A program made the translations under genes and the position numbers. From contig JAPLJI010000167.1 of the NCBI GenBank assembly GCA_026388655.1, positions 1 through 60,242 of the forward strand: a stretch of DNA of 60,242 nucleotides. Reading direction: 5' to 3'. Numbering within the stretch: the stretch's first letter is position 1; the number at the start of each line of letters is the position of its first letter. This DNA is from Pseudomonadota bacterium. GTDB lineage: Bacteria; Desulfobacterota; JAPLJL01. This document shows positions 1 to 60,242 of this stretch, one piece after another. The notes under the pieces are model-generated. The model saw nothing but the letters and a program-made list of their open reading frames with translations, did not search any database and was not told the DNA's origin.

Positions 1-510
1 ATGGCCCAGACAAAATCCCGAAAGCGTTCCTGGAGCCGATCCGTCCGGAAGACCCGGATCGAGGAGGCCCGGGCGATCCAGAAGCTGATCGAGCCCTTCG
101 CCCGCCAGGGAGAGATGCTGCCCCGCTCCCTGGGGGATATCTACGAGTTTATCCGGGACTACATGGTGATTACCGAACCCGGAACCGAAAACATCATCGG
201 CACCTGCGCCCTGCACGTGCTCTGGGAAAACATCGCCGAGATCCGTTCCCTCGCCGTGCGCCAGGATTATTCCCACCAGGGGATCGGTTCTACCCTGGTC
301 AAGGCCTCCATCCGGGATGCCAAGCGCCTGGGCTGCAACCGGGTCTTCTCTCTCACTTTTAAGCCCGGGTTCTTCCTCCGCATGGGTTTCCAGCCCATCG
401 ATAAACGCGACCTGCCCCAGAAGGTCTGGACCGAGTGCATCCGCTGCCCCCAGTTTCCGGACTGCAACGAAGAGGCGGTCGCCTACGACATTCCCCCAGA
501 AGAAAAATAA
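1..510 (+). CDS. argA: Short GNAT-type N-acetylglutamate synthase (ArgA-like)
   Basis: A single-domain GNAT acetyltransferase of about 169 residues. Short proteins of this kind serve as N-acetylglutamate synthase in Desulfobacterota, making N-acetylglutamate from acetyl-CoA and glutamate as the first step of arginine synthesis in the cytosol. Visible features are 'MLPRSL' at residues 39-44, the acetyl-CoA loop 'SHQGIG' at 91-96, a 'FFLRMGF' segment and a C-terminal cysteine cluster 'CIRCPQFPDC', a combination I recall from these short ArgA proteins. The amino-acid-kinase domain of E. coli ArgA is absent. The ATG is the first base of the window, so an upstream start cannot be excluded, and the first 15 residues are basic and lie before the fold. 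Substrate is inferred from family resemblance; another GNAT substrate remains possible. Confidence 0.75.
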   Translation: MAQTKSRKRSWSRSVRKTRIEEARAIQKLIEPFARQGEMLPRSLGDIYEFIRDYMVITEPGTENIIGTCALHVLWENIAEIRSLAVRQDYSHQGIGSTLVKASIRDAKRLGCNRVFSLTFKPGFFLRMGFQPIDKRDLPQKVWTECIRCPQFPDCNEEAVAYDIPPEEK

Positions 511-943
511 CCACGATCCCGAGTGTCACCCATTCCCCATTCCGCAATCAAAATTCCTGAAATTCTTCTGATCGGGTAGCCCCGAGTCTTCGCTCGGGGC
601 AATTCCGCATTCGCCACTCCGCATTCCGATGGTGGTGTCATCCCCGTCCCGCTCCCCGCTTAAGTCCTGCGGGGACAGGCTTGGCGGGATAAACTCCAGC
701 GGGGATCCAGGAGAATGAATAAGCTAAACCTTGACGTCAAAGAACGCTGGATTCCTGCTCCCCGATTAAAGCACTCGAGGACAAGTTTCGCAGGAATGAC
801 TGGGTTCTGATTTTTTCGTGAAACCCTGGATTCCTGTTCCCGGCTTAAGACCGGCAGGGACAAGCTTCATAAAATTCGGCATTTTATCTCGAAGAGAATG
901 GAAAATAATCTAAAAGGCAGAGGCAGGCGGAAAAAAACCGGGA
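511..943. repeat. Gene-free spacer filled with dispersed repeats
   Basis: No credible gene is visible. A short palindrome at 579-600 (8-bp arms around TCTTCG) has close relatives near 11.73 kb and 39.4 kb. From about 650 to 860 there are two copies of the 'ggattcctg...caggaatgac' type of dispersed element, which recurs near 22.5, 43.8 and 51.25 kb. Open frames here are only translations of these repeats. Confidence 0.6.
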
Positions 944-1729
944 TCAGTCTGCCGGGAGGAATTTGATCACGAGGACGGTAATGTTGTCGAGCCCGCCGTG
1001 GGCGTTGGCTTGGTTGATCAATTCTCCCACCGCCTGTTCCGGGGCGGCCGTTTCCAGGACATGCTGAATTTCGGCGTCCCCCACCATGTTGGAAAGCCCG
1101 TCGGAACAAATCAGGTAGGTATCCCCCGCTTTCAGGTCCAGGATGGTGGAATCCACCTCCACGTTCTGCTGGAAACCCACCGAGCGGGTGATCAGGCTCT
1201 TGAAACGGTGGGTCTTGGCTTCGGAAACGGTCAGGTGCCCGGCCCGGACCTGCTCCATTACCCAGGAATGATCCCGGGTCAGTTGCTCCATCCGGGATTC
1301 CCGGAGCCGGTAGGCCCGGCTGTCCCCCACGTGGGCCAGAAAAGCACGGGGTGGATCAAAACCGGGGGGAATCCACAAAGCGGTGGTGGTGGTTCCCATC
1401 CCCCGGAGCTCGATCTGCTGGTTGCCCAGGTCATAAATCTTCTCACCGGCCTTCTTGATGGTCACCGCGAGCCAATCCAGATAAGGTTTTTCATCCGGGG
1501 GAACCCCCTGCTGGGCCAGGGAAAATTCCCGAACCAACTCCCGCACCGTGGTGACGGAGATCTCGCTGGCGGTTTCCCCTCCGGCATGGCCGCCCATCCC
1601 ATCCGCGACCACGAACAGCCCGAGATCTTCCTCGCGGGAGAAGTTATCTTCATTCCGGGCGCGAACCCGGCCCGGGTCGGTTTTTCCGGCGGATTTAATC
1701 AGGAACGATTTTTTAATCGCGGAGCTCAT
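944..1729 (-). CDS. PP2C-type serine/threonine protein phosphatase
   Basis: A stand-alone PP2C (PPM) phosphatase catalytic domain, expected to dephosphorylate phospho-Ser/Thr proteins in the cytoplasm using two metal ions. The metal-binding motifs are in order: 'RARNEDNF' near the N-terminus, 'DGMGGHAGG' about 20 residues later, 'CSDGLSNMV' in the C-terminal third and 'GGLDNITV' near the end. The total length of about 260 residues is normal for Stp/PrpC-type enzymes. I chose the internal ATG at 1729, where the fold begins soon afterwards; a longer start at 1756 would overlap the FHA gene by 44 bases instead of 17. It is the second gene of an FHA-phosphatase pair. The cognate kinase is not in this window. 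Confidence 0.9.
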   Translation of the reverse strand: MSSAIKKSFLIKSAGKTDPGRVRARNEDNFSREEDLGLFVVADGMGGHAGGETASEISVTTVRELVREFSLAQQGVPPDEKPYLDWLAVTIKKAGEKIYDLGNQQIELRGMGTTTTALWIPPGFDPPRAFLAHVGDSRAYRLRESRMEQLTRDHSWVMEQVRAGHLTVSEAKTHRFKSLITRSVGFQQNVEVDSTILDLKAGDTYLICSDGLSNMVGDAEIQHVLETAAPEQAVGELINQANAHGGLDNITVLVIKFLPAD

Positions 1730-2120
1730 AAACCGGAGTGTCCTGAGGCTGGTCAACCTTGATCACCTGCAGGACCAGATCACCCAGCTTGATGCGGTCG
1801 CCATGCCTAACCTCGACCGAAGCCGAGATCCGCTCGTCGTTGAGAAAGGTTCCGTTGGTACTGCCCAGGTCTTCCAGGACCATCCGGTTTTTTTCCCAGG
1901 AAAGGGCGGCATGACGGCGGGAAACCCCTTTGCTTTTCACCGTAATATCCACCTGCTCGCTGTCCCGGCCCAGGACGCACTTCAGGCCCCGGACAAAATG
2001 CTCCGCCCCCGCATCATCCCCGTTCAGAACCACCAGGCTTACCTGGCCGGGCGGAGTGGCGGTTTTCGGAGAAATTACCTCGGTGGTCTCCAAACCTTTT
2101 TTTCTTTTCCTGGCTCTCAC
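1713..2120 (-). CDS. FHA-domain phosphopeptide-binding protein
   Basis: A small (135 residue) protein made of one forkhead-associated domain, which binds phosphothreonine peptides. Canonical positions are 'LGRDSEQ', 'GVSRRHA' and 'LGSTNGTFLN', including the conserved Gly-Arg, Ser-x-x-His and Asn of the binding pocket. The first 30 residues are basic and probably flexible. Translation starts at a GTG at 2118-2120, supported by the strong purine-rich ribosome-binding site just upstream (2127-2137). The 3' end overlaps the PP2C gene, so the two are probably co-transcribed and coupled. Together they would form the read-out and erase parts of a Ser/Thr phosphorylation circuit; no kinase gene is nearby. 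Confidence 0.9.
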   Translation of the reverse strand: MRARKRKKGLETTEVISPKTATPPGQVSLVVLNGDDAGAEHFVRGLKCVLGRDSEQVDITVKSKGVSRRHAALSWEKNRMVLEDLGSTNGTFLNDERISASVEVRHGDRIKLGDLVLQVIKVDQPQDTPVYELRD

Positions 2121-2421
2121 TTCTTACCCTCCTCCTCCCTCCAAAGTGCATTAATTATAAATCCTTCCCTCCAATTGTCCATAATGAAAATACATTGCTG
2201 GGAAGCCAGGGGGCAGGAGGCCACGAAGCTTCGAGGATAGAAAAAGAAGGTGCTCGGTTATCAGGTGGTTAGAGGACAGGAAAACTTGCGTCTTGGCGTC
2301 TTGGCATCCTAGCGTCCTAGCCTTCCAGCGTTTTTTTGGTGATTTACACTTCCTTTTTTTTCCGGTATCCTAATTCATGGATCAAGGTGGCAATCTCAAA
2401 ACCAGGTTTTTTTATATTTTC
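2121..2421. repeat. Divergent spacer with octameric repeat
   Basis: Spacer between the leftward FHA gene and the rightward TRAP gene, so promoters for both directions should lie here, but I see no confident -35/-10 pair. At about 2289-2332 there is a degenerate 8-bp tandem repeat (GCGTCTTG, GCGTCTTG, GCATCCTA, GCGTCCTA and so on), one of the spacer repeat families of this window. Confidence 0.5.
2127..2137 (-). promoter_or_regulatory. Ribosome-binding site setting the GTG start of the FHA gene
   Basis: On the minus strand this reads as a run of GGAGG-like purines about 6-8 bases before the GTG at 2120. No ATG is available in the frame near it. Confidence 0.7.
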
Positions 2422-3543
2422 ATGATCAAGAATTATCTGTTGGCTATCACCGGGACTTTCATCCTGGCTCTCCTCGGGGTAATCCCGGCCCCTACTCTCT
2501 CCGCCGGCGAGCGCCCTCAGAAACCCGAATATCATTTCAAGTTGGCCACCATCGCGGTGGAAGGGACCACCCATACGGATTATGGTTACAAAATAAAGGA
2601 TTATATTGAGGAAAAATCCGGGGGCCGGATCCGGATAACCTGGTACATGGGCGCGGTCATGGGGGATGAGCCGGACGAACTGCGGAAGCTCCGGCTCGGC
2701 CAGGTCCAGGGGGCCGCCTTCACCAGCGTGGGGATGGCCATGATTGCCTCCGAATCCCAGATCCTCAACCTCCCCTTTTTTTTCCGGGATTACGAGGAGC
2801 TCGACTATTACCTGGATAAAATGCTTCCCCATTTCCGGAAAATTTTCGCCGACAACGGCATCGTTTTCTCCCGGTGGATAGACGTCGGGTTCAATTACTG
2901 GTTCACTTCCAAGCCCCCCAAATCCCTTGACGACCTGAAATCCATGCGGATGTGGGCCTGGGCCGGCGACCGGGTTGCCAATGAAGTCAACCAGCTGGCG
3001 GGTTTCCAGAATATTTCTATCGCCCTCACCGAGGTGTTGACTGCCCTGCAAACCGGTATGCTGAACGCTTTTTACGGCCCTCCCTACACCATTACTGCCC
3101 TGCAGTGGTACACCCAGGTTAAATACCTGGTGGAACCCCCTTTTTCCTACACCCCGGCCACGATTGTTTTTAACAAAAAATACTTTGACACCATGCCCCC
3201 CGACCTGCAGAAAATCATCCTGGACGCCTGTGACCTTTACCTGCCTCCCCTCAACCTGGCCATCCGGAAAGACAACGAGAAGGCCCTGAACGGCCTTCTC
3301 TCCCGGGGACTCAAGCTTTACCGGCTGGATGAAAACCTCCTGAAAAGTATCCAGGAGAAGACCCGTCCCGTCTACCAGAAATTCGCGGGCCAGCTCTACC
3401 CCGCCTCGGTCCTGGAGGAATCCCTGAAAATCCTCGAGGTATACCGTTCCGGCCACGCCCGAACCCCGGGCGATCAGAAACCAGCCAACACATCAAGCTG
3501 CCAATCCACACTATTATTTCTTTCGTTTTCATTATTTATTTAG
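2422..3543 (+). CDS. TRAP transporter substrate-binding protein, DctP family (first of a tandem pair)
   Basis: A periplasmic solute-binding protein of the TRAP (DctP) family, which captures a carboxylate-type ligand for a DctQM membrane unit. It starts with a clear signal peptide (MIKNYLLAITGTF..., ending near 'LSAGE'), then 'YHFKLATIAVEG', 'GGRIRITWYMGAVMGDE', and 'LKSMRMWAW', the segment carrying the usual ligand-binding arginine. I used the ATG at 2422, where the signal peptide begins; an ATG at 2377 would add 15 residues. Compared with the next gene it carries about 24 extra residues at the C-terminus with no counterpart, running into the sequence that encodes the neighbour's signal peptide, so its natural stop seems lost. 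No DctQ or DctM gene is in the window. Ligand unknown. Confidence 0.85.
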   Translation: MIKNYLLAITGTFILALLGVIPAPTLSAGERPQKPEYHFKLATIAVEGTTHTDYGYKIKDYIEEKSGGRIRITWYMGAVMGDEPDELRKLRLGQVQGAAFTSVGMAMIASESQILNLPFFFRDYEELDYYLDKMLPHFRKIFADNGIVFSRWIDVGFNYWFTSKPPKSLDDLKSMRMWAWAGDRVANEVNQLAGFQNISIALTEVLTALQTGMLNAFYGPPYTITALQWYTQVKYLVEPPFSYTPATIVFNKKYFDTMPPDLQKIILDACDLYLPPLNLAIRKDNEKALNGLLSRGLKLYRLDENLLKSIQEKTRPVYQKFAGQLYPASVLEESLKILEVYRSGHARTPGDQKPANTSSCQSTLLFLSFSLFI

Positions 3544-4535
3544 CGATTCCGCCGGTCCGGGCCGGTGAGGTTCCCCGGGCTGGGAAACCTGAATACACTT
3601 TTAAGCTCGCCGCGGTTGCGCCCGAAGGCACCAGTTGGGCGGATACCGGGGCCAAATTCAAAAAATACGTGGAGGAGAATTCCGGCGGCCGGGTCCGGGT
3701 GACCTGGTACCTGGGCGGGATCATGGGCGACGAGCCCGACGTCATCCGCAAGATCCACCTCGGCCAGCTCCAAGGCGGCGGGTTCACCAACGTGGGGCTC
3801 GCCCTCATGGTGCCTGAAACCCAGATCCTGTTATTACCCTTCCTTTTCAACAATCCCGAGGAAATCGACTTCATCTACCAGAAGATGCAGATCCACTTCC
3901 AGCGCCTCTTCGAAGAGCACGGCTTTGTTCTCGCCGGCTGGCTCGAGGTGGGCTTCAATTACTGGTTCACCAAGAACCCCATTGCCACCCCGGCCGACTT
4001 TCCCTCCTGCCGGATGTGGGCCTGGCCCGGCGACCAAGTCAACACCGAGATTAATCAGGTCCTCGGATTTCAGAATATCCCGGTCCCCCTCATCGAGGTG
4101 CTGACCGCCCTGCAAACCGGGATGGTCAACTCCTTCTACGGCCCCCTTTACGCGATCCTCGCTCTCCAGTGGTATACCCACGCCCGGTATTTCATCGACC
4201 TGCCTTTTTCCTACACCCCGGCCGGGATCGCGATGGACAAGAAATTCATGGACGGTCTGCCCCCCGAACTCCGCCGGATAATCCTTGACGGCTGGAACCT
4301 TTACCTCCCCGATCTGGTCAAGCGCATCCGGCAGGACAACGTCAAGACTTACCAGAGCCTGAAAACCAAGATGAAATTCACAAACCTGAGCCCCGAGGAC
4401 ATCCAGAAAATCCGGGAGAAGGTTTACTGCATCAACCAGAAGTACGTTGACCAACTTTATCCTTCCTGGCTGCTTTCCGGCATTCTTAACTCCCTGCATG
4501 AATACCGAACAAATCAAGGAAATATAAAACCGTAA
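3498..4535 (+). CDS. TRAP transporter substrate-binding protein, DctP family (second of pair; start unclear)
   Basis: A paralogue of the preceding gene: the two share 'GGRVRVTWYLGG', 'MGDEPD', 'GFNYWFT', 'RMWAWPGD' and 'LTALQTGM'. A GTG at 3669 would remove the N-terminal lobe. Reading the same frame upstream shows an intact signal peptide ('IISFVFIIYLAIPPVRAGE') and mature start ('KPEYTFKLAAVAPEG'), open without a stop past 3441, but with no ATG, GTG or TTG. The first possible initiator is a CTG at 3498, which I use as a placeholder. The loss of both a start here and a stop in the upstream gene suggests a small deletion or a sequence error at about 3455-3500. Length from 3498 (345 residues) is normal for DctP. 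Ligand unknown. Confidence 0.75.
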   Translation: MPIHTIISFVFIIYLAIPPVRAGEVPRAGKPEYTFKLAAVAPEGTSWADTGAKFKKYVEENSGGRVRVTWYLGGIMGDEPDVIRKIHLGQLQGGGFTNVGLALMVPETQILLLPFLFNNPEEIDFIYQKMQIHFQRLFEEHGFVLAGWLEVGFNYWFTKNPIATPADFPSCRMWAWPGDQVNTEINQVLGFQNIPVPLIEVLTALQTGMVNSFYGPLYAILALQWYTHARYFIDLPFSYTPAGIAMDKKFMDGLPPELRRIILDGWNLYLPDLVKRIRQDNVKTYQSLKTKMKFTNLSPEDIQKIREKVYCINQKYVDQLYPSWLLSGILNSLHEYRTNQGNIKP

Positions 4536-5241
4536 TAAACCGGCTGGCATCGGGGCTCGGCAACGGCTTTCCCGTGAAAAAACATTCGATTTAATGATGG
4601 ATATTTCCTCTTCCCTCGAGGAGAGGGAGAGGGCGAGGGGAAAATTTAACCCGAAAAATGCGGTTGGAATGGTTGGCTAATCCTCCCGGGCAGGCCTTTT
4701 ATCCTTTGAAGCAGCACTGCTGCGAAGAATGGACGCTCCCCCTTACAGGGTAAACAAAACAATTCGATTCTACCGAAAGAGCTGCGGGCCGCCCCGCAGG
4801 GGCTAAGGCCTTTAGCATGCGATTGTTATTCTGAGCCGAAGGCGAAGAATCTCAAAAAAGAAAAGATGTTTTGGCTCGCTTCAACCTGCCCGTTAGGCTT
4901 TTTCCGGTTTCACTTTATGGTTCGAAATTTCAACTGCATCGCGGTTGGCAGTTCGGAAATCAATATATTGATTTCTCTGGGAAATAATATTTCCCCCTCC
5001 GTGGATCTTTCCATCTCTGAAGGCCAATCGCTTTTTTCGGGTTTATTTAGTACTCTTGGCGCGGCGGAGGCGGGATTAAGCCTGCTTCAATACCATAATA
5101 TTTTTGGTATCTTCGATCCTTTTTTATTAATTAGAATAATTAACAAAATAACAGGAAGATAACTGACAATGAAAAAAACCAGCAAAGATTTTTGAAATAT
5201 TGCTTGATTTGAAAAATGAATCAATTAGATCAGACATTTTC
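4536..5241. other. Gene-poor spacer, turning AT-rich
   Basis: No credible gene. The first part has repeat-like pieces, including 'gaggagagggagagggcgagggg' style purine-rich sequence near 4618 and a 'ttctgagccgaaggcgaagaatctc' type repeat near 4832. From about 4900 the sequence becomes AT-rich. A 98-codon open frame at 4866-5162 has no recognisable domain, no ribosome-binding site and starts inside repeat sequence, so I do not call it. Confidence 0.45.
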
Positions 5242-5463
5242 TTATCCAAGAATTGTTAGTCCTAAGAATTGATGATTTTCATCAAAATCGAAAATAACCG
5301 GAAAATTTTTTAGCTCTTTCTTTTTTATCTCCCAAGGAAAGCCACCATATTTCATCTTCCCCAACTTCTTGCCGGTATTATTAATTTTTATATATATAAG
5401 ATGTTGATTCAAATAACATTCAATACCATTTTCTTTTAAAGTCACAATCCTTTCGGCGGCCAT
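5242..5463 (-). CDS. Small AT-rich hypothetical protein, possibly DUF2283-like and truncated
   Basis: A 73-residue frame ending in 'VIFDFDENHQFLGLTIL', which resembles the C-terminal strand pair of DUF2283-type small proteins (aspartate-rich turn followed by a 'GIEIL'-like end). I do not recognise it firmly. Composition is clearly more AT-rich than the surrounding genes. The frame stays open upstream of the ATG for another 44 codons (to a stop at 5596-5598) with protein-like sequence such as 'NVDVHNAYKSGLGKGN', but without an ATG, so the gene may have lost its 5' end. Ribosome-binding site weak. It stands alone between repeat-rich spacers. It could be a young or decaying transferred gene. Confidence 0.35.
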   Translation of the reverse strand: MAAERIVTLKENGIECYLNQHLIYIKINNTGKKLGKMKYGGFPWEIKKKELKNFPVIFDFDENHQFLGLTILG

Positions 5464-5605
5464 GTTTATCTTATGGTTGCCCTTCCCTAAACCTGATTTG
5501 TAGGCATTATGTACATCAACATTTAATAAAGCCCCATGGAAATTAATAGTATCATCAAGGATCTTTGCTTTCCTTTTGCATTTAAGAGAAAGTTTTTAGT
5601 GTGAA

Positions 5606-5725
5606 CTACTCCAATTCCATTCCCAGCCGGAACAGGGCGAGGGGCAAGGGCTCGACCGGTGTTCCTTCCCGGCTACCAAAGTGTGGATCAAGCTTTTTAA
5701 AAGTTCCCAGTTCTCGAGGTGCAGG
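5606..5725 (-). pseudogene. Possible C-terminal gene remnant
   Basis: On the minus strand a 40-codon frame between two stops reads like protein ('ELGTFKKLDPHFGSREG', then 'EPLPLALFRLGMELE' at the end) and is GC-rich, unlike the AT-rich DNA on both sides. It has no start codon. I do not recognise the family. It may be the tail of a deleted gene. Confidence 0.25.
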
Positions 5726-5867
5726 TTATGATCCAAAAAACGCGCGTCCATTTTCATCAATTGATCATTATTGGGTGCTTATATTTATTCAGTGTATATT
5801 ATTCACATTCAGGGATCGCCAGTTAAAAAGATATCTAATAACACCTTCTTAAGATGAGAAAGATAAA

Positions 5868-6617
5868 TTAAGGTTCGAGGACCTCGTCCCTGATGATTTC
5901 CCAGATTTGGGTGCGGAGTTTCCAGAATTTCTCCGTCGGGAGGTGCGGGCGGGGCAGCCCCACCTCGATCACCTCCCGGGCCCCCTTCAAACGCGAGGAT
6001 AATACAATCACCCGGTCGGAAAGAAAAATCGACTCGTCAATGCTGTGGGTGACAAGCAGAATGGTCTTCCGGAATCTTTCCCAGATTTTGAGGAGTTCCT
6101 CCTGCATGATCATCCGGGTCTGGGCGTCCAGGGCGCCAAAGGGCTCGTCCAGAAGCAGGATCTCCGGGTCCTGGGCCAGGGCCTTGGCCAGGGCCACTTT
6201 CTGTTTCATGCCCCCGGACAGCTCTTTCGGGTAATAATCGGCCCATTTGACCAAGCCGACCGTCTCCAGAAACTCCCGCGACAACTCCCGGAGATTTCTC
6301 CCCTCGATCCCCTTGGCTTTAAGGGCCAGCTCGATATTGCCCGATACGGTTTTCCAGGGGAAAAGCGGGGCTTCCTGAAATACCAGGCCGCGGTCCAGGC
6401 CGGGCCCGTTCACTTCCCGGTCCCGGATTAAAACCCGGCCCGCGGTGGGCCGTTCCAGACCGGCGATGATATTCAAAAGGGTGGTCTTTCCGCACCCGGT
6501 CGGACCCACCAGCGAAAGGAACTCCCCCGTCTGCACCTCAAAGCTCAGATCCTCGAAAACGACCAGGTCTCGCCCGTTCTTGCTATAGATTTTATTTAGG
6601 TTTTCGACCTTGATCAT
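5868..6617 (-). CDS. ABC transporter ATP-binding protein, nitrate/taurine (NitT/TauT) type
   Basis: ATPase subunit that powers import through the permease encoded upstream. All nucleotide-binding motifs are present: Walker A 'GPTGCGKTT', Q-loop 'VFQEAPLFPW', signature 'LSGGMKQKVALAKAL', Walker B 'ILLLDEPFGALD' and the switch histidine in 'LVTHSIDE'. The 'FQEAPLFPW' Q-loop context is typical of the SsuB/TauB/NrtD group. I use the ATG at 6617, since the five codons before it would require a TTG start. It is the last gene of a permease, binding-protein, ATPase set. A 20-bp inverted repeat separates it from the binding-protein gene. Substrate not determinable; sulfonates, nitrate, pyrimidine precursors and riboflavin-like ligands all use this family. 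Confidence 0.93.
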   Translation of the reverse strand: MIKVENLNKIYSKNGRDLVVFEDLSFEVQTGEFLSLVGPTGCGKTTLLNIIAGLERPTAGRVLIRDREVNGPGLDRGLVFQEAPLFPWKTVSGNIELALKAKGIEGRNLRELSREFLETVGLVKWADYYPKELSGGMKQKVALAKALAQDPEILLLDEPFGALDAQTRMIMQEELLKIWERFRKTILLVTHSIDESIFLSDRVIVLSSRLKGAREVIEVGLPRPHLPTEKFWKLRTQIWEIIRDEVLEP

Positions 6618-6631
6618 ATTGTCTCGTTTCA

Positions 6632-6676
6632 AATCCCCTCATTCCCCCTTTTCTTAAAGGGGGAATGAGGGGGATT
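6632..6676. repeat. Inverted repeat between binding-protein and ATPase genes
   Basis: Two arms of about 20 bases (6632-6651 and 6656-6676), rich in C on one side and G on the other, with a four-base loop. It could fold in the mRNA and lower expression of the downstream ATPase gene relative to the binding protein. Similar 'attccccctttgtg...aaaggggg' sequences occur near 14.87 and 54.0 kb, so it is also a dispersed repeat. There is no following T-run, so I do not call it a terminator. Confidence 0.6.
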
Positions 6677-6683
6677 GAAAAAA

Positions 6684-7631
6684 TCATTTTAAAATATCCT
6701 CCACAAATGAAAGATCAAATCCCTCGGTGATATCCGGAAGCTTAGCGATCAGTTTTTCGGATAAAGAAAACTCGGCTACCCTTTTCAGCTTCTCGATCAA
6801 CTCCGGCTCGGGCCGGACGGTCCCGCCGGGGGCAAAGATCCGGTCGGTCTCAATCGCCCGGCAGATCAAAAGATAATCGTCGCCGGTTTCCTCGCTTACC
6901 CACCGGCAGGTCTGTTCCCGATTCGCAGCGGCGTATTCCAGGGCTTGCTGCAGGGATTTCACCAGGTCCGCGGCCCCCCGCGGGTTCCGGGATAAAAAAT
7001 CCTTCCGGGCATAGAGGAAGCCGGGGAAATCGCCGGCGGAGAGAATCCGGCCGATGCCCTCCTTTTCCAGCCGGGAGGGCCAGGGCTCCCAGGTGGCCGC
7101 CGCGTCCACCTCACCGCCGGCCAGGGCCTGGGGCTGGGCCTTGACCGAAAGGTGAATGATCGAAACCCGGGCGGGGTCGATCCCATTTTCCGCCAGGGTC
7201 CGGTAAAGGAAAAAATGCGAGGTCGATCCCTTGGCCACGGCCACTTTTTTCCCGACCAGATCGGCGACCCGGAGGATTTCCTTTTCCCGTTTTTTCCCCA
7301 CCACGATCGCCTGCCGGAGGGATTTGCTCACCGACGCGAGCACGGTGATTTTCATCCCGGAAGAGAGGGCCAGGACCGTGGGGAGATCCCCGCCCACCCC
7401 GGCATCGATGCTGTCGGCGGCCATGGCCTCGTTCACCCCCGGACCGGAAAGAAAACGGTAGTATTCCACCCGGTAACCCATTTTTTCCAAAAGTCCCATC
7501 CGCTTCATCGCCAGGATGATGTTCGCCTCCCCTACCCAGTAAGGCTGATACCCGATCCGGATAAGGTTGCCCGGACGGGATTGGCAGGAAACAAATAAGA
7601 AAATCATTCCAAATAATAAATATCTCTTCAT
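6684..7631 (-). CDS. ABC transporter substrate-binding lipoprotein (SsuA/NMT1-like)
   Basis: Periplasmic or membrane-anchored solute receptor for the adjacent NitT/TauT-type importer. The N-terminus is a lipoprotein signal ending at 'FVSC' near residue 16, so the mature protein is probably lipid-anchored. It continues with 'IRIGYQPYWVGEANII', the usual first strand of this group, and 'DAGVGGDLPTVLALSSG', the ligand-lobe motif seen in SsuA and ThiY/NMT1 proteins; 'VAKGSTSHFFLYRTL' follows in the second lobe. The length of 315 residues is typical. It lies between permease (upstream) and ATPase (downstream). The ligand cannot be read from sequence; the closest general resemblance is to aliphatic-sulfonate binding proteins. 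Confidence 0.9.
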   Translation of the reverse strand: MKRYLLFGMIFLFVSCQSRPGNLIRIGYQPYWVGEANIILAMKRMGLLEKMGYRVEYYRFLSGPGVNEAMAADSIDAGVGGDLPTVLALSSGMKITVLASVSKSLRQAIVVGKKREKEILRVADLVGKKVAVAKGSTSHFFLYRTLAENGIDPARVSIIHLSVKAQPQALAGGEVDAAATWEPWPSRLEKEGIGRILSAGDFPGFLYARKDFLSRNPRGAADLVKSLQQALEYAAANREQTCRWVSEETGDDYLLICRAIETDRIFAPGGTVRPEPELIEKLKRVAEFSLSEKLIAKLPDITEGFDLSFVEDILK

Positions 7632-7812
7632 ATAATTACCTTCCTCTCCCTCGACGGGAGGGGAAGAGTCCTTTTATCCATTTGTAGTTCGCCGATTTAT
7701 CGGCTGTTTTAAATTCGCCCAATAAATTGGGCAACTACGTTATATTAAGCTTGTACCTGCCAATTTGCGGCTCTTTGCGCTATGCGCTTTGCTCCCTGCC
7801 CCGAGCCATTAA
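7632..7812. repeat. Spacer with composite palindromic (REP-like) element
   Basis: At about 7684-7738 two short palindromes (cgccgatttatcggc and cgcccaataaattgggc) face each other and are bounded by a 'tgtagtt' / 'aactacg' inverted pair. This is one instance of a dispersed element found repeatedly in the window. Confidence 0.6.
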
Positions 7813-8556
7813 TTACAGCCACCGGCGGACATATTTCTCCAGCGACCTCACCCCCCAGTCCGAAAGAATACCCAGCGCTCCGATTAAAAGCATTCCCAGC
7901 ACCACCCGGTCGGTGCGAAGCAGCTCCTTGGATTCCTCGATCAGGTAGCCCACCCCGCTTTCCGCCGCGATCAACTCGGCCGCCACCAGGCACATCCAAC
8001 CCACCCCCAGACCGATCCGGAGACCGGTCACCACCGCCGGCAAGGAGCCCGGGAAAATCACCTCTTTGAACAAAAGCCACCCCTTCAGGTTCATGCTCCG
8101 GGCCATCTTCAAAAGATTTTCATCAATCGATTTCACCCCCAGGGTGGTGTTGATCACGATGGGGAAAAAGGCCCCGTAAAAAATGATATAAATTTTAGAA
8201 GCTTCCCCGATCCCCATCCAGAGAATGGCCAGGGGAATCCAGGCCATGGGCGGAATGGGCCTGAGGATTTCCACCAGCGGGTCAAAAAATCCCCGCCACC
8301 GTCGGAACCAGCCCATGGCCATACCCAGGCTTACACCCACCAGCGTGGCCAGGGAAAAACCCAGGATCACCCGGAGCAGGGAAATCCCCAGGTGCCGGAC
8401 CAGGTCCCCGGAAGAAAACAGGGATAGGAAAGCTCCCCCGACCGCTTCCAGGGGAGGAAGAAGCTGGGGGCTGACCCATCCCCGCTGGCTGGCTAATTCC
8501 CAGGCCAGGAGGACCAGTAAGGGCGACCACCACCAGAAGGAGCGTTTGGATGCCAT
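7813..8556 (-). CDS. ABC transporter permease, NitT/TauT (SsuC-like) type
   Basis: Inner-membrane channel subunit of the importer. The chain has about six hydrophobic segments: one near residues 10-25 after 'MASKRSFWWWSPLL', others through 'VILGFSLATLVGVSLGMAMGW', 'IYIIFYGAFFPIVI' and a C-terminal one containing 'VVLGMLLIGALGILS'. The cytoplasmic coupling (EAA-type) loop is 'EVIFPGSLPAVVTGLRIGLG', the usual contact to the ATPase. It ends 'LEKYVRRWL'. Length 247 residues is typical of SsuC/TauC. It is the first gene of the importer set, about 180 bp upstream of the binding-protein gene. The upstream spacer contains repeats and presumably the promoter. Confidence 0.92.
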   Translation of the reverse strand: MASKRSFWWWSPLLVLLAWELASQRGWVSPQLLPPLEAVGGAFLSLFSSGDLVRHLGISLLRVILGFSLATLVGVSLGMAMGWFRRWRGFFDPLVEILRPIPPMAWIPLAILWMGIGEASKIYIIFYGAFFPIVINTTLGVKSIDENLLKMARSMNLKGWLLFKEVIFPGSLPAVVTGLRIGLGVGWMCLVAAELIAAESGVGYLIEESKELLRTDRVVLGMLLIGALGILSDWGVRSLEKYVRRWL

Positions 8557-8812
8557 TTGGAAATTACTAATTACTAATTTCTAATGTCTAATGAAACCCC
8601 AATTTCTAATGCCTAATCAAATCCCAATGACCGAATGTTCAATTAAACTCAAAGACCAAAATCCAAAGTTCAAATAGACCCTAGAAAAACCTGAGTTGCA
8701 AATTTTTGTTTGAACTTGGACATTCATTTGAAGTTTGGGCTTGGTCATTTGTCATTAAAATCCGTTTGGACATTGATTAGAAATTCGTCATTAGTCATTA
8801 GAAATTTTTAAA
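8557..8812. repeat. Spacer with heptameric repeats
   Basis: Starts with a degenerate 7-bp array (ATTACTA, ATTACTA, ATTTCTA, ATGTCTA) at about 8567-8592, followed by AT-rich sequence and a further partial array of the same family near 8775-8805. No gene seen. The radical SAM gene ends just after it. Confidence 0.55.
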
Positions 8813-10054
8813 TTAAATTCCATACTCAAGAACCTCCCGAAGCGGGAAACAGCCGTTGCATCTTCCGCAGCCGGCCCGGGTGGCTAACGGATCCAGTTTG
8901 TATTTCCGGATGATTTCCCGCCAGGCCCGGTATACCGTCACCGCGTCTTCCAGGCGCGGGAGGGGCTGATCCGCGAAATCCGACCCGAGGAGCGGACGGA
9001 ACGGCTTGGGCAGGGGTATCCCCCCGCTCCGGGCGATCGCTTCCATCCCGGCGACGGTCTCCTCCGCCGGCTCCAGGCCGATAATGATCCAGGATTCCAC
9101 CTGGTTTTCCCCGAAGATCTCCCGGGCCTCCGCCATCGCCCGAAAATACTTTTCCCGGGGATGGTCGCGGTTCTTCCCGGGGATGACCTTCCGGCGGTAG
9201 TCCTCGTGATAGACCTCGAGGTTGAAACTGATCTCGGTGACGCCGGCCGAGCGGAGCCTTTCGAGCTCGGGCTTCCCAGGGGGGCAAACCTGGATCCCGA
9301 TGGGCAGGTTCGAAACCTTCCGGATGGCCGCGACCGCCTCGGCGAAGAGACCGGTCCCCCCGTCCGGCTCGGAACCGGAATTGATATTGATATCTACCGG
9401 CTCGATCGTCTCGGAGGGAGCAGACTGATCCGGCCGCGGCGTGCCGTACTTCTTGACCAGGTCCACCGCCAGCCGCAACTCGGAACGGGTCTCGATTTCG
9501 CGGATCGCCCGGGCCAGTGCTTCCGGCGGGTGCCGGACCACCTCCCCGCCGATATCGATGATGCAGAACTTGCAGCCGGCTCCGGGCCGGGATTTATATA
9601 CGCAGGTGTTGGTCAGGGCAGTGGCAAGAGAACCATTCCCGTGGAGCTGGACCTGGTCATACCAGGCGGTGGAATGCCAGGCCGGGGTCCGGACGGTGGC
9701 GCGCAGGACCTTTTCCCCTTCCCTTAAAATCCAGCCTTCCCCCTCGATTATCCGGAATTCATAGGGGGACGATTCCAGGAAAGACTGCCGCACCCCCAGG
9801 TTCGCGGGTTCACCGTGCTCGAGCAGGAAATTCCGGCCGCTCCCGGCGATTCCGGCCCGGGATTTGCCCCCCGTCCCGTATTTGGCGGGAACCAGTTCCC
9901 GGTAATAAGGCTCCGACGCGGAAACCCGGATCCCCCGGCAGAGAAGGTCGGTCTTGAGGCGAGCGATGTTCGGGGTATGAACATCCTTTTCCGAAATTTT
10001 ACATTCTTCTTTCAAAATATTCTCTGATTTTAGATCAACAAATGATTTTGTCAT
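8813..10054 (-). CDS. Radical SAM protein related to the MSMEG_0568 family
   Basis: A radical S-adenosylmethionine enzyme of 413 residues. The cluster-binding cysteines are in 'TCVYKSRPGAGCKFCIID' (C-x9-C-x2-C, wider than the standard C-x3-C-x2-C), near residue 165. The TIM-barrel segments 'PIGIQVCPPG', 'ISFNLEVYHEDYRRKVIPGK' and 'VESWIIIGLEP' follow, and a C-terminal 'AGCGRCNGCFPL' cluster could bind another iron-sulfur cluster or zinc. The spacing of 'PIQVQCEPPG'-like and 'AGCGRCGAC'-like motifs is what I recall of the MSMEG_0568 family in Nit1-type gene clusters, though the other Nit1 genes are not here. The reaction is unknown. It sits between an ABC importer and endonuclease V, on the same strand but separated by repeat-filled spacers. 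Confidence 0.8.
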   Translation of the reverse strand: MTKSFVDLKSENILKEECKISEKDVHTPNIARLKTDLLCRGIRVSASEPYYRELVPAKYGTGGKSRAGIAGSGRNFLLEHGEPANLGVRQSFLESSPYEFRIIEGEGWILREGEKVLRATVRTPAWHSTAWYDQVQLHGNGSLATALTNTCVYKSRPGAGCKFCIIDIGGEVVRHPPEALARAIREIETRSELRLAVDLVKKYGTPRPDQSAPSETIEPVDININSGSEPDGGTGLFAEAVAAIRKVSNLPIGIQVCPPGKPELERLRSAGVTEISFNLEVYHEDYRRKVIPGKNRDHPREKYFRAMAEAREIFGENQVESWIIIGLEPAEETVAGMEAIARSGGIPLPKPFRPLLGSDFADQPLPRLEDAVTVYRAWREIIRKYKLDPLATRAGCGRCNGCFPLREVLEYGI

Positions 10055-10319
10055 TTCCTGTAGTTGCCCGATTTATCGGGCGATTTTGAAATCAGCCGAT
10101 GTATCGGCATACTACACAAAAATTGCCTTAATTTTGATTTTAACCAAAGCTGGTGAAAAAAGAGAGGTTCGCCCGGGCAATTCAATCAAGATTCCTAAAC
10201 ACTTTGTAATTGCCCGATTTATCGGGCGATTTTGAAAAACGCCGATGAATCGGCATACTACAAATAAATCCTGTCGTGAAAGACGGCAAGAAGGATCCAA
10301 TTGCGTTTTCGGGATTAAA
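10055..10319. repeat. Two copies of the composite REP-like element
   Basis: At about 10057-10117 and 10205-10265 the same arrangement appears twice: 'gtagttgcccgatttatcgggc', a spacer 'gattttgaaa', then a 'gccgatg.atcggc' palindrome ending in 'atactaca'. No gene seen. Confidence 0.65.
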
Positions 10320-11003
10320 TCAGGTCTTTCCGCTACTGACCAGATTGTGCGCCCGGCGGGTCGGTTCGGGCAGGCGGAAATGGGTGACGAGTTCGAGGAT
10401 CACCCGCGCCGCCGTTTCCTGGTCCATCCGGTGACCGGGGGAAACGAATACCGGCTTTACCCCCGGCTTGGTCCTCAAAACCCGGCCGACATCGCGGCCT
10501 TCAAAATATAAGGTGGATGAATCCCCCCGATTTGGCCCCGGATCGGCGAACTCCCCCACCAGGCGGCTCTTCGCGCAACCCACGCTGGGAAGATCCAGGA
10601 AAAGCCCGAGATGCGAAGCCAGGCCCAGTCCCCGGGGGTGGGCGATGCCCTGGGCGTCAAAAACTACCAGGTCCGGATGGTTTTTAAGCTTTCGAAAAGC
10701 CTCTAACACGGCCGGACCCTCGCGAAAGCTTAAAAAGCCGGGTCGGTAGGGGAAATGGCACTCCATCTCTACCAATGATTCTTCCACGGTTTCGAGGGTT
10801 TTCGCATCCAGAACCACCACCCCGGCCCGGCCAACATCGGCCCGCTTCCCGGGCCGCGACCCCGGGAAGCCCACGTCCGCTCCCGCCACCAGGGGAAAAC
10901 GGGTCCGGGAAGATTTGAGAACAATCATTTCCCGGAGACGCCTCTGGATTTCCTCGGCCTCCTGAGTGGAAACGTCAAAAGAATGAAGTTTTTTAATTTC
11001 CAT
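10320..11003 (-). CDS. nfi: Endonuclease V (deoxyinosine 3' endonuclease)
   Basis: Repairs deaminated adenine by cutting the second phosphodiester bond 3' of deoxyinosine. Active-site elements are in order: 'VAGADVGFPG' with the first catalytic aspartate, 'PYRPGFLSFREGP' with the glutamate, and 'VFDAQGIAHPRGLGLASHLG', which contains the third acidic residue and the His-Pro-Arg motif. The following 'SVGCAKSRLVG' strand is also typical. The usual 'DG.G' is 'DAQG' here, a mild change that keeps the aspartate. I use the ATG at 11003 ('MEIKKLHSF'), where the fold begins; an upstream start at 11045 adds 14 residues from repeat-like DNA. It stands alone between repeat-rich spacers. Confidence 0.93.
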   Translation of the reverse strand: MEIKKLHSFDVSTQEAEEIQRRLREMIVLKSSRTRFPLVAGADVGFPGSRPGKRADVGRAGVVVLDAKTLETVEESLVEMECHFPYRPGFLSFREGPAVLEAFRKLKNHPDLVVFDAQGIAHPRGLGLASHLGLFLDLPSVGCAKSRLVGEFADPGPNRGDSSTLYFEGRDVGRVLRTKPGVKPVFVSPGHRMDQETAARVILELVTHFRLPEPTRRAHNLVSSGKT

Positions 11004-11154
11004 AATCAAAACGTTTTTCTCCCCTCCCTTGACGTGCCCCGCCAAAGGCGGGGATGGGAGGGGATAGAGGGGAGGGTGAAAAATATTTTATCACCCTCTC
11101 CCTCACCCCCCCCTCAAGGGGGAGGGAAAGTGAAATTATCGCAGGACTGTTGAT

Positions 11155-11188
11155 AAAGAAAAAAGGGGTGATCGGCTGATCACCCCTT
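11155..11188 (-). terminator. Rho-independent terminator of the acyl-CoA operon
   Basis: On the minus strand an 11-bp perfect stem (AAGGGGTGATC / GATCACCCCTT, arms 11178-11188 and 11163-11173) with a four-base loop is followed by a T-rich tract. It lies 36 bases past the stop of the DUF35 gene, the last gene of the operon. Confidence 0.85.
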
Positions 11189-11223
11189 CCGGAAAAACCT
11201 GTGTGTTATTCCAATCCGAATAA

Positions 11224-11703
11224 CTATTTAGCCGAGATGGGCTTGAAATACATGATATCGGTCATCCGGCCTTCGCGCTCTTCCTTCCAGACCGCCTTGA
11301 CCCGGGTGCCGATTTTCACCAGCTCCTTGGCCTTTTTCCAATCGGAGAGATCGACCCCGCCGACAAAGTGCATCAACCGGGAGTCGGAACCGTCCAGCTT
11401 GATGAAGGCAATGGCATAGGGAGGCTTGGGCATCCCGGTGTATTCCATGTAATTAATGGAAACCGAGTCAACCACACCCTCGTCCTTCACGGGCACCCAG
11501 TCGGTCGTCTCGACGAAACAACGCTCGCAGAAGGAACGCGGAGGGAGCATCACCCGCTGGCATTTCGGGCAGCGGATCCCGAAAATCCGCTTCTTCTCCT
11601 TCATTTCCTGGAAGAAATGGCTGGCGCACTTGCCGGCCGAATGGGTGTAGGGGATGTTCCAGTTGGCCTTAACCTTGATGAACTCTTCTTTTTTCTCCGC
11701 CAT
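11224..11703 (-). CDS. DUF35 zinc-ribbon / OB-fold acyl-CoA-binding protein
   Basis: A 159-residue protein of the DUF35 family, which forms complexes with thiolase-fold enzymes and helps bind the acyl-CoA. It has a four-cysteine rubredoxin-like ribbon, 'RCPKCQ' and 'FCERCF' separated by 13 residues, at about 45-65, then an OB-fold ('VPVKDEGVVDSVSINYMEYTG' region). Start is the ATG at 11703 with GGGAGGAG just upstream. It is the last gene of the operon, following two thiolase-fold genes that lack the catalytic cysteine, exactly the context in which DUF35 proteins act as partners of thiolases such as BbsAB or of the steroid-side-chain aldolases. A strong terminator follows. Confidence 0.9.
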   Translation of the reverse strand: MAEKKEEFIKVKANWNIPYTHSAGKCASHFFQEMKEKKRIFGIRCPKCQRVMLPPRSFCERCFVETTDWVPVKDEGVVDSVSINYMEYTGMPKPPYAIAFIKLDGSDSRLMHFVGGVDLSDWKKAKELVKIGTRVKAVWKEEREGRMTDIMYFKPISAK

Positions 11704-11913
11704 CGCTCCTCCCTTAATTTCTTCTTTCTGCTCACCCCGAGCAAGACTCGGGGCCTACCCTTATATAACGCAACCTAAAGGTTCCGGCTACCAAAAAAGT
11801 TCAAATTTCAAAATCCAAAGTTCAAATCAATGTCAAAAATTCAAATGTCAAAGTTTGGTTATTTGAGCTTTGGGCTTTATTTGAACTTTGAGCTTTGACA
11901 TTTGGCATTATCT

Positions 11914-13074
11914 TTATCGTTTATGTTTTCCCACGATCATCAGGGCGTGCAGCTGCATCGTTCCGCCCCAGGCGTGAGCCAGCGCCACCTCGGCGTCGGG
12001 AACCTGGCGCTTCTCCGCCTTTCCGGTCACCTGCAGGCAGGCCTCGACCAGCCGGACCAGGCCGGTGGCCCCGATCGGGTTGGTGCAGAGCACTCCCCCC
12101 GAAGGGTTGACCGCCATCTCCCCGTCCATCTTGAATACGCCCTTTTCGATCTGCGGTCCGGATTCCCCCTTGCCGCAGAATCCCAGGGCCTCAAGCTCGA
12201 GCAGGGTCTGCGAGGTAAAGGGAGCGTATAATTCCGCCACGTCGATTTCCTTGATGGGATTTTCGATCCCGGCCATCTTGAACAGCCGTCTCCCGGCCAG
12301 GGACAGGATATCCCAGTCGGCCAGGTCCGGGCGTTCCCCCCACCAGTAGGAATCTATAATCGAGGCCTCACCCCAGACCCAGGCGGGCTTGGGACAGAGT
12401 TTCTTCGCCTGTTCTTCCGAGGCGAAGATCACCGCGCAGGCCCCGTCCGAGCGCGGGCAGCATTCCAGGAGCCGCAGGGGCCATTCGATCATCCGGGAAT
12501 TCATCACGTCTTCCGGGGTCACGTCCACCTGGATGTGGGCGTAGGGGTTATTCAGGGCGTTTTTATGCGCGTCCACGGAAACCAGCGCCCGCTGGTAATC
12601 GGTGGACCCGTACTTGAACATGTGCCGGGAGGCCTGCTGGGCCCCCACGGTGATCGCCCCCGCGCCGGCGTCCCGCTCGTAGATCGGGCAGACGCAGGTA
12701 TTTAAAATCGACTGGGCGTCATCCCCCACCCCTACCCGCTGGGTGCAGACCGCCATGGCAATGTCAAAAGCCCCGGAGGCCACCTGGTGATAGGCCGCGA
12801 TCCCGGTGGTCAGGCCGGTGGTGCCGCCGGTGGAAATCTTGATATAGGGCTTGCCAACCGCCCCGGCTCCTCCCACGCACCATTTATCGGGGCTGTTCAC
12901 CCCGTCGAACGGATCCATTGTCCCGTAAACGAAGGATTCAATCTGTGAAATGGAGAGGGCCGCATCTTCCAGCGCCCGGGAAACACCCTCAAAGGTCAAT
13001 TCCTCGTGAGTGGCGTCATCCCTCCGGGTCCGGAATTTGGTCTGCCCGACCCCGATTATCGCTACCCTGCGCAT
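11914..13074 (-). CDS. Thiolase-fold protein of the SCP2/lipid-transfer group, active-site cysteine absent
   Basis: A 386-residue thiolase-superfamily protein beginning 'RRVAIIGVGQTKF'. In catalytic thiolases the nucleophilic cysteine lies in an 'NNxCATG' segment; here the aligned stretch is 'ISTGGTTGLTTG' (about 80-91), so glycine replaces the cysteine. The C-terminal 'GHP.GATG' histidine motif is also altered, to 'TNPIGATG', although 'NPSGG' before it is kept. A tyrosine in 'DVAELYAPFT' resembles the tyrosine position used by thiolase-like aldolases of steroid degradation (Ltp2 type). It is therefore either a structural subunit or a retro-aldolase rather than an ordinary thiolase. It lies between its paralogue (upstream) and DUF35 (downstream). 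Confidence 0.85.
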   Translation of the reverse strand: MRRVAIIGVGQTKFRTRRDDATHEELTFEGVSRALEDAALSISQIESFVYGTMDPFDGVNSPDKWCVGGAGAVGKPYIKISTGGTTGLTTGIAAYHQVASGAFDIAMAVCTQRVGVGDDAQSILNTCVCPIYERDAGAGAITVGAQQASRHMFKYGSTDYQRALVSVDAHKNALNNPYAHIQVDVTPEDVMNSRMIEWPLRLLECCPRSDGACAVIFASEEQAKKLCPKPAWVWGEASIIDSYWWGERPDLADWDILSLAGRRLFKMAGIENPIKEIDVAELYAPFTSQTLLELEALGFCGKGESGPQIEKGVFKMDGEMAVNPSGGVLCTNPIGATGLVRLVEACLQVTGKAEKRQVPDAEVALAHAWGGTMQLHALMIVGKHKR

Positions 13075-13222
13075 ATTTGTCTCCCATCACCTTCCCTGAA
13101 ATCTACTCTTTTTAAATCGTCAATCGTAAATCGTAAATCGTCAATCAACATATTAATCTCCCATCACCTTCCCTGAAATTTGCTCCCGAAGCTAACTCCC
13201 GGAGGAGGCCGGCCCGCGGGCG

Positions 13223-14359
13223 TTAGTCCCTCCTCAAAACAACCACGCAACTGGCCTGGCCGGCGGGTCCGGAACTCACCGAGGCCAGGGCCCGCTTGGC
13301 CCCCTGGACCTGGACTTTGCCCGCCCGGCCCTGGAGCTGGAGCACCGCCTCCGCCACCCGGAACAGCCCGGTGGCCGCCACCGGATCGGCGGAAATCGCC
13401 CCTCCGGAGGGGTTGACCGGGATCCTTCCCGATAATTCGGTCGCCCCGCTCCGAATCAGCTTGGCTCCGCCGCCGGGAGAAATCAGGCCCAGGGCTTCGT
13501 AAGCCATGATTTCATAATACGAACTCTGTTCCGCCACCTCGAAAACCTGGATCTCCCGGGCCGGATCCTTGATCCCGGCCATGAGATAAGCCCGCCGGGC
13601 CGCCTCGCTCAGGGACTTGAGCTCAGCCAGGTTTCTTTCCCCGAGGTAATAGCTGTCGATGGACCAGCCGATCCCCTCGATCCAGATCGGGCAGGAAGAG
13701 ATCCGCTTGGCTTCGTGCTCCGGGGCCAGGATGAGCCCCACCGTTCCGTCCGAGTAACTGGGAAGGTCGAGCTCCCGGAGCGGCCAGGCCGCCATCGGGC
13801 TTTTCTCCACCTGTTTTTGCGTCACCGGTTTCACCCGTCGGGACCGCGGGTTCTTGCTCCCCTGCTTGAGGTTTTTGACCACGACCAGGGCGGCATCCTC
13901 CGGTTTGGCTTTGGATTCCGCGCAATAGGCGGAGGCCTGCAGGGCCGCGATATTGCCGGAATAGGGACCGAAGGGTCGGTGGAAAAGCGGCTCAAACATC
14001 AGGTTGGAGATAAGCGGCATCGGCGCCTCGGAGCTGATCCCGTAGGCCAGGCACATGGTGATGCCGAAACCGGCCCCGATCCGCATCCAGGCCTGGGCCA
14101 GGGCAAACATGCCGTCGTCGCTGATCCGGGTTTCATCCTTCATATAGCCGCCGGCCGCCGGGGTGGTGTACATGTTGGTGATGGTCCGGCCGCAGGCGAG
14201 GTCGTATCCGGCGGTTACCACCTGGTCCAAAGCCCCCTGGTCCAGCCGGGCATCCGCCAGGGTGCGGCGGGCCGCTTCGAAAGAAGCGTCGTAAAACACC
14301 TCTTTCTTCCCGGAGGAAATCGGGGTCATTCCGACCCCCACGATTCCGATTCTTTCCAT
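13223..14359 (-). CDS. Second thiolase-fold protein of the pair, divergent, active-site cysteine absent
   Basis: A 378-residue thiolase-superfamily protein starting 'MERIGIVGVGMTPI'. The region where the catalytic cysteine should be reads 'RISDDGMFALAQ' (about 78-89) and has no cysteine. The C-terminal motif is 'NPSGGAISADPVAATG', so the catalytic Gly-His-Pro is missing too. It shares overall layout and length with the next gene but is clearly divergent, suggesting a heteromeric complex of the two with DUF35. Its ATG is two bases after the TAA of the hotdog gene, so translation is probably coupled. Which of the two paralogues binds substrate cannot be told from sequence alone. Confidence 0.8.
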   Translation of the reverse strand: MERIGIVGVGMTPISSGKKEVFYDASFEAARRTLADARLDQGALDQVVTAGYDLACGRTITNMYTTPAAGGYMKDETRISDDGMFALAQAWMRIGAGFGITMCLAYGISSEAPMPLISNLMFEPLFHRPFGPYSGNIAALQASAYCAESKAKPEDAALVVVKNLKQGSKNPRSRRVKPVTQKQVEKSPMAAWPLRELDLPSYSDGTVGLILAPEHEAKRISSCPIWIEGIGWSIDSYYLGERNLAELKSLSEAARRAYLMAGIKDPAREIQVFEVAEQSSYYEIMAYEALGLISPGGGAKLIRSGATELSGRIPVNPSGGAISADPVAATGLFRVAEAVLQLQGRAGKVQVQGAKRALASVSSGPAGQASCVVVLRRD

Positions 14360-14361
14360 GT

Positions 14362-14808
14362 TTACCCTAGCTTTCGAATTCGATAAATGGCCAGAACCTC
14401 GGCCACGGTTTTGCCGTCTTCACCTACTACCTCGACCTTCACGGGGGCGTCGCACTTCCCTCCCCCCGCCTCGGCTTCGGCTTCGATCTTCTTGACCTCG
14501 TCCTCGGTCATCTTCAGTTCCGTCTTCAGGCTCCCCTTTCCCGGCCGCTTGAACTCGATCTCGAGTCTTTTCGCCACCAGCGAAAACCTCATGAGATCGA
14601 GGGAAGCGGAGAGGATCGCGGCCCCGGCGGTCTCCGCCAGGGTGAAAATCGGGCCGGCCGCCACGGTGCCCATCGGGGTGAAAAACCATTCCTGGGCCGC
14701 CATCGAGCAAACCGTCCGGCGGGGCTCGAAAACATCGATCTTGACCCCCAGCTGCTTCATGAAGGCCACGTTTTCAATCATGTCCTTGATTATCGAGAGA
14801 TCAACCAT
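14362..14808 (-). CDS. Hotdog-fold acyl-CoA thioesterase/hydratase-like protein (PaaI/DUF4442 type)
   Basis: A 148-residue single hotdog domain. Visible elements are 'WFFTPMGTVAAGPIFTLAETAGAAI', where the long helix of the fold lies and where PaaI-like proteins keep the acidic catalytic residue, followed by 'AKRLEIEFKRPGKGSLKTEL', the typical beta strands. PaaI/DUF4442 proteins hydrolyse acyl-CoAs or discard dead-end CoA esters. Start ATG at 14808 has GGGGGAGG upstream. It is between the SDR and the thiolase-fold genes, and its stop is two bases before the next start. An enoyl-CoA hydratase role is conceivable because the operon has no other hydratase, but the MaoC signature is not seen. Confidence 0.75.
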   Translation of the reverse strand: MVDLSIIKDMIENVAFMKQLGVKIDVFEPRRTVCSMAAQEWFFTPMGTVAAGPIFTLAETAGAAILSASLDLMRFSLVAKRLEIEFKRPGKGSLKTELKMTEDEVKKIEAEAEAGGGKCDAPVKVEVVGEDGKTVAEVLAIYRIRKLG

Positions 14809-14910
14809 TTGTCCTCCCCCTGGTTAGTCAGGAGATTAGAATCCTGGAAAATTCCCCCCTCCCCCCTTGACCAAAGGGGGGAGGGGGGGAATGGAAAACA
14901 AAATGAAGGA

Positions 14911-15822
14911 TTAGGTCTTGACGTTGGAGAAAATCTTCTCCATGCCTTCTTCGTTCACGCTGTCGAATTCCTTGGCGTCCGTCATATCCGTGATCTTGGC
15001 CAGGTTTTCGCGGATCATCTCAAGGGTGATCGGCTTGGAGCCGTCAAAAGCGCAGCCCTTGCCTTCCCGCATCGCCACCCGCCCGAAATAGCCGGCGCCG
15101 GCCACGATGATATTCCCGGTCAGCCCGCACTCCTCGGAACAGAGGTAGGCCACCATCGGGGAAACCACCTCGGGTTTCATCGCCTCGAGCACCGGCGGAG
15201 GCAGAACCGTGGCGGTCAGCCGGGTCCCGCCGAAGGGGGCGATGGTGTTGACCTTGATGTTGTACTTGGCGCCCTCGTGCTTGAGCGCGTTCCCGAAGCC
15301 CACGATTCCCATCTTGGCCGCGGCGTAATTGGTCTGGCCGAAGTTGCCGAAGAGACCGGCGGAGGAAGTGGTGTTCACGATCCGCCCGTAATTCCCCTCG
15401 CGCATCACCGGGAAGGCCGCCTTGGTGCAGTTGAAGGTACCCTTGAGATGCACCGCGATGACCGCGTCCCAGTCCTCTTCCCGCATCTTCATCAGGGATA
15501 CGTCCCGGAGGATCCCGGCGTTGTTGACCAGGATGTCCACTTTGCCGAAGGCCTTCTTGGCGGTCTCGATCAGACCCATGGCCCCGGCCATCGTGGAAAC
15601 GCTGTTGAAATCCGGCTCGGCCTGTCCGCCTTTGGCCTTGATCTCGGCGCACACTTTTTCCGCCGCCGCGGTGCCCTTGCCGGTCCCGTCCATCGCGCCG
15701 CCCAGGTCATTGACCACCACCTTGGCGCCCCGGGAAGCCAGCAACATGGCGTGGGCCCGTCCCAGGCCTCCGCCCGCTCCCGTCACGATCGCTACCCTGC
15801 CGTCAAATCTCACGTCTGCCAT
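14911..15822 (-). CDS. Short-chain dehydrogenase, MFE-2/17-beta-HSD4-like 3-hydroxyacyl-CoA dehydrogenase
   Basis: An NAD(P)-dependent oxidoreductase of the classical SDR fold. 'TGAGGGLG' at 14-21 binds the cofactor, 'NNAG' at 100-103 is structural, and the catalytic Ser, Tyr and Lys are in 'TTSSAGLFG' (about 151-159) and 'YAAAK' (166-170). 'VNDLGGAMDGTGKG' after the first strand is characteristic of the 3-hydroxyacyl-CoA dehydrogenase domain of peroxisomal multifunctional enzyme type 2. About 50 extra C-terminal residues follow the SDR core. The start at 15822 is fixed by AGGAGG eight bases upstream, so 15 residues of the longest frame are not used. Probably oxidises a 3-hydroxyacyl-CoA before the thiolase-fold step. 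Confidence 0.9.
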   Translation of the reverse strand: MADVRFDGRVAIVTGAGGGLGRAHAMLLASRGAKVVVNDLGGAMDGTGKGTAAAEKVCAEIKAKGGQAEPDFNSVSTMAGAMGLIETAKKAFGKVDILVNNAGILRDVSLMKMREEDWDAVIAVHLKGTFNCTKAAFPVMREGNYGRIVNTTSSAGLFGNFGQTNYAAAKMGIVGFGNALKHEGAKYNIKVNTIAPFGGTRLTATVLPPPVLEAMKPEVVSPMVAYLCSEECGLTGNIIVAGAGYFGRVAMREGKGCAFDGSKPITLEMIRENLAKITDMTDAKEFDSVNEEGMEKIFSNVKT

Positions 15823-15958
15823 TGGATTCCTCCTTTCTAAAAAAATATTCTTTGAACTTAGGTTCAAGACGCGGATTACACGGATTATTTAGAATAAATC
15901 AAATCGAAAATATCCGTGAAAATCCGTGTCTCCAAAAGAAAATTCCTGTCCTCTTTAA

Positions 15959-17215
15959 TTAATCCCGGAGCAAGATCCGGGCCGTCGTCAACAGGTTGAT
16001 GTCGGTAGTGCCGGCCCCAAGCTCCAAGAGTTTAGCATCCCTTAATAATTTTTCAACATGGTATTCCTTCATATAGCCGTAGCCGCCGAAGATCTGGATG
16101 GCTTCCATGGCCACCTCGATCGCGGCCTGGGCGGCGTAGGCCTTGCTCGCGCATATGAAAGCCATGTCCCGCTTCTTGGCCGAGCCCATCCAGGCCAGGC
16201 GGTAAACGATGTTCTGGACGTTCATATACTTGATATACATATTGGCGATCTTGAGCTGGATGGCCTGGAATTCCCCGATCGGCTTGCCGAACTGCTTGCG
16301 TTCCTTGGCGTATTTAACCGACTCTTCGAAGCACCGTTCGATGATCCCCAGGCACATCGCCGGCACCCCGCTCCGCTCGTTCCCCAGGCTCTCCTTGGCC
16401 TGGTCGCGGAGATTGTCTTTCTCCACCCCCAGGAGGTTCGCCTTCGGCACCTTGACGTCGTCCATGAAAACCTCTCCGGTGGGGGAATCCTTCATCCCCA
16501 TTTTCTCGAAAGGCTTCCCGGTGGTCAAACCCGGCATCCCCTTCTCCAGGACAAAGGCGTGCACCGGCTGCTTATCCTTGGGCTGGCCGCGGTCGATTTT
16601 GGCGTAGACCACGAAGATTTCGCCGTAGGGGGCGTTGGTGATAAAGGTTTTTTGCCCGTTCAGGATATAGTAGTCATCCTTCGGCTTAGCCGTGGCCTTC
16701 ATGCTCCCGAAGGCGTCGGAGCCCGCCTCGGGCTCGGTCAGGCACCAACAACCCACCTTGTCCAGGGCGTTAATGGGGACCCCCCACTTCTCGATCTGGT
16801 CGGCGTTCCCCTTGCTCAGGATCGTCCCGCCGGCCAGGGCGGTGGAAACCCCGAAGCTCATGGCGAAACCCGGAGCCACCCGGCAGAGTTCCTTGATCAT
16901 CGTGAACGGGATCATCATGTCCCGCTGGGCCATTTCCATGGGATCATCGGGGTCGCCCTCCTCCTTCTTGTCTTCCACCAGCCCCTCCTCCTTCTTGTCT
17001 TCCACCGGCCCCTTCTCCCGCATCTTCTGAACCTTGCGCTTCATACCCTCCCGCATGGCATCGCGCATCCCGAAGGCGTCAAGCATTTGACGCATCAGGT
17101 CAAAAGGATTGATTTCGGCCTTCTCCAGGGCCTCCACCTTGGGCTGGAGCTCATTTTCGCACCATTGCCGGAAGGCCTGCTGGATCATTTTTTGGGGTTC
17201 GGTCAGTTCAAACAT
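15959..17215 (-). CDS. Acyl-CoA dehydrogenase with a charged insertion
   Basis: FAD-dependent acyl-CoA dehydrogenase, first enzyme of the operon. Family signatures 'CWCLTEPEAGSDAFG' (flavin/substrate contact), 'ERKQFGKPIGEFQAIQ' and 'QIFGGYGYMKEYHVEKLLRDAK' are present. At the usual position of the catalytic glutamate (Y-E-G-T in medium-chain enzymes) the sequence is 'GAGTTDI', so that residue is absent; a glutamate in 'LGNERSGVPAM' lies where isovaleryl-CoA-type enzymes keep theirs. Residues about 70-100 carry an unusual charged insert with 'VEDKKEEG' twice in tandem. The start at 17215 follows AAGGAGG; 19 upstream residues are discarded. Electrons would go to ETF, not encoded here. Confidence 0.92.
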   Translation of the reverse strand: MFELTEPQKMIQQAFRQWCENELQPKVEALEKAEINPFDLMRQMLDAFGMRDAMREGMKRKVQKMREKGPVEDKKEEGLVEDKKEEGDPDDPMEMAQRDMMIPFTMIKELCRVAPGFAMSFGVSTALAGGTILSKGNADQIEKWGVPINALDKVGCWCLTEPEAGSDAFGSMKATAKPKDDYYILNGQKTFITNAPYGEIFVVYAKIDRGQPKDKQPVHAFVLEKGMPGLTTGKPFEKMGMKDSPTGEVFMDDVKVPKANLLGVEKDNLRDQAKESLGNERSGVPAMCLGIIERCFEESVKYAKERKQFGKPIGEFQAIQLKIANMYIKYMNVQNIVYRLAWMGSAKKRDMAFICASKAYAAQAAIEVAMEAIQIFGGYGYMKEYHVEKLLRDAKLLELGAGTTDINLLTTARILLRD

Positions 17216-17346
17216 GAAAATCCTCCTTTTTATTAAAATAAATGATTTTTTCCAGTAGTGAATGGATACCAAACCCGGGCAACCCCTGTCAAGGATTCTT
17301 TTAATAATGTTAGTGAGTTAGAAAGTTGGAGAGTTGGTGAGTTGGC

Positions 17347-20300
17347 TTAAAAACCCGTCCCGATGCCTACATACACCCGCACCGGTTCTTTTTCCGGGTC
17401 GGGAAAACCGTGGGCCAGGCGGATGAAAGTGCCCCAGGGATAAGAATAAAAAATATTGCTGGAAAGCCTGATTTCACACCCCGCGTCAATTTTTATGTCA
17501 TCCGGGTCCAAGAGATGCCGGAAGCCGCGGACGGATTGAATGACATTCCCGGCATCACCAAAAATGGAAAAATACACCCGGTTGAAATAAAAGAAGCCGA
17601 CTTGTTTCTTAATCCCCAGGACCGGGAGGCGGTAAGAAAGATGAAAAATCCCCAGGCGTTCCCCGCGGAGATGAAAAGCCGGGAATCCGGGAAAATCGCT
17701 CCGGGTCCGGAATTCCCCCATTCCCGTGAATTCCATCGACCCGCCCGCGAAGAATTCATCCCAAAAATAGACATCCCGGTTGATCCAACCCAGGGAAAGG
17801 CTGGTTTCCAGGGCGCTGTCCAGGGGCAGGGCGAAATTCTCGGTCCAATCGAGAAAAAGCTGGTGGTAGCGATAATCATTGTAAAACCTGTTACTTTCCC
17901 CGTTCCCGGTTTCGATGACATCCTCCACTTCCCGGTTGAAGTTGGAAAATCCGGCGCTGTAGATGAACAGCACCTGCCTCCCGCCCCGGGGATGCGCACC
18001 CCAGTCCTTGGTCGGGGAAAACTGGAGGTGCCAGAGAATCAAACCGGCCTGCTGCCGCTCCTGCCTGAGGGGCAGGTAAGCATACTGGAACAACTGCCCG
18101 GAATCGAAGTGATACTCGTCTTTTAAACCCTCGGTATTGAGAACCCGGAAACGGTAGAAGGGAGAAACCAGGAAACTGTCCTGGAAAATGTATTGCGGCC
18201 CCACCTGGAAGTTGCTCCACTTCGTTTTCAAGTCATACGAGTTCTCGACCTCTTTCCGCTTTTCTTCCCACCGCAGATTGCGAATGTAATACCCGCCCTC
18301 AAGGTAAAAGGTGGGATGCCACATGCTATTCAGGTATTGAACGGTATAATCCTGGTTCTCCCCAAAAAGAAATTCGCCCATGAGGGTATGCTTGCCCAGG
18401 AGGTCGGAGGCCATGACGATGGCCCCGCCCTTGAACCCCTGCTCGTCCTCGTAAATAAACTCGGGGAAAACCGCAACCGGGAGGAGGGAGAAATGGTAAG
18501 GATGATCAATGCCGGTAACCGGCAGAGGGTAAGTAAAATTGACGATTGACGATTGACGATTGACGATTGGGGATAACGAATTGACGATTGACGATTGACG
18601 ATTGACGATTGGGGATAACGAATTGACGATTGACGATTGACGATTGACGATTGGGGATAACGAATTGACGATTAACAATTGACGATTAACGATTGGGGAT
18701 AACGAATTGACGATTGACGATTGACGATTGACGATTGGGGATAACAAATTGACGATTGACGATTGACGATTGACGATTGGGGATAACGAATTGACGATTG
18801 ACAATTTATCCCGAGAGCTGTCGAGGGACAACCAATTAATCCGAAATCCTTCGGCGGTGAAATAGCTGTAGACGATCCCTTTTCCCTGGGGATCGGGAAC
18901 CGGCATAAAGGCCCCGGTTTTCACCCGGGTCAATTGTTTTCTTTCGCCGCTCGCCAAATCCAGGAGATACAGATTGAAAATCCCTCCCTGATCCGAGCTG
19001 TAAAGCAGGTGGCTCTCGTCCACCCAGGCCGGGTCTCTTTCGTTCGCCGGGCCGGAAACGAGGGGGTGAACCTTCCCGGAAAGGTCCACCGAATAGATTT
19101 CCTCGTTCCCCCGGTCCAGGATCCCGAAGGCGATCCGGTCGCCGGCCGGGGAAAAAGCGGGGGAAAAAAGCTGGGCCCCGCCGGAAAACTGGGTTAAGGG
19201 CTTGAGTTCGGCCTCATCCCGGGTCAGGTCCAGAAGCCAGACATTCCGGTCTCCACCTTCATTATTAATAAAAGCTATCCGGGTTCCATCGGGCGACCAG
19301 GCGGGGTTGAAAGCCCGGAGACCATCGGTGATTTTTGTTTCCGATCTTTCCGCGAGGTCGTAAACATAGAGATCGCTGAAGTGATTTCCCCTCCAGTCGA
19401 AAAGGTCCTCCCGGGAATAAAGCAGGCTCCGGCCGTCCGGAGCGTAACTCGCCCCGGAATTCACCCCCCCGGCGACGAAGATGGGGTTGCCGCCCTTTTC
19501 CCGGGGAACGATTAAAAGACTCTCGGCCATAAAGTCGGAGCGGTCGCTGGAAACATAGGCGATCCATTCCCCGTCCGGGGAAAAGCGGGGGGAGAGATTC
19601 AGCCTCCCCTTCCCGGCGAATTTTTCCCCGGCGATTTCATTTTCGGCTATTCCTTCCAGTTCCTCCCGATACCCTTCCGAAAGCCAGGCCAGCCATTCCG
19701 CGTAAACGGCCGGGAGATCCCGGCCGAGGACCTGTTTGATCGTATTTCCGAAATTCCAATGCCAGCCCCGGCCCTGCTCGGCGGCAAGTTTTCCGGACAT
19801 CTCCGGGCCATAACGCTCTTCGAGAAAACGGCAGAAGGAAAATCCCTGGTTGTAAACCAGCTCGGCCTCCCAGGCATCCTTTCCCGATAAGATCCCCATC
19901 TCATCCAGGGATAGAACCTGGTCCGCGAGCCAGGACGCCCGGAGAAAGGTATCCCGGTAGTTATCCCAGGTATCCGAGCCGAACCGGGTCGATCCCAGCT
20001 GGGCGATTCCCTCGGAAAACCAGGAGGGGCTGATGGAGCCGGGGATGGGAAAGCTTCCCGCCAGGTCCAGGTAATGAAAAACGCGGGGCCGCCCCTCCCC
20101 GGAACCGCTTTCCAGGATCGAAAAAATCAGGAGCGGCAGATGCGGTCCGAATCGGTCGGCCAGCTTCAGGGAAACCAGGTGGGTGAACTCATGGGTGATC
20201 ACGTTTTTCAGCCAATCCGCCCGGCCGCGGAGGGGCAGGTCCAGGCTCGTGGCGGTGATCAGAATCGCGCTCTGGAAATAACTTGACTCACCGTAGGCGT

Positions 20301-20610
20301 AATCGTCGGTATCCTGGAAAATAATGACCGTCTTTCCCGCCGGCTCATAACCGTAATAACCGGTGACCCGGGGATAGATCTCCTCGGCTACCCGGCTTCC
20401 TTCCCGGGCCATAACCTCCTCTCCCTGGTGATACAAAATCCGGAAATGCCCGGTTTCGATCACCCGCCAGTTGAGCTCGGGATGGTTGTAGGCGGATGCC
20501 GGCCCGGCAAGCAGAATGACCAGGCCAAAGGCCAGATGGCCCAGGAAGAATTTCCAGGCGGATCGAGGCAATTTATTTTCGGGAGGGTTCCCCGGAGATC
20601 CGGCTTTCAA
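17347..20610 (-). CDS. Exported gluzincin-type peptidase fused to PD40 beta-propeller and C-terminal barrel, with minisatellite insert
   Basis: A 1087-residue exported protein. After a signal peptide (to 'PASA', about 40) comes a zinc-peptidase-like domain with 'HEFTH' at 140-144 and a likely third ligand in 'WFSEGIAQ' (E200). Residues about 335-620 hold TolB/PD40 propeller blades ('PRFSPDGEWIAYVSS', 'PAWSPDGTRIAFINN', 'PAFSPAGDRIAFG'). From about 695 alternating beta strands ending in 'YVGIGTGF' look like an outer-membrane barrel. Between propeller and barrel lie six 14-residue repeats built from a spacer repeat family. Start is TTG at 20610 with GGAGGAGGG upstream, overlapping the AhpD-like gene by 38 bases. 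Probable cell-surface protein; substrate unknown. Confidence 0.85.
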   Translation of the reverse strand: MKAGSPGNPPENKLPRSAWKFFLGHLAFGLVILLAGPASAYNHPELNWRVIETGHFRILYHQGEEVMAREGSRVAEEIYPRVTGYYGYEPAGKTVIIFQDTDDYAYGESSYFQSAILITATSLDLPLRGRADWLKNVITHEFTHLVSLKLADRFGPHLPLLIFSILESGSGEGRPRVFHYLDLAGSFPIPGSISPSWFSEGIAQLGSTRFGSDTWDNYRDTFLRASWLADQVLSLDEMGILSGKDAWEAELVYNQGFSFCRFLEERYGPEMSGKLAAEQGRGWHWNFGNTIKQVLGRDLPAVYAEWLAWLSEGYREELEGIAENEIAGEKFAGKGRLNLSPRFSPDGEWIAYVSSDRSDFMAESLLIVPREKGGNPIFVAGGVNSGASYAPDGRSLLYSREDLFDWRGNHFSDLYVYDLAERSETKITDGLRAFNPAWSPDGTRIAFINNEGGDRNVWLLDLTRDEAELKPLTQFSGGAQLFSPAFSPAGDRIAFGILDRGNEEIYSVDLSGKVHPLVSGPANERDPAWVDESHLLYSSDQGGIFNLYLLDLASGERKQLTRVKTGAFMPVPDPQGKGIVYSYFTAEGFRINWLSLDSSRDKLSIVNSLSPIVNRQSSIVNLLSPIVNRQSSIVNSLSPIVNRQLLIVNSLSPIVNRQSSIVNSLSPIVNRQSSIVNSLSPIVNRQSSIVNFTYPLPVTGIDHPYHFSLLPVAVFPEFIYEDEQGFKGGAIVMASDLLGKHTLMGEFLFGENQDYTVQYLNSMWHPTFYLEGGYYIRNLRWEEKRKEVENSYDLKTKWSNFQVGPQYIFQDSFLVSPFYRFRVLNTEGLKDEYHFDSGQLFQYAYLPLRQERQQAGLILWHLQFSPTKDWGAHPRGGRQVLFIYSAGFSNFNREVEDVIETGNGESNRFYNDYRYHQLFLDWTENFALPLDSALETSLSLGWINRDVYFWDEFFAGGSMEFTGMGEFRTRSDFPGFPAFHLRGERLGIFHLSYRLPVLGIKKQVGFFYFNRVYFSIFGDAGNVIQSVRGFRHLLDPDDIKIDAGCEIRLSSNIFYSYPWGTFIRLAHGFPDPEKEPVRVYVGIGTGF
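18539..18806. repeat. In-frame 42-bp minisatellite, six units, built from a 7-bp spacer repeat
   Basis: Each unit is four copies of TTGACGA followed by the 14 bases TTGGGGATAACGAA (plus-strand sense). Six units, most identical, keep the minus-strand frame and encode 'SLSPIVNRQSSIVN' and variants (unit two LLSP, unit three RQLLIVN). The same heptamer and the 14-base piece occur in non-coding DNA at about 21592-21650, and the heptamer alone near 13115 and 43730. Confidence 0.95.
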
Positions 20611-21088
20611 CCCTCCTCCGGTCCCAGGTGTTGTTGAAGCGGTTGGAAAAATCCATCATCTTGATCATCGCCAGGATATCCGCCCGCTCCTTTTCGCTGT
20701 AAAGCTTCTTGTATTCACGGGTGATTTCCTCGTCGGGAATCCGGCCGTCAAACAGGATGTAATCCCGGGCGTACATCAGGGCCACCCATTCCCGGTGCTC
20801 GAACTTGGCCGGATCCAGGATTTCGAGATCGCTGATCTCCTCTTCCTTGACGCCGGCGCTTTTCCCCCACCGGCTGTGCACCGCCATGCAGGCGCGGCAG
20901 CGGTTCGCCCAGGTCACGGTCAGGCAGACTTTTTCCCGGAAAGCGGGGTCCATCCGGCCCGGCGAAACAAACACGGGGACGATGCCGGAAAACAGATGCT
21001 TCCGTAAATCCCAGGCGGTCCGGAAAAATTCCCCCGCGCTCCTGAACCGGTGCTCCTCCCGGGGCTTGATCCCGAAATTACATTTCAT
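20573..21088 (-). CDS. Carboxymuconolactone decarboxylase / AhpD-like family protein
   Basis: A 171-residue alpha-helical protein of the CMD/AhpD family. The redox motif is 'CRACMAVH' (CxxCxxxH), preceded by 'REKVCLTVTWANR', as in AhpD-like peroxidases and peroxidase-related enzymes; a helix 'ALMYARDYILFDG' follows. A peroxide-reducing or thiol-redox role is likely but the partner is unknown. I use the ATG at 21088 because AAGGAGG lies seven bases upstream. The longer frame from 21175 would add 29 residues that look like a lipoprotein leader but come largely from a REP-like repeat, so I regard it as spurious. Its 3' end overlaps the start of the peptidase-propeller gene. Confidence 0.85.
   Translation of the reverse strand: MKCNFGIKPREEHRFRSAGEFFRTAWDLRKHLFSGIVPVFVSPGRMDPAFREKVCLTVTWANRCRACMAVHSRWGKSAGVKEEEISDLEILDPAKFEHREWVALMYARDYILFDGRIPDEEITREYKKLYSEKERADILAMIKMMDFSNRFNNTWDRRRVESRISGEPSRK
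20611..20620 (-). promoter_or_regulatory. Ribosome-binding site setting a TTG start
   Basis: Reads GGAGGAGGG on the minus strand, a few bases before the TTG at 20608-20610 of the peptidase-propeller gene; it lies inside the end of the AhpD-like coding sequence. No ATG is present in that frame before the signal peptide. Confidence 0.7.
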
Positions 21089-21747
21089 GTCCGCCTCCTT
21101 GGTGGGAACGGTGCCACAACCGGAAATACACAGGATAATTAGTATCCCGAAAAATGATGTAGTATGCCGATTCATCGGCGGCTTTCAAAAGAGCCCGATA
21201 AATCGGGCAACTACAATAAAATTGAAAATATTAACTTCATTTTTCATGTTTATTGGACTTACTTTCCATTTTTCCGGAGATATTCCTCATAATTCATTTT
21301 CCCGTAAATTCCATCCCCGACATAATGGATGATGTTTGAAAACCTGTCCGGTTCCACGTAGCCGGCGATGAAATCGATCTTTGTAATAAATTAGTTTTGA
21401 CCCTACGGACATTGTCAGGAAAAGTTTGAATAAACCATTTGCCAACAGATTAATCGAAGCCAAAAAATGCCGTTAAGTTTTCGCAGTTCTTCCTTTTGAA
21501 AATCTCCCCCTCCGGGTCGGAGACCCTACCCTCCCTACGGGCTGGAAGCGTGGGCCGGAGGCCGCAGGAATGACGTTATGATTTATCGTTCCGCAATCGT
21601 CATTCGTCAATTCGTTATCCCCAATCGTCAATCGTCAATCAGCCGCAAGGCTAAAGCCTTGCCCTACATTCTGGTACATTCAGTTCATCTGGTTAGTTTG
21701 GTTTTCATTCGTCAATCTGCAATCGTCAATCCGCATTTGGCTTTTGA
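21089..21747. repeat. Repeat-filled spacer with a gene remnant
   Basis: Contains a composite REP-like element at about 21158-21215, a thioredoxin-like gene tail (entered separately), then at about 21480-21660 a mixture of spacer repeats, including non-coding copies of the TCGTCAA heptamer together with the TTCGTTATCCCCAA piece seen in the minisatellite, and an 'aaggctaaagccttgccctac' element near 21650. No intact gene. Confidence 0.6.
21259..21390 (-). pseudogene. C-terminal remnant of a thioredoxin-fold protein
   Basis: Between two in-frame stops the minus strand reads a 43-residue tail, 'FIAGYVEPDRFSNIIHYVG' followed by 'DGIYGKMNYEEYLRKNGK' and a stop. The 'G.v.P..f...l.yVg.g.Y..m.yeeYl' pattern is what I recall from the end of exported thioredoxin-like (SoxW/thiol-disulfide type) proteins. 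There is no start codon and no CxxC part. It is the left-over 3' end of a deleted gene. Confidence 0.5.
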
Positions 21748-22422
21748 TTATCCCACTTCCCAGCCGTGCTCGCCCACCAGGGGAACGAAAACGCACCCGC
21801 CAAAAAATTCCTTCCGGGTCTTTCCCCCTTCCCGGGTCAAGCGGTAAAGCTCCTGGTGCCTTTCCTCCCCCACCGGGATGACCAGCCGTCCCCCTTCGGA
21901 GAGCTGTTCGACCAGCGGAGCGGGAACATCCGGAGAACCCGCCGTCACGATGATCCCGTCAAAGGGGGCGCGCTCCGGCCAGCCGAGGGTCCCATCCCCG
22001 GCCCGGATCTCGAAATTGCGGTATCCCAGTTCCCGGAGCCGGGCCCGGGCCTGGTCGGCCAGAGGCCCAAACCGCTCCACGGAAAAAGCCTCCCGGGCCA
22101 GCTCGGCCAGGATCGCGAGCTGATACCCGGATCCGGTGCCGATCTCCAGGACCCTTTCTTCACCCCGCAATCCCAAGAGTTCGGTCATGATCGCCACCAT
22201 GTAAGGCTGGCTGATCGTCTGCCCTTTCCCGATCGGGAGCGGGTGATCGTCGTAGGCCTCACCCCGCATCCGCTCCGGGACAAACTTATGCCGGGGCACC
22301 TTCCGCATCACCTCGAGCACCCTCTGGTCCGTGATATTTCTCCGTTCCAGCTGGGAGTGCACCATTTCCCTCCGGAGGCGTTCGAAATTCTCTTCCTGGA
22401 TCTTTTCTTTCTGGAAAGGCAT
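21748..22422 (-). CDS. pcm: Protein-L-isoaspartate O-methyltransferase
   Basis: SAM-dependent methyltransferase that starts repair of isoaspartyl residues in aged proteins. Characteristic segments are 'VMRKVPRHKFVPE', 'YDDHPLPIGKGQTISQPYMV', the SAM-binding 'VLEIGTGSGYQLAILAEL' and 'PFDGIIVTAG', ending with 'LVIPVGE'. The length of about 224 residues fits the family. I place the start at the ATG at 22422 ('MPFQKEK'). The longest frame begins at 22506 with 'FFWIPVFTGMT', which is the translation of a dispersed repeat, so it is not a genuine N-terminus; an ATG at 22464 is possible. No strong ribosome-binding site is seen for either. Confidence 0.93.
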   Translation of the reverse strand: MPFQKEKIQEENFERLRREMVHSQLERRNITDQRVLEVMRKVPRHKFVPERMRGEAYDDHPLPIGKGQTISQPYMVAIMTELLGLRGEERVLEIGTGSGYQLAILAELAREAFSVERFGPLADQARARLRELGYRNFEIRAGDGTLGWPERAPFDGIIVTAGSPDVPAPLVEQLSEGGRLVIPVGEERHQELYRLTREGGKTRKEFFGGCVFVPLVGEHGWEVG

Positions 22423-22578
22423 GGGGAAATTATTTGCTTTACATAACGTCCTAAAAAATTGCATATTAACCGTCATTCCCGTGAAAACGGGAATCCAGAA
22501 AAACAAACTGGATTCCGGGTCAAGCCCGGAATGACAAAAATTATCGGAATCCGTATTTAATTATTTCACTAGGCACAA
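22423..22578. repeat. Dispersed 'cgtgaaaacggg' type repeat pair
   Basis: At about 22475-22540 two facing copies: 'cattcccgtgaaaacgggaat' and 'ggattccgggtcaagcccgga' with 'atgac' ends. The same type occurs near 750, 43.8 and 51.25 kb. Confidence 0.6.
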
Positions 22579-23586
22579 TTAAATTACCACTTCGATCTCC
22601 CGGTTGCATTTACGGCAGCGGTTCTTCGCCAGTCCGCTCGAATCGATCCGGTAACCGATCCGGCGAATCAACAGGCTGGAGCACTGCGGGCAGTAAGTAT
22701 TCTGGCCCTTTTCGGAAGCCAGGTTACCGATATAGACATAATCCAAACGCCGCCGGGCCAGTTCGTAAGCGGTCAGCAAAATATCCGGAGAGGTCGGGGG
22801 CTCGTTGAAACGATAGCTGGGATAATAGCGGGAAAAATGAAGAGGGATTTCTTTCCCCAGGGAAGCCACGAAATCAATCAGGTCGCTCAAATCCGAAATC
22901 GAATCGTTGTGGCGGGGAATCACCAGGTTAGTGAGCTCCACGTGGCAGCTCCGGACCGCCAGCTCGATGCTTTTCTTCACCGGTTCCAGCCGGGCCTGGC
23001 AATTCCGCCGGTAGAATTCCTCCCGGATGGACTTTAAATCAATATTCATGGCGTCGATCCAGGGCAGCAGCTCCTGCCAGGGATCCGGGTTGCAGAAGCC
23101 GTTGGTCACGAGCACATTTTTCAATCCTTCCTGGCGAAACCTGCGGGCGGTCTCCAGGATAAACTCGAACCAGATGGTCGGCTCGTTGTAGGTAAAAGCG
23201 ATCCCGACCGAGCCGCTCTCCCGGGCTTCCCGGACCAGCTCCTCCGGGCTCGTCTCCTGGAGCTCCAGCTTTCCCTCCACCAGTTCCCAGTTCTGGCAGA
23301 ACCCGCAGCCCAGGTTGCATCCCACCGCCCCGACCGAGAGGATCACACTCCCCGGGTAAAAATGGTAGAGTGGCTTTTTTTCGACCGGGTCAAGGTGGAG
23401 CGCTGAAACCCGGTTGTAAATCAGGCTCCGGAGGGTGCCTCCCTCATTCCGCCGAACCCGGCAGACCCCTACCTTCCCTTCGTTAATCCGGCAGAAATGC
23501 GGGCAGAGGGTGCAGCGAACCGCCGTTCCTTTTTCCGGGTCCGGGGACGCAATTTTTTCGTAATAGCGGGCTTCAGGGTAGTTCAA
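22579..23586 (-). CDS. amrS: AmrS: radical SAM enzyme of the AmmeMemoRadiSam system
   Basis: A 335-residue radical SAM protein related to pyruvate formate-lyase activating enzymes. An N-terminal cysteine cluster 'RCTLCPHFCRI' and 'KVGVCRVRRNEGG' precedes the radical SAM motif 'CNLGCGFCQNWE' (C-x3-C-x2-C, about residues 91-97). 'FTYNEPTIWFEF' and 'MNIDLKSIREEFYR' are family hallmarks. A C-terminal zinc ribbon, 'YCPQCSSLLI' and 'RCRKCNREIEV', ends the protein. The physiological reaction of AmrS is not settled. The usual companions AmmeMemoRadiSam A and B are not in this window. Start ATG 23586 gives 'MNYPEARYYEK', a normal beginning. Confidence 0.93.
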   Translation of the reverse strand: MNYPEARYYEKIASPDPEKGTAVRCTLCPHFCRINEGKVGVCRVRRNEGGTLRSLIYNRVSALHLDPVEKKPLYHFYPGSVILSVGAVGCNLGCGFCQNWELVEGKLELQETSPEELVREARESGSVGIAFTYNEPTIWFEFILETARRFRQEGLKNVLVTNGFCNPDPWQELLPWIDAMNIDLKSIREEFYRRNCQARLEPVKKSIELAVRSCHVELTNLVIPRHNDSISDLSDLIDFVASLGKEIPLHFSRYYPSYRFNEPPTSPDILLTAYELARRRLDYVYIGNLASEKGQNTYCPQCSSLLIRRIGYRIDSSGLAKNRCRKCNREIEVVI

Positions 23587-23813
23587 AGGCAGGATATTCC
23601 TTTTTTAGACACGGATTTTCACGGATAAGTTTTAACTATATTCTTTAAACCCGAAAAATGTGATTGAATCCATTCCTCCATCCTTCGCGGGCGGAATTTT
23701 TTGTAGCCTGCCGATTCACGCGTCCCGTCACTGGCGGGATCGGCGGTTTTCAAAAGCGCCCGATAAATCGGGCAACTACGAAACACTAGGAAATAATAAC
23801 TGCATTTTTCGGG
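23587..23813. repeat. Spacer with REP-like composite element
   Basis: Includes a 'cacggattttcacggataag' repeat near 23611 and a composite palindromic element at about 23702-23782 that contains an extra nested palindrome (cgtcccgtcactggcgggatcgg region). No gene seen. Confidence 0.55.
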
Positions 23814-24398
23814 TTAAAAAATCTCGATCTCAGCCCGGTTCCAGAGAATATTCGCCCACTTATTATAAATCTCCTCGAGCTTTTTGCCAGCCGAACCGAA
23901 AACCCCGAGTTCCTGACCCACGTATTTGTTCACCAGAAGATCCATCCGGGCCCGGACCCGAAACTCCGAGGGATCCAAATCCAGCCAGCGCGAGAATCGC
24001 AACAGGAGTTCCTGGCCGTTCATGATTGAATCCCAGGTCTCGAGCCGGCCCTTGACCTCCCGTTCTTCAATATTGGCCTGAAAATGCTGGGCCTTCTCCA
24101 TATCATTCAGAATCAGATGTCTCTCGATTACCTTGCGGAGGAGCCCTTCACCGAGAGCGCCCGGCACGTTCCCCGCAAACCCGTTCTGGGAGAGCGCGAC
24201 CAGCTCGGGCGGTGGGCCTCCCCGGCCCAGGCAGACAAAAAAAAGCTCGAGTTTCAAATCCCGCTCGGTGATCGGCCATTTGTCCACCGCCGCCACTACC
24301 CGATCTCCGGAGGGCGCATCGGTATCGGCCTGGGCGTTGCCCGCGGCTGACCGGAACAAGAGCAGGGCGGTGACGACCGAAAAAACCAGCCAACCCAT
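23814..24398 (-). CDS. SurA N-terminal-like periplasmic chaperone domain protein without PPIase domain
   Basis: An exported protein of 194 residues. A single hydrophobic segment ('WLVFSVVTALLLF') at the N-terminus is a signal peptide or anchor. 'VVAAVDKWPITERDLKLEL' followed by 'LLRKVIERHLILNDMEKA' is the typical start of SurA-N / parvulin-type chaperones, where a short strand and helices bind outer-membrane clients. No rotamase domain follows. I use the ATG at 24398; the longer frame from 24512 adds 38 basic residues encoded by spacer repeats. It lies immediately after the Omp85 gene on the same strand, so a role as a chaperone for outer-membrane assembly is a reasonable inference. Confidence 0.65.
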   Translation of the reverse strand: MGWLVFSVVTALLLFRSAAGNAQADTDAPSGDRVVAAVDKWPITERDLKLELFFVCLGRGGPPPELVALSQNGFAGNVPGALGEGLLRKVIERHLILNDMEKAQHFQANIEEREVKGRLETWDSIMNGQELLLRFSRWLDLDPSEFRVRARMDLLVNKYVGQELGVFGSAGKKLEEIYNKWANILWNRAEIEIF

Positions 24399-24573
24399 GA
24401 AGACAATATCCCGATATTCATTATTTTTTTTCTTGCTCTTTGCTCCCTGCTTCACGCTCTTCACTCCAGGCTCCCTGCTTTTTCGCCGAACTTCGCCCGA
24501 TGAATCGGGCAACTACATTCTCCTTAAGCTTTTTGCGCTTTGCTCCATGCGCTCTGCGCTTTGCGCCGAGCGA
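24399..24573. repeat. Heptameric repeats and half a REP-like element
   Basis: Contains 7-bp arrays (GCTCTTT, GCTCCCT, ... near 24435-24475; GCGCTTT, GCTCCAT, GCGCTCT, GCGCTTT near 24536-24565) on both sides of a 'cgcccgatgaatcgggcaactaca' palindrome. Confidence 0.65.
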
Positions 24574-27438
24574 TTAAAAGGGATTTCCGATCGCCAAGTA
24601 ATATTCCGACAATGCTTCGCCCGTCCGGCGATCCAGTTTAAACCCCCAATCGAGTAGAATCGGTCCGATCGGGGTGTAATACCGCAATCCCACGCCGGTG
24701 GTCTTACGGATTCCGTTCATTTTTACTTCCTCCGATTTATTCCACAGCCCGCCCCCGTCGGTAAAAACCACGGCTCCGAACCTCTGGCTCCCGGGAAAGG
24801 GAAAGCGGATTTCCCCCTGGTAATTAATCTGGATGTTTCCTCCGGTGTGGGTTCCCGGGCTACCAGTCTGAGGGCCAATGGTGTTCTTCAAGAATCCCCG
24901 GACCGAATTTACGCCCCCGAGCTGGAATTTTTTGTCAATGGGAATGTCCTCGTTCCGGCCAAACACATATGCGTAGCCGAGCCTTAAAACCAGGGCCCCA
25001 ATTAATCTTCCCACCAGTTTATGAAAGATTCCGCCTTCCCCAAAAGCCTTGACATACGAACGATCCCAATCCAAAAAGGAATGTGAAAGATCCAGGTTGG
25101 AGGTGATAATCAAGCCCCGGCTCGGATAAAAAATATCATCACGGTTATCCCAGAGAATGATCGGAGAAATCTTCTCATCCCAATCCAGCGCCGGGTATTT
25201 TATCCCGTTATAATCGGCCAAATAATTGTTCCTTTCGACCCGCTCCACCTGGTATTTCAAGGTCCCCTTAATATTTTTCCCGAATTCCCGCTCCACCCCC
25301 ACGCTCCCCGACGAGGACCGGTAATCATAAGGGTAGTCGGATTCGGTGCCCCGCTGTATATATTCCGTATTAAGATCCAACCGGCCGAGAAGATTCCGGT
25401 GAAAGACCCAAGGTTCGCGGTAGCCGGCATCAAATTTCCAGTGGGTCAATTGGTATAGGCTCGAGTGTACTAAATCCTGGGGCCATTTAATCAAGCCGAA
25501 TTTAACCTCCCCGCGGGCCAGCGCCCCCCGGCCGGTTCCCCATAAATTCTGGTGCTGGACCCCCGCAAAGGCGCGCAGGCCTTCCTCGGTAGCATAGCCC
25601 CCTCCCAACTCGAAAAACCCACCCTTATCCTCGCGGACATGGACCAGGAGGTCCCAGTCTTCATGGCTTGGATCCCGAAGAGATGGCTCGGCTTGAACCT
25701 CCCTTAAAAAACCCAGGTTGAAAAGCCTCCGACGTCCCTCTCCGACTTTTTCAAAATCGTAAGTGTCACCCGGCTTCAGGTAAAATTCCCGCTGGATCAC
25801 GTAATCCCGCGTCCAGCGCGTCCCGCTCACGATAATCCGATCGAGGCGAACCAGCAAACCCTCCTCGATCAGGTAACTCACGGAGGCCTGGCTCCGATCG
25901 GCGGAAAAATCCACCCGGGTTTCCGCCCGGGCCAGGGGAAAACCATTCCGAGCGTACCATTCCATTATCTTTTTTCGCCCTTCCTCGACCCGGGCGGGAT
26001 CCAGACACTCCCCGATCCGGATGGTAACCAGGCGGCCGATCTCCTCGTTGGACAAAGCCTGGTTCCCGGTAAAAACCACTTCCCCCACCCGGGTCCGGAC
26101 CCCTTCTTCCACCCCGATCTTGAGGACGAGGTCCCCGTTTTCTGCCTTGGTCGCTGGACGCTTGACTTCCTGGTCCACCCCGGTAATCCGGGCGGAGGCA
26201 TAACCCAACTTATGGTAGAGAAAAAGGATCGCTTTCAAATCCTCATCCAAAACCTCTTCCAGAAAAATCCCGTTGTAATTTTTATAAATATGCCCCAGGA
26301 GATCCCGGGTGTTGGTCAGCATCTGTTTCTGGAGCGAATCGGAGCTGACCTTCAGGTTTCCGCTGAATTCGATGCGTCGGACGTAAATGGTGGGACCCTT
26401 GTCCACGGAGAAATGATAGACCAGCTCCCGCCGGCTCGGCTCCTCGGGTACGGTCTTGACCTCGATGAAAACCTTGCCCCGCTGGCGGTAAATGTCCTTG
26501 ATTTCCTTGGCCTTCTCTTCAATCCAGGCCAGGGAAAATTCCTCGTCCTCCGGAAGCTGGGTGATCCGGATGAGATCGCGCATCTCCTCTTCGGGGATAT
26601 CAGGCCCGGAAAAATCCACGCGGATCCGGCGGCCGGCCTGGATGGGAATCCGGACCGCCGCCAGGAGGGGAATCGGTCCGGGGCGGATCTCGGGCTCGCC
26701 GATTTTAATTTCCCACAGGCCCTGGCGCCGGTACCACTGCTCCAGGACCTTGATCCTTTCCCGCAGGAGCCGGAGGTCGAGGCGGTCGCCGTTCTTCAGC
26801 CTGAGTTCCCGGCGAATTCTTTCTGGGGGTAAATAGGGGTCTCCGGAAAAATCCACCGCCTGGATCCGGACCGAGGGGCCCTCGTTGACCTCCACCGTCA
26901 TGGTTACCCCGGGGTCGCCCGGCGCGAACCGGCCCTGGATTTCCACCTCGGCCAGGGGAAAACCGGCCGAGCGGAAATAATTCTCCAGAAGCTTCTTGAC
27001 CCTGGAGATGGTCCGCTCGGAAAATTCCAGCCCGGAGCGGATGCCTTCCTGGTCCCAAACCTTCTGGATCTCCCCGGACTTGACCGAGCGCAAACCTTTA
27101 ATTTTAATCTCCCCGATGATCCGGCGGGGAACCAGGTAAAATTCCACCTCGAGACCGGTGGGGCCAGGGTTGATTTCGGCGGTCACCCGGTAAAACCTCC
27201 GGGTCAGGTATAAAAGCTTGATCGCCCGATCCAGGCTTCGGGGCGAGAACCGGGCGCCGGAACGGATCCCGGTTAAATCTTCCAGGTCCTTTTCATAAAG
27301 GGGAACCGCGCAGAGATACTTAACGGACGAGATCGTTTCACCGCCCCGCTCCGCCGGAAAACCCATCCGGGGGAAGCTCAGCAAAAACAAGAGCAGGAGC
27401 GGGAAAAGAAATATATTTTGGGGCTTGCGAATCTCCAA
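24574..27438 (-). CDS. tamA: Omp85-family outer-membrane assembly protein (TamA/BamA-like) with about seven POTRA domains
   Basis: Outer-membrane insertase of 954 residues. After a signal peptide ('LFPLLLLFLLSF') I count seven POTRA repeats at about 35-105, 106-190, 191-270, 271-350, 351-448, 449-530 and 531-604; each ends with a conserved 'V.EG..' or '..GP.' turn. The barrel (605-954) carries the loop-6 motif 'GGVNSVRGF' and ends in 'YYLAIGNPF', with the terminal aromatic expected of a barrel recognised by the Bam machinery. BamA normally has five POTRAs and TamA three. The next gene upstream encodes TamB, so I favour a TamA role in the TAM complex, but it could also be a BamA paralogue. Confidence 0.88.
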   Translation of the reverse strand: MEIRKPQNIFLFPLLLLFLLSFPRMGFPAERGGETISSVKYLCAVPLYEKDLEDLTGIRSGARFSPRSLDRAIKLLYLTRRFYRVTAEINPGPTGLEVEFYLVPRRIIGEIKIKGLRSVKSGEIQKVWDQEGIRSGLEFSERTISRVKKLLENYFRSAGFPLAEVEIQGRFAPGDPGVTMTVEVNEGPSVRIQAVDFSGDPYLPPERIRRELRLKNGDRLDLRLLRERIKVLEQWYRRQGLWEIKIGEPEIRPGPIPLLAAVRIPIQAGRRIRVDFSGPDIPEEEMRDLIRITQLPEDEEFSLAWIEEKAKEIKDIYRQRGKVFIEVKTVPEEPSRRELVYHFSVDKGPTIYVRRIEFSGNLKVSSDSLQKQMLTNTRDLLGHIYKNYNGIFLEEVLDEDLKAILFLYHKLGYASARITGVDQEVKRPATKAENGDLVLKIGVEEGVRTRVGEVVFTGNQALSNEEIGRLVTIRIGECLDPARVEEGRKKIMEWYARNGFPLARAETRVDFSADRSQASVSYLIEEGLLVRLDRIIVSGTRWTRDYVIQREFYLKPGDTYDFEKVGEGRRRLFNLGFLREVQAEPSLRDPSHEDWDLLVHVREDKGGFFELGGGYATEEGLRAFAGVQHQNLWGTGRGALARGEVKFGLIKWPQDLVHSSLYQLTHWKFDAGYREPWVFHRNLLGRLDLNTEYIQRGTESDYPYDYRSSSGSVGVEREFGKNIKGTLKYQVERVERNNYLADYNGIKYPALDWDEKISPIILWDNRDDIFYPSRGLIITSNLDLSHSFLDWDRSYVKAFGEGGIFHKLVGRLIGALVLRLGYAYVFGRNEDIPIDKKFQLGGVNSVRGFLKNTIGPQTGSPGTHTGGNIQINYQGEIRFPFPGSQRFGAVVFTDGGGLWNKSEEVKMNGIRKTTGVGLRYYTPIGPILLDWGFKLDRRTGEALSEYYLAIGNPF

Positions 27439-27792
27439 AACGTGGTTATCCGTTTTTCATTGAGTAACTACTCAGGTTGTTAGGTTCAAGGTTCACCGTT
27501 CAAGGTTCAGAAGTTTGGGAACCTCAGCAAATGCAAAAACGGGTTCGATTCAATTCGTTACCAAGCCAAAAGTTCAAATGCTTAAATCCAAAGTTTCCTA
27601 CGACCCCGAATGAGGTCTCAGGACGAGAACCCCAGAGGGGCAAATAAAGTTCAAAAAACAAAAAAATCCTAAATCCTATTTTGCTTTTGGTTTTTTGGGG
27701 GGTTCATTTGAACCTTGAACTTTAACCCATTTGGATTTTCCCTTTTTAACCTATGAACCGTGAACTCTGAACAGTGAACCTAAGTAATTACT
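27439..27792. repeat. Spacer of GAACxxx heptameric repeats between tamB and tamA
   Basis: At about 27483-27512 the array reads GTTCAAG, GTTCACC, GTTCAAG, GTTCAGA; at about 27745-27780 it reads GAACCGT, GAACTCT, GAACAGT, GAACCTA. Between them is 'aagttcaaa' type sequence. No gene seen. Confidence 0.65.
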
Positions 27793-30700
27793 TCATTGAA
27801 AGGGTATCCTGATCCTCAAATCCGTCCCGATATTACCGTAACGGTTCTGGCTTTCTTCATTATCCCACTTTAACCCCCAGGAAAACCAATTCGCCAGGTG
27901 ATAATTGGCCGTGAATTTCCGGTTCAACGAGCCCCCGATCTCGGTGGTGTAAACCAGGTCCAGGTCCTCCCCCAGCCTTTTCCGCATCAGGAGCCGGGGC
28001 AAGGTGGTATTGGTCGACTCGGAAAAAGCCGGTTCGATCCTGACCTGATCGATCCGCGTCAGTTGGGCCAGCTTCCCTTCCAGGGTGTTAATGGCCTTTC
28101 CCACCACCAAAGACCCGGCCTCCATCGCGATCGTCCCCCCCTGTTTCCCCCGGAGATCCTCGGCAAAAACCCCGTAAGCTAACAAGCTCAGAATCTCGGC
28201 TTCATCCCCGACCGTTCCGCTCAGGGTTAACGGTGGCGAAGGATCCGAGCTCAGGCCGATTTTCAGGTCCGAGAGGGGGCCGGATGCCTGCAGGGTGATT
28301 TTATAGTTGGTTTTTTCCTCGGTTTTGGTATTCACATATTCCTTGATGGTTTCCGCCGAGACTTCGATCAAGGGATCAATCCCGTTCACGGTCTTGGAGG
28401 ACTCTAAAAAATCAATTCGGGCCGAGTTCAGGGTAAAAACCGTGTCCCGGAAAAAAATCTTGCCGGAAGTCGCCTCCAGGGCCCCGTGGAGTTCCGGGTT
28501 CCAGACATTGCCCCGGAGATCAACCTCTCCCCCCAGGCTCGCCTCGGCGTAGTTGTTGGAAACGGCGATCCCCTTTTCCGACCGGATATGAACATTGAAG
28601 GAAAGCGGCGGTTTGCCCTCCCTCCCCGCGGTCGGCTGGTATTTCCGGGTATGAAAGCTCTGGGCGATCAAGCCAAAATTAATCTCGCGGGTCACCACCG
28701 CCTGGACCACTTCCACGTTCCCGGAAAGGGTCAGGGCCTGGGCCTCCCCGGAAAGGCGGAGGTCGCCGAGCACCCTCATCGGCAGCCAGGAAACCGTCTC
28801 CAATTGCACCCCCCGGAGCCGGAAGCTCAAATCCAGCAAAACCGGGTTGGACAAAAACACGCTGCCCGCCGATTCAAAGTTCCCCCCGCCCAGTTTTCCG
28901 GCCAGGTTTTCCCACTTGAATTCGTTCTGATTGAAGGTGAGCGGGCCGCTGACCTCTTCGAATTTTTGTTTGAAATAGGAAAGCAGGATCGTGGCTTTTT
29001 CCAGGTCGGCCTGCCCGCCCCATCCCGCTTTTCCCACTTTCATCTGAAAGGTCACCGGGCCGGACCCGCTTTTCAATCCGGACCAGAAAGGCACGATCCA
29101 ATAGAGGTCCAGGTTCCCGGCGATTTCCAGATCTTCCCCCCGCGGAATTACGGTCAGGCTGCCGGTTTTCCCCGCCTCCCCCTTCTGGACGGGGGAAACC
29201 GCGGCAAAATTAAGCCCGCTGAGCTCCCAGCCGGACTCCGCGCGGGAGATCCGGATCGGCTCCCGGTTTTCGAGGTAATAATCCGCCCTTCCGATGCTCA
29301 GGGAGGAAATCTCCGCGGAAATGATCGGGCTCCCCGGAACGGAGAGCCGGGTCGAGAGTGAAACCGTGCCCTGGATTTTTCCCTTCATCCCCTCCGTCCG
29401 CAAGGCGCGGGAGAGCCACGGGCCCAGGTCCAACCCGGAGAATTCCAGGGTTCCGTTCAGGGGAAAACCCTCCCCGAGTGCCACCCGGCCCCGGCTGCTC
29501 ATCCCCGGGATTTGTCCCTGCCATTCCACCTCCCGGCCCCGGAAGATAAAATCCAGGGTGAGCTCCTCGCCCGTGGTTGAACCCAGGAAAACCTGCTGGA
29601 CCTTGAATCCGACCTCTCCCTGCAGGTCCGGATCGGCCCCGGCCAGCCCCTTGATCCGACCCTGGATCTCGAGGGGACCCGAGGCGGAGATGCCCCACTT
29701 TTTCAGCTGTTTAAACCAGAAGGGAAAACGCTCGGGATCCAGCGACTCACCCTGAATCGCCAGATCCACCCCCCGGCTCTCTGGATTAAACCGGCCCTGA
29801 ATGCTGACCCGGCCTCCTCCCTGGGACACGGTCAGGTTTTCCAGCGCGATTTCTCCCCTTTCCGCCGTGAAGGAGGCCTCCAGAGCCTCAAAACCCACCT
29901 TGGTCCCGGCGACCAGACCGGTCCCATCCTGGATCTTGATCCTTCCCCCCCCGGAAAGTTCCGTCAATTTTCCCGACAAATAAATCTTCCCCGAGGCCAG
30001 CCCCGTAACCTCTTTCTCCCCCTGGAAAACCGTCCCCAGGGCTACCCGATCCCCCCAGAGGGAAAGGTCAAAAACCTCCGGGCCCACGCGGCCGACCAGG
30101 ATCACCTCCCCGCTCGAGCCCGGCGGCCGGACTTCGAGGCGCGTCGCATTCAATCCTTTCCCTTTCTCCCAGGAAAGTTCCCCGTTCACCGCCCCGAGAT
30201 TGATTCCCCCGACCCGGACCTGGGCCAGGTTGACCTGGCCGGAAAAAACCGGCTCCTGGAGAGTCCCGGTGAGCCGTCCCTTTACCTGTCCGGTTCCCGC
30301 CATTTCCCATCCGAGCAGCTGCTCCAGCCCGGCCAGGTCGAAGGGTTCCGCGGTGAACTCGAGGTCGGTTTTCTCCCGGGCCGAAAGCGTTCCCCGGCCC
30401 TCGATCCGGTTAGAGGATGATACGATGGTGATCCTCTTCAGGTTGAAAACCTGGCCTTTCCAGGAGAATCCGGACTGGAGGCTGACCAGTTCCCAGCCTT
30501 TCACCCCGGAAAGGATGTTCATATCATTATCTCCCTGCAGCGAAAGCGAGCTCAGCCGGATTATCCCCCCCGGGAAGGAACCGCGAATCCTGATCACCCC
30601 CTGCATGGCCCCGACACTTTCCAGATAACGTCTGGCAACCTCCGTCTTCCGTCCCGGGAGGGAGGCGATTATTTCCGAAACGTTCAGATCCGCAAGCTTT

Positions 30701-31824
30701 ATTTCCCCGGAAAAGACGTGTGAATCCCCGAGCTGAAAATTACCGCTCACCCCCAGTTCACCCAGGGGAATCCTTTCCTCCGGGGCCAAGGCCGATGACG
30801 CCGGGGAAACGTCGGCGGGGTAGACCCCCAGGCGCAGATCGGAGAGGGAAATCTTCCCCGGCCGGAGCTCGACTTCCCCGCCCCGGAAAACCAGGCCCAG
30901 GCCGGACCACTCCAGGCGGGTGCCGGGGAAAGTAAAATTGATCCGCCACTTCTCCCCTTCCCAGTTTCCCCGTCCCTGAAAACCGAGGTACCCGCCGAGT
31001 TCGTTCCCGTGATTATTCCCGTGGAAAAGCGCGGCCAGGATCTGGCCCCGGAAATCACCCTCGGCCAGAACCGACCCGCCGCGGTTGTTCCATTTCCCGG
31101 ATCCGGTCAGTTCACCCAGGCCCGTCACCAGGGAAACGGTCTCCAGCCGGAGGCTGGTCCGGGAAAAACCCGCCTCCAGGTCGAGGGCGTCCAGGGAGGA
31201 AGTCTTCCCGAAAAGCTCGATTTTTCCTCCCCGGTTGGAGAGGTAAATCTTGCCGTCCCGCGAGAGTCCGGGGAAAGAAAGATCGAGATCCAGGGCGTCG
31301 GTTTGCAGGAAAAACTCTTTTTCCGGCCAGGAAACCTGGATTCTCCCCGCTTTCACCAGAACCCGCCCGACCCAGGATTGCCGGGGTATCCGAACCTTTC
31401 CCCAATCCACCTTTTTCTGCTCGGCCGGGGCGGGGCCTTCGACTTTCAGCCAGAGCCGCGGACCGGTAAAGGTGACCCGTCCGAAACTCAATTTTCCCCA
31501 GAACACCTGCAGGGGTTCGGGTTCGAAAACCGCCTCTTCCACCTCCAGCCAGCCCCGGGCCGGAAGGGAACTGATCCTGATTTCCGGAATTTCAAGCCCT
31601 TGGACGATAATCCGGGGATGAAAAAGGCTGACCTTCACTTGTTTCAACACCACCGGGGTGCCCAAAGTCCGGGTTAAGACCGCTTCCCCCAGCCGGACCA
31701 GCCGATCGGGAATTTTAAGGGGGGTGAAATATAAATAGACGAGGGCGATGATCACCGTCCCCGCCAGAATCGCCCAGCCGATGTATCTGGCTTTCGATCC
31801 GATTTTTTCCCCTTTTTCCGGCAT
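27793..31824 (-). CDS. tamB: TamB-like translocation and assembly module protein (DUF490/AsmA-like)
   Basis: A 1343-residue periplasm-spanning protein. One N-terminal transmembrane helix ('WAILAGTVIIALVYLYFT', about 17-34) anchors it in the inner membrane. The rest is beta-rich with repeated short strands, as in AsmA/TamB lipid-transfer proteins, and the C-terminal DUF490 domain includes 'TSGKIFFRDTVFTLNSARIDF', 'GTVGDEAEILSLLAYGVF' and ends 'LRIRIPFQ'. TamB works with an Omp85 partner to deliver proteins and possibly phospholipids to the outer membrane, and the adjoining Omp85 gene on the same strand fits this. Length is close to E. coli TamB (about 1260). Confidence 0.92.
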   Translation of the reverse strand: MPEKGEKIGSKARYIGWAILAGTVIIALVYLYFTPLKIPDRLVRLGEAVLTRTLGTPVVLKQVKVSLFHPRIIVQGLEIPEIRISSLPARGWLEVEEAVFEPEPLQVFWGKLSFGRVTFTGPRLWLKVEGPAPAEQKKVDWGKVRIPRQSWVGRVLVKAGRIQVSWPEKEFFLQTDALDLDLSFPGLSRDGKIYLSNRGGKIELFGKTSSLDALDLEAGFSRTSLRLETVSLVTGLGELTGSGKWNNRGGSVLAEGDFRGQILAALFHGNNHGNELGGYLGFQGRGNWEGEKWRINFTFPGTRLEWSGLGLVFRGGEVELRPGKISLSDLRLGVYPADVSPASSALAPEERIPLGELGVSGNFQLGDSHVFSGEIKLADLNVSEIIASLPGRKTEVARRYLESVGAMQGVIRIRGSFPGGIIRLSSLSLQGDNDMNILSGVKGWELVSLQSGFSWKGQVFNLKRITIVSSSNRIEGRGTLSAREKTDLEFTAEPFDLAGLEQLLGWEMAGTGQVKGRLTGTLQEPVFSGQVNLAQVRVGGINLGAVNGELSWEKGKGLNATRLEVRPPGSSGEVILVGRVGPEVFDLSLWGDRVALGTVFQGEKEVTGLASGKIYLSGKLTELSGGGRIKIQDGTGLVAGTKVGFEALEASFTAERGEIALENLTVSQGGGRVSIQGRFNPESRGVDLAIQGESLDPERFPFWFKQLKKWGISASGPLEIQGRIKGLAGADPDLQGEVGFKVQQVFLGSTTGEELTLDFIFRGREVEWQGQIPGMSSRGRVALGEGFPLNGTLEFSGLDLGPWLSRALRTEGMKGKIQGTVSLSTRLSVPGSPIISAEISSLSIGRADYYLENREPIRISRAESGWELSGLNFAAVSPVQKGEAGKTGSLTVIPRGEDLEIAGNLDLYWIVPFWSGLKSGSGPVTFQMKVGKAGWGGQADLEKATILLSYFKQKFEEVSGPLTFNQNEFKWENLAGKLGGGNFESAGSVFLSNPVLLDLSFRLRGVQLETVSWLPMRVLGDLRLSGEAQALTLSGNVEVVQAVVTREINFGLIAQSFHTRKYQPTAGREGKPPLSFNVHIRSEKGIAVSNNYAEASLGGEVDLRGNVWNPELHGALEATSGKIFFRDTVFTLNSARIDFLESSKTVNGIDPLIEVSAETIKEYVNTKTEEKTNYKITLQASGPLSDLKIGLSSDPSPPLTLSGTVGDEAEILSLLAYGVFAEDLRGKQGGTIAMEAGSLVVGKAINTLEGKLAQLTRIDQVRIEPAFSESTNTTLPRLLMRKRLGEDLDLVYTTEIGGSLNRKFTANYHLANWFSWGLKWDNEESQNRYGNIGTDLRIRIPFQ

Positions 31825-32110
31825 CGTCCTTCTTTAAATTTTAATGCCAAAACCCAAAATCCTGAACCTTTATGACGGGAGGGAAAAAGGCGGGGAAAAA
31901 ATGAGTTTCTTTCGAAAAAAAGTTGAAAATAAACATGTCTATGGATAAGTCGAAGCGAACCAAAACCATGATTTTCCCTGGTTTAGATTCTTCGCCTTCC
32001 TCCTTCGCCCATTTGTCCGGCATAACTTTAGAGGGGTCGGAGGCTTCGGAGGACAGGTCGGCTCAGACTTGTCCTGAACCCTTCGCTTTGTGTCATCCTG
32101 AGCGAAGCGA
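31825..32110. other. Spacer, no gene seen
   Basis: AT-richer stretch with a 'tgtcatcctgagcgaagcga' type dispersed repeat near 32090, also found in variant form near 53690. The tRNA gene follows. Confidence 0.4.
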
Positions 32111-32185
<75 letters not shown>

Positions 32186-32292
32186 ATTAATTCCGACACG
32201 GATCACACGGATAGACGCGGATTTGAAAAGGTCAGGGTCCGGTTTTTTAAAGAAGAAAATCCATTGAATCCGTGCGAATCCGTGTCTATAAC

Positions 32293-33570
32293 TTATTTAT
32301 CTTCCAGACGTTCCAGAAGCTTGTCGATATCGTCAATAATCTCGGGTTCTTCCTTCTTCTTGGGCTCGGGCTTTTTGGCTTCGGGGGCGGCGGGTTTGGA
32401 CTGGGCCGGAGGATGGATCGAAGTTGGACCGGCGGCGGGCCGGGGCGGGACCGGAGCCTTGCCCGTAACCGGGGGTTCCTTCGACGGAGGAGGCGGCGGA
32501 GCAGCCTCCTGGACCTTAGGCTCGGGCGGGAAGGGGATTTCCACCATTTCCTGCTGGGCCCCCTTGGATTCCGCCTCCAGTTCCCGGATTAAATCCTCAA
32601 CATCTTCCTTTTCCTCCGGAACCACCTTCGGGGCCGGGGGTTCCTCATCGATCAGGGTTTGGACTTCCTCGAGGGGCTTCTCCCCCGCCGCTTCCGGCGG
32701 TTCGGGCGCCGGAGCCGCGGCCCGGGATTTGGGTTCCGAATCCTTGGCCTTCTCCATTTCGAAAAGGCCCAGGTCCCGGGCCACGCTTTCGATAATCTCC
32801 TGGCTGACCGACCGGTTCTTCATCAGGTAAGCCTCAAACAGGGAATTGTCGCAGATGGTATTGATCATCCGGGGAATCCCCCGGGAAAATATATGAACGG
32901 CGCTGATCGCCTCCGGGGTAAAGAAGCAGCCGTTGCTCCCCGAAATCCGCAACCGGTGGCGGATATAGGCGTCGGTGGAATCCTCGTTCAGGGGCTCGAG
33001 CCGGTATTTCAAGGCCACCCGCTGCAGGAGGGGCGGATCCAGCTTGAGATTTTCCTCGATTTCCGGGAGTCCGAAGAAGACAAAGGTGATCAGCTTGCGC
33101 CCCGGAACCTCCAGGTTGGAAAGGCCCCGGAATTCCTCCATCAACTCCCGGGATTTCAGCATCTGGGCCTCGTCCACCAGGACCACGGCCTTTTTCCCCT
33201 GCTGATCGAGCTCCATCAGGCGGCTGTAAATCTGGTTCAGGACCTTGATCTTTTCATCGGAGGGGTCCTCCACCCCCAGTTGGAGGGCGATCTTTTTCAG
33301 GAGCCAGTCCGCGGTAATCCCCGAATGAATGATCACCAGGAGGGCGGACTCATAGGCTTCCTCCGGCAGGTTGTCCAGCATCATCCGGGCCAGGGTGGTT
33401 TTGCCGGTGCCGATGTCCCCGATCAGAATGGCGAAGCCCTTCATGGAATCCACCGCGTAAGTCAGGCGGAGCATGGCTTTCTGATGTTGCGCGCTGTTGT
33501 AGTAAAAGCGAACATCCGGCGCGTTCGAGAACGGCTCTTTATTCAACCCAAAAAATTCCAGATAATCCAT
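32293..33570 (-). CDS. ExeA/GspA-like AAA ATPase with proline-rich tail
   Basis: A 425-residue ATPase of the ExeA family, which in type II secretion and pilus systems helps secretin assembly through peptidoglycan. The N-terminus 'YLEFFGLNKEPFSNAPD' is diagnostic. Walker A is 'GDIGTGKTTLARM' (about 51-63), Walker B 'AVVLVDEAQ', and 'VALKYRLEPL' and 'FSRGIPRMINTICDN' correspond to the arginine-finger and lid region. After about residue 285 the protein becomes Pro/Glu/Lys-rich without the peptidoglycan-binding domain or transmembrane helix of ExeA, so it may be cytoplasmic. Close to TPR and Roadblock genes and 12 kb from pilQ. Role in pilus assembly is inference. Confidence 0.88.
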   Translation of the reverse strand: MDYLEFFGLNKEPFSNAPDVRFYYNSAQHQKAMLRLTYAVDSMKGFAILIGDIGTGKTTLARMMLDNLPEEAYESALLVIIHSGITADWLLKKIALQLGVEDPSDEKIKVLNQIYSRLMELDQQGKKAVVLVDEAQMLKSRELMEEFRGLSNLEVPGRKLITFVFFGLPEIEENLKLDPPLLQRVALKYRLEPLNEDSTDAYIRHRLRISGSNGCFFTPEAISAVHIFSRGIPRMINTICDNSLFEAYLMKNRSVSQEIIESVARDLGLFEMEKAKDSEPKSRAAAPAPEPPEAAGEKPLEEVQTLIDEEPPAPKVVPEEKEDVEDLIRELEAESKGAQQEMVEIPFPPEPKVQEAAPPPPPSKEPPVTGKAPVPPRPAAGPTSIHPPAQSKPAAPEAKKPEPKKKEEPEIIDDIDKLLERLEDK

Positions 33571-33625
33571 ACCCCCCCCTAATTCCTGGTTCTCCCCGGC
33601 TGTTTATCTTCCCAGCCGAAGAAGA

Positions 33626-36265
33626 TTATACGAAACTAATCTTTTTTTGTCGAACCTTCGCCGGGGCCTTTTCGCCCGGCCCCGCCTCCGCCTGCCCCTT
33701 CGCGGCGGCCGCTCCCGCCGGAGAAGCCGGGGCGGGAGAACTCATCTGGGCCGGGGCTTCCGCCGGGGCTTCCGCCGCTTCTTCCGGAGCGGCGGGTTCT
33801 CCCTCCGGCACCTCTTCCGGAGCCTCGACTTCCCCGCTGACTTCTCCCCCGGGTTCCGCGGAGGGCGATTTTCCTTTCAGCTCCGCGATCCTTTGCTTGA
33901 CTTCTCGGAATTCCGAATCGTTGCGGGCAATCCGCTCAAAAACCCGCATGGCCTCCTGAACCTTCCCGACGGTCTGGTAGGCCACCCCCAGCTCATAGGA
34001 CAGCTCGATCGCCCCGGTCTTTGAAATCGAAGGGGATTTGAGCCCCTTGATATAAAACTCGATGGCTTTTTCCATCATTTCCTTCTGGGAGTAGATAATC
34101 CCGATCAGGTTGTAGCAGTCGGCTTCCTTATCCGGATCGGATTTGGCCACCATCAATTCCTGGATGGCGTCATCCAGAAGCCCCATTTCCTTGTAGGCGA
34201 TCCCCAGATCGTAATGGGTCTGGGTATCATCCAGGCTGATTTCCTTCTCCACCCCCTTTTTAAACTCGCTGAAGATATCGTCGAAGCTGGGGCCGTCCTC
34301 GGGAGCGGCCTCCTCCCTCACCTCGGTCTCTAGTTCTTCCTCCAGTTCGTGGGCCAGGTCAAAACCCTCTTCCGCGCTTTCCGGCGCGGCGGTCTCCGGG
34401 CTGAAGAACGAGTCATCCTGCCGGCGCAGGAGTTTCTCCGGAGAGGAAGCGGCCGTCTCCGGTCTTTCCAATCCTTCTTCCGGCGGGATCACCAGTTCTT
34501 CCGGGCCTTCCTCCGGGGAAACCGCGCCGCCGCCGGAAATCTCCCGCAGGTGGTCCAAGGCCCGCTTCTCGTTCGGGTTGATTTTCAGGACCCGGTTATA
34601 AATCTTGACCGCTTCATCCTGCAATCCCTGCTGGAGGTAGAACTCGGCCTCATCCAGATCTTCCTCGACCTCGGCGGCCCCGCCTTTTTTCCCCTCTTCC
34701 TCGGGGGGAGCTTCGATCTCTCCGATTTTATCCCCGATTTCCAGGGTGGGGGCGGAGAAATCCGGGAGCGAAAGGGAAATTTCGGGCCCGGGAGAGGGCG
34801 CCGTGGGTTTTTCCTCCGAGTCGAAATCGACCTCTTCCTCGATGGCGGGAGCCGGTTCCGGGGTCAGCTTAATCGAGGGAGCTTCCGCCGGAAGTTCCAC
34901 CTCCGGGCCCTTGATAAACCCTTCCTCGGGAAACTCGATCTCAATCCCCTCGGAGATTCCCGACTTCGCGGGCGCTGGCGGAACCGCTTCCTCGGAAGGC
35001 AGTTGAAACTCAACGGCCGGCCGGATCTCGGGTTCGACTTTTTCCGGGGCTCGGGGAGGGGCGGCGGGCGTTTCCCTGGGCCGCTCCGCCTGGGCCGCGG
35101 GGCCGGCGATTTCGGCCAGTTTTTTCTGAATTATTTCGTTGCCGGGATCGCGCTTCAATACCTCGCGGAGAGCGTCCGCGGCTTTTTCTTTCAGGCCATA
35201 TTTGAGGTAAATATCCGCCTCGGTTAAAAAGCGGCTGGCGGCCCCGGCCCCGGTTGCGGCGGCGGGGGCCGGCCGGGCCGGGCCGGGAGCGGCCGGGGTC
35301 ACGGGAGCGATCCGCGGCGGGGCGGCCTTCGGAGCCGGAGCCGGCCGGGGCGCGAGCGGCGGCGCGGCCGCTTTCTTCCCGAGAATCTCCAGGGCCTCGG
35401 CGTCCTTGGGATCAAGCTTGAGAATGGCTTCGGCGGTTTCCTTTAAATTTTGTTGTTTCTCCTCGTCTTTGAAGATCCGGAGCATCTCCTTGTAGACCGA
35501 CTTGACCCGGTCCATCTTGCCCTGGAGCCGGTAGGCCGCCGCCAGGCAGGAGAGAACCTCCTCGTCCCTCCGGCCGCCTTCGATCAGGATCTTGACCTTG
35601 GCCAGGGCTTTCTCCGGTTCCTGGCGTTCGACGTAAATCTTGGCCAGCTCCTGCACCTCGGCATGGCTGTTGGGAATGATGCTTACCACGCGTTCCAGGA
35701 AATGAACCAGGTCATCCTGCCGCCCTTCGGCCCGGATCTCATTGGCGATCTTTTTGAATTCCTCCCGCGCTTCCGCTTCCTGACCCTCTTTAAAATTAAG
35801 CTCGGCGATCTTGGCCCGCGTCCCCAGGCCGGCGGGTTCGATCACCGCCATCTTCTTCAAGATTTTCAGGGCGGACTGGCTGTCCCCTTCTTTCTCGTAG
35901 TGATTGATCGCGATCCGGAACTGGCTGGTCGCCTCGCGGGAAAGCTGAAGTTTCTGGTAAAGGTCCCCCAGGCTGACAAAAAGGTCGGCCCGGGATTCGT
36001 CGATCTTCAGGGCCTGCTTATAAACCGCCACCGCCCGGGAATAAAACCCGGTCTTGGCATAACTTTCGGCCACCCGGACGAGTTCTTCGATCGCGGCGTC
36101 TTTCTGCCCCATCCGGGAATAAAGTTCCCCGATCTTGAGCCGGACGGCCTGATCACCGGGAAAGGCCTCCGCCAGGGTCTTGTATTCCTTCAGCGCCTTA
36201 TCCCATTGCTGCTTTTGGATCAGCTTCTGGGCGTTCTGGAGAATCTTGTTTTTATCTATCGCCAT
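33626..36265 (-). CDS. Large TPR-repeat scaffold protein
   Basis: An 879-residue protein with tetratricopeptide repeats at both ends. N-terminal TPRs span about 1-290 ('LIQKQQWDKALKEYKTLAEAFPGD', shortened here to its pattern, then 'YSRAVAVYKQALKI'). A 300-residue middle is Pro/Ala/Glu-rich low complexity, interrupted by short TPR-like helices ('EAEFYLQQGLQDEAVKIY'). C-terminal TPRs follow from about 690 ('THYDLGIAYKEMGLLDDAI', 'ELSYELGVAYQTVGKVQEAM'). No signal peptide, so it should be cytoplasmic. It is next to the ExeA-like ATPase, and proteins of this shape often accompany pilus and gliding machinery in Deltaproteobacteria. Specific partners unknown. Confidence 0.85.
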   Translation of the reverse strand: MAIDKNKILQNAQKLIQKQQWDKALKEYKTLAEAFPGDQAVRLKIGELYSRMGQKDAAIEELVRVAESYAKTGFYSRAVAVYKQALKIDESRADLFVSLGDLYQKLQLSREATSQFRIAINHYEKEGDSQSALKILKKMAVIEPAGLGTRAKIAELNFKEGQEAEAREEFKKIANEIRAEGRQDDLVHFLERVVSIIPNSHAEVQELAKIYVERQEPEKALAKVKILIEGGRRDEEVLSCLAAAYRLQGKMDRVKSVYKEMLRIFKDEEKQQNLKETAEAILKLDPKDAEALEILGKKAAAPPLAPRPAPAPKAAPPRIAPVTPAAPGPARPAPAAATGAGAASRFLTEADIYLKYGLKEKAADALREVLKRDPGNEIIQKKLAEIAGPAAQAERPRETPAAPPRAPEKVEPEIRPAVEFQLPSEEAVPPAPAKSGISEGIEIEFPEEGFIKGPEVELPAEAPSIKLTPEPAPAIEEEVDFDSEEKPTAPSPGPEISLSLPDFSAPTLEIGDKIGEIEAPPEEEGKKGGAAEVEEDLDEAEFYLQQGLQDEAVKIYNRVLKINPNEKRALDHLREISGGGAVSPEEGPEELVIPPEEGLERPETAASSPEKLLRRQDDSFFSPETAAPESAEEGFDLAHELEEELETEVREEAAPEDGPSFDDIFSEFKKGVEKEISLDDTQTHYDLGIAYKEMGLLDDAIQELMVAKSDPDKEADCYNLIGIIYSQKEMMEKAIEFYIKGLKSPSISKTGAIELSYELGVAYQTVGKVQEAMRVFERIARNDSEFREVKQRIAELKGKSPSAEPGGEVSGEVEAPEEVPEGEPAAPEEAAEAPAEAPAQMSSPAPASPAGAAAAKGQAEAGPGEKAPAKVRQKKISFV

Positions 36266-36326
36266 TTTCCTGTGAATTTAAGCCTAAAAATTCGATTCCA
36301 GGTCTAATTTATAATTTTACCATTCC

Positions 36327-36411
36327 GATCACACCGAGGTAAGTACCTACACTCCTTCTTGAACCTTGAACTTGTTCGATCATACCGAGGTAAGTACCTC
36401 CACCCCTTCCT
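36327..36411. repeat. Imperfect direct duplication of the 3' end of the peptidase gene
   Basis: Bases 36378-36411 and 36327-36361 are the same sequence with a few changes, offset by 51 bases (17 codons). Between them is a piece of the 'gaaccttgaacttg' heptameric repeat. The outer copy lies beyond the stop codon. Confidence 0.8.
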
Positions 36412-37435
36412 CGGTTACCAGGACCATGTCCTCAATCCGGACCCCTCCCAGTTCGGGTATATATACACCCGGTTCAATGGTAAAAACCATCCCCTCTTCC
36501 AGGATCACCTCGGAATCCTCCGAAATCGCGGGCGCCTCGTGCACGGAAAGGCCGACCCCGTGCCCGGTTGAGTGGCGTAAAAATTCCCCCCAGCCGGCGG
36601 CGGCGATGCGGCTCCGGGCCGCGCGATCCACGGTTTTAGCCGCCACCCCGGGGCGGACCGCGGCGATGGCTTCCTCCTGGGCGGCCCGGACCGTCTGGTA
36701 GATCCGGTCCTCTTCCCGCTCCCCTTTCCCCTCCCCGAGCCAGGTGGTGCGGGTCTGGTCGGAGGCATATCCCTCCGCCCGGGCCCCAAAATCCATAAGA
36801 ACAAGTTCCCCGTCTGAGAGAAGCCTGGCCGAGGGGATGGCGTGGGGGAGAGCCGAGCGCGGGCCGGAAGCCACAATCGGGTCAAAAGGCAGTGTTTCCG
36901 AGCCCAGGCGGCGGGCGGCGTATTCAAATTCCAGGGCGATGTCCCGTTCCCGGCCCCCCGAACGGATCCGGGGCCGGATCTCGAGAAAAGCCTTTTCGGC
37001 GATCTCGATGGCCCGGCGGATTCTCTCGATTTCGCCGGGCTCCTTTATCATGCGCAGGGTTTTCAGTTCGTCCCCCAGGGGAAAAAGCTCCCACCCGGGG
37101 GAAAGTTCCCGAAGCCGCTGGAAACCGATATAGGGAATCCCTTCGGCTTCAAAACCAACCTTCTCGAAGCCCTGATTTTTGATCACTTCCGCCGTCCCGG
37201 AGAGCCAGCTCTGGGAAAGCCGGAAATCGAACTCCGGGGCCTCTTCCCGGGCCTGGGTCAGGTATCTTCCGTCGGAAACCAGGAACCCCCTTTCCAACCC
37301 GAAGACCAGGATGCCTTCTCCCCGGAAACCGGAAAGGTAGCGAACAAACTCCGGGCTGAAAAAAAGCAGGGCATCCAGCTTTTGGGCCCGGGCCAGTTTA
37401 AAAGCCCGGTTGATTCTTTCTTCCGGCCAACCCAT
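36380..37435 (-). CDS. pepQ: Xaa-Pro aminopeptidase / proline dipeptidase (M24B)
   Basis: A cytosolic metallopeptidase of 351 residues that removes the residue before proline. A creatinase-like N-terminal domain (about 1-120, 'YLSGFRGEGILVF') precedes the pita-bread catalytic domain. The five metal ligands are visible in order: Asp in 'LVLMDFGA', Asp in 'YASDQTRT', His in 'STGHGVGLSVHE', Glu in 'FTIEPGVYIP' and Glu in 'VRIEDMVLV'. Length and layout are normal. In Geobacter-like genomes a peptidase of this family also lies downstream of the pil/aro genes. The 3' end is duplicated after the stop codon. Ribosome-binding site not strong. Confidence 0.93.
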   Translation of the reverse strand: MGWPEERINRAFKLARAQKLDALLFFSPEFVRYLSGFRGEGILVFGLERGFLVSDGRYLTQAREEAPEFDFRLSQSWLSGTAEVIKNQGFEKVGFEAEGIPYIGFQRLRELSPGWELFPLGDELKTLRMIKEPGEIERIRRAIEIAEKAFLEIRPRIRSGGRERDIALEFEYAARRLGSETLPFDPIVASGPRSALPHAIPSARLLSDGELVLMDFGARAEGYASDQTRTTWLGEGKGEREEDRIYQTVRAAQEEAIAAVRPGVAAKTVDRAARSRIAAAGWGEFLRHSTGHGVGLSVHEAPAISEDSEVILEEGMVFTIEPGVYIPELGGVRIEDMVLVTEEGVEVLTSV

Positions 37436-37648
37436 CTCCGGTTTTCCTTCCCGGGAAAAACCTACTTTCCTATCTTTTCGGGCGGCAATAGAATGCCGCC
37501 CCTACATAGAAAACGTTTAAAATCTTAACGTAGGGGAGCCCTTCATGGTAAAACTTTTCAGGGTAAACCATTCCATTGGCTCCCTTCCGGGTGGCTGAAT
37601 CAGAGCCCCAGCTAAAGAGGGTGTCCAACGGACGATTTTGCGGTCCAT

Positions 37649-38014
37649 CTACAACTCCTGCCGCAGACGGGGCAGTTCCCGGCGCATCAGGTAACGGACC
37701 TTCCCGAAATTACCCTCCCGGCCGAGCACCACCACCAGGAAATACTCCGGGGTGATCATCCTCATCACCACGATGTTGCCGAGCAAGACCAGGGACAGTT
37801 CCTCGAAGCTTTCCGAGCCCAGGGCCTGGGTGACGCGGCCGATCTCCCCGGTCAGGGTGACCAGTTCCACCCCCAGCGCCTGGATATCCATCCCCCCGTC
37901 GGAATCGGGCCGGATGAAGGTCTCCAGGGCGATCCCATCCCGGCCGATGATCAGCCCGGCCCGGCCGCCTTCCACCCCCTGGACGATATCCTGTAAAATC
38001 TTCTCAAAAACCAT
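37649..38014 (-). CDS. Roadblock/LC7-domain protein (MglB-like)
   Basis: A 121-residue single Roadblock/LC7 domain. Pattern 'ILQDIVQGVEGGRAGLIIGRDGIAL' (opening helix and strand, here cut to the motif 'GLIIGRDGI') followed by 'LVLLGNIVVMRMITPEYFLVVVL' strands matches MglB-type proteins, which regulate small Ras-like GTPases for cell polarity and pilus positioning. No MglA GTPase gene is in this window. Start at 38014 has GGAGGAG upstream. It lies 38 bases after a TPR gene, so the two are probably one transcript. Confidence 0.85.
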   Translation of the reverse strand: MVFEKILQDIVQGVEGGRAGLIIGRDGIALETFIRPDSDGGMDIQALGVELVTLTGEIGRVTQALGSESFEELSLVLLGNIVVMRMITPEYFLVVVLGREGNFGKVRYLMRRELPRLRQEL

Positions 38015-38052
38015 GTTCTCCTCCGCGTCTTTCCCCCGGGGAAAATCCCCCC

Positions 38053-39351
38053 TCAGTGAGTTTCCCCGCGGATTTTCTGAATATTTTCCAACCAGTTTTT
38101 CAAAATCCGGATTTTTTTCTCGGTCAGGGTCGTTTCCCCGGTCGTGATCGCCGCATCCGGCGGCGCGGCGGCCCCTCCGGGGACCAGCCGGGAGAGTTCC
38201 ACCACCCGCTGGATTATATCCCGCGCTCCGGGATTTTCTTTCAGAATCTCCCGGTAAACGTTCAGGGCCTTATCCAGGAGGCCCTGCTTCACGTAAATCT
38301 CGGCAATGGTGGGGGTGGCAATTTCAGATTCAGAAACCGGTTGATCCTTTTGAACCTTGAACTCTGAACCTTTGAACCTTTCTGTTTCTGGTTCAGGCTC
38401 TAATGCAGGTTCAGGCCCGGGAACCAAGTCTGACAGGTCCGACTGGTCAGACAGGTCCGACGGTTTTCCCGGCTCTGTCTCAACCGCGGGCTGGGAATCA
38501 TCTTCTATTTCCAGTTCATCCGTTTTTTCCGGTTCGGGACGGCTCGGGGCTTCGGAAGGCTCGGGCTCAAGCTCAGGCTCGGGCCGGGGCACCGATTCAG
38601 GTTTCGCTTCGATTTCTTCAGCTTGCGCCCGGGAAAACGCTTCGGAAACCAAATCTTCCGGTTCGGCAATCATTTCAGTTTTCGGTTCCGCCCGGGAAGA
38701 CTCGGATTCGGGGATAGGGACGGGTTTAGTCTCTGGTTCTGGTTCAGAAACAGTTTGAGTCTTTGGTTGAAGCTCGGGTTGAGGTTGAGGTTCAGATTCA
38801 GAAACCGGTTGATCCTTTTGAACCTTGAACTCTGAACCTTTGAACCTTTCTGTTTCTGGTTCAGGCTCAGGCAAAGGGTGAGGTTCGGGAACGGGTTGAG
38901 ACTCAGGCTGGGCCAGGGCTTTTAATTTTTCTTCCGCCTCTTTATCCCCGGGGGAGAGGGTTAAAACCAGGGAAAACAGGCGCTTGGCCTTTTCTTTTTC
39001 CCCCCGGCGGAAATAGATCTCCCCCAAGACCTTCTGGGCGACGATGTTATCCGGGCTGACCTTGGTAACGTTTTCCAGCTCCTGGAGGGCCTCGGAAAGC
39101 ATCCCCTTTTCAAAATAAGCCCGGCCTAGGGCCACCCTGCCGCTGTGATAAGCGGGATGGATTTTCAGGCCGTCCTGGGCCACCATGACGGCCTCGTCCA
39201 GCATCCCGGCCCGGCGGTAGGCCTCGGCCAGGGGGGCGAAGGCCCGGGATTTCGGATCCTTGGCCAGGGCCGTGGCATACTTTTCGATCTCCGCGGATAT
39301 CCTGATTTCTTTTACCCCGGTTTTTTCTTCGGGTTTGCCGGTTTCGGGCAT
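38053..39351 (-). CDS. TPR protein with long acidic low-complexity linker containing repeat-derived segments
   Basis: A 432-residue protein with N-terminal TPR helices (about 15-135: 'AFAPLAEAYRRAGMLDEAV', 'HSGRVALGRAYFEKGMLSEAL', 'KVLGEIYFRRGEKEKAKRLF'), a Pro/Glu/Ser-rich linker of about 200 residues, and one C-terminal TPR ('AEIYVKQGLLDKALNVYREI') before a 'RGETH' end. Within the linker an identical 26-residue block ('ERFKGSEFKVQKDQPVSESE' core) appears twice; its DNA is the spacer repeat of the GAACCTT family. I use the ATG at 39351 with GGGGGAAG upstream; 30 upstream residues are dropped. It precedes the Roadblock gene in the same direction. Confidence 0.8.
   Translation of the reverse strand: MPETGKPEEKTGVKEIRISAEIEKYATALAKDPKSRAFAPLAEAYRRAGMLDEAVMVAQDGLKIHPAYHSGRVALGRAYFEKGMLSEALQELENVTKVSPDNIVAQKVLGEIYFRRGEKEKAKRLFSLVLTLSPGDKEAEEKLKALAQPESQPVPEPHPLPEPEPETERFKGSEFKVQKDQPVSESEPQPQPELQPKTQTVSEPEPETKPVPIPESESSRAEPKTEMIAEPEDLVSEAFSRAQAEEIEAKPESVPRPEPELEPEPSEAPSRPEPEKTDELEIEDDSQPAVETEPGKPSDLSDQSDLSDLVPGPEPALEPEPETERFKGSEFKVQKDQPVSESEIATPTIAEIYVKQGLLDKALNVYREILKENPGARDIIQRVVELSRLVPGGAAAPPDAAITTGETTLTEKKIRILKNWLENIQKIRGETH
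38323..38400. repeat. Identical 78-bp block inside coding sequence, copy 1
   Basis: Carries heptamers GAACCTT, GAACTCT, GAACCTT and is identical to the block at 38791-38868. 78 bp is 26 codons, so it does not disturb the frame. Confidence 0.9.
38791..38868. repeat. Identical 78-bp block inside coding sequence, copy 2
   Basis: Same sequence as 38323-38400, 468 bases apart, in the same frame of the TPR gene. Confidence 0.9.
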
Positions 39352-39488
39352 AATTTTTCTTCCCCCAGAATCTCCCCTCTCCCCCGGGTAGCCCCCGAGT
39401 CTTGCTCGGGGGAGAGGATAAAGAAGAGGCGGTCTGAACAAGTTTACCTTAGAATTTAATCATATAGCCCGTCTTCCCGTCAAACAAA

Positions 39489-39510
39489 GAGGCGGGGTTT
39501 CCCCCGCCTC
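39489..39510 (-). terminator. Rho-independent terminator after the Ig-like gene
   Basis: On the minus strand a 9-bp stem GAGGCGGGG / CCCCGCCTC with a GAAA loop is followed by TTTGTTTG. It lies about 75 bases after the stop at 39587, ending the aroB/Ig-like transcript. Confidence 0.8.
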
Positions 39511-39586
39511 CAAAGAAATCACCAACACTTTTAAACCCGCAAATCATAGACTCATAAAACCTACCCCTTATTCAAAAAACTTTTCT

Positions 39587-42023
39587 TTACTTGACCTGCC
39601 CCGTTAGGGTGTCAGTTGCTTTATAACTGCCGCACGTATTGCTCCAGGTCGCGGTGATATCCACTTCACAGGGTCCGGCGGCTTTGCCTGTTACGGTAAA
39701 TTCGAAATGGGTCCAGGCTTGACCTATTGGATCAGCATTAACGTAGGCCAAGGAAGGAAAGACCGTGCAATTAGCGCTGGTATCACTTGAAACCGCAAAG
39801 CCCACGCTGATAGTATCCAGAGGATTATAGTTTTCATCCGAGAGATCGAGAACAAAATAATTTGTTCCCGTGCCAGTGATGTCAATTGTAGCCGGGGGTG
39901 AGTCGCATCCGGCGGAGTCAACTTTATATATGGAGGATCTTGTATTTGAACTGGTAAATAAATTGGAAATGGTTGTCCAGATCATTATTTGAGCGTCCCA
40001 TATCCCGTTGGGCCCGTCGAATCGACCGTTGCTATTGTAATCGATGTAAAACTCGGCCTCGTTCCACATCCCATCCCCGGAGGTCCGGCCCGGGAGCCAC
40101 TTATCTTTGAAGCCCTCTCCCGGGAAGCAGACACAGCCGCTCGGGTTCTGATTACAATCCTGAGAAGGAACGGTTCGGTTCTCAAGATTACCCAGGCAGA
40201 TCTCACCCGAATCCCAACGGTTGTTGCAATCGGTGGCGGGGGCGTCGCAGTCGGTGAAATAGCCATCGGTATCATCGTCGATGAGATTATTATCAACCCA
40301 CGGGGTGGGAGGATCATACTTATCCGGGGTTTGATTCTTGGATGACCAGGCGTTTCCGTATACATCCACCCCATCGGTGAATGGCTCAGCGTAATCATAA
40401 ATACGATCGTCGTCGGCATCCAGATAAGGCTCGGAAAGATCCACGAAGACTTCACCCGAATCGTAGATTCCGTTGCCGTTTTTATCGTCAAACGATTCTT
40501 CTCCAATCGTGGTAATCAGGATGGTGTTTACCCCGTCCCGCGGATTATAGGTATGATGGGGCCCGTAGAATAGATCGGTTGCCCAACGCTCCGGCGTGCA
40601 GGGATGGAGGCAGGTATTGAATCCGCATTGATAATAAGCGCCCGGTCCCACATCCTGAGGGGCCGGCCCCTGGGCTTGCAGGGTGGCCACCGCCAGTCCG
40701 TTGGCATTGGTCACAATGTAAGGTGAAATCGCGCCCCCTTCGGTAAAGAAATTCACCGACGTGCCCTTAACGGCAAAGTTAGAATACCGGTCAGCCAGAT
40801 AAGCGGTGATCGAGGTAGTGTGTCCGTAACAGTCAAGCGCGGGCATATTTAGACCGTTATTGGCGATGGAGAGGGAAAGATTATTCATTGAGGGAAGGGC
40901 CGCGCCGATGGAGATACCGATCGAAGCGGAAGTCAGGGTAAAATCATCCGGCAGAATGGCGGGGGTCCCGTTGTCGCTGAGGGTCGAGGTTTCATTAATC
41001 CTGATGGTAGAGGGGGGGGGCCGTAGCTGGAATATCCACGGTCAGGTTGACGGAGGCAACGGCGTGAAGCCCCACCCGGGCCGTGATGACCGCCGTCCCC
41101 GAGTAAGCCCCGGCGGTAAATTTGGCTTGCGCCAGTCCGCCGGTCGTCTCGACCGAAGGGGTAATCGCCGCTCCCAGCAGGTTGGTGGTGAAAGTAACCG
41201 GGGTGTGATCCCAGGCCAGGTTTCCCTGGGTGTCCAGAACCTCCGCGGTAACCGTCGCGCTCCCCCCCGCCAGGATCATCGCAGCCGAAAGGCTGAGACT
41301 GGGAATGACCAGATCCAAAACCTTGATTTTCAAGCTCTTATCGGTCGAGCTGCCCGCCATGACCGTGATCGTCACTCCCGACGACCAGCCGGGAGTGGAA
41401 GCGGCGGTCAAGGTGGCCGTCGCCACTCCCCCCACGGTGTAAACCGGACTGTCAATGGAGGCTCCGGGAAGGGCCGAGGAGAATGTGACCTCGGTTCCGT
41501 CCGGGGCCAGTTCGCCCTCACCGTCCTTGATTTCGGCGGAGATCGAAGAAGCCCCGAAAATCGGGATCTGGGCGGGAGAAGCCGAGGCGATGATGGTGTA
41601 GGGTTGATCCGCGGAGGTGGCCTCGGTGAATTCCACCCTCAGGGTTTTCGAAAAGGTATCGCTTTGCGCCTTAAGGGTAACCGTGCCGGCCGTGGTCCCG
41701 CTGGTCAGGGTGGTCCGGGCGATCCCGCTGGTGGTGGTAGTGGAAGCGGGGTAGACCGTTCCGCCCACCGCGGTTTCCAGGGAAAGGGTCACCGTCGTTC
41801 CATCCGCTACCGAACTCGAATCCCGGGTATTCACCAACTTGGCGGTAATGGTTGAGGTGGACAACCCGTTTGCCGGGATCGAGGTCGGATCGGCGCTCAG
41901 GGTAATGGTCACCCTGTTGGTCCCCGATTGACCGTCCCATCCGTTTTCATTCCCGCCGCAGGCGGAAAAAACCAGCAGGAATGCCAGGCCGATAATTAAG
42001 CCGGAGCCCTTTATCTTTTTCAT
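39587..42023 (-). pseudogene. Ig-like (Big_1-type) surface lipoprotein, split by a frameshift at a run of nine G
   Basis: Two adjoining frames (42023 to 40995, and 40888 back to 39587) become one protein of about 811 residues if one base is removed from the G9 run at 41012-41020: the joined sequence reads 'DIPATAPPSTIRINETS' and continues in frame to 'ALPSMNNLSLSIAN'. The first half has a lipoprotein signal ('LLVFSAC') and several Ig-like domains of the invasin/Big_1 kind ('ADPTSIPANGLSTSTITAKL', 'VTFSSALPGASIDSPV'). The second half contains 'TNANGLAVATLQAQGP' and calcium-loop-like 'DKNGNGIYDSGE', 'DYNSNGRFDG'. Cell-surface protein; adhesion or structural role inferred. Could be a sequence error, a phase-variable switch or a real mutation. 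Confidence 0.75.
41012..41020. other. Homopolymer of nine G at the frameshift
   Basis: Nine consecutive G (C on the coding strand). Eight would restore one continuous reading frame between the two halves of the Ig-like gene. Confidence 0.9.
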
Positions 42024-42082
42024 TTTGAAGCCATCCTTACCTTTCATTTTACCCCCCGGGTGCTTCCCCGGCAAATCCGGCC

Positions 42083-42511
42083 TTAGATTGCTGCCGGAAC
42101 CGCTTTCGTGATCTTGGTTTGAGCACTTACGGTCCCGATGTCGGCGGATATGGTTATATCACCTTCAAAATTCCCGTAAACCAGGATGTTGGCGGTGGCC
42201 ACCCCGGCGTTGTCGGTCTTGATCGTGACATCGTTGCCCAGGGACCCGCCGAGGTCATCGATAATTTCCACCCCGTCGCAGCAGACCATGAATTCCACAT
42301 CCACATTGTTCAGGGGGTTGTTGTCCTTGTCCACCACCACCGCTTTGGTGATGAAAACCATGTCCCCGGCCGAGGTATAGGTGGTATCTTCAGGCATGGT
42401 TATCGTGGAGCCGAATGGAGCCTGGTTGATGTCGCCGCAGCTCAGGGTCAGCAGCAAAACCCCGAGGATAAATACCCAGCCCTTACCCAGAAAAGCCTTG
42501 TCTTTTTTCAT
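42083..42511 (-). CDS. Small Ig-like (Big_1-type) lipoprotein
   Basis: A 142-residue lipoprotein: signal sequence 'VFILGVLLLTLSCGD' with the lipobox cysteine near residue 25, then a single beta-sandwich domain with 'AVVVDKDNNPLNNVDVEF' and 'TDNAGVATANILVYGNFEGD', the typical strand pattern of bacterial Ig-like domains of the Big_1 type. Its perfect ribosome-binding site overlaps the stop codon of aroB, and its stop is nine bases before the longest frame of the next Ig-like gene, so the three genes form one transcript. Probably an outer-membrane-attached companion of the larger Ig-like protein. Confidence 0.8.
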   Translation of the reverse strand: MKKDKAFLGKGWVFILGVLLLTLSCGDINQAPFGSTITMPEDTTYTSAGDMVFITKAVVVDKDNNPLNNVDVEFMVCCDGVEIIDDLGGSLGNDVTIKTDNAGVATANILVYGNFEGDITISADIGTVSAQTKITKAVPAAI

Positions 42512-42518
42512 TATTATT

Positions 42519-42526
42519 ACCTCCTT
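42519..42526 (-). promoter_or_regulatory. Ribosome-binding site overlapping the aroB stop codon
   Basis: AAGGAGGT on the minus strand; two of its bases are in the TAA of aroB (42525-42527), and it sits seven bases before the ATG at 42511. This implies translational coupling. Confidence 0.8.
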
Positions 42527-43601
42527 ATTTTCGAAAATTTTCCCCGATTAACCGGGGCTCGATTTTTTCCAACCTGACTTTGCCGATTTCCTCCACGATT
42601 ACGAAATTTATCCGGCCCGCGGTTACTTTCTTGTCCACCAAAATGATCGGAAACAGGTCCTCTTCGTTCAGCGGGGGGACCTGAGTCGGCAACCCCGCCC
42701 GCTGGATCAGGGAGACGATCCGCTCCACGGTCGGTCCCTTGCAGTAGCCCAATTTTTCCGAAAGCCGGGCGGCGAAAACCATCCCGATGGCCACCGCTTC
42801 CCCGTGCCGGTATTCCCGGTACCGGGACGAGGCCTCCAGGGCGTGCCCGATGGTGTGGCCGAAATTTAAAATCGTGCGCTTTCCGGTCTGCTCCCGCTCA
42901 TCCTCTTCCACCACCATGGCTTTATCGCAGGTCGAGCGCCGCACGATATAAAGAAGCGCCTCTTCCTCTTTGCGCAAAACCCGGTCGAGATTGCTTTCCA
43001 GGTAAAGGAAAAGCTTCTCATCCATTATTATCCCGTATTTTATCACCTCGGCCAATCCGGCGACGAATTCTTTCTGCTCCAGGGTTTTCAGGACCTCGAC
43101 ATCGCAGAAAACCATCCGGGGATGCCAGAAAGACCCGACCAGGTTCTTGCCCTGGGGGAGATTGACCCCGGTTTTTCCCCCGATCGCGGAATCCACCTGG
43201 GCGATTACCGTGGTGGGAATCTGGATGTAGTCAATCCCCCGGAGGTAGGTGGCCGCCACGAAACCGGTGACATCCCCGACCACCCCTCCGCCCAGGGCCG
43301 CCAGTCCGCCCTTGCGGTTGACCCCGAGCTCCAGGAGTCGATCGTAAATTTTCGTCACCTGTTCCAGGCTCTTGCTTTCCTCTCCCGCCGGGATCACCAG
43401 GCTGTCCACCTGGTACCCCGCCACCCGGAATCCTTTCTCCACTATCTCAAGGTACTTCTTTCCCACCTCCGAATCGGTAATCACGGTCACCCTTTCCAAT
43501 CGGTCCATCCGGCGGAGCACGGAGCCGATATCCTCCAGCCCCTCCCGGGTCAGGAAGATTGGGTAACTCTCGCTTTTCAGCCTGACTAAAATCTTTTCCA
43601 T
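42525..43601 (-). CDS. aroB: 3-dehydroquinate synthase
   Basis: Second enzyme of the shikimate pathway, converting DAHP to 3-dehydroquinate with NAD and a divalent metal. Signatures are 'PAGEESKSLEQVTKIYDRLLE', 'ALGGGVVGDVTGFVAATYLRG' (NAD-binding glycine loop), 'IPTTVIAQVDSAIGGKTGVNL', 'LAEVIKYGII' and the metal-ligand histidines in 'LNFGHTIGHALEA' and 'YRHGEAVAIGM'. Length 358 residues is standard. The gene lies downstream of aroC, separated from it by a repeat-filled 500-bp spacer, and directly upstream of two Ig-like genes. Shikimate kinase (aroK), often between aroC and aroB in related genomes, is absent. Confidence 0.97.
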   Translation of the reverse strand: MEKILVRLKSESYPIFLTREGLEDIGSVLRRMDRLERVTVITDSEVGKKYLEIVEKGFRVAGYQVDSLVIPAGEESKSLEQVTKIYDRLLELGVNRKGGLAALGGGVVGDVTGFVAATYLRGIDYIQIPTTVIAQVDSAIGGKTGVNLPQGKNLVGSFWHPRMVFCDVEVLKTLEQKEFVAGLAEVIKYGIIMDEKLFLYLESNLDRVLRKEEEALLYIVRRSTCDKAMVVEEDEREQTGKRTILNFGHTIGHALEASSRYREYRHGEAVAIGMVFAARLSEKLGYCKGPTVERIVSLIQRAGLPTQVPPLNEEDLFPIILVDKKVTAGRINFVIVEEIGKVRLEKIEPRLIGENFRK

Positions 43602-44102
43602 TTCAAAAAATCCTAGACACGGATATTCACGGATATAATCTGGTTTTTATTAATCATAAATTTTTTTACCTGTCTTTGATCCATCAAATCCGTATAATCG
43701 GTCTGAATCTGTTATTTGCTTTTCATTCGTCAATCGTCAATCTAATCATTCTGCATTAATCTTCAATCTTCAATTGGTGTATTTGTCATTCATTATTCCC
43801 CTTGAACCCTGGATTCCCGTTTTCACGGGAATGACGTCTTATGTTGTCATTCCTGCGAAAGCAGGAATCCATTCCCTCCCGTCATTCCGCGCTCCGCAAT
43901 TCTTTTTCATCATTCATCAATCGTCAATCCCTCCGGCCCGGAGGCTAAAATCGCCATTTCTTTGTGCGCTTTGCTCTTTGCTCCTTCTTCACTGTTGGTC
44001 TGTTGGACTGTTGGTCTTTAGACTTTATACTCCTTTGCTCCCTGCTCCCTGCTTTTTATCTTTTTTAACCTTTGAACCTTGAACTTTGAACTTTGAACTT
44101 GT
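43602..44102. repeat. Repeat-filled spacer between aroC and aroB
   Basis: Contains 'acacggatattcacggatat' (43615), TCGTCAA heptamers (43729-43742 and 43917-43929), the 'ttcccgttttcacgggaatgac' and 'ttcctgcgaaagcaggaat' pair (43810-43875), 'tgttggtctgttggactgttggtc' octamers (43993-44018), and an ending GAACxxx heptamer array (44071-44103). Shikimate kinase might be expected here but no gene is seen. Confidence 0.65.
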
Positions 44103-45296
44103 TCAGTAGGCCTCCACCTCGCGGAGGTAGCTTAAAAAATTCCGCCTGACCTCGCGGATGGAATCCCCCCCGAATTTCTCGAGAAAGGCGCGGGCCAGCT
44201 CCAGGGCCGTCATGCCCTCCCCGACCACCGCCGCCGCCGGGACCGCGCAGACATCCGATCTCTCCACCGTGGCCGGGACGGCCTCCTTGGTGTCGATCTG
44301 GACCGAATTCTTGGGCTTGAGCAGGGTGGAGATCGGCTTCATCGCCGCCCGGATCACCAGCTCCTCCCCGTTCGTCACTCCCCCTTCCAGGCCGCCGGCG
44401 CGGTTGGTCTTTCGATAAAAATTGACCGCCGACCGCTGACCGCCGACCGCCGATTTATAAAAGATTTCGTCGTGGACCTGGGAGCCGGGTTTCCGGCCCG
44501 CCAGGAAACCCATCCCGATCTCCACCCCCTTGATCGCCGGGATCGACATCATGGCCCCGGCCAGGCGGCCGTCCAGCCGCAAGTCCCACTGGCAGTAGCT
44601 GCCCAGGCCGGGCGGCAGGCCGAAAGCCCGGACCTCGAAAACACCACCCACGGTATCACCCTTGCTCCGGGCTTGATCGATCAATTTTTTCATCCGCTTT
44701 TCCGCCCCCAGGTCGCCGCAGCGAAGCTCGGATTTCTCCACCTTCTCCCAATAATCATTTTCTTTGACCTTTGACCCTTCACCTTTGACCTTTACTCCCC
44801 CGATTTCGATCACCTGGCTGCGGATGACCGTGCCGAATTCCGCGAGCAAGCGGCGGCAGACCGCCCCGGCCGCGGTCCGGGCGGCGGTTTCCCGGGCGGA
44901 AGCCCGCTCCAGGACGTTACGCAGGTCCCGATGCCCGAATTTTATCCCCCCGGCCAGGTCGGCGTGCCCGGGCCGGGGCACCTTGAGGGCCTGCGCGGCG
45001 GGAAGCGCCGAGATGTTGTTCTCCACCTTCATCAATTCTTTCCAGTTTTCCCAGTCGCGGTTCCGGATCAGGATCCCCACCGGCGAGCCCAGGGTCTTGC
45101 CCCGGCGCACCCCGGAAAAAATCTCCGCCCGGTCGCTCTCGATCTTCATCCGGCCCCCGCGGCCGTATCCCCTCTGCCGGCGGGCCAGGTCCAGGTTGAG
45201 CTCTTCTTCCGCCAGGGGCAGGTCGGCGGGGATCCCTTCCAGGATCACCAGCAGACCTTTTCCGTGAGATTCCCCGGCCGTGAGAAACCTGAGCAT
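44103..45296 (-). CDS. aroC: Chorismate synthase with two repeat-derived insertions
   Basis: Last enzyme of the shikimate pathway, forming chorismate with reduced FMN. Signatures are '[17 protein letters not shown]' at the start, '[17 protein letters not shown]', '[15 protein letters not shown]', and at the end '[22 protein letters not shown]'. At 397 residues it is longer than usual. The extra length includes '[14 protein letters not shown]' (DNA 44763-44796, heptamers of the CCTTTGA family) and '[13 protein letters not shown]' (DNA about 44423-44453, heptamers GACCGCC). The same heptamers occur in spacers of this window. Both insertions are in variable loops and keep the frame. It lies just downstream of pilQ, the usual context in related bacteria. 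Confidence 0.95.
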
Positions 45297-45376
45297 ACGT
45301 TTATCCGATCCGGTTATTCATCCCCCAGAGACCTGCCCGGCCCCGGGGAAAAATGCCTCCACCCGCTTTAGCCTCG

Positions 45377-47872
45377 CTAAACATCCCTTTTTTCCACTAT
45401 CCGCGGCGTGATGAAAATCAACAGCTCCGTCCGGTTGTTGACCGTCTGGTCCCGGCGAAACAGCCAGCCCAGGATCGGGATCGAGGAGAAAAAGGGTATC
45501 CGGGAATGGCTTTCGGTCTTCTCAATCGTATAGATTCCCCCGATGACCACGGTCTCGCCGTCCTTCACCAGGATGTCCGACTTGGCTTCTTTCTTGGAAA
45601 CGCTCGGGACGCCGGAGGCGCTGCGGATGGTGGTGTCCGGGGCGTTTTTCTCGGCCTTGATCTTCATGATCACGCTCCGGTCGGCGGTGATGTGCGGGGT
45701 GACCGTCAGGCTCAGCACGGCGTCAATGAACTGGGTCTGGGTACCCGTGGTGGAAACCGATTCGTAGGGGATGGAAAGGCCTTGTTTGATCTGGGCCTCC
45801 TGGTTATCCATGGTCACGATCCGGGGCGAGGAGATCACCCGGCCTTCCCCCGAACCCTCCATCGCGGAAAGCCGGAGGTCCAGGGAGGCAATGCTGTTGA
45901 TCGAACCGAAGGTGAAACCCATCGCGCCGCCGCCGCTGGTGAGGCTGACCGCCGCGGGCAGGTTCACCGCGTAGAAGGGATCGGCGCTGATCCCGTATTG
46001 GGTGCCGTCTCCGAGGCTGGGGATCCCGCCCCCGATCCCGATGGAATTCGGGAAAGGCAGGCCGGTGGGATTTCCGCTCGCGGCCGAAGCGTTGAAGCGC
46101 CCCCCCCACTGCACGCCCAGGTCCCGCGACAGATTGGTGCTGGCCTCCACGATCCGGGCCTCAATCAAAACCTGGGGGGTCTGGGTGTCGAGATTCTTGA
46201 TCAGCATGGCGACGGACTGCACGTTCCGGACGATGTCCTTGACGATCAGGACATTGGTCCGCCTGTCCACGTCCACCGTCCCGCGGGTGGAAAGCAATCC
46301 CTTGATCTGGCCGCTGTACCCATCGGCCGGCCCGTAGTTGACCGGGATGATCTTGGTGATTAGGGGCTCGATTTCTTCCTTGGTTTTCTCCGCCTTCATC
46401 ATCTCCTGCATTTCGTTCCGGAGTTTTTCCGCGGGGGCGATCCGGATGACGTTGCCCACCCGTTCCATCCCCAGCATGTTCGACTTGAGAATCAGGTCGA
46501 GGGCCTGATCCCAGGGAACATTGACGAGTTTCAGGGTCACCCGGCCCTTGACGTCTTCCCCGGCCACGATGTTCAGCTTGGCCACGTCCGCGATCACCCG
46601 GAGGGCGTCGATGATTTCTCCCTCGCGGAACTCGATATCCATTTTCCGGCCCGTGAACCGGGGCTGGGTGGATTCTTCCATGATTACTCCCACCCGGGCA
46701 ACCGGGGCCGCGGCCGGTTTGGGCCGCGCCACGGGCGCGGGGGCCACCGGGGTTAGAGGAGCCTCAACCAGAGGCGGAACCTCCGCCGGGGCTTCCGGGG
46801 CGGGAGCCAGGGAGGTTTCATAAGGAGGAATTTCCGGGGGCGCGGGGGCCACTTCCGCCACTATCACTCCCTCCGGAGCGGGGGTAACCGCCTGCCCCAT
46901 TCTGATCACCAGGCGGTTCTCCTGCCGTTTGACCTGATAAGGGGGAATCCCCCCGTTGGCCGGCTCGAAAACCAGGCGCAGCTTGTCCGGATGCTGGCCG
47001 ATCCGGATCATTTTGAGTTCCGGGGTCGAGACCGGTATCTCGGTGGCCGGATAAAGGTTTCCGACATCCATGATATCCACGACAAACCGGGGCGGGTTTT
47101 CCAGTTTGAAGGCGCTGTAATCCTTAATCTCTCCGTTTCCGACAATCTGGATCTCGGTGGCCCCGGCCTGGGGACTGACCCTGAAATCCAGGATCTTGGT
47201 GGCTTTTCCACCCGCGGCGACTTCCTCCGCGGCGGGAGCCGGGGCGGCGGGGCTTTCCGCCGGCGGCGGCACCTCGGCTAAAGGCGGGATCGGGGCGGCC
47301 TCCGGGAAGGCCGGCGCGGGGCCGATCTCGGGAGCCGGCGCTCCGCTCGGGCCCAGGTCACCGGGAACCTCCGCCAGGGGAGGGATCTCCCCTCCTTCCA
47401 GGGGCGGCAGTTCCAGGTTTTCCCCCGGAAGAGGCGCGGCCGGCGCCGGGGCTATCGGTGCCGCTTTGAAGACCTGGATCACCATGTCGTTGCCCTCGGA
47501 GCGCGCGTCGTATTCCAGGGGTTTCAGGAGCCCGATCTCGATCCTCCCGATGTCCTTGTTCTGCTCGGTGATCTGCGCGGCGGACACCTGGCCCACGAAG
47601 CCGTTGTCCACCTTGGCCGGGGTTGAAACCGCCGAGACATCGGTATTGGCCAGGTCGATGACGATCCGGGCGGGATCGTTCAGCTTGAAGGCCGTGTAGG
47701 TAGGACGACCCTGGCCTTTAAGCGTGATCACCACCGCGTTCTCGGAATCGCTGACCGAGATATTGGTGATAGTGTTGTCCCAGTTCTTCTTGGCCCCGCT
47801 TTCCCCGCTGAGGGCGAAAAAGAACCCGATCGCCACCGCCACCGCCAGCCAACCCTTAGCCTTTAAATTCAT
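45377..47872 (-). CDS. pilQ: Type IV pilus secretin PilQ
   Basis: Outer-membrane ring through which the pilus passes. Signal peptide to about residue 30; two AMIN domains that bind peptidoglycan ('ITLKGQGRPTYTAFKLNDPAR' pattern and 'NGEIKDYSAFKLENPPRFVVD', shortened here to their cores); a Pro/Ala/Glu-rich linker; a secretin N-domain ('MDIEFREGEIIDALRVIADVA', cut to 'FREGEIIDAL'), an NTD with 'VNYGPADGYSGQIKGLL', and the secretin core with 'EARIVEASTNLSRDLGVQWG', 'GEGRVISSPRIVTMDNQEA' and 'PFFSSIPILGWLFR'. Start at 47872 follows AAGGAGG; seven upstream residues are not used. Last gene of pilMNOPQ. Confidence 0.97.
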   Translation of the reverse strand: MNLKAKGWLAVAVAIGFFFALSGESGAKKNWDNTITNISVSDSENAVVITLKGQGRPTYTAFKLNDPARIVIDLANTDVSAVSTPAKVDNGFVGQVSAAQITEQNKDIGRIEIGLLKPLEYDARSEGNDMVIQVFKAAPIAPAPAAPLPGENLELPPLEGGEIPPLAEVPGDLGPSGAPAPEIGPAPAFPEAAPIPPLAEVPPPAESPAAPAPAAEEVAAGGKATKILDFRVSPQAGATEIQIVGNGEIKDYSAFKLENPPRFVVDIMDVGNLYPATEIPVSTPELKMIRIGQHPDKLRLVFEPANGGIPPYQVKRQENRLVIRMGQAVTPAPEGVIVAEVAPAPPEIPPYETSLAPAPEAPAEVPPLVEAPLTPVAPAPVARPKPAAAPVARVGVIMEESTQPRFTGRKMDIEFREGEIIDALRVIADVAKLNIVAGEDVKGRVTLKLVNVPWDQALDLILKSNMLGMERVGNVIRIAPAEKLRNEMQEMMKAEKTKEEIEPLITKIIPVNYGPADGYSGQIKGLLSTRGTVDVDRRTNVLIVKDIVRNVQSVAMLIKNLDTQTPQVLIEARIVEASTNLSRDLGVQWGGRFNASAASGNPTGLPFPNSIGIGGGIPSLGDGTQYGISADPFYAVNLPAAVSLTSGGGAMGFTFGSINSIASLDLRLSAMEGSGEGRVISSPRIVTMDNQEAQIKQGLSIPYESVSTTGTQTQFIDAVLSLTVTPHITADRSVIMKIKAEKNAPDTTIRSASGVPSVSKKEAKSDILVKDGETVVIGGIYTIEKTESHSRIPFFSSIPILGWLFRRDQTVNNRTELLIFITPRIVEKRDV

Positions 47873-47923
47873 AATTTTCCTCCTTGTTTCCACAGCCGAT
47901 TGAAATATATCTCAATGCTTCCC

Positions 47924-48436
47924 TTACTTTACTACTTCGGTAAAACAGAGGTTGGACTTGCGCTCCTGGGCTTTTCCGTAAAAATCCTTGAATTTCTCCA
48001 GGATCACGATGCAGGTCCGGTTGATCTCGGTCACCCTGCCGCTGTGCCTTCCGATCGCGGTCCCGGTCCGGACGATGTAAACCTGGCCGTCCGGGGCTCC
48101 CACCATCGCCCGGCTGTCGCTGGTCGAACCGGAGAGGATCCCGTTGATCTTCAGCTGGTAAATGTCGAATCTTTCCAGCGGGGTGGAGGCTTTCTGGTTT
48201 TCCTCTTCCTCCACCGATACGAAGGGATAGAAAGGATCCCTTTTCCCCTCGGAATGAAATTCGTAGCTCGCCACCATTTCCGAAATCGCCTCGGGAGCCG
48301 CTTCCTCGGCGGTCGCTTTTTTCTCGGCGGCCGGACCCGGCGCCGGTTTGCCCTTCCCCTTTCCGCCGCAGCCGGCCGGGGAACTCGGGCCCCCGATCAG
48401 GATCAGGCCCAGGACAATGATTAGGAATTTTTTCAT
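47924..48436 (-). CDS. pilP: Type IV pilus lipoprotein PilP
   Basis: A 170-residue inner-membrane lipoprotein linking the PilN/PilO platform to PilQ. A signal sequence with lipobox 'SPAGC' near residue 22 precedes a Lys/Ala-rich flexible stretch and the beta domain with 'KRDPFYPFVSVEEEE' and 'LKINGILSGSTSDSRAMVG', which is typical of PilP. Start at 48436 is set by GGGAGG upstream; the longest frame begins at 48457 within that site. It lies 17 bases after the PilO stop and 50 bases before pilQ. Confidence 0.93.
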   Translation of the reverse strand: MKKFLIIVLGLILIGGPSSPAGCGGKGKGKPAPGPAAEKKATAEEAAPEAISEMVASYEFHSEGKRDPFYPFVSVEEEENQKASTPLERFDIYQLKINGILSGSTSDSRAMVGAPDGQVYIVRTGTAIGRHSGRVTEINRTCIVILEKFKDFYGKAQERKSNLCFTEVVK

Positions 48437-48453
48437 CCTCGAACCTCCCTCTT

Positions 48454-49062
48454 TCACTGGGTTAAACCGGCATCTTCCAGGAACCGGTAGGTGGTAATGA
48501 TGATCGAGGCGTCCAGGATCACCTCCCGTCCCGGCTGTTTGCCGCCCTGCGGTTTCAGGTTGATATTGTTCACCTGCACAATGCGGGGCATGTTGGCCAG
48601 CCGGTCAAAAAAGCTGGCCGTGTCCATATACCTTCCCTGCAAAGTGATGCTGATGGGAACCTCGGCGTAAAAGCTTTTCCGGACCTCGCCCGCCGGCTTG
48701 AAGCTCAATATCTCCAGCCCGGACTCGCTGGCCTTGACCGGAATCTCGATGAGCAACTGGTCGATCTCGGCCCGGCTGGGAAGCTTGACCAGGGCCCGCT
48801 TGAGTTTCTCGTTCAGGCGCTGGATCTCCTTCTGGAAGATCGGCAGGTTGTCGGCGGTGGCCTTCTTGGTGATCCGCTCGGATTCGAGCTTGGAGAGCTC
48901 GTCCTTGCGGGCCGAGAGTTCCTTGGCCTTGGGCACGTAGAAAAAGTAGAAATACAACCCGGAGATCAAGATCAGCAGCCCGCCCAGAATCAAAAGCTTC
49001 TGGGTCAGGGGCAGCTTGGCGATTTTTTCAACGTTCAGGCTTTGCAGGTCTGCTAGGGTCAT
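48454..49062 (-). CDS. pilO: Type IV pilus inner-membrane protein PilO
   Basis: A 202-residue bitopic membrane protein: short cytoplasmic N-terminus, one transmembrane helix ('LLILGGLLILISGLYFYFFY', about 27-46), a coiled coil (about 50-110, rich in Lys/Glu) and a ferredoxin-like periplasmic domain ('FKPAGEVRKSFYAEVPISI' region). It pairs with PilN and binds PilP. Start ATG 49062 with AAGGAGG upstream. It follows pilN by 23 bases. Confidence 0.93.
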   Translation of the reverse strand: MTLADLQSLNVEKIAKLPLTQKLLILGGLLILISGLYFYFFYVPKAKELSARKDELSKLESERITKKATADNLPIFQKEIQRLNEKLKRALVKLPSRAEIDQLLIEIPVKASESGLEILSFKPAGEVRKSFYAEVPISITLQGRYMDTASFFDRLANMPRIVQVNNINLKPQGGKQPGREVILDASIIITTYRFLEDAGLTQ

Positions 49063-49085
49063 TCTGATCCTCCTTGTAACTGTAT

Positions 49086-49712
49086 CTAATTATTTTCTTT
49101 ATCGGTCTTCGCCTTCCTGCCCTTTTTCTCGGCGGCGGAGGCGGGAGGCGCGATTTCGATCCCCATCCCCGGGAGGCCGGCCTTGAGCGAGAGGTTGAAA
49201 TTCACCATCTTGTATTTCTCGTACATGATCTGGTTACTGGAGCCGAAAATCACCTCGCGGAAAACGCCGGATTTCTCCAGGTTGTCAATGAACTTGGCGA
49301 CGGTCTGGTTGTCGATGGCGTTCCCGTTGAGGTTGACCTTGCCCTGGTTTTCGGTGAGGAAGGTCAGCCATAACTTTTCCGGGGTCATCTGGGACATCTT
49401 GTCCATGAACATCACCGCCCCCACCCGGCCCTTTTCCAGGTTTTCGATCACGGCGAGCTTGTCTTCCAGGTTCTTCCTCTTCACCTCGATGTCCTTGACC
49501 TCCTTGATCAGGTCGTCCAGCCGGGCGCTTTCCGCCTTGGTTTCGGCGATCTTCTTCTGGGCGGAGGTAATCTGGCCTTTGATCCGGGAGTGTAAAACCC
49601 CAATCAGCAAAAACAGGATCACCACCGCGGCCACGAGCACCACGATCTGCTCCCGCATCCCTTCTTTCTTTTTCGCCTCCCTCCCCTTGGGGAGAAGATT
49701 AATCTTGATCAC
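49086..49712 (-). CDS. pilN: Type IV pilus inner-membrane protein PilN
   Basis: A 208-residue bitopic protein starting 'IKINLLPKGREAKKK', the N-terminal motif by which PilN binds the groove of PilM. Transmembrane helix 'IVVLVAAVVILFLLIGV' (about 24-40), then coiled coil and a periplasmic domain including 'TPEKLWLTFLTENQGKVNL'. The start is GTG at 49712, with GGGAGG upstream. A 395-bp repeat-filled spacer separates it from pilM, although the genes normally almost touch. Confidence 0.93.
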   Translation of the reverse strand: MIKINLLPKGREAKKKEGMREQIVVLVAAVVILFLLIGVLHSRIKGQITSAQKKIAETKAESARLDDLIKEVKDIEVKRKNLEDKLAVIENLEKGRVGAVMFMDKMSQMTPEKLWLTFLTENQGKVNLNGNAIDNQTVAKFIDNLEKSGVFREVIFGSSNQIMYEKYKMVNFNLSLKAGLPGMGIEIAPPASAAEKKGRKAKTDKENN

Positions 49713-50107
49713 TGGCTTTCCTCCCTTCGCAAAACCGGTTTATAACCGCCGGAGATTTAACCTATTTCCTTAAAACCGTTAATTGAGCATTTATTTCGTA
49801 CATTTTCGCTTTTCGCTTTGCTTCTTTTTCACTGTTGGTCTTTTTTCTTTGCGCTCTGCCTTTGGGTTTCGCAGGCTAAAGCCTGCGGCTACCAACTTCG
49901 CCCGATAAATCGGGCAACTACATTTACTCTTCGCCTTATTCCTTTGACCCTTGACCTTTCACCTTTGACCTTTATTCTTTGCTCTTTGCTTTCGCCCCGC
50001 CAGGGGCCCTGCTTCGCCCGATAAATCGGGCAACTACATTTACTCTTCGCCTTATTCCTTTGACCCTTGACCTTTCACCTTTGACCTTTATTCTTTGCTT
50101 TTTGCCC
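49713..50107. repeat. Tandem 88-bp duplication and heptameric repeats between pilM and pilN
   Basis: Bases 49896-49983 and 50012-50099 are identical. Each copy holds a REP-like palindrome followed by a heptamer run CCTTTGA, CCCTTGA, CCTTTCA, CCTTTGA. A near-identical 76-base stretch plus the preceding 21 bases recurs at 57937-58033. Confidence 0.85.
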
Positions 50108-51169
50108 TTAACGATCGCCCGCCATCCGTAAAGCCAGGCCCACTGCCACCCCGGAAGCGGAGGACAGGTTGGCGATATATTTCGGGTCAAATATCTTCGG
50201 GTCACATTCAACCTTCTTGAAAGGATCGACCAGCTCCGAGGGAATCCCCAGGCGCGCGGAGATCACCCCGGCCAGTCCGTGGGTCCGGGAGGCCCCCCCG
50301 CACAGGCAGATCCGGTTGACCGAGACCCCCGGGTTGGTGGTGCCGAAGAAATCCATGGAGCGCTGGAACTCGGCGCTGATGGAATCCGAAACCACCCCGA
50401 TAATATCCAAAACCTCCTTGGGGGTGTTTTCCCCCTCCACCCCGGCGCTCTTCTTGATCGCCTCCGCCTCGTTATAGGAAAGGCTCAACTGCCGCTGGAT
50501 CTCCTCGGTGTAGCTGGCCCCCCCGGAAGAGATGTCGCGGGTGAAGATCGAGATCCCGTCCCGGCAGACATTAATATTGATGAAGCTCGACCCGATGTTG
50601 ACCAGGGCCAGCACCTCGCCTTCCGCCAGCGGGTAATTGATCTCGTACATGTTGCCTACCGCGAAGGCGTCAATGTCCACCACCACGGGGTTCAGGCCGG
50701 CCTCGGTCAGAACCCCGGTATAGTCGTTGATCATGTCCTTCTTAACCGCCACCAGCAGAACCGACATCTGGCCTTCATCGGAAGGTCCGAGGATCTGGAA
50801 ATCCACGTTCACGTCGTTGATGTCAAAGGGGATGTACTGTTCCGCTTCCCACTGGATCTGGGTGATCAGTTCGTCCTCGGTCATCATCGGCACGTTGACC
50901 TTCTTGATGATCACCGAGGTTCCCGACACCGAGGTGACCACGTCCCGGGTCTTGACCTTGAGCTCGGCCAGGAGCCCCTTGATCCCGTCGAGAACGGCGG
51001 GAGAGTTCATGATCGCGCCGTCCACGATGGTCTCGGGGGAAAGGGGCGCCAGCCCCAGGTTGATCAGCCGGTATCCCTTCTTGGTCTGCTTCAACTCGAC
51101 CAGTTTGATCGAGCTGGACCCGATGTCCAGCCCCACGGACGACTTGGCTTTTCCAAAACTTAACTTCAT
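50108..51169 (-). CDS. pilM: Type IV pilus actin-like protein PilM
   Basis: Cytoplasmic actin-fold ATP-binding protein that anchors the pilus platform. 'SVGLDIGSSSIKLVELKQTK' at the N-terminus is the phosphate-1 region, 'VDIDAFAVGNMYEIN' and 'LVNIGSSFININVCRDG' the second phosphate region and 'ICLCGGASRTHGLAGVIS' the adenosine region. About 353 residues from the ATG at 51169 (MKLSFGK), which has GGGAAGGGAA upstream; the longer frame starts inside the inverted-repeat element at 51208-51339 and is not used. First gene of the pil operon, downstream of an XRE regulator. Confidence 0.95.
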   Translation of the reverse strand: MKLSFGKAKSSVGLDIGSSSIKLVELKQTKKGYRLINLGLAPLSPETIVDGAIMNSPAVLDGIKGLLAELKVKTRDVVTSVSGTSVIIKKVNVPMMTEDELITQIQWEAEQYIPFDINDVNVDFQILGPSDEGQMSVLLVAVKKDMINDYTGVLTEAGLNPVVVDIDAFAVGNMYEINYPLAEGEVLALVNIGSSFININVCRDGISIFTRDISSGGASYTEEIQRQLSLSYNEAEAIKKSAGVEGENTPKEVLDIIGVVSDSISAEFQRSMDFFGTTNPGVSVNRICLCGGASRTHGLAGVISARLGIPSELVDPFKKVECDPKIFDPKYIANLSSASGVAVGLALRMAGDR

Positions 51170-51207
51170 GGGGTTCCCTTCCCTTCCTTGGTTATATCCC
51201 CTGCTTT

Positions 51208-51339
51208 GAGCCTGTTGCACAAATCAGAAAAGTGTCACTCCTGCGGAAGCAGGAGTCCAGGAACTTATTGATATTACTGGATTCCGGCTTTCGCCGGAAT
51301 GACGGTTTGTCCGGTTTTCACCGTTTGTGCAACAGGCTC
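51208..51339. mobile_element. MITE-like element with 16-bp terminal inverted repeats upstream of pilM
   Basis: Ends are perfect inverted repeats GAGCCTGTTGCACAAA (51208-51223) and its complement (51324-51339). The 132-bp body contains two small palindromes, one being 'tcctgcggaagcagga' and the other 'attccggctttcgccggaat', the same kind found in the dispersed 'aatgac' repeats. No transposase gene. It separates pilM from the XRE gene and begins 39 bases before the pilM ATG. Confidence 0.6.
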
Positions 51340-51623
51340 CTTTCTGATCTTTTCCCATTTTATTCTTTGTTCTCTTGATTGAGCCCGATCCCTCCTTTGT
51401 CGGGATAAATGAATCGGGCAACTACATTTCCGTCACAACCGTCAATCGTCATTTCTCCTTGCCCTATGCGCTTTGCTTCTTTTTCACTGTTGGTCTGTTG
51501 GACTGTTGGTCTTTTTGCTTTGCCCCTCTGCCCTTTGAACTTCGCCCGATGAATCGGGCAACTACATTTTCTCTTTGCTCTATGCCCTATGCGCTTTGCG
51601 CTTTGCTCTTATTGCCCTTTGCG
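51340..51623. repeat. Spacer of REP-like and heptameric repeats
   Basis: Includes palindromes around 51398-51428 and 51540-51568, 'tgttggtctgttggactgttgg' octamers at 51490-51512 and the start of the GCTCTTT/GCGCTAT heptamer array that continues into the XRE gene. Confidence 0.65.
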
Positions 51624-51932
51624 CTATGCGCTATGCGCTTCGCTCTTTGCTCTTTGCGCTTTGCCCTCTGCTCTTTGCTCTTTGCCCTTGGTCTCCCCGG
51701 CCACCAGGCTCGCGTGCCTTCTCACCGTATCCTCATCGTCGGGGAAAACCTTCTTCCGCTCGGCGAGGTCGTAACCGAGGGCCAGGATGATTTTCCGCTT
51801 GGTATCAATCCGGCAGTCCATCCCTTCCTCGATTCGATCAATGGTGTGGGCGGAGACCCGGGCCTTGCGGGCCAGTTCCGCCTTGCTCATTAAAAGCTCT
51901 TCCCGGAGTTTTTCTACTAGGTTCTTTGCCAC
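51624..51932 (-). CDS. XRE-type helix-turn-helix regulator with repeat-encoded tail
   Basis: A 102-residue DNA-binding protein. The helix-turn-helix is 'MSKAELARKARVSAHTIDRI' at about 15-34, followed by 'RKIILALGYDLAERKKVFPDD'; it is likely a regulator of the pil genes because it is directly upstream, although that is inference. GTG start at 51932 with GAGGAG upstream. The last 20 or so residues ('KEQRAEGKAQRAKSEAHS') are encoded by the GCTCTTT/GCGCTTT heptamer array of the spacer (51624-51695), so the original stop seems to have been replaced by repeat sequence. Confidence 0.85.
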   Translation of the reverse strand: MAKNLVEKLREELLMSKAELARKARVSAHTIDRIEEGMDCRIDTKRKIILALGYDLAERKKVFPDDEDTVRRHASLVAGETKGKEQRAEGKAQRAKSEAHSA

Positions 51933-52616
51933 CGCTTCTCCTCGCTTTTTGGTATTAATTCCTTATTTCTCGTCTTTGAACTTTGAACGGGGTAACTCTT
52001 TTTGGTTTGCTCTTTGCTCTTATTGCTCTTTGCACTTTTTGTGACGCTCCCTAATTCCAATCGTCCCCTAATGGACATGCCCTGTCAATCATTTTTATTA
52101 AATTGCACTAAATTTACATTAATTAACAGCATATTTAGTAGATTGATCCGAAGCCAACACAATATATAGAAGTGGCAAAGTGGTGATAGGTCATAGGCCA
52201 AGGGTCAAAGGTGAAGGGTGAAAGAGGGTGTTATGAGTATGGAGTGCAGAAGCTTGCTTCTGCAACCAAATGAATGTAGTGGTCGAGCTTGCTCGACAAA
52301 ATCTGATAAAGCCGACCAACCCTTCGCTTCGCTCGAGGGCAAGGGTCGGCCACTACAAAATCCGTTGATCAAACGAATCCAGGCAAAGAAAGGGCGGTCT
52401 TGAGGCCGCCCTTGTTGCAAGGCTGAAGCCTTGCCCTACATCCTGCTGCCTGTTTTTTGCTATTTATCCTGAGCTCTGCCAAAGGACCTGCTACTTGTTT
52501 TTTTTCTTTGACCTTTCACCTTTGACCTTTGAGCTTCTTGTCCGACGAAGCCTTGGCGTAGTCGGCTGCGCTTTGCGCCTCATCTTTGTTTGGGATAAAC
52601 GCTTTGCGCTTTGCTC
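51933..52616. repeat. Spacer with AT-rich promoter-like part and repeats
   Basis: The 52070-52150 part is AT-rich and gene-free and is the likeliest place for the promoter of the leftward XRE/pil genes, though I cannot point to clear boxes. From 52200 come heptamers (GGTCAAA, GGTGAAG), a long palindromic element at 52245-52368 ('tgtagtggtcgagcttgctcgac...gtcggccactaca'), a terminator hairpin and a 'caaggctgaagccttgccctaca' element. Confidence 0.55.
52390..52413 (-). terminator. Terminator hairpin downstream of the Ig-like lipoprotein gene
   Basis: Minus-strand stem AAGGGCGG / CCGCCCTT followed by TTCTTTGCC. It lies about 200 bases past the stop of the gene ending at 52617. Confidence 0.5.
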
Positions 52617-53555
52617 TTATTGCCCTCCCTGCAAGGACAACGAAAACCGCTGGGTCGTCGATCCCCCATCCGGATCCTCCACCTTGACCTCTACCGTAAA
52701 GTTTCCGGCTTGCCCCGGCGCCGGGGTCCACTCGATCAGCCCCGAGGGACCGATCTTCATCCCGGGGGGCGCGGAACCCAGGGAAAATTTAAGTACCTGG
52801 TTGTCGGGATCCTCGGCCTTGACCTGATAGCGATAAACGCCGTCCTCCAGGGCCGTCGGGGGGTCGCTGGAAATCAAGGGGAAGACGTTCACGATCCGGA
52901 TGGAATTGGAGGATACTACCGCCTCTCCCTGGCCGAAACGATCCGACGGGGTCACCCTCACCTGGAAGATCTTCCTTTTCTCGAACAAACTCGAATCCAG
53001 GATCGGGCCGGTGGCTTCGGGGATTTCCTCCCGGTCCTTGAGCCATTGGTAGGAAAGGGTGATCTGGTCATTATCCGCGTCCGTCGCTTCCACCTCGGCC
53101 TTAAGCGGAGCGAGAACCTGGTCCGACACCGGGACGATCTTTACCGAGGCGACTACCGGCAGAGCGTTGTGGACCTGGAACGGATCGGAAACCGCGGGCT
53201 GGCCTTCCTCTTTACCATCGGAAGGAGTAATTCTGACCGTGATTTTGTCCTCGGGGGATACCCCCCGGGGGCTGAAGTCCGCCCGGGTTTCCCCGGAGGC
53301 GTTGTTCCCGTTCACCATCCATTGATAGGAATAGCTGACCTGGTCCCCATCGGGGTCCTCCGCCTGCGCCAGGGCTCGGAGGGTATCCGGCTGGGATTCG
53401 ATCTTCGCCGACTTCATCACCGGGGGCCGGTTCTTCCGGGCCTCCTCCCCGGCGGCGGGCTGTTTCTTTCCACAGGCGGACGGCAGGAAAAATATCCCCA
53501 GACTGAGAATGACGACAATCTTAAGGAAACCGTTGCCAAAAACCCATTTTGTCAT
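52617..53555 (-). CDS. Lipoprotein with Ig/cadherin-like PKD-type repeats
   Basis: A 312-residue lipoprotein. Signal sequence 'FLKIVVILSLGIFFLPSACGKK' (its lipobox is 'LPSAC', near residue 29), then three tandem beta domains that each contain 'DPDGDQVSYSYQWMVNG', 'DADNDQITLSYQWLKD' or 'DPDNQVLKFSLG', the Ca-binding-like pattern of cadherin/PKD-type repeats, ending 'VEDPDGGSTTQRFSLSLQGG'. I use the ATG at 53555; the frame stays open to 53789, but that part is made of dispersed repeats, including a duplicated 39-bp unit. Surface or periplasmic role unknown; it lies between the XRE/pilM genes and pilY1. Confidence 0.75.
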   Translation of the reverse strand: MTKWVFGNGFLKIVVILSLGIFFLPSACGKKQPAAGEEARKNRPPVMKSAKIESQPDTLRALAQAEDPDGDQVSYSYQWMVNGNNASGETRADFSPRGVSPEDKITVRITPSDGKEEGQPAVSDPFQVHNALPVVASVKIVPVSDQVLAPLKAEVEATDADNDQITLSYQWLKDREEIPEATGPILDSSLFEKRKIFQVRVTPSDRFGQGEAVVSSNSIRIVNVFPLISSDPPTALEDGVYRYQVKAEDPDNQVLKFSLGSAPPGMKIGPSGLIEWTPAPGQAGNFTVEVKVEDPDGGSTTQRFSLSLQGGQ

Positions 53556-53609
53556 TCTGAATCCCCGCCTGTTGCCAAAAACCCATTTTGTCATTCTGAA
53601 TCCCCGCCG
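53532..53609. repeat. Tandem 39-bp direct repeat at the lipoprotein start
   Basis: Two adjoining units (53532-53570 and 53571-53609), nearly identical, each with an ATG in frame ('MTKWVFGN'). 39 bp is 13 codons, so either ATG could start the protein. Confidence 0.85.
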
Positions 53610-54183
53610 ATGGCGGGGGTGAAGAATCTCTCTTCCAACGGAGAAGCCGGAAGAACCAGATCCTTCGCTGGCGTTTATCCTGAGCCCTTCGAGATCCTTC
53701 GCTTCGCTCAGGATGACATCGGGCGAAGGGCTCAGGATGACATTCGGTAAATTTTGCAGTGGTTTATCAGGTAATATTTTTGGCCGCATTTTTATTCCTC
53801 CTTTTCTTCATTATATATTGCAGGGGGCAAAGGGCCAAGCGCCAGTCGCATAGGGCATAGGTCAAAGGTGAAGGGTGAAAGGTGAAAGATAAAAGGACAA
53901 TTTGAAAATCTCCCCCTCCGGGTCGTAGACCGCCCTACGGGTCGGAGACCTCCCCCTCCTTCACCAAAGAGGGGCTATTAAAATAGTAATTAAAACATTT
54001 TCCCCCTTTGTGAAAAGGGGGACTGAGGGGGATTTTCAAAAATTATGATAAGAGGTTATAAGAAAAGGGCGGCCTCGCGGCCGCCCTTTCTTTAGGTTTG
54101 GATTAACAATATTTATTCTATTATATTTTACCTTTGACCTTTGACCCTTCACCTTTGACCTATCATTTCTTTGCCCTCTGCGC
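53610..54183. repeat. Repeat-filled spacer upstream of the lipoprotein gene
   Basis: Contains 'cctgagcccttcgagatccttcgcttcgctcagg' type repeat (53680-53750), heptamers near 53850-53890 and 54128-54165, and an inverted 'ccccctccttcaccaaagagggg' pair. A terminator hairpin is entered separately. No gene seen. Confidence 0.6.
54064..54089 (-). terminator. Terminator hairpin downstream of pilY1
   Basis: Perfect 11-bp stem AAAGGGCGGCC / GGCCGCCCTTT with a four-base loop and a T-rich tract on either side. It lies about 95 bases after the pilY1 stop. Confidence 0.75.
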
Positions 54184-57100
54184 TTACCTGACTTCCTTCC
54201 AGTACAGGAACTTCGCGTCCCCGACCGAGGTGCTGACGCTTCCCTGCTCGATGGTGCCGATCTGGGTTATATGGGCCTCTTGACTCCCGTGACCGCTCTC
54301 GGTGACCACCAGGGCTCCTTTGATGATGAAAGGCGGTTGGGGAAGGGAGTGGGCAACATTTCGCGCGTAAGTCGCGGTCACCGAAGCGCCTGACGGCCCG
54401 CTAACGGAAAGTCCGGTGATCGTTAGAATCAGAAGATAGCCTTCCCCATAACTGCAGGGATGGCTCGAATCGGGAGGAACAAACAGGGTTAAAATCACCG
54501 CGACAAAATCATCAGCGGCATTACCCGGGGTGCCGGCGTCATCGATCGCGATCAACGGGGAACCGGTCGGCCTGGCATTGCTGGGGGGAGTGAACCAAGC
54601 TCCGGTATTCCCTGAACTGTCGTATAAGGGGAAGGACAAGGAATTGATTTCCTTAGGGTAGTCGGTAAAGTTTTCAAGCGACAAGACCGTGCCCGTATAC
54701 TTCTCATAAAGGAGGAAAAGTTTGGGGACCGAACCCGAATCCATGTCCGGGTCAAAATACGTGCTTGAAATCGCCGCCAGGATATTGGCCTCCCCGGTAT
54801 TTGTCTGGACCGTGGCCATGGCCGGGGAATAATAGAAGGGGTAGTTGTTCCCGCCGCCGGTGATGGTTAAACTCGTCGCCGTCCAGGCGGTCGGGACGTT
54901 GCTGTTGACGGTGGTGACGTTCCAAATCTTGCCGTTCAGGTCCACCTGCATCAAATCCGAGAGCTTCCATGTATCAGTGGCCGCCGAGGTGTCGTTCCAA
55001 CCGAACATGCTTCCGTAACCGTAGGAAACCGTGTTCGCCAGGAGCGAAAATTCGGTAGATAGCGTGCCCGAGGCATCGCCCACATTGAAGGTTGTAATGA
55101 TCGACCCATCTGTAACGCGGATGACATAGATCGTGGTCCCGATCCCGCCGTGGGCGACGTAACCTGGGTGAATATCGTCGTAACCCGAACCGGTGAAAAG
55201 GACGTCGTCGGTCTTCTCGGTACCATCAAGGTACCTGATCTTGCCGAAGGCCGGGTTCGACCAGGTCTCGCCTAGATATTCGTAGCCCGTTTTATGCGCC
55301 GCGGGGTTCGTCGGGTGGTGAGGGTCGGCGGTGGTCCAAAGGACTTGGAAGGGAACCTTGGGGGTCTGGCCAAAACCGAAATTAGGGTCGTTCGGGCTGG
55401 GGTGGGTAACATCGAGGGTGAACAGGTGAGATCCCCCCGGCCCCTCGCCGCAGGTCAGCACGGTTTTCCAGGTACCGTCCGCATATACGTCCTCGATCTT
55501 GGGAGAGGCGGCCACGTAATAAATATGCTTATCGGGTTCGGCCATCTGCCCGCCGGCCAAATATAAATCCTTAAGCCGGGGGATCAGGTCGGGCGGAATG
55601 AAGGCCCAGACCTCCTCCCCGGCACGGAATACTTCACCGTCCCATTTATCGACAAACCCCTCCATGGTAAAGGCATGAAACATCCCGTCGTTAGCCCCCG
55701 AGAGCACCACGATATTCCGCCGGGGAACCCAGATGCCGTATCCGGATGAAGATTCGTAAGCGTAACCATAAAGGTCTAAGAAAGCCGAGTAGTTAAAAGC
55801 GCCCAGTTCTTTCCAGGGAGGAGGAACCAGCGTGGACGGGGCCGAGTTGACAATGTCCCCCAAATAATCGTCCCGTCCCACCCCGCGGATGAATAAAATA
55901 ATGGACCTGGCTTCATCGTCGCTCGAACCCAGCCCCATAGCCCTGAGGGTAGTGAAAGCGGAACCGGCAGTGGTAAAAGGAATGGGATATCCGTTGGTAG
56001 CGGTCGGATCGTAGGTGTAAATCCTCCGGCTGTTCGACCGGCGGGAGTCAAGCCGCTCCCCGGCATCCCAGAGCTGGGTGTTGGTATGGCCGTCCACCGC
56101 CCTTAAATGCCCGCTCCATTCCGGGTACTTGGCCGAACTGAAGAACACCACCGTCCCGGTCCCGCCCTGGGCGAAGGTATAAGACGGGGGCGCCGTGGTG
56201 TAATCGCCCTTGGCGGCCTCATTGATAATCGCCCGGATCTGCGAGTTCAGCGAGTCCGCGTCATCAGCGAAATACGCATGATCGGTTCCGCCGTGGCTCG
56301 CAAGCGAATTAAGTGTGGTTTTGGGGCCCGAGGCGAGATTTCCGAACCCAACCACGTAGGTCTTAACCCCCACGTTAACCCGCAGAGTTTCAGCCGCGTT
56401 TTCAGAGAGGCCTGGCTCCCCGGATTGCGGGTCGTTGGTAGGTTCCCCATCCGTAACCAAGAGGACGAAATTTTTCCGGCAGCCGCCCTGGCTGGCCGTG
56501 TCAGCGGGGATGAGCGTGTTTTGGAAATAATGGTAGGCGTCATCCCAGGTCAGGCAATCGTCGCACTTAACCGAGCCTTTCTTGCAAATGGTGGCTTCTT
56601 TATCGTCGCCCCGGTTCAAGGACCTGGCGATGGGAGTGGCGCCGACGGCGACCACGCCTCCATCGTCCATGGATTGAAGGTACTGGTTGATTTCGTTGAC
56701 TTTCTGGCCTTGAACGGCCGGGTCGGTGGAGATGGAGATATCGACCAGACGCACTCCCCGGTCAGTGCAGCCGCCGGTGGATGCCCCTAATGGTTGGCTT
56801 CCCCACATCTGGTTGACAGTGGAATCCGATCGAAAATTACTGCAACCATAGGGTTCGGAAGATGAATAGCATGGATACGCGCAACATGTCGACCCGTCCA
56901 TCCACTGGCAACTCCACTCCGGGTAGACATAAGTGTCGGTTGTAAGCCCGGCGCAGAGTCCCGCAGTGTTAACAAACTGTTTTCCTTTGTAGTCGTTAGT
57001 GTAGCACCAGGTGGTGGTTGTGGTGTATGGGGTATAAGTGTAGTAACTGCCTAAATATGTCCACCAGTATCCGTTTCCCCAGTTGCACCGTACGCTACCG

Positions 57101-57717
57101 TGGTTAAGTTCACATTCCGAGGGGGTATAATTATGAACGGTATTATAACGTTCCCAGCCGCGTCGGCCTCTCCGCTCAAAGTAACTGTTATTATTCGTGC
57201 CGGTTAGTCTACCCAGTGTATAGGCAACCCCATTGAAAGTGAAATTCCGGGGGCCTGTGGCTACGCCTCCCCAAGCTGGGTGCGGGGTCCCGGTGGTCGG
57301 ATGTTCCGATAACCAGTGTAAATCGAAATATATCTCTTTTGCAGCACCGGCAGTGGTAGTAGTCTTTTGGTAGGCATAAAAACCCTTAGCATCACCCTTG
57401 CGGTGGTAGGATTGATAGAATGTCATAAAGCCGAAATTCACCACATCGGCCATGTCCGCAACGATGGTTCTCAAAACGCCTTTCGCGATGGCCAGCCGAG
57501 CGAGGGGATTATCCGCCCCCCGGGTTAACTTGGTGTCGGTCGGAACCTCCCACATCATACTGCCCGAGGTATCAAGGATAATTAACATATTCGGCTTCTT
57601 GATTTGAGCCTTGACCTCCCGGAGGGGATCCATCCGGGCCAGCGCCAGGGGAATCGCCGCCCCTAGACCGAGAAGAACCGCGGCGAGAATCCCGATCGTT
57701 TTTTTATTTTTCAACAT
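54184..57717 (-). CDS. pilY1: PilY1-like type IV pilus tip adhesin / biogenesis factor
   Basis: A 1177-residue exported protein. Signal peptide ('GILAAVLLGLGAAIPLALA'), then a von Willebrand factor A domain with MIDAS motif 'ILDTSGSMMW' (about 48) and 'LLVTDGEPTN' later. Between them is a Tyr/Cys-rich insert ('WTYLGSYYTYTPYTTTTTWC' type). The C-terminal half is the PilY1 (PilC) beta-propeller: 'RRNIVVLSGANDGMFHAF', 'AFIPPDLIPRLKDLY', 'GGSHLFTLDVTHP', and 'DPDMDSGS', a likely calcium loop. Start at 57717 follows GGGAGGTGG. Works at the pilus tip with minor pilins; pilX and pilW lie just upstream. Confidence 0.93.
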   Translation of the reverse strand: MLKNKKTIGILAAVLLGLGAAIPLALARMDPLREVKAQIKKPNMLIILDTSGSMMWEVPTDTKLTRGADNPLARLAIAKGVLRTIVADMADVVNFGFMTFYQSYHRKGDAKGFYAYQKTTTTAGAAKEIYFDLHWLSEHPTTGTPHPAWGGVATGPRNFTFNGVAYTLGRLTGTNNNSYFERRGRRGWERYNTVHNYTPSECELNHGSVRCNWGNGYWWTYLGSYYTYTPYTTTTTWCYTNDYKGKQFVNTAGLCAGLTTDTYVYPEWSCQWMDGSTCCAYPCYSSSEPYGCSNFRSDSTVNQMWGSQPLGASTGGCTDRGVRLVDISISTDPAVQGQKVNEINQYLQSMDDGGVVAVGATPIARSLNRGDDKEATICKKGSVKCDDCLTWDDAYHYFQNTLIPADTASQGGCRKNFVLLVTDGEPTNDPQSGEPGLSENAAETLRVNVGVKTYVVGFGNLASGPKTTLNSLASHGGTDHAYFADDADSLNSQIRAIINEAAKGDYTTAPPSYTFAQGGTGTVVFFSSAKYPEWSGHLRAVDGHTNTQLWDAGERLDSRRSNSRRIYTYDPTATNGYPIPFTTAGSAFTTLRAMGLGSSDDEARSIILFIRGVGRDDYLGDIVNSAPSTLVPPPWKELGAFNYSAFLDLYGYAYESSSGYGIWVPRRNIVVLSGANDGMFHAFTMEGFVDKWDGEVFRAGEEVWAFIPPDLIPRLKDLYLAGGQMAEPDKHIYYVAASPKIEDVYADGTWKTVLTCGEGPGGSHLFTLDVTHPSPNDPNFGFGQTPKVPFQVLWTTADPHHPTNPAAHKTGYEYLGETWSNPAFGKIRYLDGTEKTDDVLFTGSGYDDIHPGYVAHGGIGTTIYVIRVTDGSIITTFNVGDASGTLSTEFSLLANTVSYGYGSMFGWNDTSAATDTWKLSDLMQVDLNGKIWNVTTVNSNVPTAWTATSLTITGGGNNYPFYYSPAMATVQTNTGEANILAAISSTYFDPDMDSGSVPKLFLLYEKYTGTVLSLENFTDYPKEINSLSFPLYDSSGNTGAWFTPPSNARPTGSPLIAIDDAGTPGNAADDFVAVILTLFVPPDSSHPCSYGEGYLLILTITGLSVSGPSGASVTATYARNVAHSLPQPPFIIKGALVVTESGHGSQEAHITQIGTIEQGSVSTSVGDAKFLYWKEVR

Positions 57718-58050
57718 TTTGTTCCACCTCCCCCCATCCGAAGCATGGGGCATAGAGCGCGGGGCATGGAGTATTCCATTCCCAACGCTGGATTCAAAGC
57801 TTTTTAATCTCTTCGCCATATTCCGTATTTTCCCGTTCAACTGATTTACCTGGTTTCTTTAGTTTTTTTTGCCCTCTGCCTTTGACCTTTGAGCTTTGAG
57901 CTTCTTTTTTGCCCTTTGCCCTTATTGCTCTTTGTTTTCGCCCCGCCAGGGGCCCTGCTTCGCCCGATAAATCGGGCAACTACATTTACTCTTCGCCTTA
58001 TTCCTTTGACCCTTGACCTTTCACCTTTGACCTATCTCTTTGCTCTTTGC
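57718..58050. repeat. Spacer between pilX and pilY1 with a copy of the pilM/pilN repeat
   Basis: Bases 57937-58033 match the second copy of the duplication at 49990-50087 (REP-like palindrome plus heptamer run). Heptamers of the GCCCTTT family also lie at 57866-57935. Confidence 0.75.
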
Positions 58051-58764
58051 TCAGGGAGACAACACATCCAGATGAGCCTTGGCCGCGTTCAAATTCTGGG
58101 GCCCCATGGTCATCTGGGGATAATCCGCGATTGACGGATACTCGGCGCCGGTGGTGGTCAGCGCGGCCCAGGAGATGGCGGCCTCGATCGTATCGGTGGC
58201 CCCGGTCGAGGAGGTCCCGACCGCGGTTATCACCACGATGTCATCCGTGTCGGTGTTTAAACTGCCGGCCTTCAGGTCTTCCCGGTTGTTCCGGACGTAT
58301 ACCGTGCAGAAGCCGTTTCCGACCGGGTAATTAATAATATTCGTACCGATAATATCCCGGAGAATCACGCCTTTTCTGGGGGTAGTTCTGGGGGACACCA
58401 CTTTAACGACTCCGGTATTGGCATCCACGTCACTCGCGGTCAAAATCTCGTCGCCGGTGATTCCATGCCCCGCCAGGTCGACGGTCCACTTGGTGACGTC
58501 GGAATGGGTATGGGCCAGCACCCCCCGGGCCAGAACCAGACAGCTGTCCGCGGTGTAGAAAACGAATTCGGCGTTGCGGACGTTTCGGGAAACGTCCACG
58601 CCCAGGTTGGTGAAGGTAATGGCCGAGAGCCCCAGGAAGGTGATGATCAGCAGGACCGCCAGCGCGATCGGCAGGGCGAAGCCGGATTCCCGCCCGATCA
58701 CCCGGCGCGGGGCCGGGATTGGGCCGCCCCCATTATTCTTCCCGCTAGGTTCGCGATTTCTCAT
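58051..58764 (-). CDS. pilX: PilX-like minor pilin assembly protein
   Basis: A 237-residue prepilin-like protein. The class III-type signal 'RESGFALPIALAVLLIITFL' (about 25-44) has the Gly-Phe cleavage site and the hydrophobic helix of PilX-N proteins, followed by 'NVRNAEFVFYTADSCLVLARG', the usual continuing helix, and a beta-rich C-terminal part. It is expected to act in the minor pilin complex at the pilus tip with PilW and PilY1. The stop is about 330 bases before the pilY1 start. Start ATG 58764 with GGACGGAG upstream. Confidence 0.85.
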   Translation of the reverse strand: MRNREPSGKNNGGGPIPAPRRVIGRESGFALPIALAVLLIITFLGLSAITFTNLGVDVSRNVRNAEFVFYTADSCLVLARGVLAHTHSDVTKWTVDLAGHGITGDEILTASDVDANTGVVKVVSPRTTPRKGVILRDIIGTNIINYPVGNGFCTVYVRNNREDLKAGSLNTDTDDIVVITAVGTSSTGATDTIEAAISWAALTTTGAEYPSIADYPQMTMGPQNLNAAKAHLDVLSP

Positions 58765-58807
58765 TTTCTCCGTCCTTTCCTCCCGCCCCCGATCAATTCC
58801 CGGCTCG

Positions 58808-59932
58808 CTAATGGGGGAGATATTTGCCGATCAGCCCGAGATTCCGGACAAAAACGATTTTTTCCATAATTCTCCGCCGGTGGCCGTCATGCGTCCCGTC
58901 GGCGGTGCGATCCTCAATCGTCGGTCGGAAAAACGGGGGGGTCGCCCCGGCCCGGGCCCAGCTTTTATCCTCCTGGGCGGTTCGGGCCACGATGGTGACC
59001 CGGACCGCGGCGATCCGGGAAAGATCGCGGGCATCGGTGCCGTCCGTAACCCCGTTCCCGTCGTTATCCACCCCGTCGCCCAGGGGGTTATTGACCCAGG
59101 CGTCGACGGTTCCATCGGGGACCGCGGTGGCAACGAGCGGGCTGGAGGTATTATTGTCCATCCCGTAGGCGAACTGGAGATCCTCGATATTCTCAGCCAG
59201 GAGGGGGCTGGACTCGGCGCCCGCGGTGTTCACCACCAACGTCAGGGTCAGGTTGCCGTTGTTGTCGACCGCGTAGGTGTGTTTCTTGATGTCCCTCACC
59301 TCGCTGTATTGCGGGTAGGCATTGGCAAACGCCGTATTGGGCGAAGTGGTACTAATGGTGATCAAGGTGGCCGCGACCGCGGAGATCAGCTTGGCCTCGG
59401 TTTTATTCGCGACCGGATCCCGAATCACCAGGTAATCCCCCACCCGGAAATAACTCAACGCGTCCTTGGTATTGTCGGCCGGGTCGGTCCCCACCGAGAC
59501 GGTGGTAGCGCCCACGGCGACCGCCGCGGAGGCGTAGAGCTTTTTATCGTTAAAATTGGCCCAGATCTCGATGGAATCGGGGGTGCCGGGAGCGCCGCTG
59601 GCCCCGGCGGTCGGGTAGATGCCCTGGCGGTGCGTGCCGGTCAGGGTCATCTGCTCGTTCAGGCCGTAAGCCGCCATCCGGAGATCCCGTTCGATCATGC
59701 CCATCGCCACCCGGATGTTTTCCTGGGCCTTGGTGATCTGGTCCTGGACAACGTTCGCCTTCTGCTGGTAGTCCATCGCCGAATAGAAGGCCATGACCAG
59801 GATCATGGAAATGGCCGAGGCGACCATCACCTCGATCAAGGTCATACCCCGGGAATTACGCAAAACCGCGGGAAAGCTGGAAAGCTGGAAAGCTGGAAAG
59901 CTTACCCATTTCTTTTTATGATTTTTATTCAT
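58808..59932 (-). CDS. pilW: PilW-like minor pilin with repeat-derived leader
   Basis: A 374-residue prepilin. The processing site is 'RNSRGMTLIEVMVASAISM' with Gly-Met cleavage at about 29-30, glutamate at mature position 5 and a hydrophobic helix. 'MGMIERDLRMAAYGLNEQ' and the beta-rich remainder are typical of PilW. The leader before the cleavage site includes 'VSFPAFQLSSFPAVLR', encoded by four 8-bp units GAAAGCTG (59872-59903) of a spacer repeat type. The leader is removed by the prepilin peptidase, so such an insertion would be tolerated. Minor pilin for initiation of pilus assembly; partner genes pilX and pilY1 follow. Confidence 0.88.
   Translation of the reverse strand: MNKNHKKKWVSFPAFQLSSFPAVLRNSRGMTLIEVMVASAISMILVMAFYSAMDYQQKANVVQDQITKAQENIRVAMGMIERDLRMAAYGLNEQMTLTGTHRQGIYPTAGASGAPGTPDSIEIWANFNDKKLYASAAVAVGATTVSVGTDPADNTKDALSYFRVGDYLVIRDPVANKTEAKLISAVAATLITISTTSPNTAFANAYPQYSEVRDIKKHTYAVDNNGNLTLTLVVNTAGAESSPLLAENIEDLQFAYGMDNNTSSPLVATAVPDGTVDAWVNNPLGDGVDNDGNGVTDGTDARDLSRIAAVRVTIVARTAQEDKSWARAGATPPFFRPTIEDRTADGTHDGHRRRIMEKIVFVRNLGLIGKYLPH
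59872..59903. repeat. Four 8-bp units in the PilW leader
   Basis: GAAAGCTG three times and GAAAGCTT once, in tandem, inside the coding region for the prepilin leader. Three units are 24 bases, keeping the frame. Confidence 0.85.
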
Positions 59933-60242
59933 TTTCTTTTCCCTGTATTTCTCTTTACTTTTTTCGCAAGGCTGAAGCCTTGCCCTACTTCGCCCGATGA
60001 ATCGGGCAACTACATTTACGCTCTGCTCTTTGCTCTTATTGCCCTTTGTCCTTGCCTTTGACTTTTAATCTATTACTTTCTTTTTACCTTTCAGCTTTGA
60101 CCTTTGAGCTTCTTCGACCTTTCACCTTTGACCTATCACTTCTTTGCTCTTTGCTTCTTCTTCACTGTTGGTCTGTTGGACTGTTGGTCTTTTTGCTTTG
60201 CCCCTCTGCCCTTTGAACCTCGCCCGATGAATCGGGCAACTA
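59933..60242. repeat. Repeat-filled spacer at the window end
   Basis: Contains 'gcaaggctgaagccttgcccta' (59969), REP-like palindromes at 59988-60015 and 60219-60242, and heptamers GCTCTGC/TCTTTGC, CTTTGAC and an octamer 'tgttggtctgttgg' at 60165. The promoter for pilWXY1 may lie beyond. No gene seen. Confidence 0.6.

Follow-up and report, generated by a model that had tools for sequence, protein, structure and literature searches.

The window analysed here is the whole 60,242-nucleotide stretch of contig JAPLJI010000167.1 (assembly GCA_026388655.1; own genome, G000), and the features discussed below are collected in Table 1. They centre on an ORF whose product is a predicted outer-membrane peptidase, 66.6% identical overall to its orthologue in the sister species (G002). 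Pfam searches of the product returned PD40 and DPPIV_N matches together with weaker Peptidase_MA and Omp85 matches, both of which were under the curated cut-offs (PF01103, residues 759-1053, just under, with an E-value of 5e-5). Residues H140, E141, H144 and E200 were invariant among 8 homologues, and the HExxH motif with its downstream glutamate is consistent with a Peptidase MA (gluzincin) metalloprotease, at a Pfam score under the curated cut-off. An AlphaFold2 model built on 8 sequences lends support to the helical peptidase region and to the propeller, the strands of which (329-595) mostly have a pLDDT of 70-90; the propeller, mostly confident, stops at residue 595, and residues 596 to about 722 were modelled without secondary structure. 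The low pLDDT of this linker does not by itself prove disorder, because with 8 sequences the barrel has low pLDDT as well. The protein is probably located at the surface or extracellularly.

Table 1. Coordinates of the features discussed, in positions of the window.
Feature	Position	Strand	Content or basis
1087-aa ORF	17347..20610	-	Signal peptide, HExxH peptidase domain, PD40 (TolB-like) propeller, repeat linker, Omp85-like barrel
HEFTH (HExxH) motif, residues 140-144	20179..20193	-	Homologue alignment
Beta-propeller, about residues 329-593	18832..19626	-	Pfam PD40/DPPIV_N; AlphaFold2 strands 329-595
Whole linker insert	18536..18834	-	Approximate ends, deduced by aligning the G002 orthologue
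Second dispersed module, TGTCCCTCG-N6-CTCGGGATAAA	18805..18830	-	Adjoins the array; translated too
In-frame array, 42-bp units	18537..18806	-	Four CAATCGT heptamers + 14-base piece per unit
Omp85-like beta-barrel, residues 706-1087	17350..18495	-	PF01103 match; AlphaFold2 strand pattern, low confidence
Thioredoxin-like gene remnant	21262..21384	-	tblastn, 66% over 41 aa, E 2e-13
Intergenic sibling	21604..21640	+	Matches the coding array exactly over 37 bp, in opposite orientation

Between the propeller and the barrel the ORF contains a tandem array, for which TRF gave a period of 42 and 6.4 copies (96% matches, no indels, score 505), a copy number that was taken from a draft genome of 194 contigs and may not be exact. 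Each unit consists of TTGACGA x4 followed by TTGGGGATAACGAA; two diverged heptamers can be recognised in this 14-base piece, so that the unit can be counted as six heptads. The array encodes the 14-residue peptide repeat NSLSPIVNRQSSIV, and one tryptic peptide predicted from its translation is QSSIVNSLSPIVNR. Substitutions were located in unit 4 (several) and unit 5 (one), and differences between units alter amino acids (S to L). Across the window TTGACGA was observed 40 times, where dinucleotide shuffles gave an expectation of 6.9 (sd 2.7). The TRF result and the in-frame position within the 1087-aa ORF confirmed the six-unit, 14-residue coding minisatellite of 42-bp units that a preliminary description of this DNA had recognised. 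That description had placed the insert at 18539-18806, which holds for the array, but in the sense of the gene the insert starts earlier, with the second module: TGTCCCTCGACAGCTCTCGGGATAAA directly precedes the array on the minus strand without a gap.

The window also carries several tandems of different heptamers (CTTTGAC, CTTTGCG, GACCGCC) at 44070-54161 and 60082-60138, and a 116-bp duplication at 49896-50105. In an acyl-CoA dehydrogenase ORF (15959-17272, minus strand), a 27-bp in-frame tandem duplication (VEDKKEEGL, 16956-17018) was found that is absent from the G002 orthologue.

The consequences of changes in array length were computed from the sequence. A change by one or two heptamers in either direction cuts the protein to 636-650 aa and removes the barrel, and a change by three heptamers (21 bp) or by one 42-bp unit keeps the frame; the earlier proposal that only whole-unit changes are tolerated was thus wrong in detail. 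Substitutions within one array unit introduce stops into both non-coding frames and none into the coding frame, a small but consistent sign that the openness of the coding frame may have been kept. Between orthologues, dN/dS was 0.19 over the first 600 residues and 0.18 over the barrel, ratios that are rough for the barrel, where dS (1.28, compared with 0.70 in the N part) is near saturation. Only 27% of the alignable linker residues were identical between the orthologues. The purifying selection on both sides of the linker indicates that the gene behind the insert is no pseudogene.

The heptamer repeat is dispersed throughout the genus. By pattern searches, complemented by about 25 retrieved stretches, TTGACGATTGACGA was counted 116, 38 and 59 times in G000, G001 and G002, respectively, with a reversed control count of 0 in each, and once across 56 other genomes of the phylum sample; the three-copy form of TTGACGA was present on more than 100 contigs from many other phyla. 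The reversed pattern used as a null is itself a heptamer repeat in one relative: AGCAGTTAGCAGTT occurs 19 times in G008, where it represents a separate heptamer family, in a different family of the phylum. In all three congeneric genomes short 7-bp tandems stand at tens to hundreds of loci, as described for repeats of the STRR and TAACTGA kind, and mostly outside genes as judged from ORFs rather than gene calls. Among the retrieved sites of the own genome, the heptamer lay in recognised real genes only at the window gene and at a deoxyhypusine-synthase-like gene; three other open-frame cases (L044, L045 and L049) had translations that looked spurious and were not counted. At many spacer sites (L002, L047, L049, L050, L051) inverted heptamer arms lie about 100-130 bp apart, which suggests a MITE-like or hairpin organisation. 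Of such MITE features, neither flanking inverted arms nor an empty site was found at the coding array.

The occurrence of the heptamer and 14-base piece outside genes near 21.6 kb, also noted in the preliminary description, proved real in the form of the 37-bp match. In the whole genome the 14-base piece was found only in the coding array and at 21611-21624, about 3 kb away, and the coding unit and this nearby spacer copy most likely have a recent common origin. The spacer holding the sibling is rich in repeats and contains what is left of a thioredoxin-like gene, of which the sister species has an intact copy. The second module is dispersed as well (55 matches with ≤2 mismatches in G000, and 13 and 35 in the two congeners; reversed control 0). 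Its 26 bp form a quasi-palindrome and the 42-bp array is a direct repeat; at many spacers the module is joined to TTGACGA tandems, and we therefore regard the coding insert as a composite of two spacer-repeat families.

The same hinge was compared across homologues. The G002 orthologue is 76% identical over the peptidase and propeller part and 66% identical over the barrel; its linker holds neither the array nor any TTGACGA, which is the absence of the insert that the preliminary description had proposed to look for in orthologues. In place of the array, the sister linker carries GGCTACC/GGTTACT-type repeats of a dispersed family at its start and end, the right-hand one of which recurs at several other places in the sister genome and once in the own genome. 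In the own-genome paralogue (contig 183; L193:3931-4266) a palindromic repeat with 43 matches in that genome is translated in the propeller-barrel linker, the left part of which matches elsewhere too, and the linker of the G002 paralogue contains an octamer-type repeat with about ten known places. In homologues further removed the linkers are shorter and unrelated, and the condition that the preliminary description had set for its own refutation, the same insert in all distant orthologues, does not hold. Given these differing spacer-repeat fillings, the hinge can be regarded as a recurrent landing or growth site for spacer repeats. Together with the dispersal throughout the genus, the 37-mer in the spacer, and the purifying selection on the flanks, the array-free sister orthologue upholds the view that a spacer repeat has here become protein sequence.

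A second gene shows a similar pattern. In the deoxyhypusine-synthase-like gene (L053:685-1767, G000 contig 41), (AAAGGTC)n and (CAATCGT)3 occupy one loop; two congener proteins (L220, L221), about 85% identical, have a different repeat-like sequence in that loop, in frame. Judged from these sequences, the gene is a case of the same turnover of in-frame repeat filling across three species.

Which repeats can be read as protein depends on their orientation. A CAATCGT tandem is stop-free in every frame, and every frame of a TTGACGA tandem contains TGA; the array is compatible with coding because its orientation gives the CAATCGT strand. Among GTDB loci from many phyla, (TTGACGA)3+ arrays stood in open frames at 27 of 83 on the CAATCGT strand and at 0 of 83 on the other, that is, on 27 of 166 array strands compared with 787 of 1600 random strands. 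Heptamer arrays are under-represented in open frames and, where present, occur in one orientation only. Raw open-frame counts put the number of coding cases too high, because long open frames also arise spuriously in GC-rich DNA. The rule that the strand must be stop-free and the total length divisible by three predicts which spacer repeats can enter genes, and in which orientation. In unrelated phyla, TTGACGA arrays were observed in frame within conserved proteins (L081, L112, L119, L124, L125, L141, L147, L149 and L153). Several host genes of the arrays belong to well-known families, identified by Pfam or inspection: glycyl-tRNA synthetase, an AMP-binding ligase, a copper-type ATPase, MutS2, Mfd, MoeA and MurF-alanine racemase.

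We consider it very probable that the insert is spacer DNA which has been domesticated, or at least tolerated, as a protein linker. The genus holds a pool of many dispersed short modules, heptamer tandems and the quasi-palindrome TGTCCCTCG..CTCGGGATAAA among them, often joined in spacers, and a two-module composite of this kind would have been inserted at the unconstrained hinge that links propeller and outer-membrane barrel. The insertion would be readable in one orientation, that of the stop-free CAATCGT strand, provided that the inserted length as a whole left the frame intact. A block of six heptads, two of them diverged, may then have grown to about six copies via slippage or unequal recombination, in steps of 42 and 21 bp that are divisible by three and would be neutral for the barrel; the near-identity of the units suggests that this amplification was recent. 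Because no empty-site sequence with a target duplication was found, insertion and local growth from a native heptamer cannot be separated. The linker is probably little constrained and replaceable, since in both the sister species and the paralogue unrelated spacer repeats occupy the hinge; it may be flexible and without a specific function, in a gene that is presumably expressed.

The computed loss of the barrel upon a change of one or two heptamers, in a protein that is probably on the surface, would also fit a contingency locus, in which such frame shifts act as an ON/OFF switch for a surface protein. We regard this as unlikely: runs of perfect heptamers stop at four copies, gain or loss of the 42-bp units into which the heptamers are organised keeps the frame, the sister species lacks the array, and the heptamer is a genus-wide spacer repeat with no specificity for surface genes. 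The near-identity of the units, their stop-free coding frame and the likely extracellular location could alternatively reflect a selected protein repeat, with a functional 14-residue peptide (adhesive, a spacer of set length or a binding motif) to which the DNA repeat is secondary. The peptide, however, is the plain translation of spacer heptamers, one portion of the insert consists of a spacer module that lacks repeat structure, the changes between units alter amino acids, and the linker differs in every homologue, the sister species included; this explanation is accordingly held to be quite improbable.

A collapsed or chimeric spacer repeat fused into the gene during assembly has to be weighed too, in that the genome is a draft, the 270-bp array exceeds short reads and the repeat family occurs at 116 places. 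Such an artefact is very improbable indeed, given that the frame is kept across both modules, the barrel aligns to the last residue of the sister orthologue, the units carry position-specific changes, and homologues hold in-frame spacer repeats at the same site. Under the preferred reading of the insert as former spacer DNA, one hinge with different fillings in the sister species and the paralogue, and with constrained flanks, provides a natural series for the passage from noncoding repeat DNA to protein. As a tentative generalisation, which could well fail, short heptamer spacer repeats might generally and continually supply environmental bacteria with new protein sequence, with open-strand families entering loops and hinges of conserved proteins across many phyla, turning over between species, and at some sites becoming coding minisatellites.

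A literature search for the exact heptamer TTGACGA returned no paper, and the window case fits a known kind of heptamer or in-frame invader. One close likeness is to the TAACTGA heptamer direct repeats of Beggiatoaceae, Cyanobacteria and Bacteroidetes (MacGregor 2015, PMC4679880), which are dispersed 7-bp tandems, mostly intergenic with some inside ORFs, and of which one orientation has stops in all frames and the other reads as a heptapeptide (LSVISYQ); in BOGUAY they are placed just upstream of start codons, and it was proposed that insertion between modular protein parts might be tolerated (PMC4679880). Besides the different heptamer, the BOGUAY ORF cases mostly concern protein termini or hypothetical proteins, and the TAACTGA system lacks the 42-bp higher-order amplification, the composite with a palindromic module and the comparison of hinge turnover between sister species (PMC4679880). 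The GGGNATC heptamers of Xanthomonas and Nostoc (PMC4692102) are likewise genome-wide tandems, under-represented in coding regions and with a preference for four units, but they are G-rich and quadruplex-forming, and the TTGACGA repeat has no G-tracts. Short tandemly repeated repetitive (STRR) heptamers of heterocyst-forming cyanobacteria resemble the present repeat as tandems at many loci, some in functional genes, and differ in heptamers, in phylum and in that the gene concerned is that of RNase P RNA, not of a protein (Vioque 1997, cited in PMC2858038). Rickettsia palindromic elements (Ogata 2000, as cited in PMC10969869) are similarly dispersed and in frame at permissive sites of unrelated genes, but they are palindromes of about 150 bp with a conserved peptide, and they are nearer to the palindromic dispersed repeat in the linker of the paralogue than to the window array. 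The array was not assigned to these elements, as it is a direct repeat and only the 26-bp second module is quasi-palindromic. To these precedents the window case adds the composite structure, the 42-bp coding minisatellite, and a turnover of fillings between species at one fixed hinge.
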